A stretch of DNA of 64,000 nucleotides from Perkinsus olseni (taxonomy: Eukaryota > Perkinsozoa > Perkinsida > Perkinsidae), in contig JABANP010000177.1 in NCBI GenBank assembly GCA_013115135.1, positions 1 to 64,000 of the forward strand, written 5' to 3'. Below the pieces are notes generated by a model. The model did not search any database, was not told the DNA's origin, and saw nothing but the letters and a program-made list of their open reading frames with translations. Every line of letters starts with the position of its first letter. Positions within the stretch are counted from its first letter, which is position 1. The position numbers and the translations under genes were made by a program. Positions 1 through 64,000 of the stretch are shown here, piece after piece.

Positions 1-2760
1 GAAACCTTCTAACAACCCGGCAACTACTTGTTCGACTGTGGAGTCGAAGCTGAAGGAGGAATTTGGCTCATTCGCTACTATATGTGACCGATTTCACTAT
101 CTGGTTAAGAAGGCCGAGGAACCGGAGCCACCGAGGGGGTAGATTACCTAGGATAGACGACCCTGAATAGTTGGGTGAGTTACCTACCCAGGGTGAGAGA
201 TGGTATGTTAGGTTAATAAGTTATTTTAGGTTTTTATAAATTATTATTTTTTTGAGGTGTCTATAAGTTATTGTTTGACGAACGAGTCACTCGTCTATAT
301 TGGAAGATCACCACTGGTAGCGACGCGATGATTAGCATGGAGATGTTGCTGTGGCTGTACGGAGCTGTCAACCTGTTGTGTGCGGCAGTTTTTTAAGAAG
401 TCCGAACCGAGCTATCAACGATACTGTGTGTGATGGGAATTTGGAAGTTTAGCTCGACCTCGGATCGACAGTAACGTTGCATGGCAGGAGCACCCCCTCT
501 CTGGCTGTTCGATCCCAGACACTGCTGTGCCGGTCTGTCCCACAAGATCTTAGCGCATATCTAAAAGCTATAAGTTACTGTTGTCTGTACGTTATGATTT
601 AATGAATCTCAATCAATCCGATTGGGTCTTCGTTATACTCAATTGAGTCGGTTCACGGCTCTCTCTTTTTCAATGCTGAGTGAGTGCACGGCAGGTAGAC
701 CGGGATTTCCTGTGCGTTCACTGGCTTCATCATATTTAGCAATCCGTCATCAAATACTTCTCTCCAGAACTACTCACTCTACCTTCCCTACGTGAGAGCC
801 TAACCTACTCATGCTGCGTTCTACTACTACTACATTGCCTACAACGAGGTAACGTAAGGGTGCTATTCCACTGAAGGAACGCAAAATGATTGTTCGCTCG
901 GCGTGAAGGACATCAAAGAACATTGGAGTGCTCCTCATTCATGGCTTTTCTTCCTCCATGGCTAAGAAAAACACACTGAAAATAACAAATTACTTCGCGG
1001 AACGCCGAGGTGTCAGATGAGATACCAGTGGCTTCGACCACCACTATCATCCTATATGGCAACTCAAAGTGAACGAAAAGCGTGAGGACCTCACGACTGA
1101 CAGCCATCACGAAGAAGCCATCCCCAGCTCACTAAAAATGGGTTTTTGGGCGTAAGGGTTCGATCCGAGTGTTGCCTCATATTCGTGAGCGAATCTGACA
1201 CATTCATGCCTCTCAACGAAGCCAGTGGAGCACCCACCGAACTAAATCGCACGAAGCCCTCGGTTTGTTCCACTTCTTCGGAGCATCCTCGGATATCCGC
1301 GGCCCGCCTCTATAATTTATACAGAGGCCGATGATCTGATCATCTACAGACTTACGCTGCCGCTTCTTCAAGCCACTCACCTCTGAGGACTTCTCGCCAA
1401 GCTCTGTGGGAACGCCCTTGCAGTCTAAACGCCGTACCTGAGGAACGAAGCGGGTAGTGTCACCGGGCGATTAGGACGTGGGCAATATTCACCTGACCGA
1501 CTGTCGCCTTAGTGTTTTGATCCATGCGAACAAGCCTTCTGACTGCATCCTTCACTGACGGCCAAGATCGTGACTCTGTCTCGATAATCTGAGTTCAGCT
1601 GGATCAAAAGCCTCGCCATGCTACCAGTTTCCCTCCAGAACTAAACCCCAATACGCGGTTCTGGTTCGGAATTCTATCAAGTCGTGTCATACTCATGAAC
1701 GCTCCGGCAAAGCCTCGAGCGTGATAAGTACTTCCAATGCACCCCCATCCTTGCCCAGCCACGAGGAACGAATTCGACGTCTCTGCTTACATCGTTGATG
1801 ATACAATTTTGCTCCACCGGAGTGGCACTTTTGGGTACGTACATAGTCTGCGGCATGATAGACGATAACAGAGGACAGGCCACTGGCGTAGGTGGATCTC
1901 TTGAAAAAGGCTGACTGAGGCTTTGAAGGTTCTTGCAATGCTCAGGGGATGCTAATGGACGATCGTGCGGAACGATCGATTTGCGTGACGGAAGAGTGAG
2001 ATACGCGCATGGTGTCTGACCAGCGGTACGTCTCAAGGTGAATGAGATTGAACAACCTGCTCATGTAGGAGTCGAGCGAATATCGCCCGAGGCCACTCCG
2101 AGTTCCGCAATAACCACGACAAAGGGGGATTAATAACTCGACAAGAGAAAGTGATATGAAAGGCTTCACTCATGAGATACGACTTGAGACAGGCTCGAAC
2201 CGCAGGCACCAACCATCGGCAGGATCGAACTCGATCCTGAAGGGATAACCATACCGCATTGAGGATGAACATGTAAGACTTACCTTGTCAGGCGACCACG
2301 GTCACGCGAGCGTGTGAACGCATTGAGCCCGAAGTGGCACTTGGGATCGCAGTCAAAGGTCGTCTTGAATGGCTTCCGTCGATGCTCGCTGCATGCTTCA
2401 ATGAGAGAAAGGACCTGAAGCATCAACTCCGTTATCTTGACCTCAATACACAGCATCGTGTCAAGGCTCGAGACTGTTTCCCGGATTGACAATGACTGAT
2501 GACTGTTTCTTCCAAATCCATCGAGCTCTCAAGTCTCTCATGACCCCCGTCGGCTCAACATTGCGGGACAGCCGCCGACCCGATCTCACATTGTCCAATA
2601 ATATCGGTCCCGCGATTCGCACTGTATACAAGGCTGTAGCGTCCTGAGTCTCCTTCGAGGTGCTGGACAGAACAGAACTGGAAGTAACTTGGACCTGCTC
2701 ACCGAGAGTCTGAAGATGCCGCTCGAGGATTGAGCACCTCAACGGGCGATAGAGTGGCTC
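1..2760. other. No gene recognised
   Basis: No conserved domain or convincing exon chain is visible on either strand. Open frames are short (up to about 120 codons, minus strand 1677-2036 and 2461-2766) and have no recognisable motif. Short inverted repeats are present, for example a 7+1+7 palindrome at 1330-1344 and an 8-bp stem with a 4-nt loop near 2218-2237. The stretch may hold decayed repeats or fast-evolving exons that cannot be read by eye. Confidence 0.4.
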
Positions 2761-2770
2761 CATCAAAGGA

Positions 2771-3142
2771 ATGACTTGCGATGATAACAGGCATGCTGAC
2801 TCGACCCTGGTGTCGACGAAGGGCTTGATGAACGAGTGTCGCCCTCAGGTGGTCCATGTAGGCCGTGACCGCGTACAGCCCTCGGAATCTGAGAATCTGA
2901 TCATGGTGGAAATCGTAGCTTTAACGATAGAAATGCAAGATGCAGGAGTAAGGCCACTAGGCCACGCGGTGGCGCGCGAGCGGCGGTGGAACCATCAGAT
3001 GGTAATAGTAATACAGTGCAACACTCACGAGCGAGGCCACTATGTCACGTGGCAGCAGCAGCAGCAGCAGCAGCCAGAATTTGAGGCATCACTCGGCACT
3101 TCATCAATGCTCCCATTCCTCAACCGTTCTCGCGTGGCATAG
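2771..3142 (+). CDS. Unrecognised ORF with polyglutamine tract
   Basis: This is an open frame of 123 codons beginning with ATG. A CAG-repeat tract near its C-terminus is read as a run of seven glutamines. No domain is recognised, and nothing upstream or downstream forms a clear exon chain with it. The frame may be open by chance, and the CAG tract alone is a common low-complexity feature. It is listed only because it is one of the few longer frames in this otherwise featureless end of the window. Confidence 0.15.
   Translation: MTCDDNRHADSTLVSTKGLMNECRPQVVHVGRDRVQPSESENLIMVEIVALTIEMQDAGVRPLGHAVARERRWNHQMVIVIQCNTHERGHYVTWQQQQQQQPEFEASLGTSSMLPFLNRSRVA
3053..3074 (+). repeat. CAG trinucleotide microsatellite
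   Basis: This is an uninterrupted run of about seven CAG units, followed by an interrupted unit. In the plus-strand frame around it the run reads as glutamine. Confidence 0.85.
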
Positions 3143-3829
3143 TGGCCACATTCTAGCATGTTGTATTCTTCCGTTACAGACTTTGTGAGTGAAGGCAGCG
3201 TAGCAAAGTGGCGTCATTTCTGTTTGTTATACTCTTTCGTCATGAACTTTATGAGTAGAAGACAGCGCCTCTCGCCCATGGCGGGTCTCTCTCACCTGAC
3301 CGCCCGTTCCTGCTGCTCCAACCGAGCGCCTTTTTTCGCCCTGGTTCCAAAGTCGGCGTTTACCTTCTCGCCGCCATGTTGCAGAACGTTGAGAAGCTCA
3401 CAGGTGAGCTCGTCGGCTGCGAGAAAGAAGAGGAAAGTTACCCCTTTCCGTCAACTCGATGGAACCTCTAATGAATCAGCCGATCAATATAATGACGCAC
3501 ACCTTACGTGACACGAAACGTGAATGTAATTAACAAAGTAAGATGGCCAGAGAAATGCGCTTAGAGGGCCTCAAAAAATGCGAAGTTTAGGTCTTCCCGA
3601 GTGTTTCTGTCGATACTAAGACAAAATGAATCAGATTGGTGTTCGTTAAACGTGCGTTAGCCGGAAAGCGCGAATCCTCATTCCTATAGTTCGCGAGCCC
3701 CAGACAACAGGATTCCACAGGTGTCACCATGAGCCTCCTGTGTAGCATCATCATCCTGCCTCTGCGTCACATCAGCAGCCTCTTCGCTCAACTCGCTAAT
3801 TCCCTGATGGAGACGATACTGATGCTGTG

Positions 3830-4025
3830 AAAAACGCAATTTGCATTTTTTGGCGATAAAACAGTTTTTTCGCGATTCTTTTGTCTCTACTCCCATCCAT
3901 CATTCGTCGTCGAAGTTATCCGACTGCATATCACATCCCGACTTGCGCGTTTTTCACTTGGCGATAAACGCCACTTCATGTATTTCGGGTGAAGCTCTAT
4001 AGTGTTGCCTTCTTCCCTCACCTTA
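3830..4025 (+). repeat. Dispersed AT-rich repeat, copy 1
   Basis: This AT-rich stretch has TTTTTCGCG-like tracts, then a core of the form gcGCGTttTTCACtTGGCGA (near 3945-3965), then TTCAtGTATTtCGGGT. The same order of blocks recurs at about 53,700-53,930 and, more weakly, at about 49,680-49,830. It encodes no protein. It looks like a short non-autonomous mobile element, but clean ends and a target duplication could not be defined. Confidence 0.5.
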
Positions 4026-5162
4026 GAGATACTCAGGTTCTCAAAGCTTATTCCAGCCTCGTGCCATTGCTTCCACTCGGATACGAGGGAGCTCGACTGG
4101 ATAGCTGCACAGAGAATGGACTCTCAGCATAGTTAATAAGACTAACAAGCGCTTCAGTCTGGGTCGCCCAGCGACAACTCGGGAGCCGGAGCCCACCTTC
4201 CAGAATTCCCTCCCCTTTGGTGATGTCCTGATCAGCGGCGACTGTGCGACGCCACCTGACGGAGCGGAATCTTGACGATCTCCGTCGACCCGCCTTCCTC
4301 ACCTTATGACGACGGTAACTCTGTCACCACCACCCATGTAAGACGTCGGAGGCAACACGAGCATGCACTCACCTATCCTCCCACTTCGCAAACCCGCGTA
4401 GAGGGATCTGAAAGGGCGGCGAGCATGCAGCCGCTACACTGGTCCTTCTATGAAGCTGTGGGCGGTCAAAGTCTCTTTTGCTAGCCTCCCAGTCGGTCAT
4501 GTCGAGCGGAAATTTCGAGTGAATTTTGCGTGGAAAGCGAAAATGTTTCACTCATGGAGAGAACGGAGAGACCCTCTCCAACTTGTCGACTCACGCATCA
4601 CGAGTGGTGTGAGAGACTCCCATCAAATTATAGTTAACCGAAAACCCAGCAGCCGCTTTGAACACATCGAAGCCTCCACGATCTCTGCACTCCATCGATG
4701 CGTTGTGAACGTAATTTTCAGATAGGGGCTCCTTGCTCACAACACAATAACCGCGCAAACATCGTCGGGAGCGGGTAATCAAGGGGAAGAGCCCCACCCA
4801 CGAACATTCTCTTGCAAGAGCAGAAAGACTCACCGAATCGACAAGTCTAGATGTCTGGCTCGGTCAGCGGACTCCTCAGATGCCGAGGGCTTCCATTCGT
4901 ACCGAGTCAGGCAATGTGGCGGTGGGAAGGGAGAGGCGCCGGGGGCCTGAAGACGTCCAGTCGACCGTGTTCCCCAAAACTCATCAGCCGCTTTCCTTTA
5001 CCTCAGTGGCGCTTCGGAAGACTCCCGAGAGTTCTATCGCTGTGAGCTCAGACTCAAGCGTGACACTAGCAGACCTGTCCATCAAGCGAAAGTGGCCTTC
5101 ATCGGAGGAGCGAAAGCTCACCTTATAGCAGCGAGGTAGTTCTCTCGAAAATCTTCTCTAAA

Positions 5163-5802
5163 ATGTCTATTCATCGCCTTGGTGCTCATGCTGTTCATGG
5201 CTTCGTTCGGCGCGGGGACTCGCCCAGAGCTCCCAACAGCGATGGGAGGGCTGAGGATATCGTGAAACCGTGTGACGTCGCTAAACCGACGAGTACGTCA
5301 TCATACGTTTTCAAAAGTCGGCAGGCGTTTTGGTACCATTGCCGAATATTCCAACGCGAAAAAAGGGTTCTTCGTCTGATTTATGAAGATGATCATCCGA
5401 CAACTTTGAACAGGCCGAACGACGAGGCAGCCAGCATTGCAATGTCATTTAAGAAAATTCGCGTGCGAACGGGAAAAAAAATTTACCGTCTCATCCACGG
5501 CGAGAAAGCTAGCTCTACCGAAAAGCTTATCAGGCCTCAGACGACCGAATCAAGGGAGAATAATAAGACAGGGATCATCATTGGTACGTTACTTGCCAAA
5601 TAACGATACTGACATCCCCAAGGTTGCCAGATTGAGGGAGGAGGAGAGCTGTATTGGGGTCATGTTCATTGATGATGATGTCATGGGTGAAGTTATCCTG
5701 AGAATGATACCCTTCCCAAACACTACGGAAGGTTCAGTAGGGCAACTGCAGCCCAGTGAGCGTAACCCTTCGAACGCCTTGAACTGTAGACCCAATCCGT
5801 AG
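5163..5802 (+). CDS. Unrecognised overlapping ORFs (146 and 121 codons)
   Basis: Two long frames overlap on the plus strand: 5163-5603 and 5437-5802. The second includes an acidic segment, EEESCIGVMFIDDDVMGEV, which looks more like coding sequence than chance. An antisense frame of 146 codons also covers 5589-6029, so strand assignment is uncertain. A splice joining the first frame to the second near 5580-5620 is possible. No domain is recognised and no function is proposed. Confidence 0.25.
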
Positions 5803-6839
5803 TGGTAGACTATCACTGACAAGCGATTACTGAGCGAAGACACTCTAGTGGACTCTCCTTGAGGACGGCTGATGGACGGCAGCGATTTCCTCGTTTTCAC
5901 ACAATCACACCAGCACTCAGTTAACAAACGAAAGGATTCTGATGGGTTGGAAAAAGAGCATAAAACTTGTCGATGACCATACAAGGTGAAAAGATACATC
6001 TTGCTCTCTTGCTCTTTCTCAACGTCCATCAGGATGAAAGTAACGTCTTAGCCCAACAAACCAACATCAGGCTGCTCTGCGTCTTGGCGAGTTCCTGAGA
6101 GGAAGCCGTCGAGGCATTTCGTAGTGGACTGGTTCCTTGATACCCCGTTCATCATGTCGGGAACGACAAGACTTCAGTTTGGGCGAAAAATACGAAATGT
6201 TGACGCGCTAGACAATCAACTTTTACTTGTCACAATCTTACCTCACTTTTCATAGCAGCGGCAATATAATTAAGTATCAATAGTTGAATCCACAAACTCG
6301 GAAAATCCCTACCATCTGCTCCCCGATCCCCATCACCCATTCCACTTACTCTGAGCAGTTTCAGCGACTCCCGAGTATCGTCCAACGATAGCCTGCTGCC
6401 TAGCTCTAGTTGCCTCCGACACTTGGTGCTTCGGTGGAGATCTCTCCCGGAAGGTAGCACTCGAATGGTAGTCCACGCCTTCACCGTACCTAGCAGCTCA
6501 GACAATGACTTCGACGAAATCCCATGCGGCACAGCGGAGGACCAATGAAAGAGGGAACGAATGATTCTTAGTGAGCTTATGCTCAGATCCCAGCCCTCCA
6601 ACTCTTCCCGAAGCACCCTCATCTGCTTTTACACGAGCGCTACTTCCGACAGCGCCGAACTGTGTACGCACTCACAACCGTCGTCGTGTGATGCCATACA
6701 CGCAGGTTCGCAAAGGGCGAGGCTAGAGTACGGCGGATCTAATCATTCCCGATCGACTGGTGTACTCGCGAGTTCCGTGTCATCTTTGACGAAGCTTCGG
6801 CAGCATGAGAAGAGATCCATCAAGCGAGGTGAACTCACC

Positions 6840-9800
6840 TCCCAGTTGAACGATACCCACCACCATCATGGCGTCCTTTGCCTTTACCCTTGCCTTTGCC
6901 CTTCCCTTTACCACCCCTGCAACACACACATACTCGCCCGAGCTGCTAACATCATCATCTCACCCTTCATGATCGAAGTCATCGCGATCCCTACTCCGGC
7001 TTCTACTCCTCCGTCGTACAACAGCCGAGGCGCCTACCAGGGAAAACATCCCCTCACCACCGTCACCATTGCGCCGCTTACCCGACTCCACATGTGGCCG
7101 AGACAAAGCATTCCTGTATCCCTGCACTGGACGGCAGTACCCCTTTCCACTAGTAGCCGACACGCTGGCCTGATGACGACAACCGTCCCTTGCAGAGACC
7201 GATCGAGCTGCTGCTCTCTTCTCACCTTGTCGCGCCGTCGCTGGTTGTAGATATCCAAGGCGTTCATGCCCTCATAAGCAGCATCGTCGAAGTTGCCAGC
7301 AGTCTTTCGATGGGTGAGGTCCACCGCCTGGCAACAGCAATCGAAAGCTCTCGCGAAAAATATGTTCCAACACTACCTTGCTGTCATCCTTTCGGCCCTC
7401 ACCGCCTTCAGCCCACGTCCCGCTATCACGACCGTCATTCCAACTGAGTATGATAAAGACGAGGCTATTCGACGGACGGGGCACTCTTAGGAAAGAAGCA
7501 TCACAGAGTTTTATCGCAGGAGTGCTGTTACTCCATTCATAACAGCAGAAATGTGAGGCAGCCCCTCCCGAAACCAACTTCAGAAGGAGTTAAGTAGAAG
7601 CAGTACAGAACGGAGCCACAAGACGCTCTCGATATCTAACGAGCGTCGACCTCAAGATACCACCGGTATCTCGATATCTAACAAGCGTCGACCTCAAGAT
7701 ACCACCGGTATCTCGATATCTAACAAGCGTCGACCTCAAGATACCACCGGTATCTCGATATCTAACAAGCGTCGACCTCAAGATACCACCGGTATCTCGA
7801 TATCTAACAAGCGTCGACCTCAAGATACCACCGGTATCTCGATATCTAACAAGCGTCGACCTCAAGATACCACCGGTATCTCGATATCTAACAAGCGTCG
7901 ACCTCAAGATACCACTGGTATCTCGATATCTAACAAGCGTCGACCTCAAGATACCACTGGTATTACCTCTGTCCCTGTCCTCCTCCAGCCGGCGCATCAT
8001 ACCAGCTCTCCTCACCGCCGCCATACCATCTGAAACCACCAAATACCCCTCTCTCAACACGACTACATCCTACTCGCTGTCGTCCCAACTTTCCCCTTCC
8101 CCCGACTTGAGTACGACCATGCCCAGCGGGATCTCCTCGATGGACCTGGACAGCTTTATCGTGGGCTCGCGAGTACTCGGAGGCGATGCAAGAATCCTCT
8201 ATTTCATATACCGCTAGAACCGAGTAAGGACAGCTCTCGCGAGGGTCAAAAATACCCTCATCCAGAAAAAAGCATAATCAACACCACTGGCTCATCATTC
8301 TTATAATCAACGATCGTTCCCAGACTGCAATGCTTCACAGCAGAGCGACAAGAAATCCTCCATCATTACTACCCGTCCTCCAGCCTGCACTTAACTCGCA
8401 CTCGATTGGTAGTCGGCCCAAGCACATCAACGACCTCGCCATCGAGCCAGTCACCATTGGAGCATGCTTCAATCTGCAGACCCGCTATATTCCCGCGCGC
8501 CACGAAATTCATCACCTTGGCCTTAGAATGGAACTTGTCCAACACTGTCTTGTTCTGCTTCTGTCGCTCCCGAAACTGGAACTTTTCAAAGTCCAGCAGC
8601 TTCACGCAGTACCTGCATCGACCCCTATGGCAGCGTCACTCGGTTAGAGAGTGAAGCATTACTCTGTTTTGATGGCCTGGGGTATTCTAGGCAATACTAC
8701 ACTGTAATAACGATCTTCCGTCAGGAGCTGATCAAGACAAAGACAGTTACGGTTCGCGTATCGATTGGCAAGTCGCTGCTCCAAGAAAAGAAAAATTTCG
8801 CGAACCTCTCCCTTTTCATCTTCTTCGGGTGAGCAGAGACATGTCAAAATTCTTGATACTATTCCCGTAAACCCTCGTCGGCAGCAGCTGGAAACAAGGC
8901 TGTAGCATAGTCTTTCATCGACGAGCAACCCGCGCAGGTAATACTCCCATCAATTCAAGCATACCTTCTCCACGTATTCCCCCATGGTCATGACTCGCCC
9001 TTTATCACAGCCAGGAGTGAACTCTTCGTCGTCCTGAATAAAGTCCAAATAGGATTCGAACTCGATACCTCCCGCATGAGAGCATCCCACTCTACCGTCC
9101 TACCAGAAGATGTGGTTGCAAGAAGCTCCAGTAATCTCGAGGCGACAGACCAAACCGCACATACAGGAAGCCGGCGCACCTGCAGTTAACATGAATCCTT
9201 CCCTGTGCGTACCAAAGATTCCTCCTTACCTAACGTAAGGTGCTCCATGGTAGTTGATGAGCTGACCTAGTATCTTGCTGTTAATGCGCATCACGAAGAG
9301 GCGATACAAACAGCAGAACATCGTCGAAGGTACGGTATGAGAGCTGAGGGAAATAGCGGTGCAGAGAGATGCTGCTTCCAACCAATACTAAACCACGCAT
9401 ACGCACAGAAGGACGCTCGGCAGTGACGAGGACATTGACAACTTTCATTTTTCGTTCTTCCCAAATGATGATTTACTATGCACGCTCTTTACAATAAACT
9501 CAATTGTGTGAAAATGAACCCCAACTCAATTGCGAAAAACGCGTCCGGGACGAGACATCTCCAGAGGCGAATTGCAAAGGTAACTTCTACAACATTGCGA
9601 GTTTCGACGTAAAATTTTCATCATTAGGGATACATGAGGAGGTACGACTGTTCAGGAGGGGTCCGCAACCGGGGTGAATGACAGAGTATGTACTCTTTAT
9701 TGCACAGACAGTGTCCGCACGAGTGACAACACATTAGTATTACCCAGGGGCGTAAGGCTCAGCATCCTTGCATCTGGTCTTGATCTCATCAATTATCGCT

Positions 9801-11835
9801 TCAGGAGTGTCCAGCCTGAACACTAGCATGGCCAACTCGAAGCGGGAGCCCCTTCCTTACGGTTGAATAGAATGGTAGTACGCTGACTTAGCCAACTGCT
9901 GGTGCAACTGGACAAAAGAAAATAACACTACGGTGCCTCGTGACTGTGCTCGTTACCATCTGAGGGTAGTTGTACGTAGTAGTATTAGTCAGCTGCAAAG
10001 TTCCCATCATCGAATCATTTACGTTGGCTGTGAGAAGTGACTGCTGTTGCTTCAACATCTCCTGCTCGTGTTTAACCTAATAATTGAAAATTCGATATAC
10101 TGTGCCCACACAGGTAGACTAGGTCATAACTGAAGGGCGCACGAGGAGACAGAAAAATAGATAATTGGCGTGACATTGGGCGGCGAGGCTAGCACATCGG
10201 GCATCTGGGGCCCGTACTCTTAGGGTCGCAGATCAAACTTGAAACTTAAAGTGTAACTAACACATTAAGAAAAAGAAACAATTTAAAATTAAAAAAAGAC
10301 ATCCGGAATCGGGAATTCAACCTCATCAGGGCTAGTCTACCCATCAACTGCCGTCACTCCGCTACCGGCGACCTCAGCTTCATGACAACTACTGGGTTTA
10401 CATTGACAGCAGCGCATCTGCCAGCTGTTTCGAGAGATTCTTCTACGTCAGAATGGGTTGTTGCTCATTTAGGCGAGGAGAAGGCAGTTTCAGTCACATA
10501 CTCGTCATCGTCCAGGAGAGCTTTCGATTGCTGCGCACTAGAAGAACAGGAAATTATGACGTGCGGTTTCTTCTCGAGTGTACACCCTGCGGCTGAGTTC
10601 GAATTTTCGGGCGAAAAAAATTTCCAATTTGATTGCGTTGAACTCCCAATCTGCAACCTTAATACCTCTACTGAAGTCCCCACACAACTCCCCCATTACC
10701 CAATCTTTATAGTCTCTGCACTTCTTGCAGCTGTTGTTGTGCTTGTTATGCAAGAAGCATTTCTTAGCAGGCTTCATTCCCATACTAGGAAAGCCCCCGC
10801 TACTCATGGACATCACGGAGGTTGCCTGGGTCGAACCTGTGCCTGAAAGGTGACATCGGGCTCTTAGTAGTGCTGGGGAAGGGGCGCCCCACCCACCTGC
10901 CTGCGAGACTCCACCGGCCGCAGCGTAAGCAGCAGCTGCTGCCGCTGCCTGACTCGCCTGAGCTGCGGCATAGTACTGAAAACGACAGATAAGACTATAG
11001 TAAAGGCAAGCAGCAGGCTTCCGGTGGCAAACACCACTCAACACGATTGTACTGCTATCTTAGGACATCCTAGTTGCCCGAGGGGACTTAATGATGGAGC
11101 CAGCCCATAACGAATCTATCCCAGACACAGTGCAGCTGGGTTATACTATCACATCATACAGCTTGGCAACGGTGTTATTTATTACTACCAACCTATGTAT
11201 CCTGTTTCAGCTGATCCAACCTTTCGATACTCTTTTAGCTCATCATTTTGTCTCTGATCTCTTCCTTCTATTTTGATCTAGCTCAAAGACAGTCCGAAAA
11301 AGAGATTTCCTAGAACCCATCGCGCCAATTTACTTGAACTAGACTGTATAGTTGTTCCTCATTTTGCCTGATTTCGATATGGCGAACCTCGGCGTACAGC
11401 AGAAATTCAGAAAGGCGCGTACCCGCCCGACGAACGCAGTGAAAGGCCCCCTTCACGACGCTTCACGCTGATCATTTTCACAATCATTAAGTCGCCCCAA
11501 ACTGCCTCGAAGGTGCCTGTCCGATTTTCAGCGAGATAATCACTACTGCTGCCATTCCTCAACTTCACACGCTCTTGACCTTCAATGCCCACGAGAGAGC
11601 GCGTCTACAGCCAATCGTGCCAGCCTGATGCTGTGAGCCATGATCATCATTTTCGCCCCCCAAAAACTCTCTCGAGACTACCGTGAGGTGCAAGTCTTGA
11701 TAACCACTACTCTAGTAATTCCCACCCTCTCCGCATTACATTTGCCCACTGCTGCATCATAGGGTTAGTCGGCATCTGTCCGCTCCCAGGGTATGAAGGA
11801 ACATTCCCTGGCTGCTGTTGCCCACTGCCATCCAT
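6840..11835 (-). CDS. PRP38-family pre-mRNA splicing factor (PRP38B-like)
   Basis: PRP38-family proteins join the spliceosome around the tri-snRNP and are needed for its activation. Reading leftward, an ATG at 11,833-11,835 opens a Gln/Pro/Met-rich N-terminus, then an Ala-rich exon (about 10,900-10,980) and a C-x2-H-x6-C-x2-C motif (about 10,750). The PRP38 domain follows: DTPEAIIDEI then DAEPYAPG (about 9745-9810); STMFCCLYRLFVMRINSK with NYHGAPYVR (about 9235-9330); GFLYVRFGLSPRDYWSFL (about 9120-9180); DDEEFTPGCDKGRVMTMGEY (about 8975-9045); LLTEDRYYSVVLPRIP (about 8665-8720). A charged exon with a Tudor-like stretch follows (8370-8605), and Arg/Ser and Gly/Lys repeats mark the tail (6840-7010). 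At least ten short introns are inferred. The domain order is unmistakable, but the N-terminal joins and the stop are not settled. Confidence 0.8.
7628..7963. repeat. 42-bp minisatellite, 8 units
   Basis: Eight head-to-tail units of exactly 42 bp occur here, nearly identical. The first has one variant base (aacgag for aacaag) and the last two have ccactgg for ccaccgg. Because 42 is a multiple of three, one minus-strand and two plus-strand frames stay open throughout; the minus frame reads a 14-residue unit containing RYRDTGGILRSTLV. Each unit carries an inner inverted repeat (agatacc-acc-ggtatct). The array lies in the 3' half of the PRP38-like gene. A possible donor (gacag|gtaata) sits at its 5' edge in gene orientation, so it may be intronic rather than coding. 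Confidence 0.95.
9050..9110 (-). other. tRNA-like segment within a PRP38 intron
   Basis: On the minus strand, an A-box-like GGTAGAGTGGGATGC is followed after about 20 nt by a B-box-like GAGTTCGAATCC. Acceptor and T stems do not pair properly, so this is not a working tRNA gene. It lies wholly inside a predicted intron of the PRP38-like gene, in the same orientation. It could be a relic of a tRNA-derived SINE or a chance match. Confidence 0.35.
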
Positions 11836-12122
11836 TTCTACACCAGCACTAGGTTAAGTGATAAAGATAGTTGGAATACGTGAATCGCTTCGCTCCGCTA
11901 GTCTTGAATTCTTGCAGACTCTTGAGGCTTCTCAACGCGACTATATCCTCACGACAGAATCGGTCCTGGAACCGCATTCCAAGCACAGAATCGGTTCCGA
12001 GCCTCAGAGTTAGTTCGCTCAACAGGGTCACCTGGGAGCGTGGCTTTTCTGAGCACGTCATGAAAATCTGACACAATCACTGTGCTTGGCTGCCAGCCAA
12101 CCTTGTTTGTACAACTCCCTTC

Positions 12123-13004
12123 ATGGTATCCTTCACGATCAGTGGCAGTGAGGAGGAAGACGTGGCGGCTGTTGGCCCCTCGGGCGACGTCGTTGGCCCC
12201 TCGGGCGACGTCGTTGACGCCCCTGCTGCTGCTGTGGAGCATCAGACCTTCAGACCGAAGGCTTATCGCACTGGTTTGATAGGCTTCAGAGGCTTCCAGC
12301 TGCAGAAGATCCTAGATCCGGAGGCTTCCGCAAATTATGGGGAAAGAGTGCACAAGGTGAGTCGTCGCCTTGACCTGGTTTGTATCTTGCATGCTCGACC
12401 TCAGGATGCCTTGGCCAAGCACCGCGGCAACGGTAAAGGAATTCGAGCGCCTGCTGGAGCGATGCAGCGCGCAACACTGCAAACTGCTGCCGGCCGAGCC
12501 TTGCTAGATATGCAACAGAAACCCGTCATGAATATCATGAATCAGCTTGTACGTTTCTTCATACCACTCCTTTCCCAACTCCCGAGAGCTCAGGCTCAGA
12601 AGTTCGGCTTGGCCGTGCGCAGCAAGGAGTTCAACAACAAACCTGAATGGCGTGCTCAACCACTGATGGACACCAGCTCTATCAAGGCATTATCTCTGGC
12701 CAATCGCGCTGCTGCCGAGGCCCCGGAACCCAAGCGAATGAGGGTGGCAGAGGCCTCCGATGAAGAGCTAGAAAATAGAGGTACGCCAACCTCTGCTGTG
12801 AAGCCCAGTTCACCATCCTACGCCCTTTTGCGATCGTTGAAGTCTCTTCTTTGCGTAGAAGCCGAGGAAAGCCCCACTGATACGGACCCGACCAGCGTTC
12901 TCTTCCCCGAGCAATGTGGAGGAGCCTCACGCCCTCAGTTCGAGCCCTATCAGTTGACTCCTTCCAGAGGGAAGGCAGTCGCTGTCGGTGGGAGCTGCTG
13001 GTAA
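12123..13004 (+). CDS. Unrecognised 293-aa protein
   Basis: The open frame of 293 codons from an ATG is far longer than expected by chance here. The N-terminus is acidic and contains a perfect tandem 21-bp duplication (12,171-12,212) that repeats VGPSGDV. The middle includes AYRTGLIGFRGFQLQKIL, then a basic, Gln/Ala-rich part. A short basic patch (EPKRMRV) followed by acidic residues resembles a nuclear localisation signal. The frame ends TGG TAA, and the same bases form a gtaagt donor, so the protein may continue into the open frame reaching 13,197, which holds a hydrophobic segment (FALYICLFLIAPASLL). No family is recognised. Some internal stretches could be retained-frame introns, since a gtgagt site lies at about 12,357. 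Confidence 0.55.
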   Translation: MVSFTISGSEEEDVAAVGPSGDVVGPSGDVVDAPAAAVEHQTFRPKAYRTGLIGFRGFQLQKILDPEASANYGERVHKVSRRLDLVCILHARPQDALAKHRGNGKGIRAPAGAMQRATLQTAAGRALLDMQQKPVMNIMNQLVRFFIPLLSQLPRAQAQKFGLAVRSKEFNNKPEWRAQPLMDTSSIKALSLANRAAAEAPEPKRMRVAEASDEELENRGTPTSAVKPSSPSYALLRSLKSLLCVEAEESPTDTDPTSVLFPEQCGGASRPQFEPYQLTPSRGKAVAVGGSCW

Positions 13005-13837
13005 GTCTGAGGTCCATAGACTATTCCACCCAGTGCCAACCATCTCAGATATTATCGCCATTTCCCAGCTTCGCTCCGCTGTGCTTTACTACCCGTTTGC
13101 CCTCTACATTTGCTTGTTCCTCATCGCTCCAGCATCGCTCCTCAACCTGCTCGAGCGCATGATTTGTCCGTTGAAAGGAAGCCAGCGTCTTGGCTAGTAT
13201 CTATAAGTCTAATCAAGGACCGCTCCTTCCAACGGTGACCTCATCTTGTCGGCCAGTCTGAGAGATCTGTCTCTCGGATTTTGTGCCGCGCGACGATTAC
13301 GTTTACGATTGTTGTTATTATTGTCATCCCCCTCTGCATAAAGTGCTCGCACCGATCGCTAATGAATACCTGAGTTATGATGACAGATTCTTGCATACTT
13401 GTTGCTGCACACTTGAAGTTGTCCTAAAAACAAAACTTAAAAATGCAGGCTTTTGCGAGACTTCTGTTGATGGTCGTGGTGGTCGAAGCCTCGCCAAGGA
13501 TGGAGCGCGGTAGTAGCTGATGACCTCCTTGCTGAGCGCTTTATGGGTTGTCTCATCTCGCCGTGCTGTTTTTGAGCCGCACGGTTCGAGATGGGGCACG
13601 TCTTTATATTTATTAATTTGCTTTTACGTTCTGTCGAGCCTCCCTCCTTTTCACGACGACTGTCGGCGATGTCCGAGTGGCATTAAAGACTGCTGTGGAA
13701 GATGGCAGAGGAAGGCTCGGTTTTTTTCGAATTATCTGCCATACTGCTTCGCTCCGCCCTTTCCGGAGGAGGAGCTGGTTGTACTCGGCGTGATAGTCCT
13801 ACGGTTATGAGCGTAGGTCCTTCTTCGTTGAACACTT

Positions 13838-13905
13838 GTGCTGTGCCTCCGGGTTATTGCTGAAGAGGTCCCTGGTTCGAATCCCGGTGAAGGCATTCCC
13901 AGCAC
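13838..13905 (+). other. tRNA-like hairpin with canonical B box
   Basis: A long imperfect stem (gtgctg-tgcct pairing with aggca-ttcc-cagcac) closes a loop that ends in GGTTCGAATCC, an exact RNA polymerase III B box. A T-arm-like stem (cctgg/cccgg, one mismatch) surrounds it. There is no ordinary D arm or anticodon arm, so it is not a standard tRNA. A tRNA-Leu/Ser-like A-box segment (gatgtccgagtggcattaaa) lies about 200 nt upstream near 13,666. This may be a tRNA-derived SINE head or a small Pol III RNA. A degenerate relative may lie near 51,325-51,365. Confidence 0.4.
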
Positions 13906-14113
13906 CGTTTGTCTGTACTGGCTTGGTCTAACCGCCATGCGTGGTATTATCGAAAATTATCGCTTGTATCGTTTGTTGGTTGATCGTTATGATGATGATT
14001 TGTGGATTATGTGGTATAAGGGGCGATGATGATGCTGTTTGATAACCGTTAATTTATTCTAGTAATGCATGACGATGACGAGAAAGATAGTTAGATAATT
14101 TAGCGGTTACTTC

Positions 14114-14330
14114 ACGAGAATGTTGAGTTCAACGTTGGTATCTAAGGTTGAAGCTGGGGGTACACAGATCGTGAGCTGTGTCAGTTTTTTGCTGCTGTTA
14201 ATGTATAATAGCGGTCGTGGCGGAGCGATGACGGCTGCTGCAGAAACATCGATTGCATCACCGAAGAGTGTATCTTCTACCGGCGAGCCGCCCCTACCAG
14301 GGAGAGCCGATCTGGACAGGTAGTGGTCGA
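14114..14330 (+). promoter_or_regulatory. Duplicated 5' leader of PP2A copy 1, with 67-codon uORF
   Basis: This block is almost identical to 17,274-17,480 and lies immediately upstream of the first PP2A catalytic gene. It holds an open frame of 67 codons (14,120-14,323) that differs from its twin by one residue (Thr for Ser). It cannot be joined in frame to the PP2A start through any clear splice pair, so it is most likely untranslated leader, promoter or upstream ORF. Its near-identity may simply reflect recent duplication. Confidence 0.5.
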
Positions 14331-14353
14331 CACCGCAGGGCTGGGATACTCGA

Positions 14354-16353
14354 ATGGTTGATGATGAGCTCCGCAGGTACATCGCTAGCCTTCAAGACTG
14401 TCAGGCTCTGGCTGAGGAGGAACTGGCCGGTAGGTGGCCCCAGCGCTTGTTGATCGAATTGGAAATTTCTAGGTCTGATAACGAGAGCGAGGGAAATACT
14501 GCAAAAAGAAGATAACGTGAAGCCAGTGCGGTGCCCGGTGACGGTCGTTGGGGACATTCATGGTCAATTCTACGATCTAATGGAAATGTTTAGAATCGGG
14601 GGCTGTACTATGAGGGACGTTTTCTCGCAAGTCGAACGCTCTTTGCTCATGCAGTTCCTCCGGACACCAACTACCTGTTCCTCGGGGACTACGTTGACAG
14701 AGGCTACTTCAGCGTTGAGGTTATAAGTCTCCTACTGGCGTACAAAGTGAGGAGCATCGTATCAACTTGACCAATTTTGTATCTTCCCTGGTTGAAGGTT
14801 AGATACCCTGAGCGGATCACGATCCTTCGAGGCAATCATGAGTCTCGGCAGCTCACGCAAGTGTATGGATTCTACGATGAATGCTTGCGAAAATATAATA
14901 CAGCGAATGTCTGGAAGATGCTGACTGATGTAGACCAAAGAAACGGACGATGCATCGTGTAACGCATCCCTCCTCAGTTGTTTGACTATCTTCCCCTCAC
15001 AGCGTTGGTGGAGAACTCTATCTTCTCTATGCATGGTGGTCTGTCGCCGTCAATCGATGACATAGATGATGTCAGGAAAATTGATAGACTTCAAGAAACG
15101 CCACATGAAGGTGAGAGAGGGTTCGTAGGCTGTGGGAAGGTATTAATGCATCATCTTCTATTGGCTGTGGCCGCCACTCGCCACTTCTATTGGCGAGATC
15201 TCGGCATCGGAATGTACGGCAGGTGCAATGTGTGACCTCCTTTGGTCGGATCCTGATGATCGTAGTGGCTGGGGTATATCACCGAGGGGCTCTGGCTATA
15301 CTTTCGGAGAGGATATATCAGCTCAGGTGAGTCGCTAATAGTGCTTGACGGGCTTCGCTCCGCTGTGCTCGAGACGCGACACTTCTCCTATGGAATACAC
15401 GGCTCGGCTGTTGGGCACGGGCAGTCATAATGGACCCAGTATTAGGGGCAAATCATTGCTCAGCTGAGCGCATCAGATTACACACAGGCTGTCGTTGGCG
15501 AGCGAACTACACTCTGATGTCTTCGTCTCCGCGACTTCCCGTGCAACCTCGCATGCACACTTTTCTCTGTGTGTTGTGGTCTATGGCACCTGATACATCA
15601 GAATGGCACAACAGTGCTGATGAGTATCGCGAGGAATTCGCTTTTGGACGTACACTTCCTGCCGTTGATTCCCCTCAATGATCTTGCTCGTCATCGCCTT
15701 CAGTTCAATCATCATAACGGTCTCAAACTGATCGCTAGAGCCCACCAGCTCATTATGGAAGGCTACAACTGGAGCCACGAGAAAAACCTCGTGACGATAT
15801 TCTCAGCACCGAACTACTGCTACAGGTGGGCTAGTATTGTTATTCTCGGACTACGGCTTGAGGGGTATCTTTGATAGGTGTGGTAACCAGGCAGCTGTTA
15901 TGGAACTCGATGAGAACATGAGGTAGGGGAGAGAGCGATGATTCCTATTTCGGCTGTGCGTTATGGAAGATCGTGTTTTGAAGCCTCGGGGTCGTAGTAG
16001 AGTAGTGGTAGTAGTTTTTGGGTCGATAAAGAGGCGTCCTCTCACAACTTCTTTAACGCCACTGTTACCCCCAGTTCTGCTGAGACAACCGACAAAGCGA
16101 GGCCACTATCATCTACTATCGGTAGACTATCGCTATGTATTAAACTACATATTATCATCTATGTCGTTATAGCGATTATCGTTGATCTATGAGTAGTGGT
16201 GGTAGTAGCAGCATGTGCCATGCTGCATGCTAGATGTCGCCTTCGTCTATCTGCCCGAATGCTCTCGCTAGGTACACCTTCCTACAGTTCGATGCAGCTC
16301 CGCAACGCAGAGACCCGACGATCGTACGGGAACTCCCTGACTACTTCCTCTAG
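14354..16353 (+). CDS. PP2A catalytic subunit, tandem copy 1
   Basis: This is a serine/threonine phosphatase of the PPP family, closest to the PP2A catalytic subunit, which works with scaffold and regulatory subunits. Ordered blocks are visible: [146 protein letters not shown], and a final exon ending [12 protein letters not shown]. All metal-binding motifs (GDIHG, GDYVDRG, GNHE) and the PP2A-specific C-terminal DYFL are intact. About eight short GT-AG introns are inferred, all in the same phases as copy 2. The upstream ATG used by copy 2 is lost through a 4-nt deletion, so the start taken is 14,354. One usual Pro (HEGPMCD) is Ala here. Confidence 0.9.
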
Positions 16354-16417
16354 TCACTGTAAGACCTATTGGTTATATTATCGCCTTTTTTTCTGGAGTA
16401 AAATAGATGGAATCTTT

Positions 16418-16515
16418 TGCTGTGTGTAGACTATCATATTTCAAGAATTATTGATGGGTTGGGGTGTCAATCTCACAGGGATGTAGGTCGTCGTCATTTG
16501 ACGGTAAGTAGGTGG
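16418..16515 (+). repeat. PP2A 3'-flank repeat, copy A
   Basis: This segment just past the first PP2A stop contains tttgctgtgtgtaga, then a TTG-GTCAAT-TCACAGGGA block and gtcgtcgtcatttgacgg. It recurs after the second PP2A stop (19,437-19,556) and again on its own at 20,737-20,855. It is probably 3' UTR or terminator sequence copied with the gene. Confidence 0.7.
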
Positions 16516-16540
16516 CATCAGTATTGGGTGATCTAGGTTT

Positions 16541-17088
16541 GTGATTCTGGTGATTCGGTTCGGTTGGTCCCATGCAGGCTCAACGGTCGAGCACAAGAAG
16601 AGGGTAGCCGCCAAGGCGACATCTTCATACCTTGGGGCGCTTGCTTCGACAGCAAGCACAGGCCAGCACATGAGGATTCGGATCAACACCAATTCGCTGA
16701 TGCGAGCAAACCCAGTGAGTGATCGATGGCGTCGCTTAGGACTCTGAGCTTGAGGCCAAGTCCGGCTAGTCCGTGGTGCAGTTGTGGAATATTTTCAGAG
16801 TCCAGCAGTGAAGCCACCAGCCTTGGAATTATCGCTCAGTTCGCACTCCATTGCTGAGATGGCTGGCATCGGTTGTTATCCTGTAATATATGGCTGCCGC
16901 CGCCCTGTAGTTTCCAACTACTCAGAGAATGCGCGATGATGGTCGGGGAGAAATATACCTGCAGAAGCGGCAAGACTCGAGAGAAAGCCATTCTTAAGAA
17001 TTTAATTCAGAGCTGCAGCGTCGGTGGTATACTCGAAGCTCTAACGGGGTTTCCGTACAACCCTGATGATGAAAATATATCGCTGTAG
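16541..17088 (+). CDS. Small unrecognised spliced gene
   Basis: Three candidate exons lie between the PP2A copies. The first contains HKKRVAAKATSSYLGALAST and HMRIRINTNSLMRANP and ends at a gtgagt donor (about 16,715). The second encodes VKPPALELSLSSHSIAEMAG (about 16,805-16,880). The third encodes KTREKAILKNLIQSCSVGG and ends ENISL-stop at 17,088. Each junction has plausible GT and AG ends. No domain is recognised. The gene has no second copy after PP2A copy 2, so the duplication unit did not include all of it. Confidence 0.4.
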
Positions 17089-17273
17089 TTGGCCAGCTTT
17101 CGCGTCAAAAACGAGAACGCAACGATGATATTTGCCAATACTTTTGGCAATAAATTAGGAAGCTAACTGTAGCGGTTGAAGGAAGGTCAGCGGTGAGTAA
17201 GCTTGAAGTTTCAAATCACGGAAATCTTGAGCAAACGCTCCTTGGCCTCAACCAGCTGTTGTGATTCCACGAC

Positions 17274-17480
17274 GAGAATGTTGAGTTCAACGTTGGTATC
17301 TAAGGTTGAAGCTGGGGGTTCACAGATCGTGAGCTGTGTCAGTTTTTTGCTGCTGTTAATGTATAATAGCGGTCGTGGTGGAGCGATGACGGCTGCTGCA
17401 GAAACATCGATTGCATCACCGAAAAGTGTATCTTCTACCGGCGAGCCGCCCCTACCAGGGAGAGCCGATCTGGACAGGTA
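17274..17480 (+). promoter_or_regulatory. Duplicated 5' leader of PP2A copy 2, with uORF
   Basis: This is the twin of 14,114-14,330, differing at only a few bases. The 67-codon upstream frame is preserved and ends just before the PP2A start. Confidence 0.5.
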
Positions 17481-17482
17481 GT

Positions 17483-19374
<1,892 letters not shown>

Positions 19375-19436
19375 TTGATGTGAGGCCCCCTAGCGGGTGC
19401 ATCATCAGCCGTTTCTTTCGAGTAAAATATATGAAG

Positions 19437-19556
19437 GCTTCTACTGTGTGTAGATTGTTATATTTCACGAAACGATGACGAGTTGGCTTGTCAATATCAC
19501 AGGGACCGTCCGTCAGGGACGTAAGTCGTCGTCAGGCGACGATAAGTGGGAGCATC
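19437..19556 (+). repeat. PP2A 3'-flank repeat, copy B
   Basis: This copy follows the second PP2A stop. It shares ttatatttcacgaaacgatg, gagttggcttgtcaatatca and gtcaggcgacgataagtggg with 20,737-20,855. Confidence 0.8.
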
Positions 19557-20069
19557 CTTATGAAAAAAACTCTGTTTAACAGCAGTAAGCCGGTGCTGCT
19601 CACGACGGTCATACCAAATTTATGGAGTGATACCGAGAGAGATCAGCTTTGCCCAGTTCCCACGTCAGTGCGTTTTTGGAATTCAGGTCGATGCTCCTCT
19701 TAGTAAGAGGGAACAGAAAAATATCGAGGGGGATATCGGTAAATTGCAAAAAATAACGCGCTACAAGTCGTGGGTTACTCGATACTAGGTGCAGGCAAGG
19801 CCGAGCGCCAAGCCCTGGACAAGAGCACTGAAGGTGGACTGGACACGCTGACGATTATAACACATAGGCGGGAACAGGTAGAATTTATATCCCGGTTCTG
19901 CTGATTTGTACTTCTTTTCCGTCGCCTTCAATATTTCTACTTCGTCGGAACACTCCACCCTGCGTACTCGAATGACTCTTCAGATGTTGGCGTTTCTACA
20001 CCATTTTTCGGTAAAATACAATAGTAGTATTCCCTTGGTCTTAGGCAATCTTCGATGAACAAACTAACT

Positions 20070-23000
20070 TGCGAAAGAATCTAGAGTGGCGACTTGAGGC
20101 AATGAGACAATTAATGAATAATATGGAGGCCGAGCTTGAGAGGATCGCAGAGGTGATCAACGAATTCCCAATGGGATCGAAACTGATTAATAGTTAGATC
20201 TCTTCAGGACTACAGCCAGTTAGAAGGGAATCATCTTAACGAGCTTTCGAAAGTACGGGATATGCAGCGGAAGAACGAGGCCGAACGAGAAGGCATTATC
20301 AAGGTCCGCTAGTCTGTCGTTTTTTCTACGGAAGTGAGAGACTCTCGCAGCGATCAGGCTCGCGACGAAGCCCTCGAAGCCAACAAAAAGCTCAGGAAAC
20401 TCTCCGAGATAAGGAGGGCGCTCTTAGGCTCCGGACGAATATAACGATCGCGCTGAGGAATAAGATAGTCACGCAGGTGGTATGCTACGACTGATAAAGG
20501 GTGACAAATTCGATTGTGCTATGTTAGCTGCGTATGACTCTCAGGAGATGCTGCTGCGCGGATACAGAAGAAAAGAGCAGGGCGAAAGAGCTTCCAAGGT
20601 CTCCTTGTGCGGGGAAGCTAGTAGTACGGATGAGATCACTGGCTGCTTCGTTTGAAAGGGTACAAGAGGATATACGGTGGCCAATTCTCCTAACCATCAT
20701 CTTCTAAGCGTAGGGAATTTCACCACATATACGAAGGCTTCTTTGTGCGTAAATGGTTATATTTCACGAAACGATGATGAGTTGGCTTGTCAATATCACA
20801 GGAACCGCCACTCAGGGACGTAAGTCGTTGTCAGGCGACGATAAGTGGGAACATCGAGGGCTCTCGAGGCTCAAAGCGCGCGCAAAGCTCAGGCAGCCAC
20901 GGGGCCTTCGCAGCTGAGGCTGCTGCGCTTGGTTGCTATCGCTATACGGAGTCTTGCCACCCTGTAGTGTCTACCATCTTATGACTATGTCCATACCCCG
21001 AGACCATTATGAACGCCTCAGAGAATACACGGCATTACTCGAGTTGAAGCAGATTGAGTTAACTGCCGAGCAGGAAAGGCTTGAGAAGCATCATTCCGAA
21101 GAATTAAGAGTGAGAACTTTAGCATAGGCAGGAAAATCACAGTTACTAAACAGGGGCTAGTGGTTCTATGACCGTCGTTTGTGAGACTTCTGCGTGGTAA
21201 TCTCGCGCTAAGGCTATCCGAGTGATGCCGATGTCTCAGCACCACTAGCAACCATCTACTAGTAACATAGTTATCTCTTCTGTCAGCAACGCCAAGCGGT
21301 CTACAGCAAAAATCTACATGAAGTTCATCATCTCTTGCGACGAGAACTGGAACGGAACCATGAGCTTGAGAAAATCTGCCAAAGCTTCCAGCAGCAGAAT
21401 GAAGAGCTTAAAGCAGCAGTCGAGGGAGAGTCAACGGTGAGCAAGCTGGTATATCCGATCAGTCTGATCGGATATACCAGATCTACCGTCCAACCGTTGA
21501 ACATACCGGACCGGTCTATGTCAAAGTAGACCGGATCTACTAGATCTCCGTAGACTCCGAGATCAAACTTCAGTAGTACGCTGCGACTTTCTTCGGAAGG
21601 TGATTGTCTAATACACTACATGATCTATCTGGCAGATTCTTCAGCCAGTGGACGAAGAGAGAGAAGCGCTTGAGTTGTCGGACGGAGGGCAAGGGTGCAG
21701 CACCGAGCCATCGGAGCTTGTTGAGGTGCGCGTTCCAGGGCCTACCACTCGCTTTTATAAGTACCCGAAATTCGGGTCCCGAATCAGGCTTGTGGAAGAC
21801 CCTCGGTCACAGCTCAGGATGTTATGGGGCTTTGCCTTGAGAGAGAGATTGACTGCCTCGTGCAGGAACATCGGCGGGAATTGATACATCAAGTCGGACT
21901 TCCCTGCGGCTAACAGTTCGGAACTGAAGTTCCGTGAACTGACTCAGTTCACGGCTCGTATCGTAGGTTGAAAGATACAAACTTCCCGCTGTCGAAGAAT
22001 GCCCGATAACGATCAGAGAGCTGAAGGAAAATCTCCACCATGTGATATTGGTAGGAAACTGTTTCACATTTTAAGTTGATACGCGTCCTAGGACTCCCAC
22101 GCTGGGAGCCAAAACACGTTAGTTGATAACAAAGTATGTCTTCTCAAGGTGGAGTTGGCAAAATACGAGAGGTCGATAGTCAACAAATGGATAGAAGAGG
22201 AAAGGCGGAGGAATCTGGAGCAGGGTGAGAGCGCCCACCTTTTTACAGTAGCCGATGATGTTTTCTAGCCTTACCAAACTGTTGGGCAGACGTAAATTGG
22301 GTTTCCAAATGAGATCCTCTGACACTGATGTCTTCATACCCTGACGATATTTACTCTCAAACATCATCTTGCAACATTCCTCGATGTGCTTGGTCTTTTA
22401 AGGCTTCATTGGGTTCTACTTTTCCCAGTTATTGAGAGACTAGATGCCGGAGAACGGAGCAGCGGAGCAGCGGAGGAGGAAGAAGGTGTTCTTGACTCGG
22501 GAAGGTACCTCATAGCTCTAAACGGATCGCCATCTACTAGCGAGGCTTCCTGAGCATGTGCCCGATAAGCGCTCAGTATCTCCTCCTCAGTAATCGTAGT
22601 ATGCTAAACCGTTCTGTATTTATTCCCGGAGCTGCGCAGCCGCCTCCCTTGGACGAATCAGAAGTGCGTAGTGGACTATTAACCTTCACCTACCAGCTAG
22701 AGCTTTTATTGCCCGCAGGTGGAGAGTTGGCGTCCGTCTTCACTTCCCTCGTCGCGCCCCGATGACTCTAACACATACAGGGGAAGCCTATCAGGCTCAA
22801 CAGCAACTCCTCCAAGCTCACCAGGGAGAGTGAGGAGCAGGATTTTGTTCGAATGATCTTAGTGCTGAAGTGCGTTATCTCAGAGCATCGAAGTTGATTT
22901 GCCTCATTGCTGAGTTCGGAACGATTGAAAAGCCTCAAGATCGGCGGTCTCTGTCCGAGACTCTCTTAAAGCCATCCTGAGGAGGATGTGAGAAATCGCG

Positions 23001-26000
23001 CGTGCAAACTTACCGGTAGCTCCGTCGAAGGCCTCAGAGGAGATTCGACACCTCGACGAGCTTGGTGTCTGAAATCTCTATTTGAGCTGGATTTATTTTC
23101 AGGGCGTCGGCCTTGGCAGGATGGCCCGTGATGCCTCTACATCTTGCTCACCTTCTGAAAGTAGCGCTACCTATTGTCTTGTTGATGATCCCTGGAAGGA
23201 CGTGAGATGACACTCGCACCGTTACTAGTTGCGACCGCTCGTTCATCAGATTTGATCATCATAGTAGCGCATCATCATATGATGATGCTCCTCATGACGT
23301 GATAAGTTCTTCCAAGTGGTGCGAAAGTCATTTGATGTACCAGAGTATTCAACGTTGCTGTGTTACCTTTTTTACGATGTCTAGTTGGTCACGAGGGGTC
23401 CTCTGGTAGAGGTTTGTCCTGCGAGTCTTCTATGGTGAAGGTCTTACCGAAGTGGAATGCGGCATCCCGGAGTTTATCGCGAGGGAAGCTGGATCTGATA
23501 CACAGTCGATCGGCGGAGCTACTGTAGATTTATTCTACACCATCTAATGATGCATTACGCAAAATTCATCACATCAAGCGCTACCGGAGCTTCAGCAATG
23601 CTCAGCATAGAAAGCGCAGAGCTAAATCAGCATAGAGTTCAAAGTAGATCGGCTCGTTCTTTTTGTGCTAAGGAAGTTTTCCTTCATTTCGGGAGAAGGC
23701 CCACTTCCTATCGTTCATCATGGCTGAAGAAGTCGAGGCTGTTAGGGTGCCGAGAAGAACAAGAGCCTTCAAGTTCCATCGCTTATGTGGCATGCTCTAG
23801 CCGAAACAGGATGTGATGCCATCACTATAGTCTATAGATTGTGGTGCATCTTTCAATATTGTGTATCGCCAATCTACCCGATAGACTATCGGTATGGGCT
23901 GAATTGCGTAGCGTCGTTATCATCGGTATTACCGACTCGGTAACTAACCGACGACGTGTTGAGGACATTGTTTTCAGGCGACGTCTGCGACGAACATTCG
24001 TGCGAGGTTATCATACCATGAGAGTCTGTTGCAGGAGCTACATGAGTGGGAAAAAGTAGCTTCAGCCCAGAGGGACTTGGAGGTGTGCAAGGGGTATGAG
24101 GGCGGTCTTTCGAAGACCGAGACCCGGTCACCGGGTCCTCAGGACAATTGCCCTCTTGCTGTTAGAGAACTTTCAGTAGGTGTGGGCGTTGCTGACTTTT
24201 ATGAGTTATCGATGAAAATTAATCAATTAATGCTCAGCGAAATACTTCAGCTTAGCTCGGTCTCGGTATTCGAGACCACCTGAATATACGCTACTGGTCC
24301 ATCCGAAACTCTGATGCTATGGTTTGTCCAGGGCCACGCTTCAGGGATTAGAACAAAATGATCATGAGATAACATAGTTATCATAACTAATCCCTATTCT
24401 TCGGTACCCTTCTCTCACTCTCATCATTCATGTTTGCCGCAACGGAAATGCCGTTTTTCCCTGTGGTAGCGGCACCGCCTAGAAGCACGCATGGAAGATA
24501 TCCTCCGATCAAAAGGGAAAGAAGCTGAATTATGCCAAATCAAAGAGGTGCTAGCAACTTAGCGCTACGAGCCCCGTTCCCTTAAATCTACTTCATCTCT
24601 GAGCTCTGGCTATTCCCAATCAGGAGCTTCACAACATGCCGGTCCTCCTAAAGGAGACGAGTATTATGGATGAGCAGCCTCACGAGGTACCGAAAATGCT
24701 GAAGGCACAGGAAGAGTCTGGGAAGCTTCACCAGGGATGGGGATTTCGCAATCGTCCACTTTTGCGCGGACGTCATAGACGAATGATAAGCAGATTAGGC
24801 CCCCTTCTAGGGTGCCGGATCTAGGGTACTTATGTACGGTGGCCCTAGTGCTACCTCGCAAAAATTAGCGCACCCGTTTTTCGACTCTTGGACTGCCACC
24901 TGAACGAGCTTCACTCGTCGTGTACACGCCGTGAACCATACTGCTACTCAAGGAGCTATGTTCCTACGCTTCACAGGATGTAAGCTCCAACTTTCGTGGT
25001 CTAACTCTTCGTCGCTTCTTAGTTAGTGAGAACTCGAAAAGTCGTAAAATATTTTCGCGGCAAATCCTTAGCATACACGGCCTGAAATCGCACCTCAAAA
25101 CACCGACTTTTCCTTAGCGTTGCTAAAGATGATGAACTTCATCATGTTTAACAATGCTCTTTCAACGCACTTGTGCTCCTTAGGAATCCTAAGTTAGGAT
25201 ATCCACGCGAAGCATTTGATTAAAGTGCTGGAAGAAAGAGTATCCAGTCTGTCGATGTCTTTGGAAAAGCAGAAGGCCGCACTGCGGAAGGTGACTGGCC
25301 CTTCCTTTCTTAGAGCCCTTCTGCCATTGATATTCCGCGCACATTGCAATATATTCAGGAAACAGTGGCTCGCAAGACAGCTGAGCGTAAACTAGCAAAA
25401 GTAGCAGGTACCCTCAGGAGTAAAGATGCTGAACTGGAGAGAAGGATAAGGTACGAGTATCGGTCTCGCGCGTATTGGCAGTACTGACCTTGGGCCTAAA
25501 CTCAGTACTGCCGACCAACTTGGTCGGACCAAGATTTCCGCATACGCCTAAGCCTTAGGCGCATACGGGATTCCCGTATGTGCCTAAGGCTTAGGCGTAA
25601 CGGGAATCTTGGTGGTGGACGAGTCTCAGATTTATGGATTGTTCAAAGACGTGGAATTGTCTCGGCGTAGCCAAAATAACTCCGAGATTCTATCGGGAAC
25701 AGGTGCTCTTGGATGAGAAGCGCTTGTGGATGAGTTCGGATACGAGGATGCGGGAAGTGACAAAATCATTGGAGCAGAAGGAGGCCGAGCTGCTTGAGGT
25801 GACTGTGGAGCGTACATGTCAAAATCACCATGAACGTGCCTCCGGGGATTGGGTCAGGAGTAAACGGCACGCTACGCAGTTGAGCGGGACAGGGCTGAGG
25901 GAATTAAAATGCGCGAAACAACAATAGAGGAGCTTCGACTCCGTCTGGTGACAAAGGTAACAGAATTGCAGCGACTGAGTTCACTTTCTGCGTATGACCT

Positions 26001-26118
26001 TCAGAATAGAAGGTTGTGCATTTTGGAACAAGAACTCCAACGAACTGGCAGTCGCCATTATAGTATGCCTCAGTTCGGGCAACCTCAGTTTGGAAGCATA
26101 GAGTCCAGGTACCAGTAG
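20070..26118 (+). CDS. Long coiled-coil protein gene, paralogue 1
   Basis: A chain of short exons encodes charged, heptad-like sequence, separated by introns of variable length. Clear exons include RLEAMRQLMNNMEAELERIA (about 20,085), NHLNELSKVRDMQRKNEAER (about 20,230), QIELTAEQERLEKHHSEELR (about 21,050), LERNHELEKICQSFQQQNEE (about 21,340), KVLEERVSSLSMSLEKQKAA (about 25,220), TVARKTAERKLAKVAGTLRS (about 25,365), EVTKSLEQKEAELLEVTVER (about 25,755), and a last exon with TIEELRLRLVTKVTELQRL ending at a stop at 26,118. Many exons end just before GT in phase 0. Several introns are packed with perfect palindromes. The true start and several exons between 21.9 and 25.1 kb are unresolved, and the gene may be partly decayed. 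The fold suggests a structural or cytoskeletal coiled coil. Confidence 0.55.
20737..20855 (+). repeat. PP2A 3'-flank repeat, copy C (orphan)
   Basis: This third copy of the PP2A 3' flank is not preceded by a PP2A gene and sits inside the coiled-coil locus. It is closer to copy B than to copy A. Confidence 0.8.
21446..21480. repeat. Perfect palindrome 17+1+17
   Basis: Arm ctggtatatccgatcag, centre t, then its exact reverse complement. It lies just inside an intron (donor gtgagc at 21,437) of coiled-coil paralogue 1. A second, 11+1+11, lies at 21,932-21,954. Confidence 0.97.
25511..25596. repeat. End-to-end array of single-centre palindromes
   Basis: Four perfect palindromes lie in one intron: 25,511-25,527 (8+1+8), 25,545-25,561 (8+1+8), 25,562-25,580 (9+1+9) and 25,582-25,596 (7+1+7). 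An outer imperfect inverted repeat (accaagatttcc / gggaatcttggt) encloses the last three. Confidence 0.95.
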
Positions 26119-26139
26119 CAGCGTCGTAGTAGCAAACGT

Positions 26140-27590
26140 ATGCGGCTACCTCGTATTGCTAGTATCAGCTGGTCTTCGCGTTTTTGTTCTTTTGAGCTCA
26201 TTCATGGCCCAGAGTTTCACTTACCTGTCACTACTATCAGGGGCACGATCCCGCTGATTCTGTTCAGACCTGCTATTCACCGCAGCTTTGGCGACAATGG
26301 CGCTGTGACATGACGTGAATACATGTGGATTCGTTTTCCCGAGTACTAAGGTCGTGTTCCCGTCCTTATCACTCGCTGTGGAAAGTTCCCACTAGGAACA
26401 CTGCACAAGGGGGTATTCTAGGAGGAACTTATCTATCAATATTATAAATACAGTAGTAGGGTCACCTGACGCTAGGCTAAGATGCGCGCTGCGGCAAGAG
26501 GCCAGAGCCGGGGAGGCAACTCACGCACGGAAACGACGCAGTACTTCACCATTTTTGGGAATGGTGGTCCTCTATTTCTGGGAATGCGGCGGGGAATAAC
26601 ATATTTTAGAAGTATTGTTTTTGGCTTTGCCGCCATATCGGTCTATCCGATATGAGCTACAATAGCTCAGGTATTGCAGACTTTCGCTGTCTTCACTATT
26701 GCCTTCTCAAATTTACGCACCACCCGCCTGCAGAGGGAAAACTTTCCTGAAAATAGTGAGCATATCAAATACCAGAAGGATCCGTGACTGCAAGAATCCT
26801 GGCTCGGGAATTTTACACCAACTGATGTTCTTTGACGCGGCGATTGTGAAATTTGTCCCAAGAAAATCGGATTTTCTTGGTGAGGTGCGAAATGTGATTT
26901 ACGTCATGCCTTGATCATTCAGCCTATTCCGTGCCTTTTTGCACCAAGACTGCTCCCCCTGGCCGAACTAAGCTCCTTGTAACCTACAAAGAGTCTCGGC
27001 TGCAGATCGCGCTGGTGTATGAGTTGAGCGCACCGGATTCTTCCGTGAATGTTTGGAATATGCTCTCTACCTCACGGTCCAAATTGGCGTGAGGCATCTG
27101 CTGTCGTCTTCTTCTTGCCATGTATGAATTATCATATCTGTGAACCATGGCGATTGGTGTCAACAGCGGGAGGATTTGGCTGCCAGAGGCCCGGTAGCTA
27201 TGTACGTGAGCAGTATACCCCTTACTGACCGACTATCATTCGAAGGTACCATGTTATATGTCATATAACAGGTTATATAATATATGACCTGTTGCCGTCC
27301 TTTGTTCTTACGATTGCCCCCGCTAAGGTACATGCTCTTGCCTCTAGAAGAACGGCAATTAGTACACCCTGTACTAACACGGTCTCGTGTACTGTACACG
27401 AGACGTCATGTCATGTCATGACGTCTCGTCACGAGACTTTCGTGTACAGTCGTGAGTCATGACATGACGGTCATGAGAAGGGACCGGTGAGTCGGCTGGA
27501 ACGTTTGAATCAAGGGTTAGTGAAATCTGAAGCGCAGATTCTGAACTCGATTCTGTACTTGACTAGGATAGGATAGCGAAACTTCCCGTT
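26140..27590. other. Intergenic, palindrome-rich
   Basis: No gene is recognised. The stretch holds an 8-bp inverted repeat around 26,631-26,651 and a dense group of perfect palindromes at 27,252-27,270, 27,382-27,404, 27,399-27,428 and 27,423-27,437. Confidence 0.5.
27252..27437. repeat. Cluster of perfect palindromes
   Basis: Palindromes lie at 27,252-27,270 (9+1+9), 27,382-27,404 (11+1+11, arm gtctcgtgtac), 27,399-27,428 (12-bp arms, 6-nt centre) and 27,423-27,437 (7+1+7). The last three overlap, sharing gtctcgt/acgagac. Confidence 0.95.
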
Positions 27591-27599
27591 CAATTAAGG

Positions 27600-28300
27600 T
27601 TAACATCTGTCAGAACTTCGATCTGCTGGTGGGTTTCGCCATTCTGCGGCAAGGACGAGGAGGAGAATTGCTGAAGTATCCAAAGGAAACGAATCCCTTG
27701 AACGGCATAATGGTGTATCTCAACCGACGCTGTTGGACGCATTGATCACGTGTCGCATGTATTTGGAATCTACAATTTGTAGAAAAGGCAGTGGACGACT
27801 GCAAGGTACGGCATGTGCCCGATTTCTGGCCAGTGCATTTGCTCAGCACGAGTTGAGCCTCTGCCTCCTCAATTCGTTAGGAACAACTACATCTGCTATC
27901 ATAAGGAGTTTCACTAAGCCTATGGCTCTCAGGATGTGACAAAAGTTTTAATGTGGCTGAAGGAACCGAGAAAAATGCATGATCAGAGATGTTGGCAACA
28001 CCAGCAACATCATGCTGCTGGTTATTCAATTCATACATACCAATTCTCTTGACTCAAGAGTCTTGAGCTCGGAAGTTTGCACAATGTAACTCCACGGTTC
28101 GTGCCTGGCAGTGACTGACAGTCACCTCCCTCTGTGCGAATACGCCCAGGAGAGACGAATTCATCTTTAGGAGCTCGCAGGAGGCAGAAGATCGAGGCCT
28201 TCAGAAAGTCGCTTTCTACTGACAGATTCTGTCAGACTGAATGCTCAGGAAGACTCTCCGCGAGAAGGAAGCGCGTTGAAACTGCTGGTGAGGATAAATG
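27600..28300 (+). pseudogene. Coiled-coil gene fragment related to the 42.0-42.3 kb copy
   Basis: This segment shares gtatccaaaggaaa, aatggtgtatctc and a following palindrome (ctacaa-t-ttgtag) with 42,030-42,150. It shares a Lys/Arg/Glu-rich exon-like part (about 28,180-28,290) with 42,160-42,250. Frames are broken by stops. It looks like a decayed exon block of the coiled-coil family, interrupted downstream by a hAT-like fragment. Confidence 0.4.
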
Positions 28301-28310
28301 TGAGCAGGGT

Positions 28311-28500
28311 GAGAGGGTGGCCGTTCTTTTCTTCGTCATTCTTTCCTTCAGAAAGGAAACTTATTGTTCTCGAATGAAAGGATGTCTATTTTTCACAGTA
28401 TCATAGGGAAAAGAGGGAAAATATACAACTTGGCGGAAAATGGAGAAAAAACTGAGAAAAACGCAAGAAAAATGCGGAAAATGAAGAGAGCGAGATGTGA
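28311..28500 (+). mobile_element. Partial hAT-like element end
   Basis: The stretch begins agggtggccgttctttt and continues through two cattctttccttca-type blocks, gggaaaatataca-like A/G-rich sequence and gagcgagatgtg. It matches, in reverse complement, the right end of the complete element at 36,090-37,182 (about 37,182 back to 37,005). No matching left end or target duplication was found, so it is a truncated copy. Confidence 0.7.
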
Positions 28501-28699
28501 TTAATGGCAGCCATTCAAATGTGCCTGAGTTTTATTAGTTCTGATAGAAATATATAGTTCTTGCAGATATTGGCGCCAAGAGAAAAGCTCGCACGTTCTA
28601 CAGCTTCTCAACATAACTTTTGGCATTTGCCAAACATTTGTGCTCTGTTTGCTTGTACCGGTGCGGCATCTGCACTGTCTACATAACACAATGGAGCTG

Positions 28700-29600
28700 T
28701 GCTCATACTAGCTCCGCATTATCACACCATTCTCTCAACTATTCCACTTACTATGTGCTCTATCTCGATCACTATGAGCCCAATTACTAATGTTGTGTTC
28801 TACAACTACACCTACTGCAACGAGATAGTGCTCATCAATCCATGAAAATATCTGATATAATATAGAAATAATCCACAAAATGTCAGTGATATTTTGTGCA
28901 GGCATTGGGCCAATGCTATTGGCTATAACGAAGTGCCCTGCTGCAGAGCACTCTTGCTAACCGGGCAGCATTGCTCATCGGTGCTGCCAGGCTCTGACAG
29001 CCAACCTCTGTCTCTGAGATATGGAGGATCTCCACTCGACAGTCCCAAACTCCGCCTGAGTCGAGGTATGGCCCACACTGAGTCTAGGCCCCTGAATCTT
29101 GAATAGTACAAAAATAGGCATGTCAAGGTTGAGGTTAATAGTGTCAATCTTGGGCCCGACATACTATGAGTGTGACATTCTTGAATTCTCATTGACAAAC
29201 TTGCATCCACAGATATCACATTTGGCATTCTTGGATTATCATTGTCATTCTTTGGATTCAACAATGTCGCTCTTGTCTGCTCACGTGTCAAACTTGCACG
29301 GGAAATGGTGTATATCCTCGCAGTAAGGTAGAGTGACCGGAGAGTAATTCAAGGAATGCCCCATTGTTCCTGCGAGAAACTGCCGATCTAATACATCTCC
29401 TCTGCCCAGAACTCTGCAATGCCCTCTGCAAACCGTCGGATAAGGTTGGCACCATGGCAACTATGACGTAGTCCCTGATTCTCTCAAGCTGCTGCGTTGG
29501 GACGAGGCGGGTCCTGTAGGCGACGATGACATTTGCGTGTTGGATCGAGATAAACGAATCCAAACTTGAGCAAAGATGGCAACGTAATATATTTTAGTTC
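28700..29600. other. Intergenic with degenerate short tandem repeat
   Basis: No gene is recognised. Around 29,150-29,265 a degenerate unit of about 22-35 bp of the form cattcttggattatcattg is repeated three times. An 8-bp inverted repeat with a 9-nt loop (cacaaaat...attttgtg) lies at about 28,875-28,899, beside the 3' end of an AT-rich tract. Confidence 0.5.
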
Positions 29601-29626
29601 ATCCCGCTTCATTCCGAAACTTTATA

Positions 29627-32600
29627 ATGGAGCCATCTTCGGAAGCGCTAGAGCCTGCGCCAGATGGGATCGTATCGCAATCTGCCGCAGGGACCACCGC
29701 CGATGCAGGAGAGGAAACAAAGGTACGCGTCGAGGCGGTTCCTGATGGTATCGGATCAAACTCCACTCCTTCAGGTACCTGATGTTATCGTGGAGGAGCA
29801 AAGGCTCAACATACAACACAGGGCAAAATACATCAGTGTCAATAAATACAAGTGAGGAGCTTGTACTTGTGTCTTCAGTGTGTTAGGGAGTATTATCAGA
29901 GAGGTTGTTAAGAAGCTCACTGCTCTGAGGGAAAGCCATGCCCAGCTATACGATGAAAAGCAGTCCCTCGAACAAGGTCAGAGAGGTTCATCTTGGCTTA
30001 TCAACGATTTTGTACCATTCGTAGACATGGAGGAAAGAATTAACGAGGCAGTGTCAAGTGAAAGGCACCGAGCGGCGGTGCGTTTGACCGCCGCGCTGGC
30101 AGAGAGATCTGAAGACTACGATGCGCTTGTTGAGAAGACTCAATCGGATCTGGTGAGCATCGTCGTGATGTCGTCTATCGCCCTTCTGTCCACCTAAAAC
30201 GTGTCGGGCTCCGCGTGTCACCGCATCTGAGCCGCGCCGGAATGTATCGGCTCGAGTGTGTTGTTATCAGCGCCTGGCAACACGCAAACACTCTGAGCAG
30301 CTAGAGCGAGCTCGGCACGAGTACTTTGTCCAGACTAAGTATCAAGAAGAGCAGATTGAGGTATGCTAACTGAAGGAGGCAACAAGCGCGGCCCTCAGAG
30401 GGCCGTTTGCGCCTTCAACGCCTGTGAAAAGAGTCTTTGCACAGGCGTTGAAGGCGGCAAACGCCAGGCTAGAGCGGGAGCATCGGGAGGAGATCAAACA
30501 TTACAAGGAGGAGAATCAGAGCTTGCTCGATGGCTTGGAGGCTGATGTACGGCGAAAGCATTACGCTGTCTTCGTGATTTACCAATCAACTTAGGCCTGT
30601 GAGCGAGAGAAGATTGCTAGACAGGTAGAGGGAGAGATGGAGAGAACCAAACTCTGTAAGATCTCTACAATGCTCGGCTGGTGTGAGCTCGCTCAGCGAG
30701 CCTCGCTGTAGGCTTCGAGGAGAAAGAGCTACTGAAGGAAACTCTTTTCGAGAAAGAGGCAGAAATAGAGAATTTGAAGCAGCAGAACATGGAGCTTAGG
30801 GAACAAGTTCAACTCACTGAACAACTGAACGAGTAACATGCACGAAGTAATGTCTCTGAAGATCTGAAAGTGTCTCTCAGGCATCATAATGAGCGCATTG
30901 AGAAGTACGAACGAGAGAGCGAGAAGCGACTGGAGCAGGAGCTGCACAGATCTACCAAGGAACGGAAGGAACTTGTTGAACGCCATGCTGGGGATATTGA
31001 AGTACGGAATCGAAAACGCGCGCATCTAGCGACATCTCTCAGCGCTAACTTATCAGGAGCGGGAGCGGAAGCTGGAGGAACTGCTGAAGCACAAGGAGGC
31101 CGCCCTCGAGGAGGCTAGGCTGAAAGCTGAGCTGTTAAACAATAAAGTATGCGTTCCCAGTCACAGTGACTGAGTCACTCACTGGGCCAGCCAGACTGGC
31201 AGACAGACCCTTCTCCGTTATTCGCAACCATCGCTAGGTTCGTCAGCATGAGGAGGCGAATGAGGAGATAAAACGCTTGACAGCGGAGGGGAAAGAGAGT
31301 GAGTGCAGGAAAATGTTCGTAACACATCTGGCAGCGCCAATTTGTCTATTAACGGCATGAAGCTGGTGTTTACTCAGCTCAATTTAATTGTCATTTTCAA
31401 GATAACCAACCGTTGTATCTTGAAATCGACGATTCGAGGCGCAAGACAGCATCACTCTGATTGTTGCCTATCACTATTCAAAACCTTACAATACTTTTGC
31501 GCCCATCTCAGAAACGCGCCTCCAGAGGGAACTCGACAAAATGCGAGAAACGTGTGAGAACCTCGACAATGATCTACAGGTGAGTTTATGCTCTCGTAGG
31601 TTCCATGTGACGCTTAGAGATCGTCTTCAATCCGATTTAATTCGATACGGTTAAATTCTTGGCACCATGCGAATTTTCATGGACCAAATTAGCTTTCGGG
31701 CTCCAAGCTTTTGAAGTATACTCGTGCGAAAGAGTACAAAAGCGGTACATCGTAATTTACGATTCGTAAATCCTCTATAAATCATTTATAATTTATAATA
31801 AATGTGGCTTGACCGCCTCCTCGCCCTCGTTTTAGTAGTACTAGCGCTTTATCTTAGCAACTACGGGTTCCAGTATCAATGCCTAATGACCACGCATGAA
31901 CTCGCAGTGGATTCCTGTGTTAGGCTCGCAAAGTAACCGTAGCAGCCTTAACAAAGGAGAACGAAAGACTTCAATCCGAGGTCGAGGCCAACAAGGAAAA
32001 AATCCAAGAGAAGGTGACAATGTATATAGTAATGCATGAAAATGTATATGAACCAATCGGTTGGACGAGTCTGAGCACCCGATAATGTGATTGATAATGG
32101 TCGATCTCCCACTTCAGGACGCTCATGCCGATTCTCCGGAATGATAACGCGAAAACGCGTCCTTCCCCGAGTACAAGCACGTGAGGCCCAGGCAACTCAC
32201 GATGGTTTGAACTCAGGCTGATGCTCATGAAAAAGCGCAGAAAGAGATCAAGATCCTCACCGACAGGCTGCAGAGAAGTGCTCCGGTATTCTAGACGGCG
32301 GAAAATAGCTGTGGCTCGTCGTAGACAAAGCCGAGTGTGATGCGATGGAGGATACGGTGCGTGAAAGGGACTTAAAAATGGAGAGGATGAAGCGGAGGAG
32401 TGTCAGTCTGGAAGGCCGACTGAAGGAGGTTGAGGAACTAAAGGAGGTGCCCTGGGCGGTTGTCACTATCTGGACTGTTGTTCCTCCTGTGTGGTGGGCC
32501 ACCACACTGGTCGAAAGACACCACCACTGGTGGTGTCTTTCGATAAGGAACACCGCGATGAGGCGGAGCACCTGCAGTATACGCTGAGGACTGACTGACT

Positions 32601-35230
32601 CCGGAGATCGGGTCTTTGATTAGACCTTCTGATTCAAGAGGTGGCTCTAATTCTTCAACCTGAAGAGGTTCATCCTGATTTAGGCGGTCAATAAAGAAAA
32701 GAGAGAGCGGCAGGAGTTGGAGAAGAACTTGGAGGAAGCAGGAGGGTCCATGAGGATGAAGGAAGCTGAGCTGGCAGACGCTCTGAAGGTGACCATGGGA
32801 GTCTTAAATAGCCCAATTCTGAAACTCGGAATCGAGTCTGTGACCGCATTTCATGGGTGAAGATCAGTTTTACTACCGATTTGTGTCTTTATTAAAGTTT
32901 ATCGAACAGAAGAAATGACATGTCACCCAGAGCTTCCTATGGCAGCCACTTCTACGGAAAAGCATTCTGAGGATTGATGTATTGATGTTCGAAAAACTTC
33001 GACTTTCTCACTGAGAGAGAATTTCTGAAATTTTCAGGCCCTAGCAGAGCAAAAGGAATCCCGAAGTCGCTTCGAGCGGATGTATTCCGAAGTGCGCGAC
33101 TCCCTTGAGAGGACGGAAGCCAGACTGCAGGAAACCATAAAGGTTCTGCCTGTTCTTCTAACACCTTCCGGGCGGAAACCTGCGTTCCTTTATAGGCGCA
33201 TGAGAGTGCCACCGCCAGTCGAGAAGAACTGCGGGAAGCTCTGCACGAGAAGGACACGAAATCTCAACAGTTATGGAGGACCATCAAGCTGAAGTTGGAG
33301 GCAAGCTTCTCGCGTGCGCTGCTGTCCATCACGAATCTAGCGACTGTTCACCGTGAAAGTCCGTTCCAGTCTCGGACCTCAGAGCGTCATGGCCGTTCGG
33401 GATCCTGCATTGGACGATTGTACGCTTTCCGTCGACGACTTGCCAATATTCGTGTTCTTAGCGTCACGATAAAGAATCCTTGGAGAATCAGCATGCACTT
33501 CGTGAGCGATGGGAGGCAGAAAAGGAACGTAGGATGGATCTTGAGAGAGTACAGCGAGAAATGAGGGAGAGAGTCGATGAGCTGACGGCTGAAACGAAGA
33601 TGCACTCCGAGGTGGGCCGGCTGAGGGGCTTGTCAAGTCTTGAGTGCAACTCGAAGTATGATACCCGGCGGCCGCAGAATGCTGCGTTACGCGGCCTGCG
33701 TACATTGAACAGAGTTCATATGATATTCTTGCACGTGCTTCCAGTGTTACGGATTCTCGATGCTTCATAGGGCTATAAGGCGGTGGTCTTCTCACCGGGA
33801 AGTTCTCGCCGAGACCTCCTCGGTAACGTTTCGCTATCAGGCACTTCTGAAGGAAAAAGACCTGCGGGGGTCTCTGGAGACGCGGCTCAAAAGAATGGCC
33901 AACTTACTGGATGATAAGGAGGCTGAGTTGAAGAAAGCTGCAGAGGTGGCCGCTCTGTGTATATGGATTTGTCTGATCTTTCTGACGAGTGTTGTCGCTA
34001 GGAGAAGGACACGCTTGAGCGTGAGCTTTCCAAGGTTTCAGACGCTCTCAGGAAAAGGGAGGTTGAACTAGAGAAGATCCTCAAGGTCCGACACGCGCCT
34101 TGTGTTTTCAAGAAGTGACCTTTTGTCCAGGCTCATGGTGATGCCTCAGCGGCAAACAGGAAGCTCGAAGGAGCTCTTCGAGAGAAGCATACCAATGTTG
34201 AACGCTTACGGGACGCCTTCAAGCAGAAATGGGAGGTGAGCGTCAGTAAAAAACTAAGCCAGGTTGGGAGCCCCGAGCTCTATAAGAAAAGACTCGGTCT
34301 AAGAATGTGTATCGAGCGCTTATTACTACTCATTTCACTGGCCTGCATCCTTAGCATCGCGAACGTGCGGTTTTGGAGTTGCATCGCAATAAGGAAGCCG
34401 CTGTCGAAGAGAGACAGAGGGCGATGGAGGCCCTCAAAGGTCGCGTTGTGGGACAAGTGATAGAGTGACGTCAAGAACGGGGCTCGCTCGATTGGCTGTG
34501 GTCTTCAGGCCAAGCTTCTGGAGGAATCGAGAAAGAGAGAGATGAAGCTGGACGGTGAACTCCAGCGAAGTACACAAGGCTTCATTGACGGGATATTTTT
34601 ACGGCCTTTTGATGATGGTAACTAAATTCAGTCGCTGAGAAAAAGGCCGCCCTTGAACGACTTCTGGCCAAGCGCAACAAGACTATCCAGGAATTGAAAA
34701 GGTGCCCAGCACATGCTAGTTCACCATGATTACAGAGCCTCAGTGATGTCAGATCAACTTTCTCTCAGAGCTCAAGCTCGCTCCCCGCGAACGAAGACGG
34801 CCCCGACTAAGCCTGGTGTGAAGCATGATAGCCGCATCAAGGCCTTGGAGAAGAGTGTGGGAGCGATACCAGAGATACTGCGCTGTAACACTTGTAAGTT
34901 GTACATAGTTTCACGGTATGGTCCGCTTAGCCATACACGCCCTCCATGCTAAGCACCAAGATTCCGAAGAACTGAAGCGTGGGCTTGAGGCGGAAAATGA
35001 GGACTTGAAATACGTCTTGGAGACTCGATACCCTCTGCGACGCTCGGAAGAAGTCAGTTGCAATCCATGGACCGGGTCTTGGTAGTGGCGGCTACTATTT
35101 TCAGGTTGAAGAAAAATCTGTTTCTCGGAGCCCCCAGGAGCAGCCTTCTACGCGGAATCAAACATCAACGAGTTCTAGTGTTGCTCTCGGAAGCTCGCGA
35201 AGTGGTTCTCCTCCGAGTTCACCAGGCCAG
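29627..35230 (+). CDS. Long coiled-coil protein gene, paralogue 2
   Basis: An ATG at 29,627 opens an acidic, Ala/Ser-rich N-terminal exon ending at a gtacgc donor (29,723). At least fifteen exons follow, almost all phase 0 and 30-50 codons long. They include PDVIVEEQRLNIQHRAKYIS, IIREVVKKLTALRESHAQLY, ERHRAAVRLTAALAERSEDY, KHSEQLERARHEYFVQTKYQ, ANARLEREHREEIKHYKEEN, RFERMYSEVRDSLERTEARL, ALRERWEAEKERRMDLERVQ and TRLKRMANLLDDKEAELKKA. The tail is Ser/Pro-rich (ALGSSRSGSPPSSPGQ, about 35,190-35,228). The predicted product exceeds 800 residues and is mainly coiled coil, so a cytoskeletal, basal-body or tethering role is plausible but unproven. One intron may use a GC donor (about 33,301). Introns at 30,361-30,444 and 32,446-32,546 carry long hairpins. 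The stop is unresolved. Confidence 0.65.
30404..30463. repeat. Hairpin across a 3' splice site
   Basis: The intronic arm 30,404-30,426 is the reverse complement of 30,440-30,463 with a single 1-nt bulge (23 of 24). The second arm contains the 3' splice site (cacag|gcg, AG at 30,443-30,444) and the first 19 bases of the next exon. Confidence 0.9.
32511..32543. repeat. Perfect palindrome 16+1+16
   Basis: Arm tcgaaagacaccacca, centre c. Immediately upstream (from about 32,490) is a 9+1+9 palindrome, gtgtggtgg-g-ccaccacac. A further 7-bp pair (tgttcct / aggaaca) encloses both and crosses the 3' splice site near 32,546. Confidence 0.95.
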
Positions 35231-35829
35231 GTGTGTGAGCTCTTTGTGTGCTGACTCAATATCGCGTGTCTTGAGTCTCCTAATATCGTGAGCCGCTAAT
35301 CACTATGCTAGTTGAACACCACAGTTTAACAGTTAAGTTCGAGTGTACGCTGTCGCCTTGGATTAGCCAGTTCACCGCATAGTACAGAGACCACTACAGC
35401 GCAGCAGAAATACCCCTGAGATACGCGCGAACCTCGATTTGCAGCCGACCTAGGATTTGACTAATTTCCCTCAGTTTGGCATTCCCTACCGGAGCATCAA
35501 AGCAGGAAGGAGCTTCAACCATCGCGCAGTCGATTGATGTGCGTCAGACTTTTCGCCGCTGGGCCAAAGCCGTAGGCTAATAGTCGCGAAAAGCATGCCT
35601 TTCTGAAGATTCAAGAAAGATGATATGAGCTAAGCCGAGACGCGGTTGAGTCCCAGCCTATACCAATCCAATAAGCTTTGAGCGTTTGTTAAATAGACGC
35701 TCGATTCGAGTAGCGAATGTGTGATTTTCCCACGGCAACAACCATGTCTCGATATTTGACCATCCCATTTTCACGATGTTGAGTTCACCGTGGGGATGCT
35801 ACTCCGCGTAATGGTTAGCTCCGACACTT

Positions 35830-36089
35830 TGTTCGTGAACAGATGCCCGCAGATAATATACATCACAGTTTTCGCGCTACTTCACCTCTCCTGGTCCTGA
35901 AGGAAGGTTTGAACGGACAAGCGTATATCACCGGAGACCGCTCTTGTGTTCAGTTGTATGATAGACCAAGCCACTTGCAACTTTGAAGCTCACACCTTCA
36001 TTTACGAACAGATTTTCCCCCCGAGTTCACTGTCAGGCACTCGAGGCCGCCGATGCAAAAGGGCTGCCGTCGTAACATCAGCACTCAGG
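35830..36089 (+). repeat. Third partial copy of the inverted-arm sequence (left piece)
   Basis: The stretch aligns with 45,430-45,700 in the same orientation and with 38,180-38,430 in reverse complement. Shared blocks include gcccgcagataatatacatc, cgctcttgtgttcag, acgaacag and gtcaggcactcgaggccg. Homology continues at 37,191-37,370, and the gap is exactly the hAT-like insertion. Confidence 0.75.
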
Positions 36090-37182
36090 CAGGGTGGCCG
36101 GTGGAAAGAAAAATAGACATTCTTTCCTTCGGCCTATTTTTCCTGCTGAAAAATAGGGAAAAATAGGGAAAATAGGCAAAATAGAAAATTTTTCGCTAAG
36201 GAGCGATTCGCGAGCAAGGGGAATGGATCCAATAGGTTTGACCGGCCTTCCACACTTCCTGGTGAACACTGCAGGGGGCCGGTCTTGAGGAGCTCTGCTT
36301 AAGAGGTGAACTGTAAGCGTTCCTTCACTCTCCGCGGTCACTTGGACTCTGCAGTCACTGAAACGCAACATGGAGATTCTCCATTGGAGGAGTAATCATG
36401 AGGCATAGGGCTTCAAGAATTATGAATTTAGTATACTTTTTCAACGTGGAATCATCGGTGGCACTCATATTGAGTGACTCGACGAAAGGGAACCATCTGT
36501 ACCGGATGAGCTGCTGAATACGCGCTCGTGAGAATCACTTCTCACAGCGGTCCCGTGAAACCTCCTTATGGTTGTCCAGCGGAGGAAGGCGTCTCTAAAT
36601 ATATTATTCGTTGACAGGTTATCCCTTAGGAAAGCTTGAGCACTGCTGCTGAGACAATCACAACTACTACAAACTTGGCAGGTTTACCTGGCCACAAATT
36701 TTGTACAACTGAAGAAACGCTCTTGTGCAGCCGTCCCGCAGGGAGTTTGTGTGGCAAGGTATAGATAACTTTAAGTTCCACACTCGTCTTTCACACTCCA
36801 GTGAAGTGACTCCACCAGTAGGAGCAAGGGCCGCACGTTTCTCTCTTTTCCGTGAGCTTCGAGCTTTGATGGACACTCCTGCGCGCCTAAGATCCAACGA
36901 CGAGATCCATCGATTCCGTCGTTACGAGGGTTTAAATCTCCCGAATGTTTCAGTTATATTTCTGTCAGAACTACGGCACATCTCTATGCCTCTAATCATT
37001 GATTAGTGATCAACCACATCTCGCTCTTCCTTTTTCGCTTTTTTCTTGAGTTTTTCTCTCTTTTTCCCCAATTTTTTCCAAAATTTCCATTTTTCTATTT
37101 TTCCGGGGAAAAATAGGCATTCTTTCCTTCAGGAAAAATAGCCTTTCTTTCTGAAGGAAAGAATGAAAGAACGGCCACCCTG
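36090..37182. mobile_element. Non-autonomous hAT-like DNA transposon, complete
   Basis: The 1,093-bp element has terminal inverted repeats beginning CAGGGTGGCCG and ending CGGCCACCCTG, followed inward by gaaagaaaaatag / attctttccttca-type subterminal repeats. It is bounded by a perfect 8-bp target duplication, CACTCAGG (36,082-36,089 and 37,183-37,190). An 8-bp duplication and a CAGGG-type terminus are hallmarks of the hAT superfamily. Inside are only small frames (for example 36,725-37,006, 93 codons) with no transposase motif, so it must rely on an enzyme supplied elsewhere. Two related loci (45.7 kb and 38.2 kb) lack it, giving natural empty sites. A fragment of the same family lies at 28,311-28,500. 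Confidence 0.9.
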
Positions 37183-37190
37183 CACTCAGG

Positions 37191-37370
37191 ACTGGGCTCA
37201 GCACTGCTGTAGCACTGCTGAGCTTGTGCTACTGAACTGAAGTCCAGTTGACTGATATTCGCATGACGGTAGTCATCCACCACCACTGGCAAGGCGCAGA
37301 GACCTTTGGACCTCCGGAAAGGATCTGCAGGTGAAAGTAGTTGACTTTCTAGCGATCAAAATCTGGTAAT
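37191..37370 (+). repeat. Third partial copy of the inverted-arm sequence (right piece)
   Basis: This is the continuation of 35,830-36,089 after the transposon. It shares gaactgaagt/cttcagttcac-type sequence, ccaccaccactggcaaggc, cctccggaaagga and caggtgaaag with 45,705-45,855. Confidence 0.65.
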
Positions 37371-37989
37371 CGATGGCGATTGAAAGCCTTCCCAAGGGTT
37401 TTCCACGGTTGACTCAACCGGGTTGAGCCACGAAATGGATCGTGAGAGAGACACTACACTAACGGGCACTCGTACAACCTAACACTGCCTTCTTTGATAA
37501 CAGTGTTTTGAAAAGTGGAATAATGACCAAATAGAGTAAAGATCAAGAACCCTTGAGGTACGTTAGTACCGAAGCGCTCAACGGCCGTAGAATGCGCGCT
37601 CCAAAGTAAACGTCAAGCTTATGTCGTTCGATGATCACGCTACTAGTCTCTGATGAGTGCTAAGTCAATCGCAGCAAAACTTGCATAGGTCCTTGCCGTC
37701 CATACATGGTAGGACTCCGGTTGTACAAGGCCCAGCCGGTAGAAGAAGGCCAACATCACGACAGAACTTGCACCAACCGCAGTCAGATTTGTGGTTGCCT
37801 TCTACGAACCCTGCCCAGACAGATGCCAGAAGCCACACCATACTGAACCGTGTCATTCCAAAGTGTGGGAATCTTTCACTAGGAATAAAAGCCGAGTCAT
37901 CAAAGCGTTCACTTACACGCACGAGGAACGAGGAATGACGATGAATGCACTCATGTTCGATAGACGAGGAATGCACGAGCTCAGACGCA

Positions 37990-40450
37990 CAGGCTGCGCG
38001 GCCGCACAGAGCGCCACAGCGGTCGAGAGCTCACGCCCTGTGTGTGCATTATAGTGACAACTGCAACTACACCCATTGCTGATACGTACCCACTTCGCCC
38101 TTTGTGCGCTTTTGCTCATTATACGTACGTTCGTCCCAAGCTTCGAAAGGGATGCCAGTGAACTGAAGTCGTGAGGTTGCGCTAACACGATACGCGATGA
38201 TAAGATGATAGCTCTTTTTCGGCTTCGAGTGCCTGACGCTGTATTGGAGGAAACCTGTTCATAACACGAAGGGTCAGCTTTGAAGTTGCGTTGTGAGTGA
38301 TTCAGTACATTAAGACTCCTATTTTTGGAGACTGAGCAGAAGAGAACGATATCAGGTGATGCACACAATGTCCAGCTTTTTCGAGCATCGCGGAGAGCTG
38401 AAATAGTTTGAGAAGTGTGATGCATATGAACTGCGGACACCAGCCCTGAACTAAGTGCATGACCCAAGTGTGCTTCCCTTGGAATAGCTCCCTCATGGAC
38501 CGTGAGTCACGGTAACCCCAGCATCACAATAATATGATGGAAGGTATGATACCTTCCATCACCTTCCATACCTTAGGTATCGAACCTGGAGCTCCCAGGT
38601 GGTTCCAGGACCCACCATTCTGAGAGGTCCTCTCGTGGAATGCTGTAACTTGCGAACCGCAAGCGCAAGCTCCCATAGGACGGCCTAGTGACTGCGAGAA
38701 TCAGATCACACTGTCACTGTCTCACTGTTATTGTCATGGTTAGAGTTATAATAACTCAGTACCCCGACTCAACCATCTTAGCAGGATGTGGACGTTCTGC
38801 GCCTCGGACACGGTAACCATGCGAAGTAGCCGTAGTCATTTGACGGGCAGGAGCCTAACAATAAATACAGGCTCATAGTAAAAGCATCATGCATCAGGCT
38901 CATCGTGCGCATCCTACAATGACCCAACGGTGATAGCAGCATCATAGCCAACGCCCCCGAGTTACCGCCATGAACACAGCGGTAACACTTGAAGGTAACA
39001 AAGGCAAGACGGTTGCGGAGATAGGCGCCGGCTATTAAGCGCCGCCTAATAGACGGGACGGGGAGCCTTACTAACACTCTGGTGATACAAAGAATTCATA
39101 AGGGCATTCCCCTCGAGTCCTGTTGAGAATAGGGCGCTGTTAACCCTCCCGCAGCCCCGTTGGGAACCTTCTACAATGCAGCCTCGGTAGTAGAGCTCTG
39201 GAGATAAAACACACTGTGAGTTAAAGATTATTCCGGAAGACAGCGTCAGCCGATGCAATCAAAGACGGGGCAACAGTCGAGCTGCTGTATGGACTGCCAC
39301 GTGCTCTCGAGATTTCCAGGGCATAGTAAATAAGCGCCTCTACCAGATGTGGACCAAGAGCTGACAAAGGAGTCATTATGAATGCCCATACCGCCTGTGA
39401 TCGGCTTACAATGAGAGTCAATGGCTTCGCTGACAACCTAACGGTTAAGTCTTAACCCATTCCGCCGCAAGAGTCCCTTCCGGGGCTATTTTCTCTATAA
39501 GTTTACCCGTGAGTGGGCTACAACGACGGTTCGGGTACCTTTCCTCATACTCATCTCGGGCAAATTGCTTCCAGCGTTCTAGCTCTTTCGTTCGAGCACG
39601 TAGTCTCTCGGCATCTGCTAGGCAATATTTTTGAACAACATGATGAAAATACGATGAAAATATCCTAAGCAGATCCTAAGCGAGCCACTTGCGAGAAAGT
39701 TGATCGTTCAGAAACGGAATATCGAGAAATGAGACATCCACATTTCTGTTGCTTCTGTCCACCATTCACAGCCTCCAGACTATCATCGTCCTTACGGTGC
39801 CGTTGATCTCTTCTCCTCTTGTCCTCCCGCCAGTCAAGATTCTCATCAGCATGAGACAAGCCAACCAGTGACATTCTGTCAGTAAACAACTATCATGACT
39901 CATGATTCATGAGTGCATAAAGCGTCAATCAAATGAGACAATCAATGAGGCAATCAATGAGGCAATCATAATCGTTACAATCATGTGGACAAGTTTCTCT
40001 TCATGAACGTCTTCCTGAGAGCCGCTTTTTAAGAGCGATTGAGAAAAGGCACTCAGTCCTCTTGCTGGAAGAGTCTTGCAGCTTGAGGTGCGACAATGTT
40101 ACCGCTGTTGCTGCGACAACGAACGGTAGATGGCGAGTCATTCATAACTCCACCAGCTTCTCTAGTTCAGTTCTGGTTCAGTCTTCGAACTCTCCATCTG
40201 ATCTTGAGAACCAGACGGAACATCATCGGATTGTCTCGGCTCGGGCCTAAAGGCTTCAGGGCCAGGCCCTGAGGGCCTAAAGCTTAGGCTAGAGCGTAGA
40301 CCGATTTGAGTGGTCCACGAAGCCGCTATCTACTGAACGCTGTTAGCCTGGATTGAATCCAGGATCATCCAAGCTGAGTATATCTTCGATCTTCAACTCT
40401 TCCACTACTTCTTGACGAAGTCTTCGTCCGCTGAGGCCTTCGTTCCGGGC
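37990..40450 (-). repeat. Inverted duplication, left arm (minus-oriented gene copy)
   Basis: The reverse complement aligns block by block with 43,440-45,730. Protein-level similarity is retained in frame: the minus strand reads DKRRRDQRHRKDDDSLEA and NGGQKQQKCGCLI (39,740-39,830), MTPLSALGPHLVEALIYYAL (about 39,315-39,375), and LIAGAYLRNRLAFVTFKCYR with CVHGGNSGALAMMLLSPLGH (38,920-39,040). The last frame is open from 39,077 to 38,778. These frames match the plus-strand arm, so an unrecognised spliced gene was duplicated. The largest open frame is 37,913-38,467 (184 codons). The arm carries several palindromic insertions missing from the other arm. Confidence 0.75.
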
Positions 40451-40799
40451 CACCTACAGAGCGGCTGCCGCTCAGCGGCACATACCACACCAGGTGTGGC
40501 ACACCTTCCCTTACTCCTTGTGACGTATTCATTACGGCAACGAGATCGCTGCTCTGTTGGCATCATCATTCAACCGGCGCTTTATCACATTTAGGAAAGT
40601 TACCCGATCCCGCTTCATCATTATCCTGCTATCATTCCCTAGTTATAAGGCCTCATAGCAATTTTGCCTCAAGATCTTAGACTCGCGCCAATAGTCACTA
40701 CCCTCCAGCCGGCCGTGACGAATTGGTCCCCCATACTACCTGTATGTCTCCCACACTAACCGCAGCTGCTGCCGATAAAATTTAAAACTTTAGTGTTTA

Positions 40800-42400
40800 T
40801 GCTTCGCTAAGCATTCATTGAATCAAGCTAAGCTTTAGTGACTAAAGCTTAGCTTGGTCTCGGTCCGAGCCTCTCGGACGTTACATTATCACACAAGCAC
40901 TCAGGGCCATACCTCAGCGAGGAGACAAAATATGCTAACATGGTCATGCTATAACTGACGCATCTCTTCAGTACCCTTCTGTCACACTCATCATTCGCGT
41001 TTACCATTCCTTCCCCATGGTAGCGGCACCGCCTGCCATGAGTCGCTCATGATGAGCGGCCTCACGCGCCAAATAGAGGTCTGAATGGTATAAGAAGTAT
41101 ATGCTGGTATATTGGTGTCTCATCAATGATGAGGAAGGATAGCTGCACGCTCACCACGGAACGGAAGCGCGCGGCTTCATCCTTCGTGCTCATCACGTTT
41201 GACAAGGCTCTTTCAAGTTGAAGGCTTGAATGTACTTGTGCACTTCAGGCAAAGCATTTGGCTGAAGCGTCAAAAGAAAGAATATCCAGTCTGTCGTTTT
41301 TTGAAAGAGAAGGCCGCACTGCGGAAGGTGATTGACCGATCCCTTCTCACACTCTTCTGACATTGATATTTGGCGCTTATTATAATATGTAAAGGAAACC
41401 GCGGCTCGCAAGACAGCTGTCTCTGCGTAGCCAAAGTAAACCGACCGGAACCGCATCGGCATCAGGTACTCTTAGATGTCATCTAGTAGATGAGCAATGC
41501 CGATGAGAAATGATGAGCTTGCCGATGAGATACGCTCCAAGGCTACGGGAAGTGATAAAATAATTGGAGCAATTTTCTCCGAGCAAAAGGAAGCCGAGCT
41601 GCTTGAGCCGCTCGAGCCGCTTGATCGTCGATTGTACGTGTCAAGTCACCACGAACGCCTTTCTCGGCATGTGGACCACATGATGTGGTCAGGAACAAAT
41701 GGCTCGCTAGGCAGATGAGCAGGACAGGGCTGAGGGAGCCAAAATGCGCGAGAGTCTCGTGGCGAGACAATAACAGAAGAACTTCGACTCCGTCTGGTGA
41801 CAAGATTACACAGTTACGACGACAGAAACTCTTAGAAACCCCCAGCTCGGCAGAGTAGAGTTCAGCCGCTGGCCTCGGGTAGTATCTTCTGCGGAATTAT
41901 TCCGCCAGAATATTATCGGAACAATAGGAGATCCCACTAGCTGCTACTGCTAGTGACTAGCAGGCTGATATGGCTACCTTCCTGGCTTGCATTTAATGCA
42001 ATTTAGCTAATGTAAGCTAGTCTGCTACAGTATCCAAAGGAAAGGATAATTTCATAAGGATTTCCTAGAACGAGGTAATGGTGTATCTCGGTCGACGATT
42101 TGGACATATTCATTTTATGTCGTATGTTTTTGTACTACAAACTTTGTAGTTTTCAAGTTGAAGAGAAGGGAGTGAGAGACTCTCCATTCTCGAAAGAAGC
42201 GTTTTAAGACTGCTTGTGAGAATAACGATGCGGCTGAGGAACAAGATTGCTACGCAAGTGAGTCCGAATCTGACAGTCCGACGCACTTACCCTGGGAGAA
42301 AATCAGCTGTACGATTCAGCTCGACGCTTAGCTGAGTCTTAGGTAGACGGCACGGAAGCTGGCAACGTATCAAAGCATTATGAGGTTGCTATAGGAGGAG
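40800..42400 (+). pseudogene. Decayed coiled-coil gene copy
   Basis: The stretch aligns with the 3' part of coiled-coil paralogue 1. 40,970-41,040 matches 24,400-24,480; 41,240-41,430 matches 25,205-25,400, including the exon block ending ggccgcactgcggaag|gtga; 41,500-41,840 matches 25,720-25,975; and 42,030-42,250 matches the fragment at 27,660-28,280. Exon sequence is interrupted by stops and deletions, and the exon reading TVARKTAE in paralogue 1 breaks off after a few codons. It lies between the two inverted arms. Confidence 0.6.
40824..40856. repeat. Perfect palindrome 16+1+16
   Basis: Arm caagctaagctttagt, centre g. It lies at the left edge of the decayed coiled-coil copy. The equivalent place in paralogue 1 (about 24,245-24,275) has a different, shorter inverted repeat. 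Confidence 0.97.
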
Positions 42401-42569
42401 CCAATTGAGAATTTCTCGGAGCCACGATCAATCGCTCCAAAAGACTGATCAGCAAGGAAAGAAGGTAAACCTGCATCTGTGTTCGCATGATTCTTGGTCC
42501 ACCAGTGGTGGCCACTGGGCACTCTTCCCATTCCGATTTGGCATAGGCTAGTGTCTCGGCGATGTCTCC

Positions 42570-43440
42570 ACAAGCATGAATGAGTTCTCTCAAGTCTGTA
42601 ATAGTTCATGCGACATGCTGTACACTTCAGTTGCGTACCTCAAGGGCATTCATCACGACTGCGAACGGAAGATACAAGAACGGGGAACTAGGGACTACTT
42701 TATGAAGAGCCTACTCGCCGGCAGTGAATTACTGTGCAATCAGTACAAGCTCATTTATAATGTCACAGACTTGAAATACCCCTGGGGTATTACCCCAGAT
42801 GATGAGTGAGGGGTGCGTACTACGCACTGCGTAGGCTGCTCATGAATCATAAGCTAGGAGTTATGACCTAGACCGGCTGTTTTTGGACACAATGTATCCG
42901 ATACACAGCTTCTCGCCGTTTGCCTGCTGGGCCTTCTGGGTTATCAATAGGAAATGCGTCGATTAGCGAAGTACTGAAATTTCGGACACGTTTCGACAGG
43001 AAGCCTTCTGAATTACAGCGGGTTTACCAGGGGGAGGATTCGATGAAATACACGGATATGCTCGAATGGGAGATAGATCGCTGTGCTGCGGAGAAAGAGA
43101 GGCCAGAGGAGCGATATTCTAGAGACTTGAAAGTGAGGTGGGAGTCAGTTCAGAAGGTCTGCCTCAACGGGTCAACTTGGCATCGGAGTTTGCCATTCTG
43201 AGTTTTGCCTATTCTGCTTCTTATTCGGCGCCGATATGAGACCTTTCACGTCGAAGCACCGCGAATATAAACTTTGTCAGCGATGCAAGAAGAGATTTAA
43301 TAATAACTTTGGAGAGGTCCTTCAACTCCTTCAGCAAGATCTAAGGTGGATACCGAACCCGGGAGCCTCCCAAGGCCTTGGACAAAAAATAGAAGAGTTG
43401 GAGCTGGCCGCTCTTTTGGTAAGTCGACTCGGTGAACTTG
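42570..43440 (+). pseudogene. Coiled-coil gene exons, fragmentary
   Basis: Exon-like pieces include LKGIHHDCERKIQERGTRDY (about 42,640), YTDMLEWEIDRCAAEKERPE (about 43,050, resembling the exon near 21,020), a basic piece CQRCKKRFNNNFGEVLQLLQ (about 43,275) and GQKIEELELAALL (about 43,380). A palindrome-bearing intron lies at about 42,780-42,830. It may be the 5' part of a gene that continues into the right inverted arm. Completeness cannot be judged. Confidence 0.4.
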
Positions 43441-45730
43441 ATCGGCGAAGCGTTCATATCGGAGATATATGCAGCTTGGATCCAGGCTAACAGCGTTTAG
43501 TAGATGGCGGTTTTCGGACCACTCAAATCGGTCTACGCTTTAGGCCGAGCCAAGAGAAGATGTTCCGGCCGGCCCTCAAGATCAGATCGAAGAATGCCTC
43601 GCCATCTACCGCTTGTTGTCGCAGCAACAGCCGCGGCATTGTCATACATCCGCCGCGGCAATCATTGCCGGACAATGTCGCTAGAAGAGAACTGAGTTCC
43701 GTGACGGAACTTCCGTCCCTCAATCGGTCTTCGGAAGACGTTCGCGAAGAATTTTTTCCAAGCAGGGTTGGTGGGACTGATCACTTAGGGGACGTGTGTT
43801 CGTAATTGTAAAGCCTCACGTTCAGTCATCCTGTCATCATGACCACTACTAGTGGCCCACTTACTTCCTCGCTAGCGACGTCTGCTACTGCTCATTCGCC
43901 GCATTTCCAGGTTAAAGAGGTTCATCGCTCTCTAGGAGGGCTTATGGCTGAGAAGTTGAAACTGCGGCTACGTCTGGGATTGCTGGCGTAGAACTGAACT
44001 CCTCATTCGATTCGTCGCTTGATGCATCCAAGATGGTTTTCCCTGACAGAATGGGATTGGCTGGCTTGTCTGAGGCAGAAGAGAATGACTGGCTTGAAAT
44101 CGACTGGCGGAAGGACAAGAGGAGAAGAGATCAACGGCGCCGTAAGGACGATGAAAGTCTGGAGGCGGCGAATGGTGGACAGAAACAACAGGAATGCGGA
44201 TGTCTCATTCCTCAATATTTCCGCGAAGCGTCGTTTCTAGGCGAATTAACCTCCTTGCAAGTGGCTCGCTCAGGATCTGCTTGGAATATTCTCATCGAAG
44301 TTGTTCCCAGAACCGTAATCGTAGCCCACTCACGGGTAAACTTATAGGGAAAGTAGCCCAAGGGACTGCTGCGGCGGAATGGATCAAGTTGTCAGCGAAG
44401 TTATTGATTCTCACTGTAAGGCTCAGGCTTAAAGCCAATCACAGGCGGCATGTTCATTCATAATGACCCCTTTGTCCGCTCTTGATCCACAGCTGGTAGA
44501 GGCGCTTATTTATCATGCCCTGGAGATTTCGAGCGCATCCGGCAGCTCGAGAGTTGCTCCGCCTTCGCTTTCATCGGGAGAGGTGCCGAGCATCGGCTGC
44601 TGTCCTCCCGGCTAACCTTTCACCTACAGTGTATTCTCATTTCTGAGTTCTACTACCGAAATTGCATTGTAGAAGGTTCCCAACGAGGCTGCGGAAGGAT
44701 TAACGGCGCCTAATAGCCGGCGCCAATCTCCGCAACCGTCTTGCGTTTTTTACCTTCAAGTGTTACCACTGTGTTCATGGCGGTAACTCGGGGGCGTTGG
44801 CTGTAATGCTACTATCACCGTTGGGTCATTGTAGAATGCGCACGATGAGCCTGATGGGTGATTCCTCATCCATGAGCCTGTATTGTTAGCCTTCTGCCTG
44901 TCAAATGGCTACAGTTACTACGCATGGTTACCGGGCCCGAGGCGCAGACCTTTCATATTCTGCTAAGACGGTCAAGTCGGATGATACAAGAGCCGCCGTT
45001 TAGTTCTGCGGTGATGATGTAGCTCAATGAGTTTCAGTCTGCATGTACACAATGACGACGAAGACAGAGGGGTGCCTAGCGTTACACTATCATAGTCCGA
45101 CTATTTAACTTGGGAGAAAGTTACATAGACACTTAACAATGATGTTTAGATATCTGAAATGTTTTGGCGTCGGGGGGTTTAGGAGTAATTCTATTCATGA
45201 CAATGCCACGAACAGCGTGATCTGATCGGGATCCTCGTACTTACTAGGCCGTCCTAACAGAGCTTGCCCTTGCGGTTGGAGAGTTGCAGTAGTCCATGAG
45301 AGGCCCACTCAGAGAGGTGGGTCCTGGAACCACCTTAGGATCCCAGGTTCGGTCCCCTCCATCACATTGCGTATTGTGATGCTGGATTTACCGTGTGGTA
45401 GCTACTCCAGAGGAAACAAACTTCGATCATGCACTTTTTTCAGGGCTGATGTCCGCATATTATGTACATCACGGTTCTCATACTATTTCATCTCTCCACG
45501 ATGCTCAAAAAGCTTGACATTGACAAGTGTGTACCCCCTGAGATCGCTCTTGTGTTCAGTCTCGTAATTTACTGAGCCAGTCGCCCGCAACTTTAGAGTT
45601 ATTACCCTCCGTGTTACGAACAGGTTCTCTCCTAATACAGCGTCGGGCACTAGAAGCCGAAAAAGAGCTGCCATCGTGTCATCATGGCGTTTTAGCGCAA
45701 GCTCACGACTTCAGTTCACTGGCCTCCCTT
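43440..45730 (+). repeat. Inverted duplication, right arm (plus-oriented gene copy)
   Basis: This is the plus-strand partner of 37,990-40,450. Matching frames read DRMGLAGLSEAEEN, DKRRRDQRRRKDDESLEA, NGGQKQQECGCLI (44,040-44,215), MTPLSALDPQLVEALIYHAL (44,464-44,525), and LIAGANLRNRLAFFTFKCYH with GNSGALAVMLLSPLGHCRMR (about 44,713-44,845; the first frame starts after a stop). The longest frame is 44,033-44,347 (104 codons), and a stop after MTPLSAL-type sequence differs between arms. The protein family is not recognised. Acidic/basic composition near DKRRRDQR suggests a nuclear or structural role, but this is a guess. Confidence 0.7.
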
Positions 45731-45861
45731 CCCGCGATATTTCCCACACGGTAACCGTTCACCCATGAAACAGGTCCAACTGCCTCCACCACTGGCAGGA
45801 AGCCGAGAACCACCTCCCGACTTCCGAAAAGAGCCTCCAGGTGAAGGTTGACTCTCCGGCG

Positions 45862-46925
45862 ATGGCCACGGGCTCCGATATCTCAGAAACCTCCGAAGAG
45901 AAGGCTGTAGTGCCAAAATTACCAATTCCGATGCGCCAAGTTAGCGAGGTAAGCTCATCCATTCACCTGGTAGGTTCTGTTTTGTTGTTTGCGGGCTTCG
46001 AGGGTGCATGAATGATTATGTGAGTTTGTTCAGCGAAACGGTCGAGCCGAAGATGCTTCCGTTCTGGACGCATTCCTGATACCGGGGATACAGGAGAATC
46101 TTTTCACCAATGAACAGGTGAGGAGAAAAATCGCGGCGATTGATGTGATCGGGTTCACTTTAGATCGCTGAGGCATTCAGGAGTATTGACTCGGATGGCA
46201 ATGGCTATCTTGATGAATCTGACGTGAGTTACCGTGAAGCATTGTCTATGTTGTTCATAGACAGAGGGGCCAGTGAGCGTGTGAGTTTATAGTCCAACGC
46301 CGGTTCCGGCCGAGTTAATCTGTTACCGGCGTTCACTGTTGGGGACAAAGGCCAGTCAGCATCTGCTTAGTAAAATCACAGATTAATGGAAATTATGTCT
46401 ACGGATCTCTGCGTGGTACTTCCCAGGGTTGTCCTCTATCATGCCAATTATACCGACTTATCCCGCTCGATAGCGTAGCCGTGAGCATCACAGTGGCTGG
46501 GCGTCGTGCCAGCGTCAAATTGTAGGACAGAAGTGGTGGTCTGTTTCTGAGAAATCAATTCCCACCATTAGTCACCCATCATTAGCGCTTTTCGTAGTTA
46601 CGGCAAGTACTAGCTCTGTCGGGAGAAACAGTCACTAACGAAGAGATACAAGAGATGATAAGGATGGTCGATAATAACGGCAGCGGTTACGTTAAGTGCG
46701 GACTGACGATTTAGGGCGCGCGCTTTTTGTCATGCGCTTGGGCGAGCGAGTTTTGGCTCATAGTAGCGCTCGCCCGGTGACCTTCCTTGGGAATGTGCTA
46801 CCCGACTTATCAGTTACCGAGAGTTCGCAGAGTTGTTTTTGAAGCCGTCATTACTATTCCGCAATGTGGAACTGGAAGAGAGGACGAAACAGAGGATGTC
46901 GCTGTGGGATTATCATGCTAAGTAA
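45862..46925 (+). CDS. EF-hand calcium-binding protein 1
   Basis: A five-exon model gives a protein of about 130 residues: MATGSDISETSEEKAVVPKL opens exon 1 (45,862-45,950, donor gtaagc), a second exon reads DAFLIPGIQENLFTNEQ (46,035-46,117), a third AFRSIDSDGNGYLDESD (46,165-46,223), a fourth begins LRQVLALSGETVTNEEIQEM (about 46,601) and reads MVDNNGSGYV, and the last reads YREFAELFLKPSLLFRNVEL and ends SLWDYHAK-stop. Two canonical EF loops are seen: D-S-D-G-N-G-Y-L-D-E-S-D, and D-N-N-G-S-G-Y-V-N-Y-R-E completed across an intron. It is probably a calmodulin/centrin-like calcium sensor. It starts just downstream of the right inverted arm and precedes a second EF-hand gene in the same direction. 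Confidence 0.8.
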
Positions 46926-47307
46926 CGATCAAGATACCAGCGTAACGATGCCGTATTGCTCTAACACTCCCACAAGGGTAACTGGGGCTTGCTCGTAGTT
47001 TAGGCTCATTTTCTTCGGTCCGCTACGCTACTCAGTCAGTAAGCGCTTATATCCATCTAGGGGACGTGCGCGCCTCGAATAAGGGTGAATTTGTGCCATG
47101 GGGCTCTATTCATAGCATCCTTCCTAACGCGCCTCCATACACCACCACGATCCTCAAAATCTTCCCCAACCGACTTCAACCGTTTAGAGGACTCCTGAGA
47201 CTAGGACTACTCCTACCGCTGATTCTACTACCACTAATGCACATGAACTTTTCCGTTCGGGATTTTTCGGTAACTTAAAATGACCCGCGAATGACGGCGT
47301 TGATAGG

Positions 47308-48613
47308 TACGGGTATAATCCCGACTTCGAAGTGGAGTTCGAGCGTGCTGTAGAGCAGAGGGAAAATCAAATCAAAGAAGGTGATTGTCGAGTTATCCTG
47401 GAGCATTCTCCGAGATGACAGTGGTCTCTCTTCAGCCCGCTTTGTCGGCGGTTTAACGCGAGACTCCCGGCGTGATATCCTTACTGCCTTCACCGAGAGC
47501 GAGGCTGGGTCGAGCGTCAAGCCATCGCAGATCAAAAAGATATTCCACAAGTTTCAGGAGATCGATAAGGATGGTTCGGGAATGATAGACTACGAGGAAT
47601 TTAGAAAGGTGTTGTAATAGGATATTCCTCAGACCACGTAGCGACAACAGTAGGCACTTCTGAAGGAGGATACGCCGATGCTTCGGCGGCTGTTTGCGAT
47701 ATTTGATACGGATGGATCGGGGGAAATAGATGTTAAGGAATTCATAGGTTAGTTGGGGGGGCTTAATGTATACTGGTGTGACCTGGATTTTACACGGCGA
47801 GTGTGATTTCCGAATGTCATCACGCCCGCTTGTTTTTTACACTCGAGGATGTCCAGTTTCTTGGGCCTGAGCGGTGCTTTGGTGTAGGTTACCTATAGGC
47901 GCGAATTCAGTAGCAGAAATATGGACACGTTTAGAAGCATCAGATTGATGTGAAAACTCCGTAGAGTTCAATCCGTCATGGGATGGTTCCCAAGTTGGAC
48001 GCCCATGCTACTACTATGTCTCGCTAGCTGTTTCCTGACTTTTGTCAATACTCGTGATTATCCTTTCAGTTGGGTTATCCACCTATACCGATGCACCTCC
48101 GAAGGACAAGTTGAAGTTTGCCTTTATGATGTTCGATGAGGACGGCAGTGGCTTCATTGACAAGGCTGAGCTGTTGAAAATTCTCAGGGCCAACTCGCCT
48201 GGTAGTACACGTTGTGCGCATGTCTGTGGCAACACTTCTCTCGGCGTCCCATACTAGCAGTGATAGTACGCTGGGCTGCCAAAATGTCGATTTTATGTCT
48301 TTGTACCTGTGTCGTGATATTTTCTCGGGTGAAGAGTAGCAGTATTCGAACCCCGACCACGCACGGCCTGGCAGTCACTGTCGATTGTAACGGTGACAAT
48401 TTAGGTGACATATCTGAAGCGTGGTTAGACCGGCGAGCTGAGGTACTCTATGGAGAAGTGAAGCTGCCGGTGGGAGCTAAGATATCGATGGAAAAGTTTA
48501 CGGAACTGGCCGAGTCCAATCCTCAACTCTTGATACCGGCCTTCCAGGAACTTCGTGAAATCGACACTACACTGGATGTAGTCAGGCGGTGCTGGTTGCC
48601 TCGGTCGGTGTGA
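47308..48613 (+). CDS. EF-hand calcium-binding protein 2 (CBL/calcineurin-B-like)
   Basis: Exons read YGYNPDFEVEFERAVEQREN (47,308-47,378), then ARFVGGLTRDSRRD and FHKFQEIDKDGSGMIDYEEF (47,436-47,605), then EDTPMLRRLFAIFDTDGSGE and IDVKEF (47,656-47,748), then DKLKFAFMMFDEDGSGFIDK and AELLKILRAN (48,072-48,200), and a C-terminal exon with KISMEKFTELAESNPQLLIP (48,410-48,590). Three EF loops are canonical, and a fourth region near GDNLGD is degenerate. The final FTELAESNPQLL segment resembles the last helix of calcineurin-B/CBL/NCS sensors. The first exon and the exact stop are uncertain. A perfect 8+1+8 palindrome (48,636-48,652) follows the last coding exon. Confidence 0.75.
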
Positions 48614-49032
48614 GCGTACTGGATGCACCATCGTGAGTCACGATTCGTGACTTAGCGCAACCTGAACTCGACGAATTAGTAAAAACATCGGCAACCTTGT
48701 GCGGCGAAATGAAACTACTGCAGATCACTGATAGTGGGCTACTAATGGTAGCTCGACTACTCAATGGGGCAGAGCGTTTTCTATGGGACGTCCCTAGAGT
48801 CTGAAGCGCTCGAGTATCAGCAGTTACAAATGCAAGAGCTCAAGTGGGGCTCGTCTTAGTCATAGTCATTCACAGGTGTCTGAGGGCTCTAAGTCCAACA
48901 AGAGGAGAAGGAGTTTACTCCTAGGATGATGGTCCTCATGATATATGATAGTCTCGACGCTGCTGCGTTGTGTTATCTCTAATGATACGGGATTATGATG
49001 CTGTTCTCTGCTAGTTGGGCCTTCTTTCTTTC

Positions 49033-50820
49033 ATGATGTCAGCGTCATCATCAGCTGTGACTGGTGCCCTTGTTGGTGGTCACAGTGATTCGTTGTGCTG
49101 TTGTTGTGATGATGGCGCGGAGGAGGGCAGTATTGAGCCCCCTATACGGGGGCGACCATCCCTATTCATATTCGACTGGGATGATACTTTATTTCCTACC
49201 ACAGCTTTCCTTGAGCACAGCGCTCTCGATGAGGCGGAGGCAGACAAGGCTGAGGCTGCTTTTTTGTAAGCGCCGCTCGAATCAGTTCTCTGATTGTTTC
49301 CGATTTTTTGCTCGTGATATATTTCCACAAAAACGCCAACATAGTACGGGAGCTACTAGAGGTTATTTGGGATCACTACAGACAAAATTTGGTATATCCA
49401 GTACGTCACACTTAACCTTAAAATATCTGTGTAGATTCTCGTAAAATCTTGAGAGATTAGTTGTCGAGATAAAAATTCGGGCTCGGAGAGCAATTGAATG
49501 GGTATGCCACTGTAATAAAATAAGCTGCTGTCAGGTCCTGCTTAGAGGCTGCTGGAAAAGTTCTTCGAGAAGCAGTGGATATGAGTAAGGGCAGCAAGGT
49601 CCATATTGTAACTGCTGCCGATCCAGCCTGGGTTTATAAGTGTGCCCGGAGGTAGGAGAGGTGGCCAGGCTTAGTCAATTCGTCAGTCTATCGGAAATTT
49701 TGTAAGCATACTGTTGACGAACTGCGCGTTTTTTCTCACTTGAAACGACGCTGAGTGGAGATTTATTTCGGTCGAAAAAGTTGTCCAGATCTGATCCAAA
49801 CCGTTTAAGGTGTGAATGTTGAGAGCGGATCAGGTCAGGAATTCGTCAGATCAGGTTCGTACAGATCTCGAATGCTGTGAGTTTCAGAAAACTGGATTTT
49901 AGAATTCTTTTCGTTTTGGTTCAGAGTAACTCGGTTCCACTTTTTCCGACCGGACTGTATGAGTGCGCGACTGAGGGGAGATAGCGATTTGATTAGTACC
50001 CATAACTTGGCGTGGCGAGTAAACCGTCCCCTGTGAACGAGCTGATCTTTGTTTTTCAAGGATTGTCCTCCGGCAATTACGCGAGTACACTCTTAATGAA
50101 TTGCAAACCCTCGGAATGATGCTAAGTCGAGATTTTAATGCGTGGCTGAGGCAGATAATGGCCGAATTTTTGGCCGATTGCCTGAAGCAAGAACTGCTCG
50201 TGTTTTTCCGTAGATCCTCCTCTGGCATTCTACCCCTAATTGATGGTATTAACCCGAGGGTGGAAGTTAAGAGTACCATCGGGTTGGCTAGTAAAGCCCG
50301 TTCAATGGTTCGTGCCTTGAAGTGCCGGCGTGAGCGTACCGATGGCGGGCATGTTAGTCTGGTGAGAAATTTCGCACGGTATTTTGCGATGCACTCGTCC
50401 AGTTGGTGCAGGTACTGGTAGGAAACAGTAGATGTGATTTGAACCCGGCAAGACTGCTGTCGAGGCTCTTACCGAGGAAGCTACGTTAAATGCGTCAAGA
50501 TGAAATCAGTACTATAAGGGCGGGGTTGGCTGATGGCACGGATCCTGCAGGTTCCCTCGGTGGACGATTTGTCGAAGCAGCTGTCAAAGCTAAGCTCCGT
50601 ACTACCGCGCATCGTCGCTGAAGAGTCTCACAAAACTTACGTTATGTGTCCTGAGGAGGCCAGAGCGATGAAGAGCAACAACGTCGTCGTCAAACAACCT
50701 ATACCCGGCAGAAGTGCTAGGGGCAACACACAAGGCAATGGCATCAGGCAACGCCTTCATAGTGATGCAAGTGAGGGTTGGGAGGGTGTAAATAGCGCTC
50801 GCCCTGGTGATCGATTGTGA
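49033..50820 (+). CDS. HAD-superfamily hydrolase
   Basis: Exon 1 begins at tandem ATGs (49,033/49,036), has a Ser/Cys/Ala-rich leader, and contains HAD motif I, LFIFDWDDTLFPT, with both aspartates (about 49,166-49,205); its donor is gtaagc at 49,268. Exon 2 (49,534-49,655) reads EAAGKVLREAVDMSKGS and VHIVTAADPAW, which contains the Thr of motif II. Exon 3 (about 50,060-50,421) is rich in charged residues. The last exon (about 50,551-50,720) reads VPSVDDLSKQLSKLSSVLPR, and with the preceding YVKCVKMKS it matches the C-terminal pattern of plant and protist HAD proteins of this type. The substrate is unknown. Some middle joins are tentative, and an AT-rich dispersed repeat sits in the intron at about 49,680-49,830. 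Confidence 0.7.
49680..49830 (+). repeat. Dispersed AT-rich repeat, divergent copy
   Basis: This contains ctgcgcgttttttctcactt followed by aaacgacgc, resembling the core at 3945-3970 and 53,855-53,885. It lies inside an intron of the HAD gene. Confidence 0.35.
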
Positions 50821-50929
50821 TAGGTACGTCGGCTGGAAGCGGGGTGGATGACGCATAGTTGCTGGACGCTTGATGAGGCTTATGTCCATCGTTTCAGTTG
50901 GCGCGTTTTTTCGAGAGGCCCGAATGTTT

Positions 50930-52170
50930 GTAATATGGTAGAGTGATGGTGGATAATTATTCTGTGGGTATATTGATGATTATTATTGCTACTGTTGTCA
51001 TTACACTGCTCACAAAGGTTGGTCTAACACGACGATCACACGGTGACCGTCGTCGTTGTCGTATTAGTCCTTACTGGTCATAGGTCGGGTGGAGGCGTAG
51101 GTCTCTACTCGTCCAAAATGATGTTCTTTTCTGTTGTACTGACCTGCTCTGTCAGAACAACGAGGGGGATGGTCTGTTAGCAGCCTCTGGCGCTTATCCG
51201 CCACTAGACTAGGTAGACTCTCATAGGGTCCGCCATTTCTGATGCTAGCCTTGCATCTATGCTCGGTGTGTCGCCAGTGGAAGTTTGGTGGAGCCGTGGG
51301 TGGTTCAACTCCACTATGCTTTGAACCGGAAGGTCCTTGGTTCTATTCTTGGTGGCCGTACTGATGCCAGTTTTACAGTATTTGCGCCAGTGGCTGCTTA
51401 ATTGAGCTGCTCTTTCTCTGTCACTTTGGCTAAGCCCCGCTGCACTTGTGTAGTGGTGCTCAGCCGTCGCATTATACTATTGCCGTTGCTCGCTTTGCCC
51501 TCAGCGTTGGTGTTTCGGGTGATTCTCCGCGGCCTTTCGGTGGTAATTTGCGAGATAATCTCGGCCTCCTTTGTAATGTGGGTACCTGGAACATCGATGT
51601 TCTCAGCGGGCCCTGGGCGGGAGAAACATCGGCTGTAATAAAATCACACTTATTATTATTTACTCATTTCGGGACGGTCGTCCATACTCTTTTTCTCTTG
51701 TCGCTCCTGACTGCGTAGGGAAGGCTTTCCTTGCACTGTCTTTGGTGTTTCGTTCGAACAGGAGTGTGGTAGAAGGCATCTGAGATCACGGCGGCTCCTC
51801 GTGTTCTTCTCAGCCGTCACGAGGCTGCTGTTTGGTTCGTGCTTCCAGCTGGTCGGTGAGAGCACCTAGAACCTTCTTTGGTCAGTGTTCTGATCTCTTC
51901 GAATGGTGTGCCGTCGACTGGAGAAATGCTGTGTGGCAAGGGCCTTGGGGAGCATATCGTTACTGAGTCCTTGAAGGTCGGCGCTGTCGGAAACAATTGG
52001 GGACTGGATAGCGCCAGTGGTGGTACGGGGAAGGATTATTCAGATTGTTTCCCGTAAGGCTATAGCGAGCCTTTAGTGTGATGTCTAAGGGGGACGTGTG
52101 ACGATTCTCCCGGTCTCTCAGCGTGCTCGGCTCTTCTGCCTGCTGTACACAGGGTTCTGAGTGGAACAGA
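50930..52170. other. Intergenic; degenerate repeat fragments
   Basis: No gene is recognised. At about 51,325-51,365, ccttggttctattcttggtg resembles the B-box region of the tRNA-like hairpin at 13,838-13,905. At 51,570-51,600 a frame reads VGTWNIDVLSG, similar in style to the start of a LINE endonuclease domain, but no further motifs follow. Both are weak matches. Confidence 0.35.
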
Positions 52171-52283
52171 GATGATTGCGATCGAAATAAGGGCTTCTCT
52201 GGCCTCAGTGGGATACGTTCTTACAAGGCGAATCGAAAGTCGTTTACTACGTCAGTTCTACGATGTAGATTTTTCTTCTATGG

Positions 52284-53141
52284 ATGACTCCGGAGGACAT
52301 ACAAGGTCTACAGCAGCTGCTCACGGAGGAGTTTCCCATCGAACAGCAACACAGATGTGTTCATGGGCTTGTGAAACGAAAGAGGATGTCCGAGCAAGAA
52401 GCGCTGGCAGTTCACCGAGAGTGAGCGTTCTTGCATCATGCAGGTTGCATGCCGTCGCCGACGTTGTTATTCTAGTGATGGTGTTGTTTCTGTTTCTGTT
52501 GTTCTTGTTGATGCCGTTGCTGTTGCTTCGAGGGCCTGTCAGACCCTTCAGTGTTTGTGATATCATACATCAGTTACGAGAAGGGTTTATGCTTGTTACG
52601 GTCGAGGGAGGGGCTTAGAAGATTGGCTGGTTGTAACTCAACTGGCGTCAGGTTTTATAGGCGGCAGCAAACTCCCGCTACTTGCGGGGTTACGTCGGTG
52701 GCGATGGTCTTGGCGTCGATGAGCGGGAAGATTCTGAGCGATGAGGAGATGCTGCAGGTGGAATTCTTTGCGGTACGCAAAGATACCATCCTGAAAGAGG
52801 GACTAACGCTAGCTCAATTGTGCGATAGTTGCCGTATGATGGGATGGGACACAGCCATTGTGAGACCGCAAAGTGCAGCAGAGTTGGAGCGCCTCTTTGC
52901 GCACAGCAAAGATTTTTTTATTCTGAATTATGATATGGCGGAGGCCGGGCAAGTCCCTTGGGGAGGACACTTCGCTCCGGTAGGTGGGTATCATAAGGAG
53001 ACAGCGAGTGTGTTGCTGCTGGATCCATGGCCATATACTGAGCCTGTGTGGATTGGTCTACAGAAGATACTCACCTCTATGCAGGGTGTCGACAGGAAGT
53101 CGGGGGAAGCGAGAGGCATACTGAGGATTACCATGTCATGA
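52284..53141 (+). CDS. Phytochelatin-synthase-like peptidase (C83 family)
   Basis: Family C83 enzymes are gamma-glutamylcysteine dipeptidyl transferases or peptidases that act on glutathione; the plant enzymes make metal-binding phytochelatins. The exon 52,590-53,141 contains the whole catalytic core: RRQQTPATCGVTSVAMVLA with the nucleophile Cys, GGHFAPVGGYH with the catalytic His, and VLLLDPWPYTEPVWI with the catalytic Asp. TLAQLCDSCRMMGWD and FFILNYDM are also family-like. The protein ends soon after the core, like the short cyanobacterial type, and lacks the Cys-rich C-terminal half of plant enzymes. An upstream exon from ATG 52,284 (TPEDIQGLQQLLTEEFPIEQ onward), ending at a gtgagc donor near 52,421, is probably the N-terminus, but that join is not certain. 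A start inside 52,551-52,600 is the alternative. Confidence 0.85.
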
Positions 53142-53699
53142 TTGTGCACGCAGCTGGACGACGGAAAGATGGGCAATTCGGAACTCTCGTTTTTCTGGAT
53201 TTCTGGTTTCGCTGCTGCTGTTGTTACAGATCTTTTCTCACAGTTTTATCCGAGTTGAGTTATCCGCAATTTTTCGGCCATCGATTTTTATGAGCCTGCT
53301 GAGCATACCTGGGGCATTTTGATAATGCTTCCTGTATGCCTGTCCCATTCTGGCGAGGCAGTGGTATCCCTACCGAAAGTCTTTCTCAAGTTTTTTCAAT
53401 TCGTTTTGACATAATTATAATTACCGATTACGTGTAATGGCAACAGATGAAGCTGTTCAAGTGGGGACTCCCGAAGCAGTCCTCGTCCAGGAGAGGAGTA
53501 GTAGCGCCCATGACGGCTATAGGAAGGAGCCCGCTGGTTGTTACCATCGTCATCAGGTCCTCGTAGTGGCAGTGGCGATACGGAGCTCACGTCACCATAT
53601 ATTTTTATGAGAGAACATGCATGGTTCTGTACACCAGATGTCAAGGTGATGGCGGCTGAATTTCGCCTTATTTTCGACTATTAGTATATATTCGCCAAA

Positions 53700-53930
53700 T
53701 GCTCGAGTTGTTTTTCACGGAAGAAAACTGCCTTTTCGCAAAAAATGCTTTTTCGCGGAAAAAATACAGCTTTTTTTCGCGAAAAAAAACTCTCTCGCGA
53801 AATGCTCAATGTGTTTTTCTCGGAGCGATTTGACTACATTCCACATCGCCATTTACGCGTCTTCCACGTGGCGAAAACGCTAATTCACGTATTACGGGTT
53901 AAACTCAAGTATAAGGTTTTTGTTATAGAT
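53700..53930 (+). repeat. Dispersed AT-rich repeat, copy 2
   Basis: Several TTTTTCGCG(A/G)AAAAA tracts are followed by TTTACGCGTCTTCCACGTGG, CGAAAACGC and TTCACGTATTACGGGT, the same block order as at 3830-4025. It sits just upstream of the first recognisable TLDc-gene exon. Confidence 0.55.
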
Positions 53931-53960
53931 ATTGGTTAAGAGGTAAATACCGCCCATTAG

Positions 53961-56900
53961 ATGTGCGCTAGCTTTCCGATGTTGATACAGTGTTCTTATT
54001 CCGTTAGCTTTGTTGACAATTGTGTTGCTCAGGCTCCGGGGTTGTTGACGATATCAGAAAGTGCCTCCACGTTACACTTCGAGCCGGACCCTCGGTTTGA
54101 ACGTGTGCGGACTGAGGGTATGGGAGCTTATCAGGTGAGAACACAACCGCTCTGCCATTGGACCATATCGCTCGTGCTCTTCTAGGCCTACATAGATCTG
54201 AGAGACTTGGTGGAATGTGGGGCTGTTACTGTCCCGACCAGCGAGTATGAAGGGGAACCGGTCCCGCAAGGTAGTGTAGGCATCACTGCTGCATAGCCAG
54301 TTTGATGGCATCGTCGCGTAGGGACGTTCGGTCACTATGGCGAGACCGACCCCGATGAGTACGCCGCCCATTTCCTGCAACTGCAGGTGAGACCGCGCTC
54401 TCGTTCCTTCTGTTGAGTCTCTCGTTTTAGTTGAGCACGCTGCATGGACGTCGCAAGCACAGAGTTGGATCTGTGGGTTCCGTGTTGAGCGATGCCTCCA
54501 CGGGCAGCCCTTCACAGCAGCAACAAGTACCTCTGTCGGACGACAATGTCGTCGTTTTTCAAGTAGGTTTGGCGGCTTAGGGTTGGGATTATTTTTTTCA
54601 CATTCAGTTTCCCAGTCGTGAGAAGCTGTATAAGGTGGCCCATAGCCTGATTGATATTATTGATGATATTGCTGAGGAGAGAAGAGGTAATACTGAGAGA
54701 ATGGGGCTTCGGGTTTGCAGAATTACCAGGGACGCTTAAGAGAAACTACTGCTGTTGAAGGGGGACTCGAGCCTGGATTACGGGGGCTCTTTCCTCTGCA
54801 ATTTCGTCAATAACAGAGCTTATAGGAATAATATTTATTAGGATGGTAAATGACGGTCAACTGCGTACACTCGTGCTAAATCCCCTGTGACGCGTCGAGT
54901 GGTTTTGTCGAGGGGAACTACAGTAGTGTAAGGTTATCTCCGCAGCGGCAGTGCTGTCATGCACAACGTCAACTCATTTAACGTTAACGTGAACTTAACG
55001 CGAACGGTATGTTCAACCCATGAACGTGAACTGTATGATTTTTGAGATGCTTTTGCGAGTTCTGTGAACGACGCTCAAGTATCATGGCGGCTATCATTTC
55101 GGTGAGGGGTCGCCCGGCTCCGCACTTCGCTCGATCCTTCACTCAGTCGGTGAGGCGGCGGACATGAAGCTGAAAATTCTCTGGGCGATTGCGACTTGCA
55201 ACGTATCGTAATTTGCATGTCGGGGAGTTAAACTTGAGTATTATCATTGCTATTGTTTCGGCGAGGGGTCGTCTCAGTCATCATTGTCGTTTTAATTGCT
55301 CAGTGAAAGGAGGTTGTACAGACATCAGCACTCTCACGGAAGTGCCGTTCAGCTGCAGTGCTGTTGTAGAGGAGCTTGCTAAGATGGGCTTGACTGATGG
55401 TGGGCCTGCCGCGACTCCTGCTCGCTCGCACGCCAAGCGCTCCTTCTGCAGATAAGAGTGTTTCAAATACGACCGGTCAGGCCGGCAACGGCGGCCAGGT
55501 GGATCATGGAAAGCCGGGCATGGTTTCGTCGCCGTCCCGAGTAGTGATTGCTGCCGCTGTGAGTGCTGTGTGTGATGAGATGGTTTGCAGGTTGACGTAG
55601 TGGCTATCAGCGAGATCCAAGGCTCATCGTCATCCGAGGAGGGCGAGGATCAGGACTCGGCCGCCCCCCTGCTGACGATACCAGTGGATGATGAAAGTGC
55701 TCTGCAGTATATACAAAAGTAGTATCATGAGAGTATCTAGATTGATCATAGCGTGGGACGAGGGCAGCGTTGATACGAATAACAGAGGAATCCTGTAGAA
55801 TACACAAAGACATCGGTATTGATGCTCTTCATTATCGGGTGGTACGTATGACAGCTTAGTCTGCTGAGGCTCTCCTCGCCATGCTGTATATATAAGTGTC
55901 TGCAGCATATGAAAGCAGTATCGAGGTTTTTCGAGGTATCGGATGACGGTAGTCTCAATTCTAACGCTGTTCCAACATTAATATTCTCGAAGAGAAAATG
56001 ACGCCGGTTTTTACGTCACATCCTCATTCAGTACTACTATCTAGGCCGCGTTTTTTTTCGCAGTACATTGTGACGATCATGCAGCAGTATCTTTTCCATT
56101 TGCAGTCACTTGGATGTGAAGGACCCTTGGTTGTTGACACGGAGGGCTGCGGCTACACTGTCGGACCATCTCCCTATTATGTTGCGGTTCACGGTAACCA
56201 TTCTGAGGACTTCCTGCTCTTAGTGATGTTTTTGCTTTTCAGCAATGGACTCTATCATACTCGCCCAAGGTGCACGGCATCTCTCTGGACAATTTCTACA
56301 GGTAATTTCGTGGCGCAGTGACGCTTCCATACTGATGTGTTGTTCTTTCGACAAGGCACATGGAGCGGATGCCCTGCCCGTCTATTCTGCTTATAAAAGA
56401 CACCGAGGGGACAGTGTTCGGTGCCCTGTGTATGGGGCAGTGGAGGAAATCGGGAAAGTTCTGCGGCAATGGTATGCAGGGCTCCGGGTGTTCAACGGAC
56501 CTCTCCGGAACTTTCTGGTTGTTCGGGTTGGATGGTATAGGATTCTAGCCTGATTATAGTAGGCTTTTAAATTGGCGAATCGTCGTACAGTAGTTAGTAT
56601 CATAATAAATCTGTCGACAAACGATTTTGGTGTTGACAGGAGCGCTCCTGAAAGTTAGGGAGTCAGTATGTTGGACTTTCCAGCTGCAGCAGTTGATAAT
56701 TTCATGGCGCAGTGACGGTATTTCAGGTGAAAGCTGGGTCTTCACCTTTGGCAAGCATGGATATGACAGAGGGGATATAACAGTATATCCTTGGAGCAGC
56801 AAGAACGAGTTTTTCCAGGTAGCACCCCCGCAATTTTGTGGCGCGCGACTTCTCCACATCGTCCTCTTCAGTACGGCGATAAACGTCGGCTCGTGATTGG

Positions 56901-57370
56901 GGGTGGAGGGAAATCTGGCCAGAGTGCCATCTGCATCTACGATTCCTGGCTCAGGGTAATAACACCATTTTTTGATCACTCGGGCCCGATGGTTGCCGTA
57001 TTAACATCGTATTTGAAAATCTCGTGTGGCTTGTTGAAGCCTTGGGATGATGCGAGAATACTTGTGACATGGGATGCTTGCGTGGTTGTTGTAGCAATTC
57101 TATTGTTAGACAATTCAACAGCTAGGTCCTTGTGAGTGATACTATCTTCAAACGGCTAGCACGCGAAGAGAGATTCACGAAATTCTCGCCGCTCTGGTTG
57201 GCGTTCGTATTTCATGTGTCTAGGAGTAGGCGAAAGTGTGGTATGAGTTTTTCCTTCAGGGTTCCACTGGACATTGTCTAACATATAATTCGGGTCCACT
57301 AGCATCAAGCGAAGATTTTGTCATACAAGACGTGGAGGTGTGGAGCCTCAACTCCTCGGATGATGATTGA
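53961..57370 (+). CDS. TLDc-domain protein with GRAM-like N-terminal module
   Basis: TLDc proteins (OXR1/NCOA7/TBC1D24 type) bind and regulate the V-ATPase and protect against oxidative stress. Early exons read LLTISESASTLHFEPDPRFE then AYIDLRDLVECGAVTVPTSE (54,030-54,275), a GRAM/PH-like module seen ahead of TLDc in related proteins. Linker exons are Ser/Gln-rich (54,480-55,730). The TLDc domain starts QWTLSYSPKVHGISLDNFYR (56,243-56,303) and continues PSILLIKDTEGTVFGALCMG (about 56,380), SGTFWLF, ESWVFTFGKHGYDRGDITVY with KNEFFQ (56,732-56,818), RRLVIGGGGKSGQSAICIYD (about 56,883-56,955), and the final DFVIQDVEVWSL before the stop (57,368-57,370). The GGGG motif and terminal EVWSL are diagnostic. 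The start codon and several linker exons are uncertain. There are at least eight short introns. Confidence 0.8.
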
Positions 57371-57379
57371 TTATCGTGA

Positions 57380-58400
57380 AGCCCATCATTGTATCACATT
57401 AAGAAACATATCTTCTATTATAACGTTTTAAACACTGTAAATATTGCAAGTCATTTTCCTTTTTGCCAGTCGTCATCGCTGGTCATGAGCAGCATCAGAA
57501 TCAGCATCAGTTGTTCTCTGTCATATCATATCGTTATTATTGACGGTGTTGTGTTAGATCTGCTGGGGAAGCACCAGCGCTTCTAAGACAAGTTTGGAAT
57601 ACAGTCTCAAAAATTTTAGAAATTAATTTTTTAGATTATATTCCAAATTAATTAGCAGCACTACAGGAGCGGTGTTGATGGTTGAAGAATTTCGGGCGCG
57701 CGCGATTGGTAATGCGTTGATCGATTTGTGTCGTTGAATCATCGAGTAGGCCTAGGGAACTACCATTTTCTCGATCTTTGTCGTATTAGAATCCGGTACA
57801 GACAGGAAAGATGTGCCCCTCGCGCGCTAGACTCGTGCAAACTACTATTTTCTCGAACCGGGGTTATTTGGTTGGTTTCCGAAGCCTGGAGAACTGCGCT
57901 ACGGGAGGGGACCGAAAGTAAATTATCCCGAGTGTTCAATAGACCCTCCCCGGAGTCCCGAGAGCGCTCCCAGAATCGCCTTTCACAGTCTTAATTCAAT
58001 CCTGGGAGTGCTTATGGTTTCTTGGGAGACAGACTGTTGAAGACCCCAAATGCTGTCTTCGGGTGTCTCTCATCCAGCGTCCTCGAAGATGTGGTTATTA
58101 TGTTATACCCGAACCCATGTTTACCCAGCCGTTGCACTAGGTTGAGACATCCAATAGAACTGCCGAGTTGTTTCATTGGTCGCCTTTCATTGGTTCATTC
58201 ATCCTTCGTTGAAGGATGGGGAGCTGCCCTATGGAAGAGGGCCTGGAGTAAATTGCTTGAGGAATGAGTAATGTTTCTGATCCAGCGCCCTTAGTGGTTT
58301 CGTGTAGCTAACCACATCTCATGGGAAGGGCATATCTCACAGGAACATCTTGGATTGTTTGTTGAATTGTAGTAGCTGGATTTCCTTTTGCCACCTTTTC
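57380..58400. other. Intergenic with inverted repeat and decayed tandem duplication
   Basis: An AT-rich imperfect inverted repeat of about 25 bp per arm lies at about 57,591-57,650 (tttggaata...tattccaaa). Two related stretches, about 57,880-57,925 and 58,205-58,252, share gaagcctggagaactgcgct / gaaggatggggagctgccct and end agtaaatt. This looks like an old tandem duplication of about 330 bp. No gene is seen. Confidence 0.45.
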
Positions 58401-58410
58401 CTCCGCAAAG

Positions 58411-58989
58411 ATGATGTCCAAAAGGAAGTTACAGAAGATCATGACCATGCCCATCAACCTCATCTTCAGGTAGGTCGATTCGTCAACACCATCGTCATTG
58501 GGGACGCAATGGGATGATTGTATCAGGTATCTTACCGAGAAGACGAGGATTGTTGTATGGCTGTAATAACGGGTTTAAAAAGGTGGCTCGTCGCTTCTCG
58601 AAGCTCGACAATTCTGAGAGCTTCTGCGGTTGATTATGGCCGCTTCTTTACTTTCTTTGCTGTGCGGCGCGAAGGCATTTTTCTGTTAGGATTCCTTCTG
58701 TACTGGTATTGTATTTAGATATGATCATAAGGATCTCCGCATGGAGGGCGTTATCCTGGGCTTTGATGAATACATGAATGTGGTGTTGGATGATGCCGAA
58801 GAGGTTATAAACGGGCTGGTGGCATAAAATCGCGACGCGGCATTGACGGCCTCGAGTGCGCTTGAGCATGTCGTGGTTGCTCATCAGGTCAACACTAAGA
58901 AGGATACTCGAAGGCCTGTGGGAAGGATTCTCTTGAAGGGAGATAACATTACTTTGATGCACGCTGCTAGTAATAGTGCTGCTGCGTAG
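58411..58989 (+). CDS. SNRPE: Small nuclear ribonucleoprotein Sm-E
   Basis: Sm-E is one of seven proteins in the Sm ring around spliceosomal snRNAs. Four exons give a complete protein of about 90 residues. Exon 1 reads [19 protein letters not shown] and ends at a gtaggt donor; a small exon reads [11 protein letters not shown]; the third begins [20 protein letters not shown] and reads VVLDDAEE (Sm motif 1); the fourth contains [20 protein letters not shown] (Sm motif 2 with the R-x-L-L-K-G-D-N core) and ends at TAG 58,987-58,989. All junctions are GT-AG and keep frame. Length and order match the family. Either of two adjacent ATGs (58,411 or 58,414) may start it. Confidence 0.95.
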
Positions 58990-59156
58990 TACTAGGAGGA
59001 GGAGACGTCAATATCCGCATAATCAACGACGGCAGTAGAAGAAGGAAAAAGATTTTCTACGCAGTGTTGACCGGCAGTAACTGGAAGGTTGTGTTTAATC
59101 AATCCAACTCAGCGCGGGGGAAGTGTCGGAACAGCAGCTGTACTGATTTGTAGTGG

Positions 59157-59970
59157 ATGTATCCACAGGTGCAGGCCCCTCCACCACCTCAAAATCCCTA
59201 CTATGCGCCTAACACTGTCACTCGGGTGGGTCGTGAGTATCCGAGGTTGAAGCGTGCAGTGCATGGGGTCAGGTTCAAACGATACGAACGTATCATATAG
59301 TGGATGGGCGAGGGTGCGGTGACTGGGCGTGTAATTTAGTGTGGGCCCTTCTGTTCGGTTGGGAGAGCTTTCTGATGTGTAAGACAGCAGCTACGCGGTC
59401 GTGTTATGAATACAGTCGTTCAGGGGTGGCGATAGGTGTAGTATGTTGTGTGACCATAGTTGGCATACCATTCGGGCTGCAATGCTTTAAGCTTGGATGG
59501 CTGGTAGGAGGGGGGTAGTAGAAGACTTGTTCACTTCACACGGTATGAAAGCTGGATGCTCCCCTATGATCTTCGGGGGCAATAGTGATGTTGATGTCAG
59601 ATATTCCTGCCGTTTGGTAAGACGGTGTTGCGTCGGCAGTCTGTGGACACGTGTGAGTGTACTACAAGGCTTGTCGGCAACGTCCTCTGGTTACCACTCG
59701 GATTAGTATTATGCATCTATCACATGGCATGTAGGGGCCACCACATCACCCTCACCATCGGGCGTCTTCTATTTTGTTCTCTCAGTGGGTTTGGTGTGTT
59801 TTGTGACTATCATCGGCATACCCTTCGGTGTACAACATTGGAAGTTCGCGATGATGGCGTTGTGTCCATTTGGGACGGATACTTCGAGTGATGCCCTGGA
59901 AGAGCACTCCCAGGTGACTTTGATACTAAGGCTCTCCCGCTACTCTTATCGATTGTATTCCAAACGTGAA
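59157..59970 (+). CDS. YccF-domain membrane protein
   Basis: YccF (DUF307) is a small integral membrane protein best known from bacteria, with two similar membrane-spanning modules. After a Pro-rich start (MYPQVQAPPPPQNPYYAPN) the exons read ACNLVWALLFGWESFLM, then VAIGVVCCVTIVGIPFGLQC with FKLGWL, then IFLPFGKTV and a linker, then LVGNVLWLPLGLVLCIYHMA, then GLVCFVTIIGIPFGVQHWKF and AMMALCPFG. Both signature T-I-x-G-I-P-F-G motifs and the following P-F-G turns are present, so both YccF modules are complete. Five short introns are inferred, including gtgagt and gtaaga donors. Dense introns argue against bacterial contamination. The short C-terminal tail after SDALEEH is uncertain, so the end coordinate is approximate. 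Function is unknown. Confidence 0.8.
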
Positions 59971-60196
59971 TGCATAGGAATTTGTTAGTAGCAGTCTGCA
60001 TCCGGATGTATAATTCATCATGAAGAGGGTTAGTTACTTTCAGTTACTGGTGACCCAGGAGATAGTTTAGAGTGTATGCCGCGTTTTTATCGAGTCGTTG
60101 AACATTTGCAAGTCATTAGGACTGAGTATGAGGAGCAGATGCAAGTTTCTCTAACCCTAAGATATTGTGTGCCTGTGCAGCTGTAATGAAAGGGAG

Positions 60197-60267
60197 GGCT
60201 GTGCCGAGAATTGAACTCGGGACCTCTCGCACCCTAAGCGAGAATCATACCACTAGACCACACAGCC
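60197..60267 (-). tRNA. tRNA-Pro (anticodon AGG)
   Basis: Read on the minus strand, a complete 71-nt cloverleaf forms. The 7-bp acceptor stem (ggctgtg / cacagcc) is perfect. The D arm contains gtctagtggtatgat, which also carries the A box. The anticodon stem ctcgc/gcgag closes the 7-nt loop ttagggt with anticodon AGG, U33 and G37 as expected for proline. The variable loop is short, and the T arm ccgag-ttcaatt-ctcgg is perfect and carries the B box. CCA is not encoded. No intron is present. Confidence 0.97.
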
Positions 60268-60967
60268 GGTTGTAGTTAGTACAGCTCTCCCGAGCTGCCA
60301 TGCGATGTTGGTATCCTCTGTAATTAACCACTGCGTAATTGCCTTTGTCTAACCGTGTCGCAATTTTGCGAGGGTTCCGGCGTAGCTGCGCTATGACCTT
60401 TTTTGTGTCGCTAGAGCCACATCCCGTGAGTCGGAGAAGTCACACATACAGCGTTGTATTGGTAAGCCATTCAGTACTACTGTTAGCACACAGCAACATG
60501 TGCTATTCCCATAATTTCTGCGTGGTACGGTCAACCCGATCTCGGTTGTGGAGGCTCCTTTCGTCATCATCACTGATAACAAATCGTCATCAGCTACGTG
60601 CGAGTTGTGAGAGAGCTGCGATGTGCGGTTACTGGTGGCTCATGAGCAATGGAATGCGTCACTGCTTCTGATAAGCCGCCTAATGAACTCCTCGTCTTTC
60701 CGCAATATCTAACGGAACTCCGCGTGCAAGTTTCTGGTTGGTTATATTTGGATTTCCAATCTTGCGCGACGCCCGCCAACCATTCGTCGGTTGGATACTC
60801 CTCACTGTTGGGTGTTGTGTGAATTAATGCTAGTAGATGTCCCCATCTCGCTGAAGGCACTAGCGTGAATGCTTATCTGGAACTTCATTTTGGTAACTGA
60901 GGAGTGGGCGCGCGAGTTCATAGTAAATTATCGTTTTGTAGTTGATTTTATTATCGTTGTGAAGCAA

Positions 60968-62405
60968 ATGAGCAGTACCCTTGAGACTCCTGCTGCTTCC
61001 CTTGTAGTAGACGCTGCTAAGGATTATCAGCAAAGATTCGGATCGAAGCCAACAGCCTTTGGCGCTGCTCCAGGTAGGGTTAGCGTGGAGTGTTGAAGTC
61101 TGTTGTTACCATCGTTCCTGCCGTATCAGGTCGTATTGAGATCCTCGGTAACCATACCGACTATAATGAGGGTTTTGTCTTATCGGCTGCCATTGATCGT
61201 TACACTGTCGTTGTCGGTGCCAAGTCCCCGGACAACAAGGTGCGCCTTCACAGCAGTGCGTTCAAGAATGTGGTAGAGTTTGATCTCGATGATGATACCA
61301 AATATGAGGGAGAGAACTCCTGGGCTAACTACTCCAAGGGCGTCATCGTTGAGCTGAGAAAGGCGGGTTACGAGGTCCCTGCCTTCCAGGCTTGTATCTA
61401 CTCTAATGTCCCCGTTGGTAGGCATTATTGTTCACTGAAGTGTTGGAAATGTGGTTCTATTATCAGGTGCTGGTGTGTCCTCCTCCGCTGCCATCGAGCT
61501 CGCTACTGCCAACCTTATTCGAGAGTTGGACGGCCCCGATAGCAAGTTGTACAAGGCCAAGCTACTCGATGTCGTTTTGGCTTGCAAGAGTGCCGAGTAA
61601 GTATCACAACTGGCGAGAAGCCGTCTCCTATTGTTGCCATTCCAGGAACAATTTTGTCGGCATGGGATGCGGTATCCTGGATCAGTACACCTCTGCCTTC
61701 GGCAAGAGCGGTCAGCTGGTCCACCTGGATTGCCGTGATAACAGCTGTGATTACGTCCCTCTGCAGGGTAAGCGTGATGCTGTGATGGTCTCTATTAGAT
61801 TATCTCCTCTCAGATGATGTCCGCTTTGTCCTGTGCAACACCCATGCCCCCCACCAACTTGTGGACGGTAAATACAACGAGCTGAGGAAGTGCTGCTTCG
61901 GTGCTGCCAAGGCCCTTGGCGTGCCCTTCCTGAGGGATATCGATGCCAAGACTTATGATGAGAAGAAGTCAGTTTTGTCTGAGGATGATAGGAAGAGAGC
62001 CAATCACATTATTGGTAGGCCTGATGGGAGGGAGGGCCGCAAGCCTACTGTGTACCTTCAGGTGAGAATACTCGTGTCGCCGAGGCTATGGATGCTATCT
62101 CGAAGAAAGACATGAAGAGATTCGGTCAGCTCATGAATGACTCTCACGTTTCCAGTCGGGACGATTTCGGCAACTCTTGCAAGGAGCTTGATATCATGTT
62201 CGACCAAGCCCAGAGCTGTCCTGGATTCCTGGGCGCTCGACTGATGGGAGGTGGCTTCGGTGGCTGCACTATCAATCTTGTTGAAGCCGACAAGGTGGAC
62301 GACTTCTGTAAGGAGGTCGCTGAGAAGTACGAGAAGGCTAGTGGTATCAAGTGCGACACCATTGCCGTGGCCCCTGGAGATGGCGCTCATGGTGACAAGC
62401 TATGA
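60968..62405 (+). CDS. galK/GAL1-like: Galactokinase
   Basis: Galactokinase phosphorylates galactose at C1 with ATP in the Leloir pathway and belongs to the GHMP kinases. The ATG at 60,968 begins MSSTLETPAASLVVDAAKDY. The galactokinase signature GRIEILGNHTDYNEGFVL follows across intron 1 (61,134 onward), then DDDTKYEGENSWANYSKGVI, the GHMP ATP-binding motif GAGVSSSAAIELATANL (61,467 onward), NNFVGMGCGILDQYTSAFGK with the catalytic Asp, LCNTHAPHQLVDGKYNELRK, and near the C-terminus GARLMGGGFGGCTINLVEAD. The stop is TGA at 62,403-62,405. Six exons and five short GT-AG introns keep frame throughout. The product is about 380 residues, normal for the family, and no essential motif is missing. Confidence 0.95.
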
Positions 62406-62607
62406 GCTAGTAATTTATAGTGAGATGTGTGGTAGTATTATATGATGGTCCCTGTTGTTGATGTTGTTTTTTCAAGACTGTTTGTACAGAGTGTTCAGAC
62501 TTTCTCCATCAGTATCATAGACAGTCGGCTCTTGTGTTATCAAGTCACTAAGGGGCACGCCAGCCTGGAGAGAGAGTGGTATTGCTTCAGTATCCTATGA
62601 GGTCCTC

Positions 62608-63795
62608 ATGTCTGGGCCTTCCTCCGTTCATGATGCACGAGGGCCTGATGGCAAGAAGTATCAGGATGATGTCAACCTAGTGCATGCCTTCACGGAGGCC
62701 CTCTATGACCACGAGGTCCGCTTAGAACGGCATCTAACTCGTGTAGTGTACGAGTCGAGTAGGGCGTCGGCACAGCCATCGATGTGGGTGCGAGCGTACT
62801 TGGTCATTCTTCTGTGTATCGGTGTTACTGCTTTGCTGGGGCTGAATTATGTGCTGCTGTATCCCTTCCTACAGACGCTCTTCTGGGTTATTGTGGCATA
62901 TCTTTTATTGTTCCCGCCCAAGCAGGTTATCAAGAGCGTGTTGCTGAATTTATTTCACATACCACAAATTACGGTACGCAGCCCGCAGGAGTGGCGTTCT
63001 GGGCGGAGGTCGAGGCCTAGTGGGTCGGTACTGGTATACAGGGATGACGCGACATCAACGAACCGTGGCGACCACCACGCTGTTACAGCGCAATTCACTG
63101 AGGTAGGAGCTCGTCGTGAACGCTGTTGGGAGAAAATTCATCGGCCGTGAATTACGAAAAAATTGGTATCAAAAAGGGCCTGTTTGTGATAGTCGTATCT
63201 GAGCCGTGCGTGGGCATTAGATTCTACTAGCCAACACATCGACGCTCTTTTGTAGGACGAGGAGTCCACCGCCGCACCTTCCCTACTGCAGAGCAGAGGC
63301 CGTGGTGTCGACGCCCCACTGAGCCCTTCTCGCGCCATCCTCAAGATGTCCCTCCGCCAAGCCATGGATGCCGTTACTGTGTTGTATCGCTGTCTGGTTT
63401 ATGTACTACTACCGAGAGACGATGGCGGTAGCAGTCTCTACTTCAGAATTTTGTGGCGCGCGGTAATATTATATCTTTATTTTTGGAAGTTTGCTTGGGC
63501 GTTCCCAGCCTTATACAGCGCTATATTCCGATACGTGTCCATCATCGGCGTGTCGATCTTGGTGGTGCGATGGCTGTGTGGTCTGGGCAAAGTGTTCTTG
63601 TATCTGCATAAGAGTAGGCGGAGGACGAGGAGCAGTGTAGCCGGCAGTAGTACGCGGCGGAGTCGGTCGCGGAGTAGGTCTAGGAAGGTCAGTGGAGGGA
63701 GACAGAGTACCACTCCAAGAGGGATGGAGGCCTGTCGGGAGGACCGGCCCGATGATGATAATAGTGTAGGAAAGGGTAGGGTCTTGGGGAGTTGA
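62608..63795 (+). CDS. Multipass membrane protein with basic Arg/Ser tail
   Basis: The first exon (62,608-62,971) begins MSGPSSVHDARGPDGKKYQD and includes LYDHEVRLERHLTRVVYESS and two hydrophobic segments: AYLVILLCIGVTALLGLNYV and LYPFLQTLFWVIVAYLLLF. The second exon (63,256-63,795, after a gtacgc...tag intron) has a linker, then LYRCLVYVLL, further hydrophobic stretches VILYLYFWKFAWAFPALYSA and YVSIIGVSILVVRWLCGLG, and a tail rich in Arg/Ser (STRRSRSRSRSRK). About four or five membrane spans are expected. An endomembrane or nuclear-envelope location is conceivable from the basic tail, but no family is recognised. A further short intron near 63,689 cannot be excluded. Confidence 0.65.
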
Positions 63796-64000
63796 AAACT
63801 TCGCGAAAAACTTCGAGAACTTGCAATTTTCTGACGCGGAGACTTTTGCGGACAAAATTTTGAGGTCGTACGAGCAAGGAATCGATTTGCTGAGAATGAC
63901 GCCTTCCACTGGCAACGGCGCGAATTTTTCAGTACTCTCAGTACTCGAATGTATTGGCCTTAAAGGCATTCAGGATATGGCAGTGGTATAAGCAATTCTC
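63796..64000. other. Window end, no gene recognised
   Basis: The stretch is AT-rich at first (ttcgcgaaaaacttcgagaa), somewhat like the dispersed AT-rich repeat family. No exon can be assigned. Confidence 0.4.

What the first reader, a model, noticed from the sequence alone, without database searches (positions are those of the whole stretch)
40256..43711. Palindromes are new insertions: inverted arms differ by locally templated inverted copies
The two inverted arms act as a natural before/after pair. At 40,347-40,363 the left arm has 15 extra bases relative to 43,478-43,493, and 8 of these are the inverted copy of the neighbouring cctggatt. The same holds at 40,256-40,272 (about 40 extra bases against 43,545), 38,536-38,575 (about 35 extra against 45,348), and 39,898-39,914 (about 12 extra against 44,033). 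In the opposite direction, 43,640-43,672 and 43,695-43,711 in the right arm are missing from 40,100 and 40,050. Most large differences between the arms are palindromic insertions, and the inserted sequence matches its own flank. Inference: a fold-back or strand-switch replication event writes an inverted copy of adjacent DNA. This would be a mutational engine for palindromes.
Basis: partly seen in the sequence, partly recalled or inferred. Interest (0 to 1): 0.9.

Follow-up and report, generated by a model that had tools for sequence, protein, structure and literature searches.

The report
Fixed-size scars left by departed transposons
The short palindromes are new insertions of one fixed 14-base design that look like healed cuts left where a hAT-type jumping gene moved out of the DNA, and this protist genome seems to hold thousands of them.

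Summary
Many palindromes here are halves of one 22-bp motif: an 8-bp word T becomes T1-T7 + reverse complement of T + T2-T8, net +14 bp. The window has 48 sites at 12 or more of 14 pairings, 0 in four shuffles; word lengths 7 and 9 give 3 each. Twenty 10-kb samples of the 61.5-Mb genome hold 70, about 21,500 genome-wide (11,000-33,000). Homologous copies lacking the motif mostly show an intact T; third copies show insertion, not loss, at several sites. The fixed 8 bp, 1-base centres and nTnnnnAn preference match hAT transposons, which are present, duplicate 8 bp and inserted recently. Best reading: hAT excision scars. Flank hairpins open, overhangs from the two target copies are complementary, anneal and are filled in. 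New: uniformity (of insert lengths 1-24 only 8 is enriched) and number. Not shown: one locus caught with the element before and the scar after.

The parts
38147..40402 (-). left inverted arm (old duplication)
43447..45730 (+). right inverted arm (old duplication)
38492..38513 (.). 22-bp scar motif, 13/14; a 14-bp gap in the right arm
39436..39457 (.). 22-bp scar motif, 13/14; a 14-bp gap in the right arm
39892..39913 (.). 22-bp scar motif, 14/14; 14 bp (8+6) missing in the right arm
40257..40278 (.). 22-bp scar motif, 14/14, inside a 42-bp difference between the arms
40407..40428 (.). 22-bp scar motif, 13/14
40459..40480 (.). 22-bp scar motif, 14/14
40485..40506 (.). 22-bp scar motif, 14/14
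41037..41058 (.). 22-bp scar motif, 13/14 (present in C86 too)
41472..41493 (.). 22-bp scar motif, 13/14
41668..41689 (.). 22-bp scar motif, 14/14; 14 bp (7+7) missing in C86
41747..41768 (.). 22-bp scar motif, 12/14; a 14-bp gap in the paralogue at about 25.9 kb
41891..41912 (.). 22-bp scar motif, 13/14
42128..42149 (.). 22-bp scar motif, 13/14; 14 bp missing in C86
42776..42797 (.). 22-bp scar motif, 14/14; a 17-bp gap in C86
42813..42834 (.). 22-bp scar motif, 14/14; C86 has a further 14-bp insertion at this place
43656..43677 (.). 22-bp scar motif, 13/14, right arm
43696..43717 (.). 22-bp scar motif, 14/14; 14 bp (8+6) missing in the left arm
44417..44438 (.). decayed 22-bp scar motif, 11/14; 14 bp missing in the left arm and in C86
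21763..21784 (.). 22-bp scar motif, 14/14 (T = ACCCGAAT); shared with C26, C86 has the bare 8-bp T
36090..37182 (.). non-autonomous hAT-like element with terminal inverted repeats CAGGGTGGCC.., family of related copies in the genome
36082..36089 (.). 8-bp target-site duplication CACTCAGG, left
37183..37190 (.). 8-bp target-site duplication CACTCAGG, right

Best explanation
Each 22-bp motif is the healed scar of a hAT-type transposon that left. (1) The element inserted and duplicated an 8-bp target T on both sides. (2) On excision the transposase nicked each flank 1 nt outside the element and closed the flanks into hairpins, reading T1..T7 T8' T7'..T1' on the left and the mirror form on the right. 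(3) The hairpins were opened well down the stem, leaving 3' overhangs. (4) Because both flanks carry T, the overhangs T8'..T1' and T1..T8 are complementary; they annealed and the gaps were filled. Product: T1-T7, reverse complement of T, T2-T8; net +14; two 7-1-7 palindromes with centres 7 bp apart. Shown here: the structure, its fixed size, insertion polarity at several sites, the target preference, and recent hAT elements with 8-bp duplications in the same genome. Inferred: the hairpin, opening and annealing steps, and that an element once stood at each site.
For: Fixed 8-bp word with 1-base centres: 48 sites against 0.0 in shuffles, 38 at 13/14 or better against 0 in 200 kb elsewhere, sequence controls 6, 2 and 12 against 177. 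Of insert lengths 1-24 only 8 obeys the hairpin centre rule above chance (93 of 270 against 16.9). nTnnnnAn in T: T at position 2 p=3e-9, A at 7 p=2e-7, the preference described for Hermes (PMC10368747 passages). Hairpins about 1 nt from the element in Kat1 (PMC4763223 passages); Ac/Ds scars centred on the complement of the bordering base (PMC5873905 passages). At least 21 hAT-domain matches, elements with 8-bp duplications, and a hAT-like insertion in C26 where the window has the single 8-bp target TTTGTGAG. Distinct 14-bp events among three copies: 11 of 12 carry the motif; the other copy has T intact 8/8 in 8 of 12.
Against: No locus was found with an element in one copy and a scar at the same T in another (tries gave none). 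The classic short hAT scar is not enriched (insert 2: 5 against 11.4), whereas hAT scars studied elsewhere are varied. The element duplications I could read show the T2/A7 preference only weakly, 7 of 16, p=0.07, and not every hAT has a strong preference (Hydra hATx-6, PMC8721813 passages). Estimated scars (about 21,500) far outnumber the element copies listed, though those lists are lower bounds.
Confidence: 0.85

Rival explanations
1. Replication fold-back or strand switching: a polymerase switches to the opposite strand, copies back a few bases and switches again.
For: The zigzag order forward, inverted, forward is what two strand switches would write. Long palindromes of varied arm length exist. 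Known for quasi-palindromes in yeast (PMC3820800, PMC5677150; listing and abstract starts only).
Against: The inverted run is 8 bp: lengths 7 and 9 give 3 sites each against 48. 1-base centres are too tight for a simple snap-back loop. The 8-bp word has a hAT-like preference.
Confidence: 0.06
2. A hAT-type transposase, perhaps host-adopted, cuts and rejoins 8-bp targets without a full element ever standing there (aborted insertion or programmed cutting); the scar is the same.
For: Scars seem far more numerous than resident elements; one uniform product; a domesticated hAT enzyme that makes hairpin breaks is known (Kat1, PMC4763223 passages).
Against: The two copies of T are most simply supplied by an element's target duplication; ordinary elements are present and recent.
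Confidence: 0.05
3. Another transposon superfamily with 8-bp duplications (Merlin, P) made the scars.
For: Merlin makes 8- or 9-bp duplications and relatives are reported from Perkinsus marinus (PMC8101967 passages).
Against: No PF12762 match in this genome, while the search rang in one of 14 control genomes. The P search was uninformative: nothing rang anywhere. From recalled knowledge neither forms flank hairpins with a 1-nt offset.
Confidence: 0.03
4. Chance, assembly artefact, or a functional hairpin or binding site.
For: None found beyond the presence of palindromes.
Against: Zero in shuffles and few in sequence controls; the 8-mers differ, with only a two-position preference; copies differ by presence and absence at many loci, with the bare T in the other copy.
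Confidence: 0.01

Closest known systems
hAT excision footprints with P-nucleotides (Ac/Ds in plants and yeasts, TcBuster, Hermes/hobo)
   Same: Palindromic insertions centred on the complement of the base that bordered the element; 8-bp target duplication; microhomology at the joints (PMC5873905 and PMC3499496 passages).
   Different: There the scars are mixed: 28 kinds among 128 in Candida, arms of at most 3 nt; in S. cerevisiae arms up to 20 nt and 66 of 140 with arms of 3 nt or more. Here one full-length product, T7 + inverted T8 + T7, dominates and occurs by the thousand.
Quasi-palindrome template-switch mutations
   Same: A locally templated inverted copy appears beside its source.
   Different: Not tied to one length, one centre size or an 8-bp target preference (recalled; abstract starts seen).
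V(D)J coding joints (RAG) and Kat1 mating-type breaks
   Same: A transposase-derived enzyme leaves hairpin-capped ends that give P-nucleotides or hairpin breaks (Kat1 passages; V(D)J recalled).
   Different: No duplicated 8-bp flank that pairs with itself; joints are varied; programmed at one or a few loci.
Introner elements of Amoebophrya
   Same: Small inverted-repeat insertions in a related alveolate lineage (PMC7789003 passages).
   Different: Those are introns with 8-20-nt inverted repeats at their ends and 3-5-nt direct repeats; the scars here are 14 bp and carry no element sequence.

Membership tests
hAT excision footprint | built on an 8-bp duplicated target | tested here: met
   Word length 8 peaks sharply; bare 8-bp T intact in the other copy in 8 of 12 distinct 14-bp events, 7/8 in 3, 5/8 in 1.
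hAT excision footprint | palindromes centred on the complement of the base next to the element (1-nt offset) | tested here: met
   Trim 1 fits at length 8; trims 0 and 2 give 0 sites; centre rule 93 against 16.9.
hAT excision footprint | target preference nTnnnnAn (Hermes type; not universal in hAT) | tested here: met
   165 non-overlapping sites: T at 2 in 76, A at 7 in 70, both in 35 against 10.6 expected.
hAT excision footprint | hAT transposase and elements with 8-bp duplications in the same genome | tested here: met
   21 PF05699 matches; duplications.
hAT excision footprint | an element demonstrably occupied the site before | tested here: inconclusive
   No such locus found in the stretches held.
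hAT excision footprint | mixed scar types including short ones | tested here: not met
   Of insert lengths 1-24 only 8 is enriched. This is a usual property in the systems seen rather than a defining one, and it is why I call it a new variant.
Merlin transposon scars | Merlin-type transposase in the genome | tested here: not met
   0 PF12762 matches at E <= 0.001; the search rang in one of 14 control genomes.
P-element scars | P-type transposase in the genome | tested here: inconclusive
   PF21787 rang neither here nor in any of 14 control genomes.
Replication template-switch (quasi-palindrome) mutation | varied lengths and centres set by local microhomology | tested here: not met
   One length and 1-base centres dominate; the long-palindrome minority is the exception.

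The most novel reading that the evidence does not exclude
This lineage has a hard-wired route for transposase hairpins that opens them deep in the stem and rejoins through the paired target copies, so that hAT activity (or a host-adopted hAT enzyme cutting without an element) acts as a fixed-quantum mutator: +14 bp, one design, more than ten thousand times, and the leading source of mid-size indels in non-coding DNA. Each scar still spells the target of a vanished element, giving a readable map of past transposition.
Probability: 0.3. Interest if true: 0.8.

Novelty: new variant of a known kind. Interest (0 to 1): 0.62.

Why it matters
Cut-and-paste transposons usually leave varied, hard-to-read traces. 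A scar of one fixed design can be found in a bare genome sequence with very few false positives, names the 8-bp target, can be dated by its decay, and counts departures rather than resident copies. That lets one ask directly how often elements moved, how an alveolate opens and joins DNA hairpins, and how much of its indel variation comes from transposase rather than replication error.

Tried and rejected
Chance and composition: rejected with Markov shuffles and with reversed, complemented and direct-copy controls on the same DNA. One shared inserted sequence: rejected, the 8-mers differ. Other word lengths and trims: at trim 1, lengths 5-24 other than 8 give 3-23 sites at thresholds of similar stringency (highest: 23 at length 22, 22 at 18, 19 at 6), and trim 3 gives 15 at length 8 and 29 at length 10; the trim-3 sites share the same pair of centres read with a 3-base loop; I did not dissect the longer lengths. 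Classic short hAT scars: not enriched. Loss rather than gain: several sites are polarised by a third copy; exact reversal by slippage between the 6-bp direct repeats is possible, so polarity is claimed only there. Merlin: no transposase found. P: uninformative. The empty site opposite the window's own hAT element could not be read in C86, the alignment being too poor, and the C86 element at 66,045 lies in a stretch that the window lacks. Pfam scans of eight open frames in and beside the arms found no domain.

Papers: nine searches ran. No paper was read whole; eight were seen as passages (PMC5873905, PMC3499496, PMC10368747, PMC4423477, PMC4763223, PMC7789003, PMC8101967, PMC8721813).

The first length scan stopped with a script error after its trim-0 part and was rerun for trims 1-3.
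Full report
WHAT IS THERE. The window is part of contig C87 of an unnamed assembly of 61.5 Mb in 968 contigs. The genome holds 86 matches to a 21-base pattern for the spliced leader of dinoflagellates and perkinsids, none to the reversed control (pattern recalled). The organism is therefore very probably a perkinsid or similar alveolate; Perkinsus is my guess from genome size and was not tested. The two inverted arms are an old duplication, 86% identical over 1,781 aligned columns.

THE OBSERVATION. Four of six carry the motif below at 13-14 of 14; the best scores at the other two are 9 and 10. Counting inverted repeats by centre size, 1-base centres stand out: arms of 7 or more, 83 against 3.4 expected; arms of 8 or more, 28 against 0.4. 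Other centre sizes from 0 to 20 give 3-14 against 1.8-4.8. Among 114 palindromes with six paired bases per arm, the seventh base pairs in 0.73 and the eighth in 0.31. Eighteen pairs in the list of arms of 7 or more have centres exactly 7 bp apart (counted from the listing).

THE RULE. Two 7-1-7 palindromes 7 bp apart equal one design: an 8-bp word T rewritten as T1-T7, reverse complement of T1-T8, T2-T8. That is 22 bp with 14 internal pairings and a net gain of 14. In the window 48 sites reach 12 of 14 against 0.0 in four Markov shuffles; 18 are perfect. Lengths 7 and 9 give 3 each; at length 8, trims 0 and 2 give 0. Trim 3 gives 15 at length 8 and 29 at length 10; these share the same two centres with a wider loop. 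Some longer lengths also exceed chance, up to 23 sites at length 22, and were not dissected. In 20 stretches of 10 kb from other contigs, 38 sites reach 13 of 14 against 0 in one shuffle, and 70 reach 12. They are uneven: 7 of 20 stretches have none and the richest has 12. The extrapolation is about 21,500 sites, bootstrap range 11,000-33,000; the stretches were picked by contig number, not drawn at random. With the middle reversed, complemented or direct instead of reverse-complemented, 6, 2 and 12 sites reach 12 of 14 on the same 326 kb, against 177.

INSERTION, NOT LOSS. In four paralogue alignments within the window, 36 indels of 8 bp or more have flank identity of at least 0.65; 10 are exactly 14 bp and 10 of those 10 carry the motif at 10/14 or better (null 0.35%); 16 of 36 carry it at any length. 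Contig C86 is a largely syntenic copy of much of window 21-45.8 kb; C26 matches window 21.0-23.0 kb at 98-99% and 23.3-24.35 kb at 84%. Over 17 block comparisons among the three, with block ends chosen by eye from BLAST hits, 34 gaps of 8 bp or more passed the flank filter, 25 with the motif; 18 are exactly 14 bp, 17 with the motif. Several events recur in more than one pair. Counted once, there are 12 distinct 14-bp events, 11 with the motif; the other copy has T intact 8/8 in 8, 7/8 in 3 and 5/8 in 1. Polarised cases: TGGAAGAC scar only in C26, while the window (98% to C26) and the more distant C86 lack it; TACCCGAT scar only in C86, while C26 and the window have bare T; a scar on ACTGGTGC in 1 of 7 copies of a hAT family, the other six lacking the 14 bp, with T exact in three and one substitution away in three; and the 44,417 insertion, absent from the left arm and from C86.

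WHY hAT. The genome has at least 21 hAT dimerisation-domain matches. A blind scan for inverted ends with direct repeats gave three hits at repeat length 8, two of them hAT-like and one a self-similar repeat; lengths 6, 7, 9 and 10 gave 6, 1, 0 and 1 hits, which I did not inspect. One element is in the window at 36,090-37,182. Four of seven aligned family copies show an 8-bp duplication on both sides (CACTCAGG, CTTACCTG, CACAGCGA, GTGGCATT); the other three have lost or altered ends. C26 carries a 0.8-kb element flanked by TTTGTGAG where the window has a single TTTGTGAG, so hAT-like elements moved after these copies split, the interval in which the TGGAAGAC scar also arose. Of seven further elements whose ends I fetched, two gave clean 8-bp duplications (CTGGGAGC, GATAGTTC), one 7 of 8 (C595), one is the same insertion as L006 (C25, GTCCGGAG, 7 of 8), and three gave none (C526, C202, C55). 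In the eight distinct duplications used, T at 2 or A at 7 occurs 7 of 16 times, p 0.07: weak, in the right direction. In the scars the preference is strong: 172 sites, 165 after dropping overlaps, T at 2 in 76, A at 7 in 70, both in 35 against 10.6. Hermes is described with 8-bp nTnnnnAn targets; a Hydra hAT has little preference, so the motif supports hAT without defining it.

MECHANISM. In known hAT chemistry the flanks close into hairpins, for Kat1 mostly 1 nt from the element end, and Ac/Ds scars carry palindromes centred on the complement of the bordering base. Applied to T-element-T, the left flank reads T1..T7 T8' T7'..T1' and the right flank is its mirror. If both hairpins are opened well down the stem, the two 3' overhangs are reverse complements of each other because both come from T. 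Annealing and fill-in give the observed 22 bp whatever the exact opening point, which would explain why one length dominates. This last step is inference. Testing insert lengths 1-24 for the centre rule, only length 8 is enriched (93 of 270 against 16.9); length 2, the classic scar, gives 5 against 11.4. A test of plain direct repeats agrees: offset 14 gives 160 six-base runs, other offsets 5-40 give 37-86.

WHAT DOES NOT FIT. Palindromes with 1-base centres and arms of 12 or more number 16, against 0-1 for ten other centre sizes and 6 for centre size 6; they may be hairpins opened without use of the partner T. I did not catch an element and a scar at the same T. The single-product habit is unusual beside Candida, 28 kinds among 128, and rice, where 8 of 94 excisions of several superfamilies were simple (PMC4423477 passages). 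Merlin, which also duplicates 8 or 9 bp, was not detected; the P-type search was uninformative.

VERDICT. Observation confirmed; interpretation partly right. New, locally templated insertions: yes. Replication fold-back: probably not. It works like, and most likely is, hAT excision scarring of an unusually uniform kind.

Noticed in passing
window 21463, 32527, 38548, 40840; L026:2963; L029:155: Long palindromes with a 1-base centre (arms 13-28) that do not follow the 8-bp rule; 16 with arms of 12 or more in the 327 kb examined.
   Followed up: partly
window 21000-45800 against C86 and C26: C86 is a largely syntenic diverged copy and C26 a partial close copy of the same region: segmental duplication or diverged haplotypes.
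   Followed up: partly
window 28665-28831: A repeat of about 165 bp with dozens of copies at 83-95% identity, on some contigs spaced about 0.83 kb apart; no Rfam match in the window besides the tRNA.
   Followed up: no
window 38042-38138: A short dispersed repeat of about 95 bp with dozens of copies at about 80% identity.
   Followed up: no
window 14114-19505: Tandem gene duplication, 86% identical, with exon-like conserved blocks and 14-bp scars between copies; reads by eye like a protein phosphatase (motif recalled, not searched).
   Followed up: partly
window 7627-7963: Minisatellite with a 42-bp unit, copies over 95% identical.
   Followed up: no
window 52551-53138 and 61090-61539: Open frames matching phytochelatin synthase (PF05023) and a galactokinase signature (PF10509).
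   Followed up: no
window 60196-60267, minus strand: tRNA-Pro with anticodon AGG.
   Followed up: no
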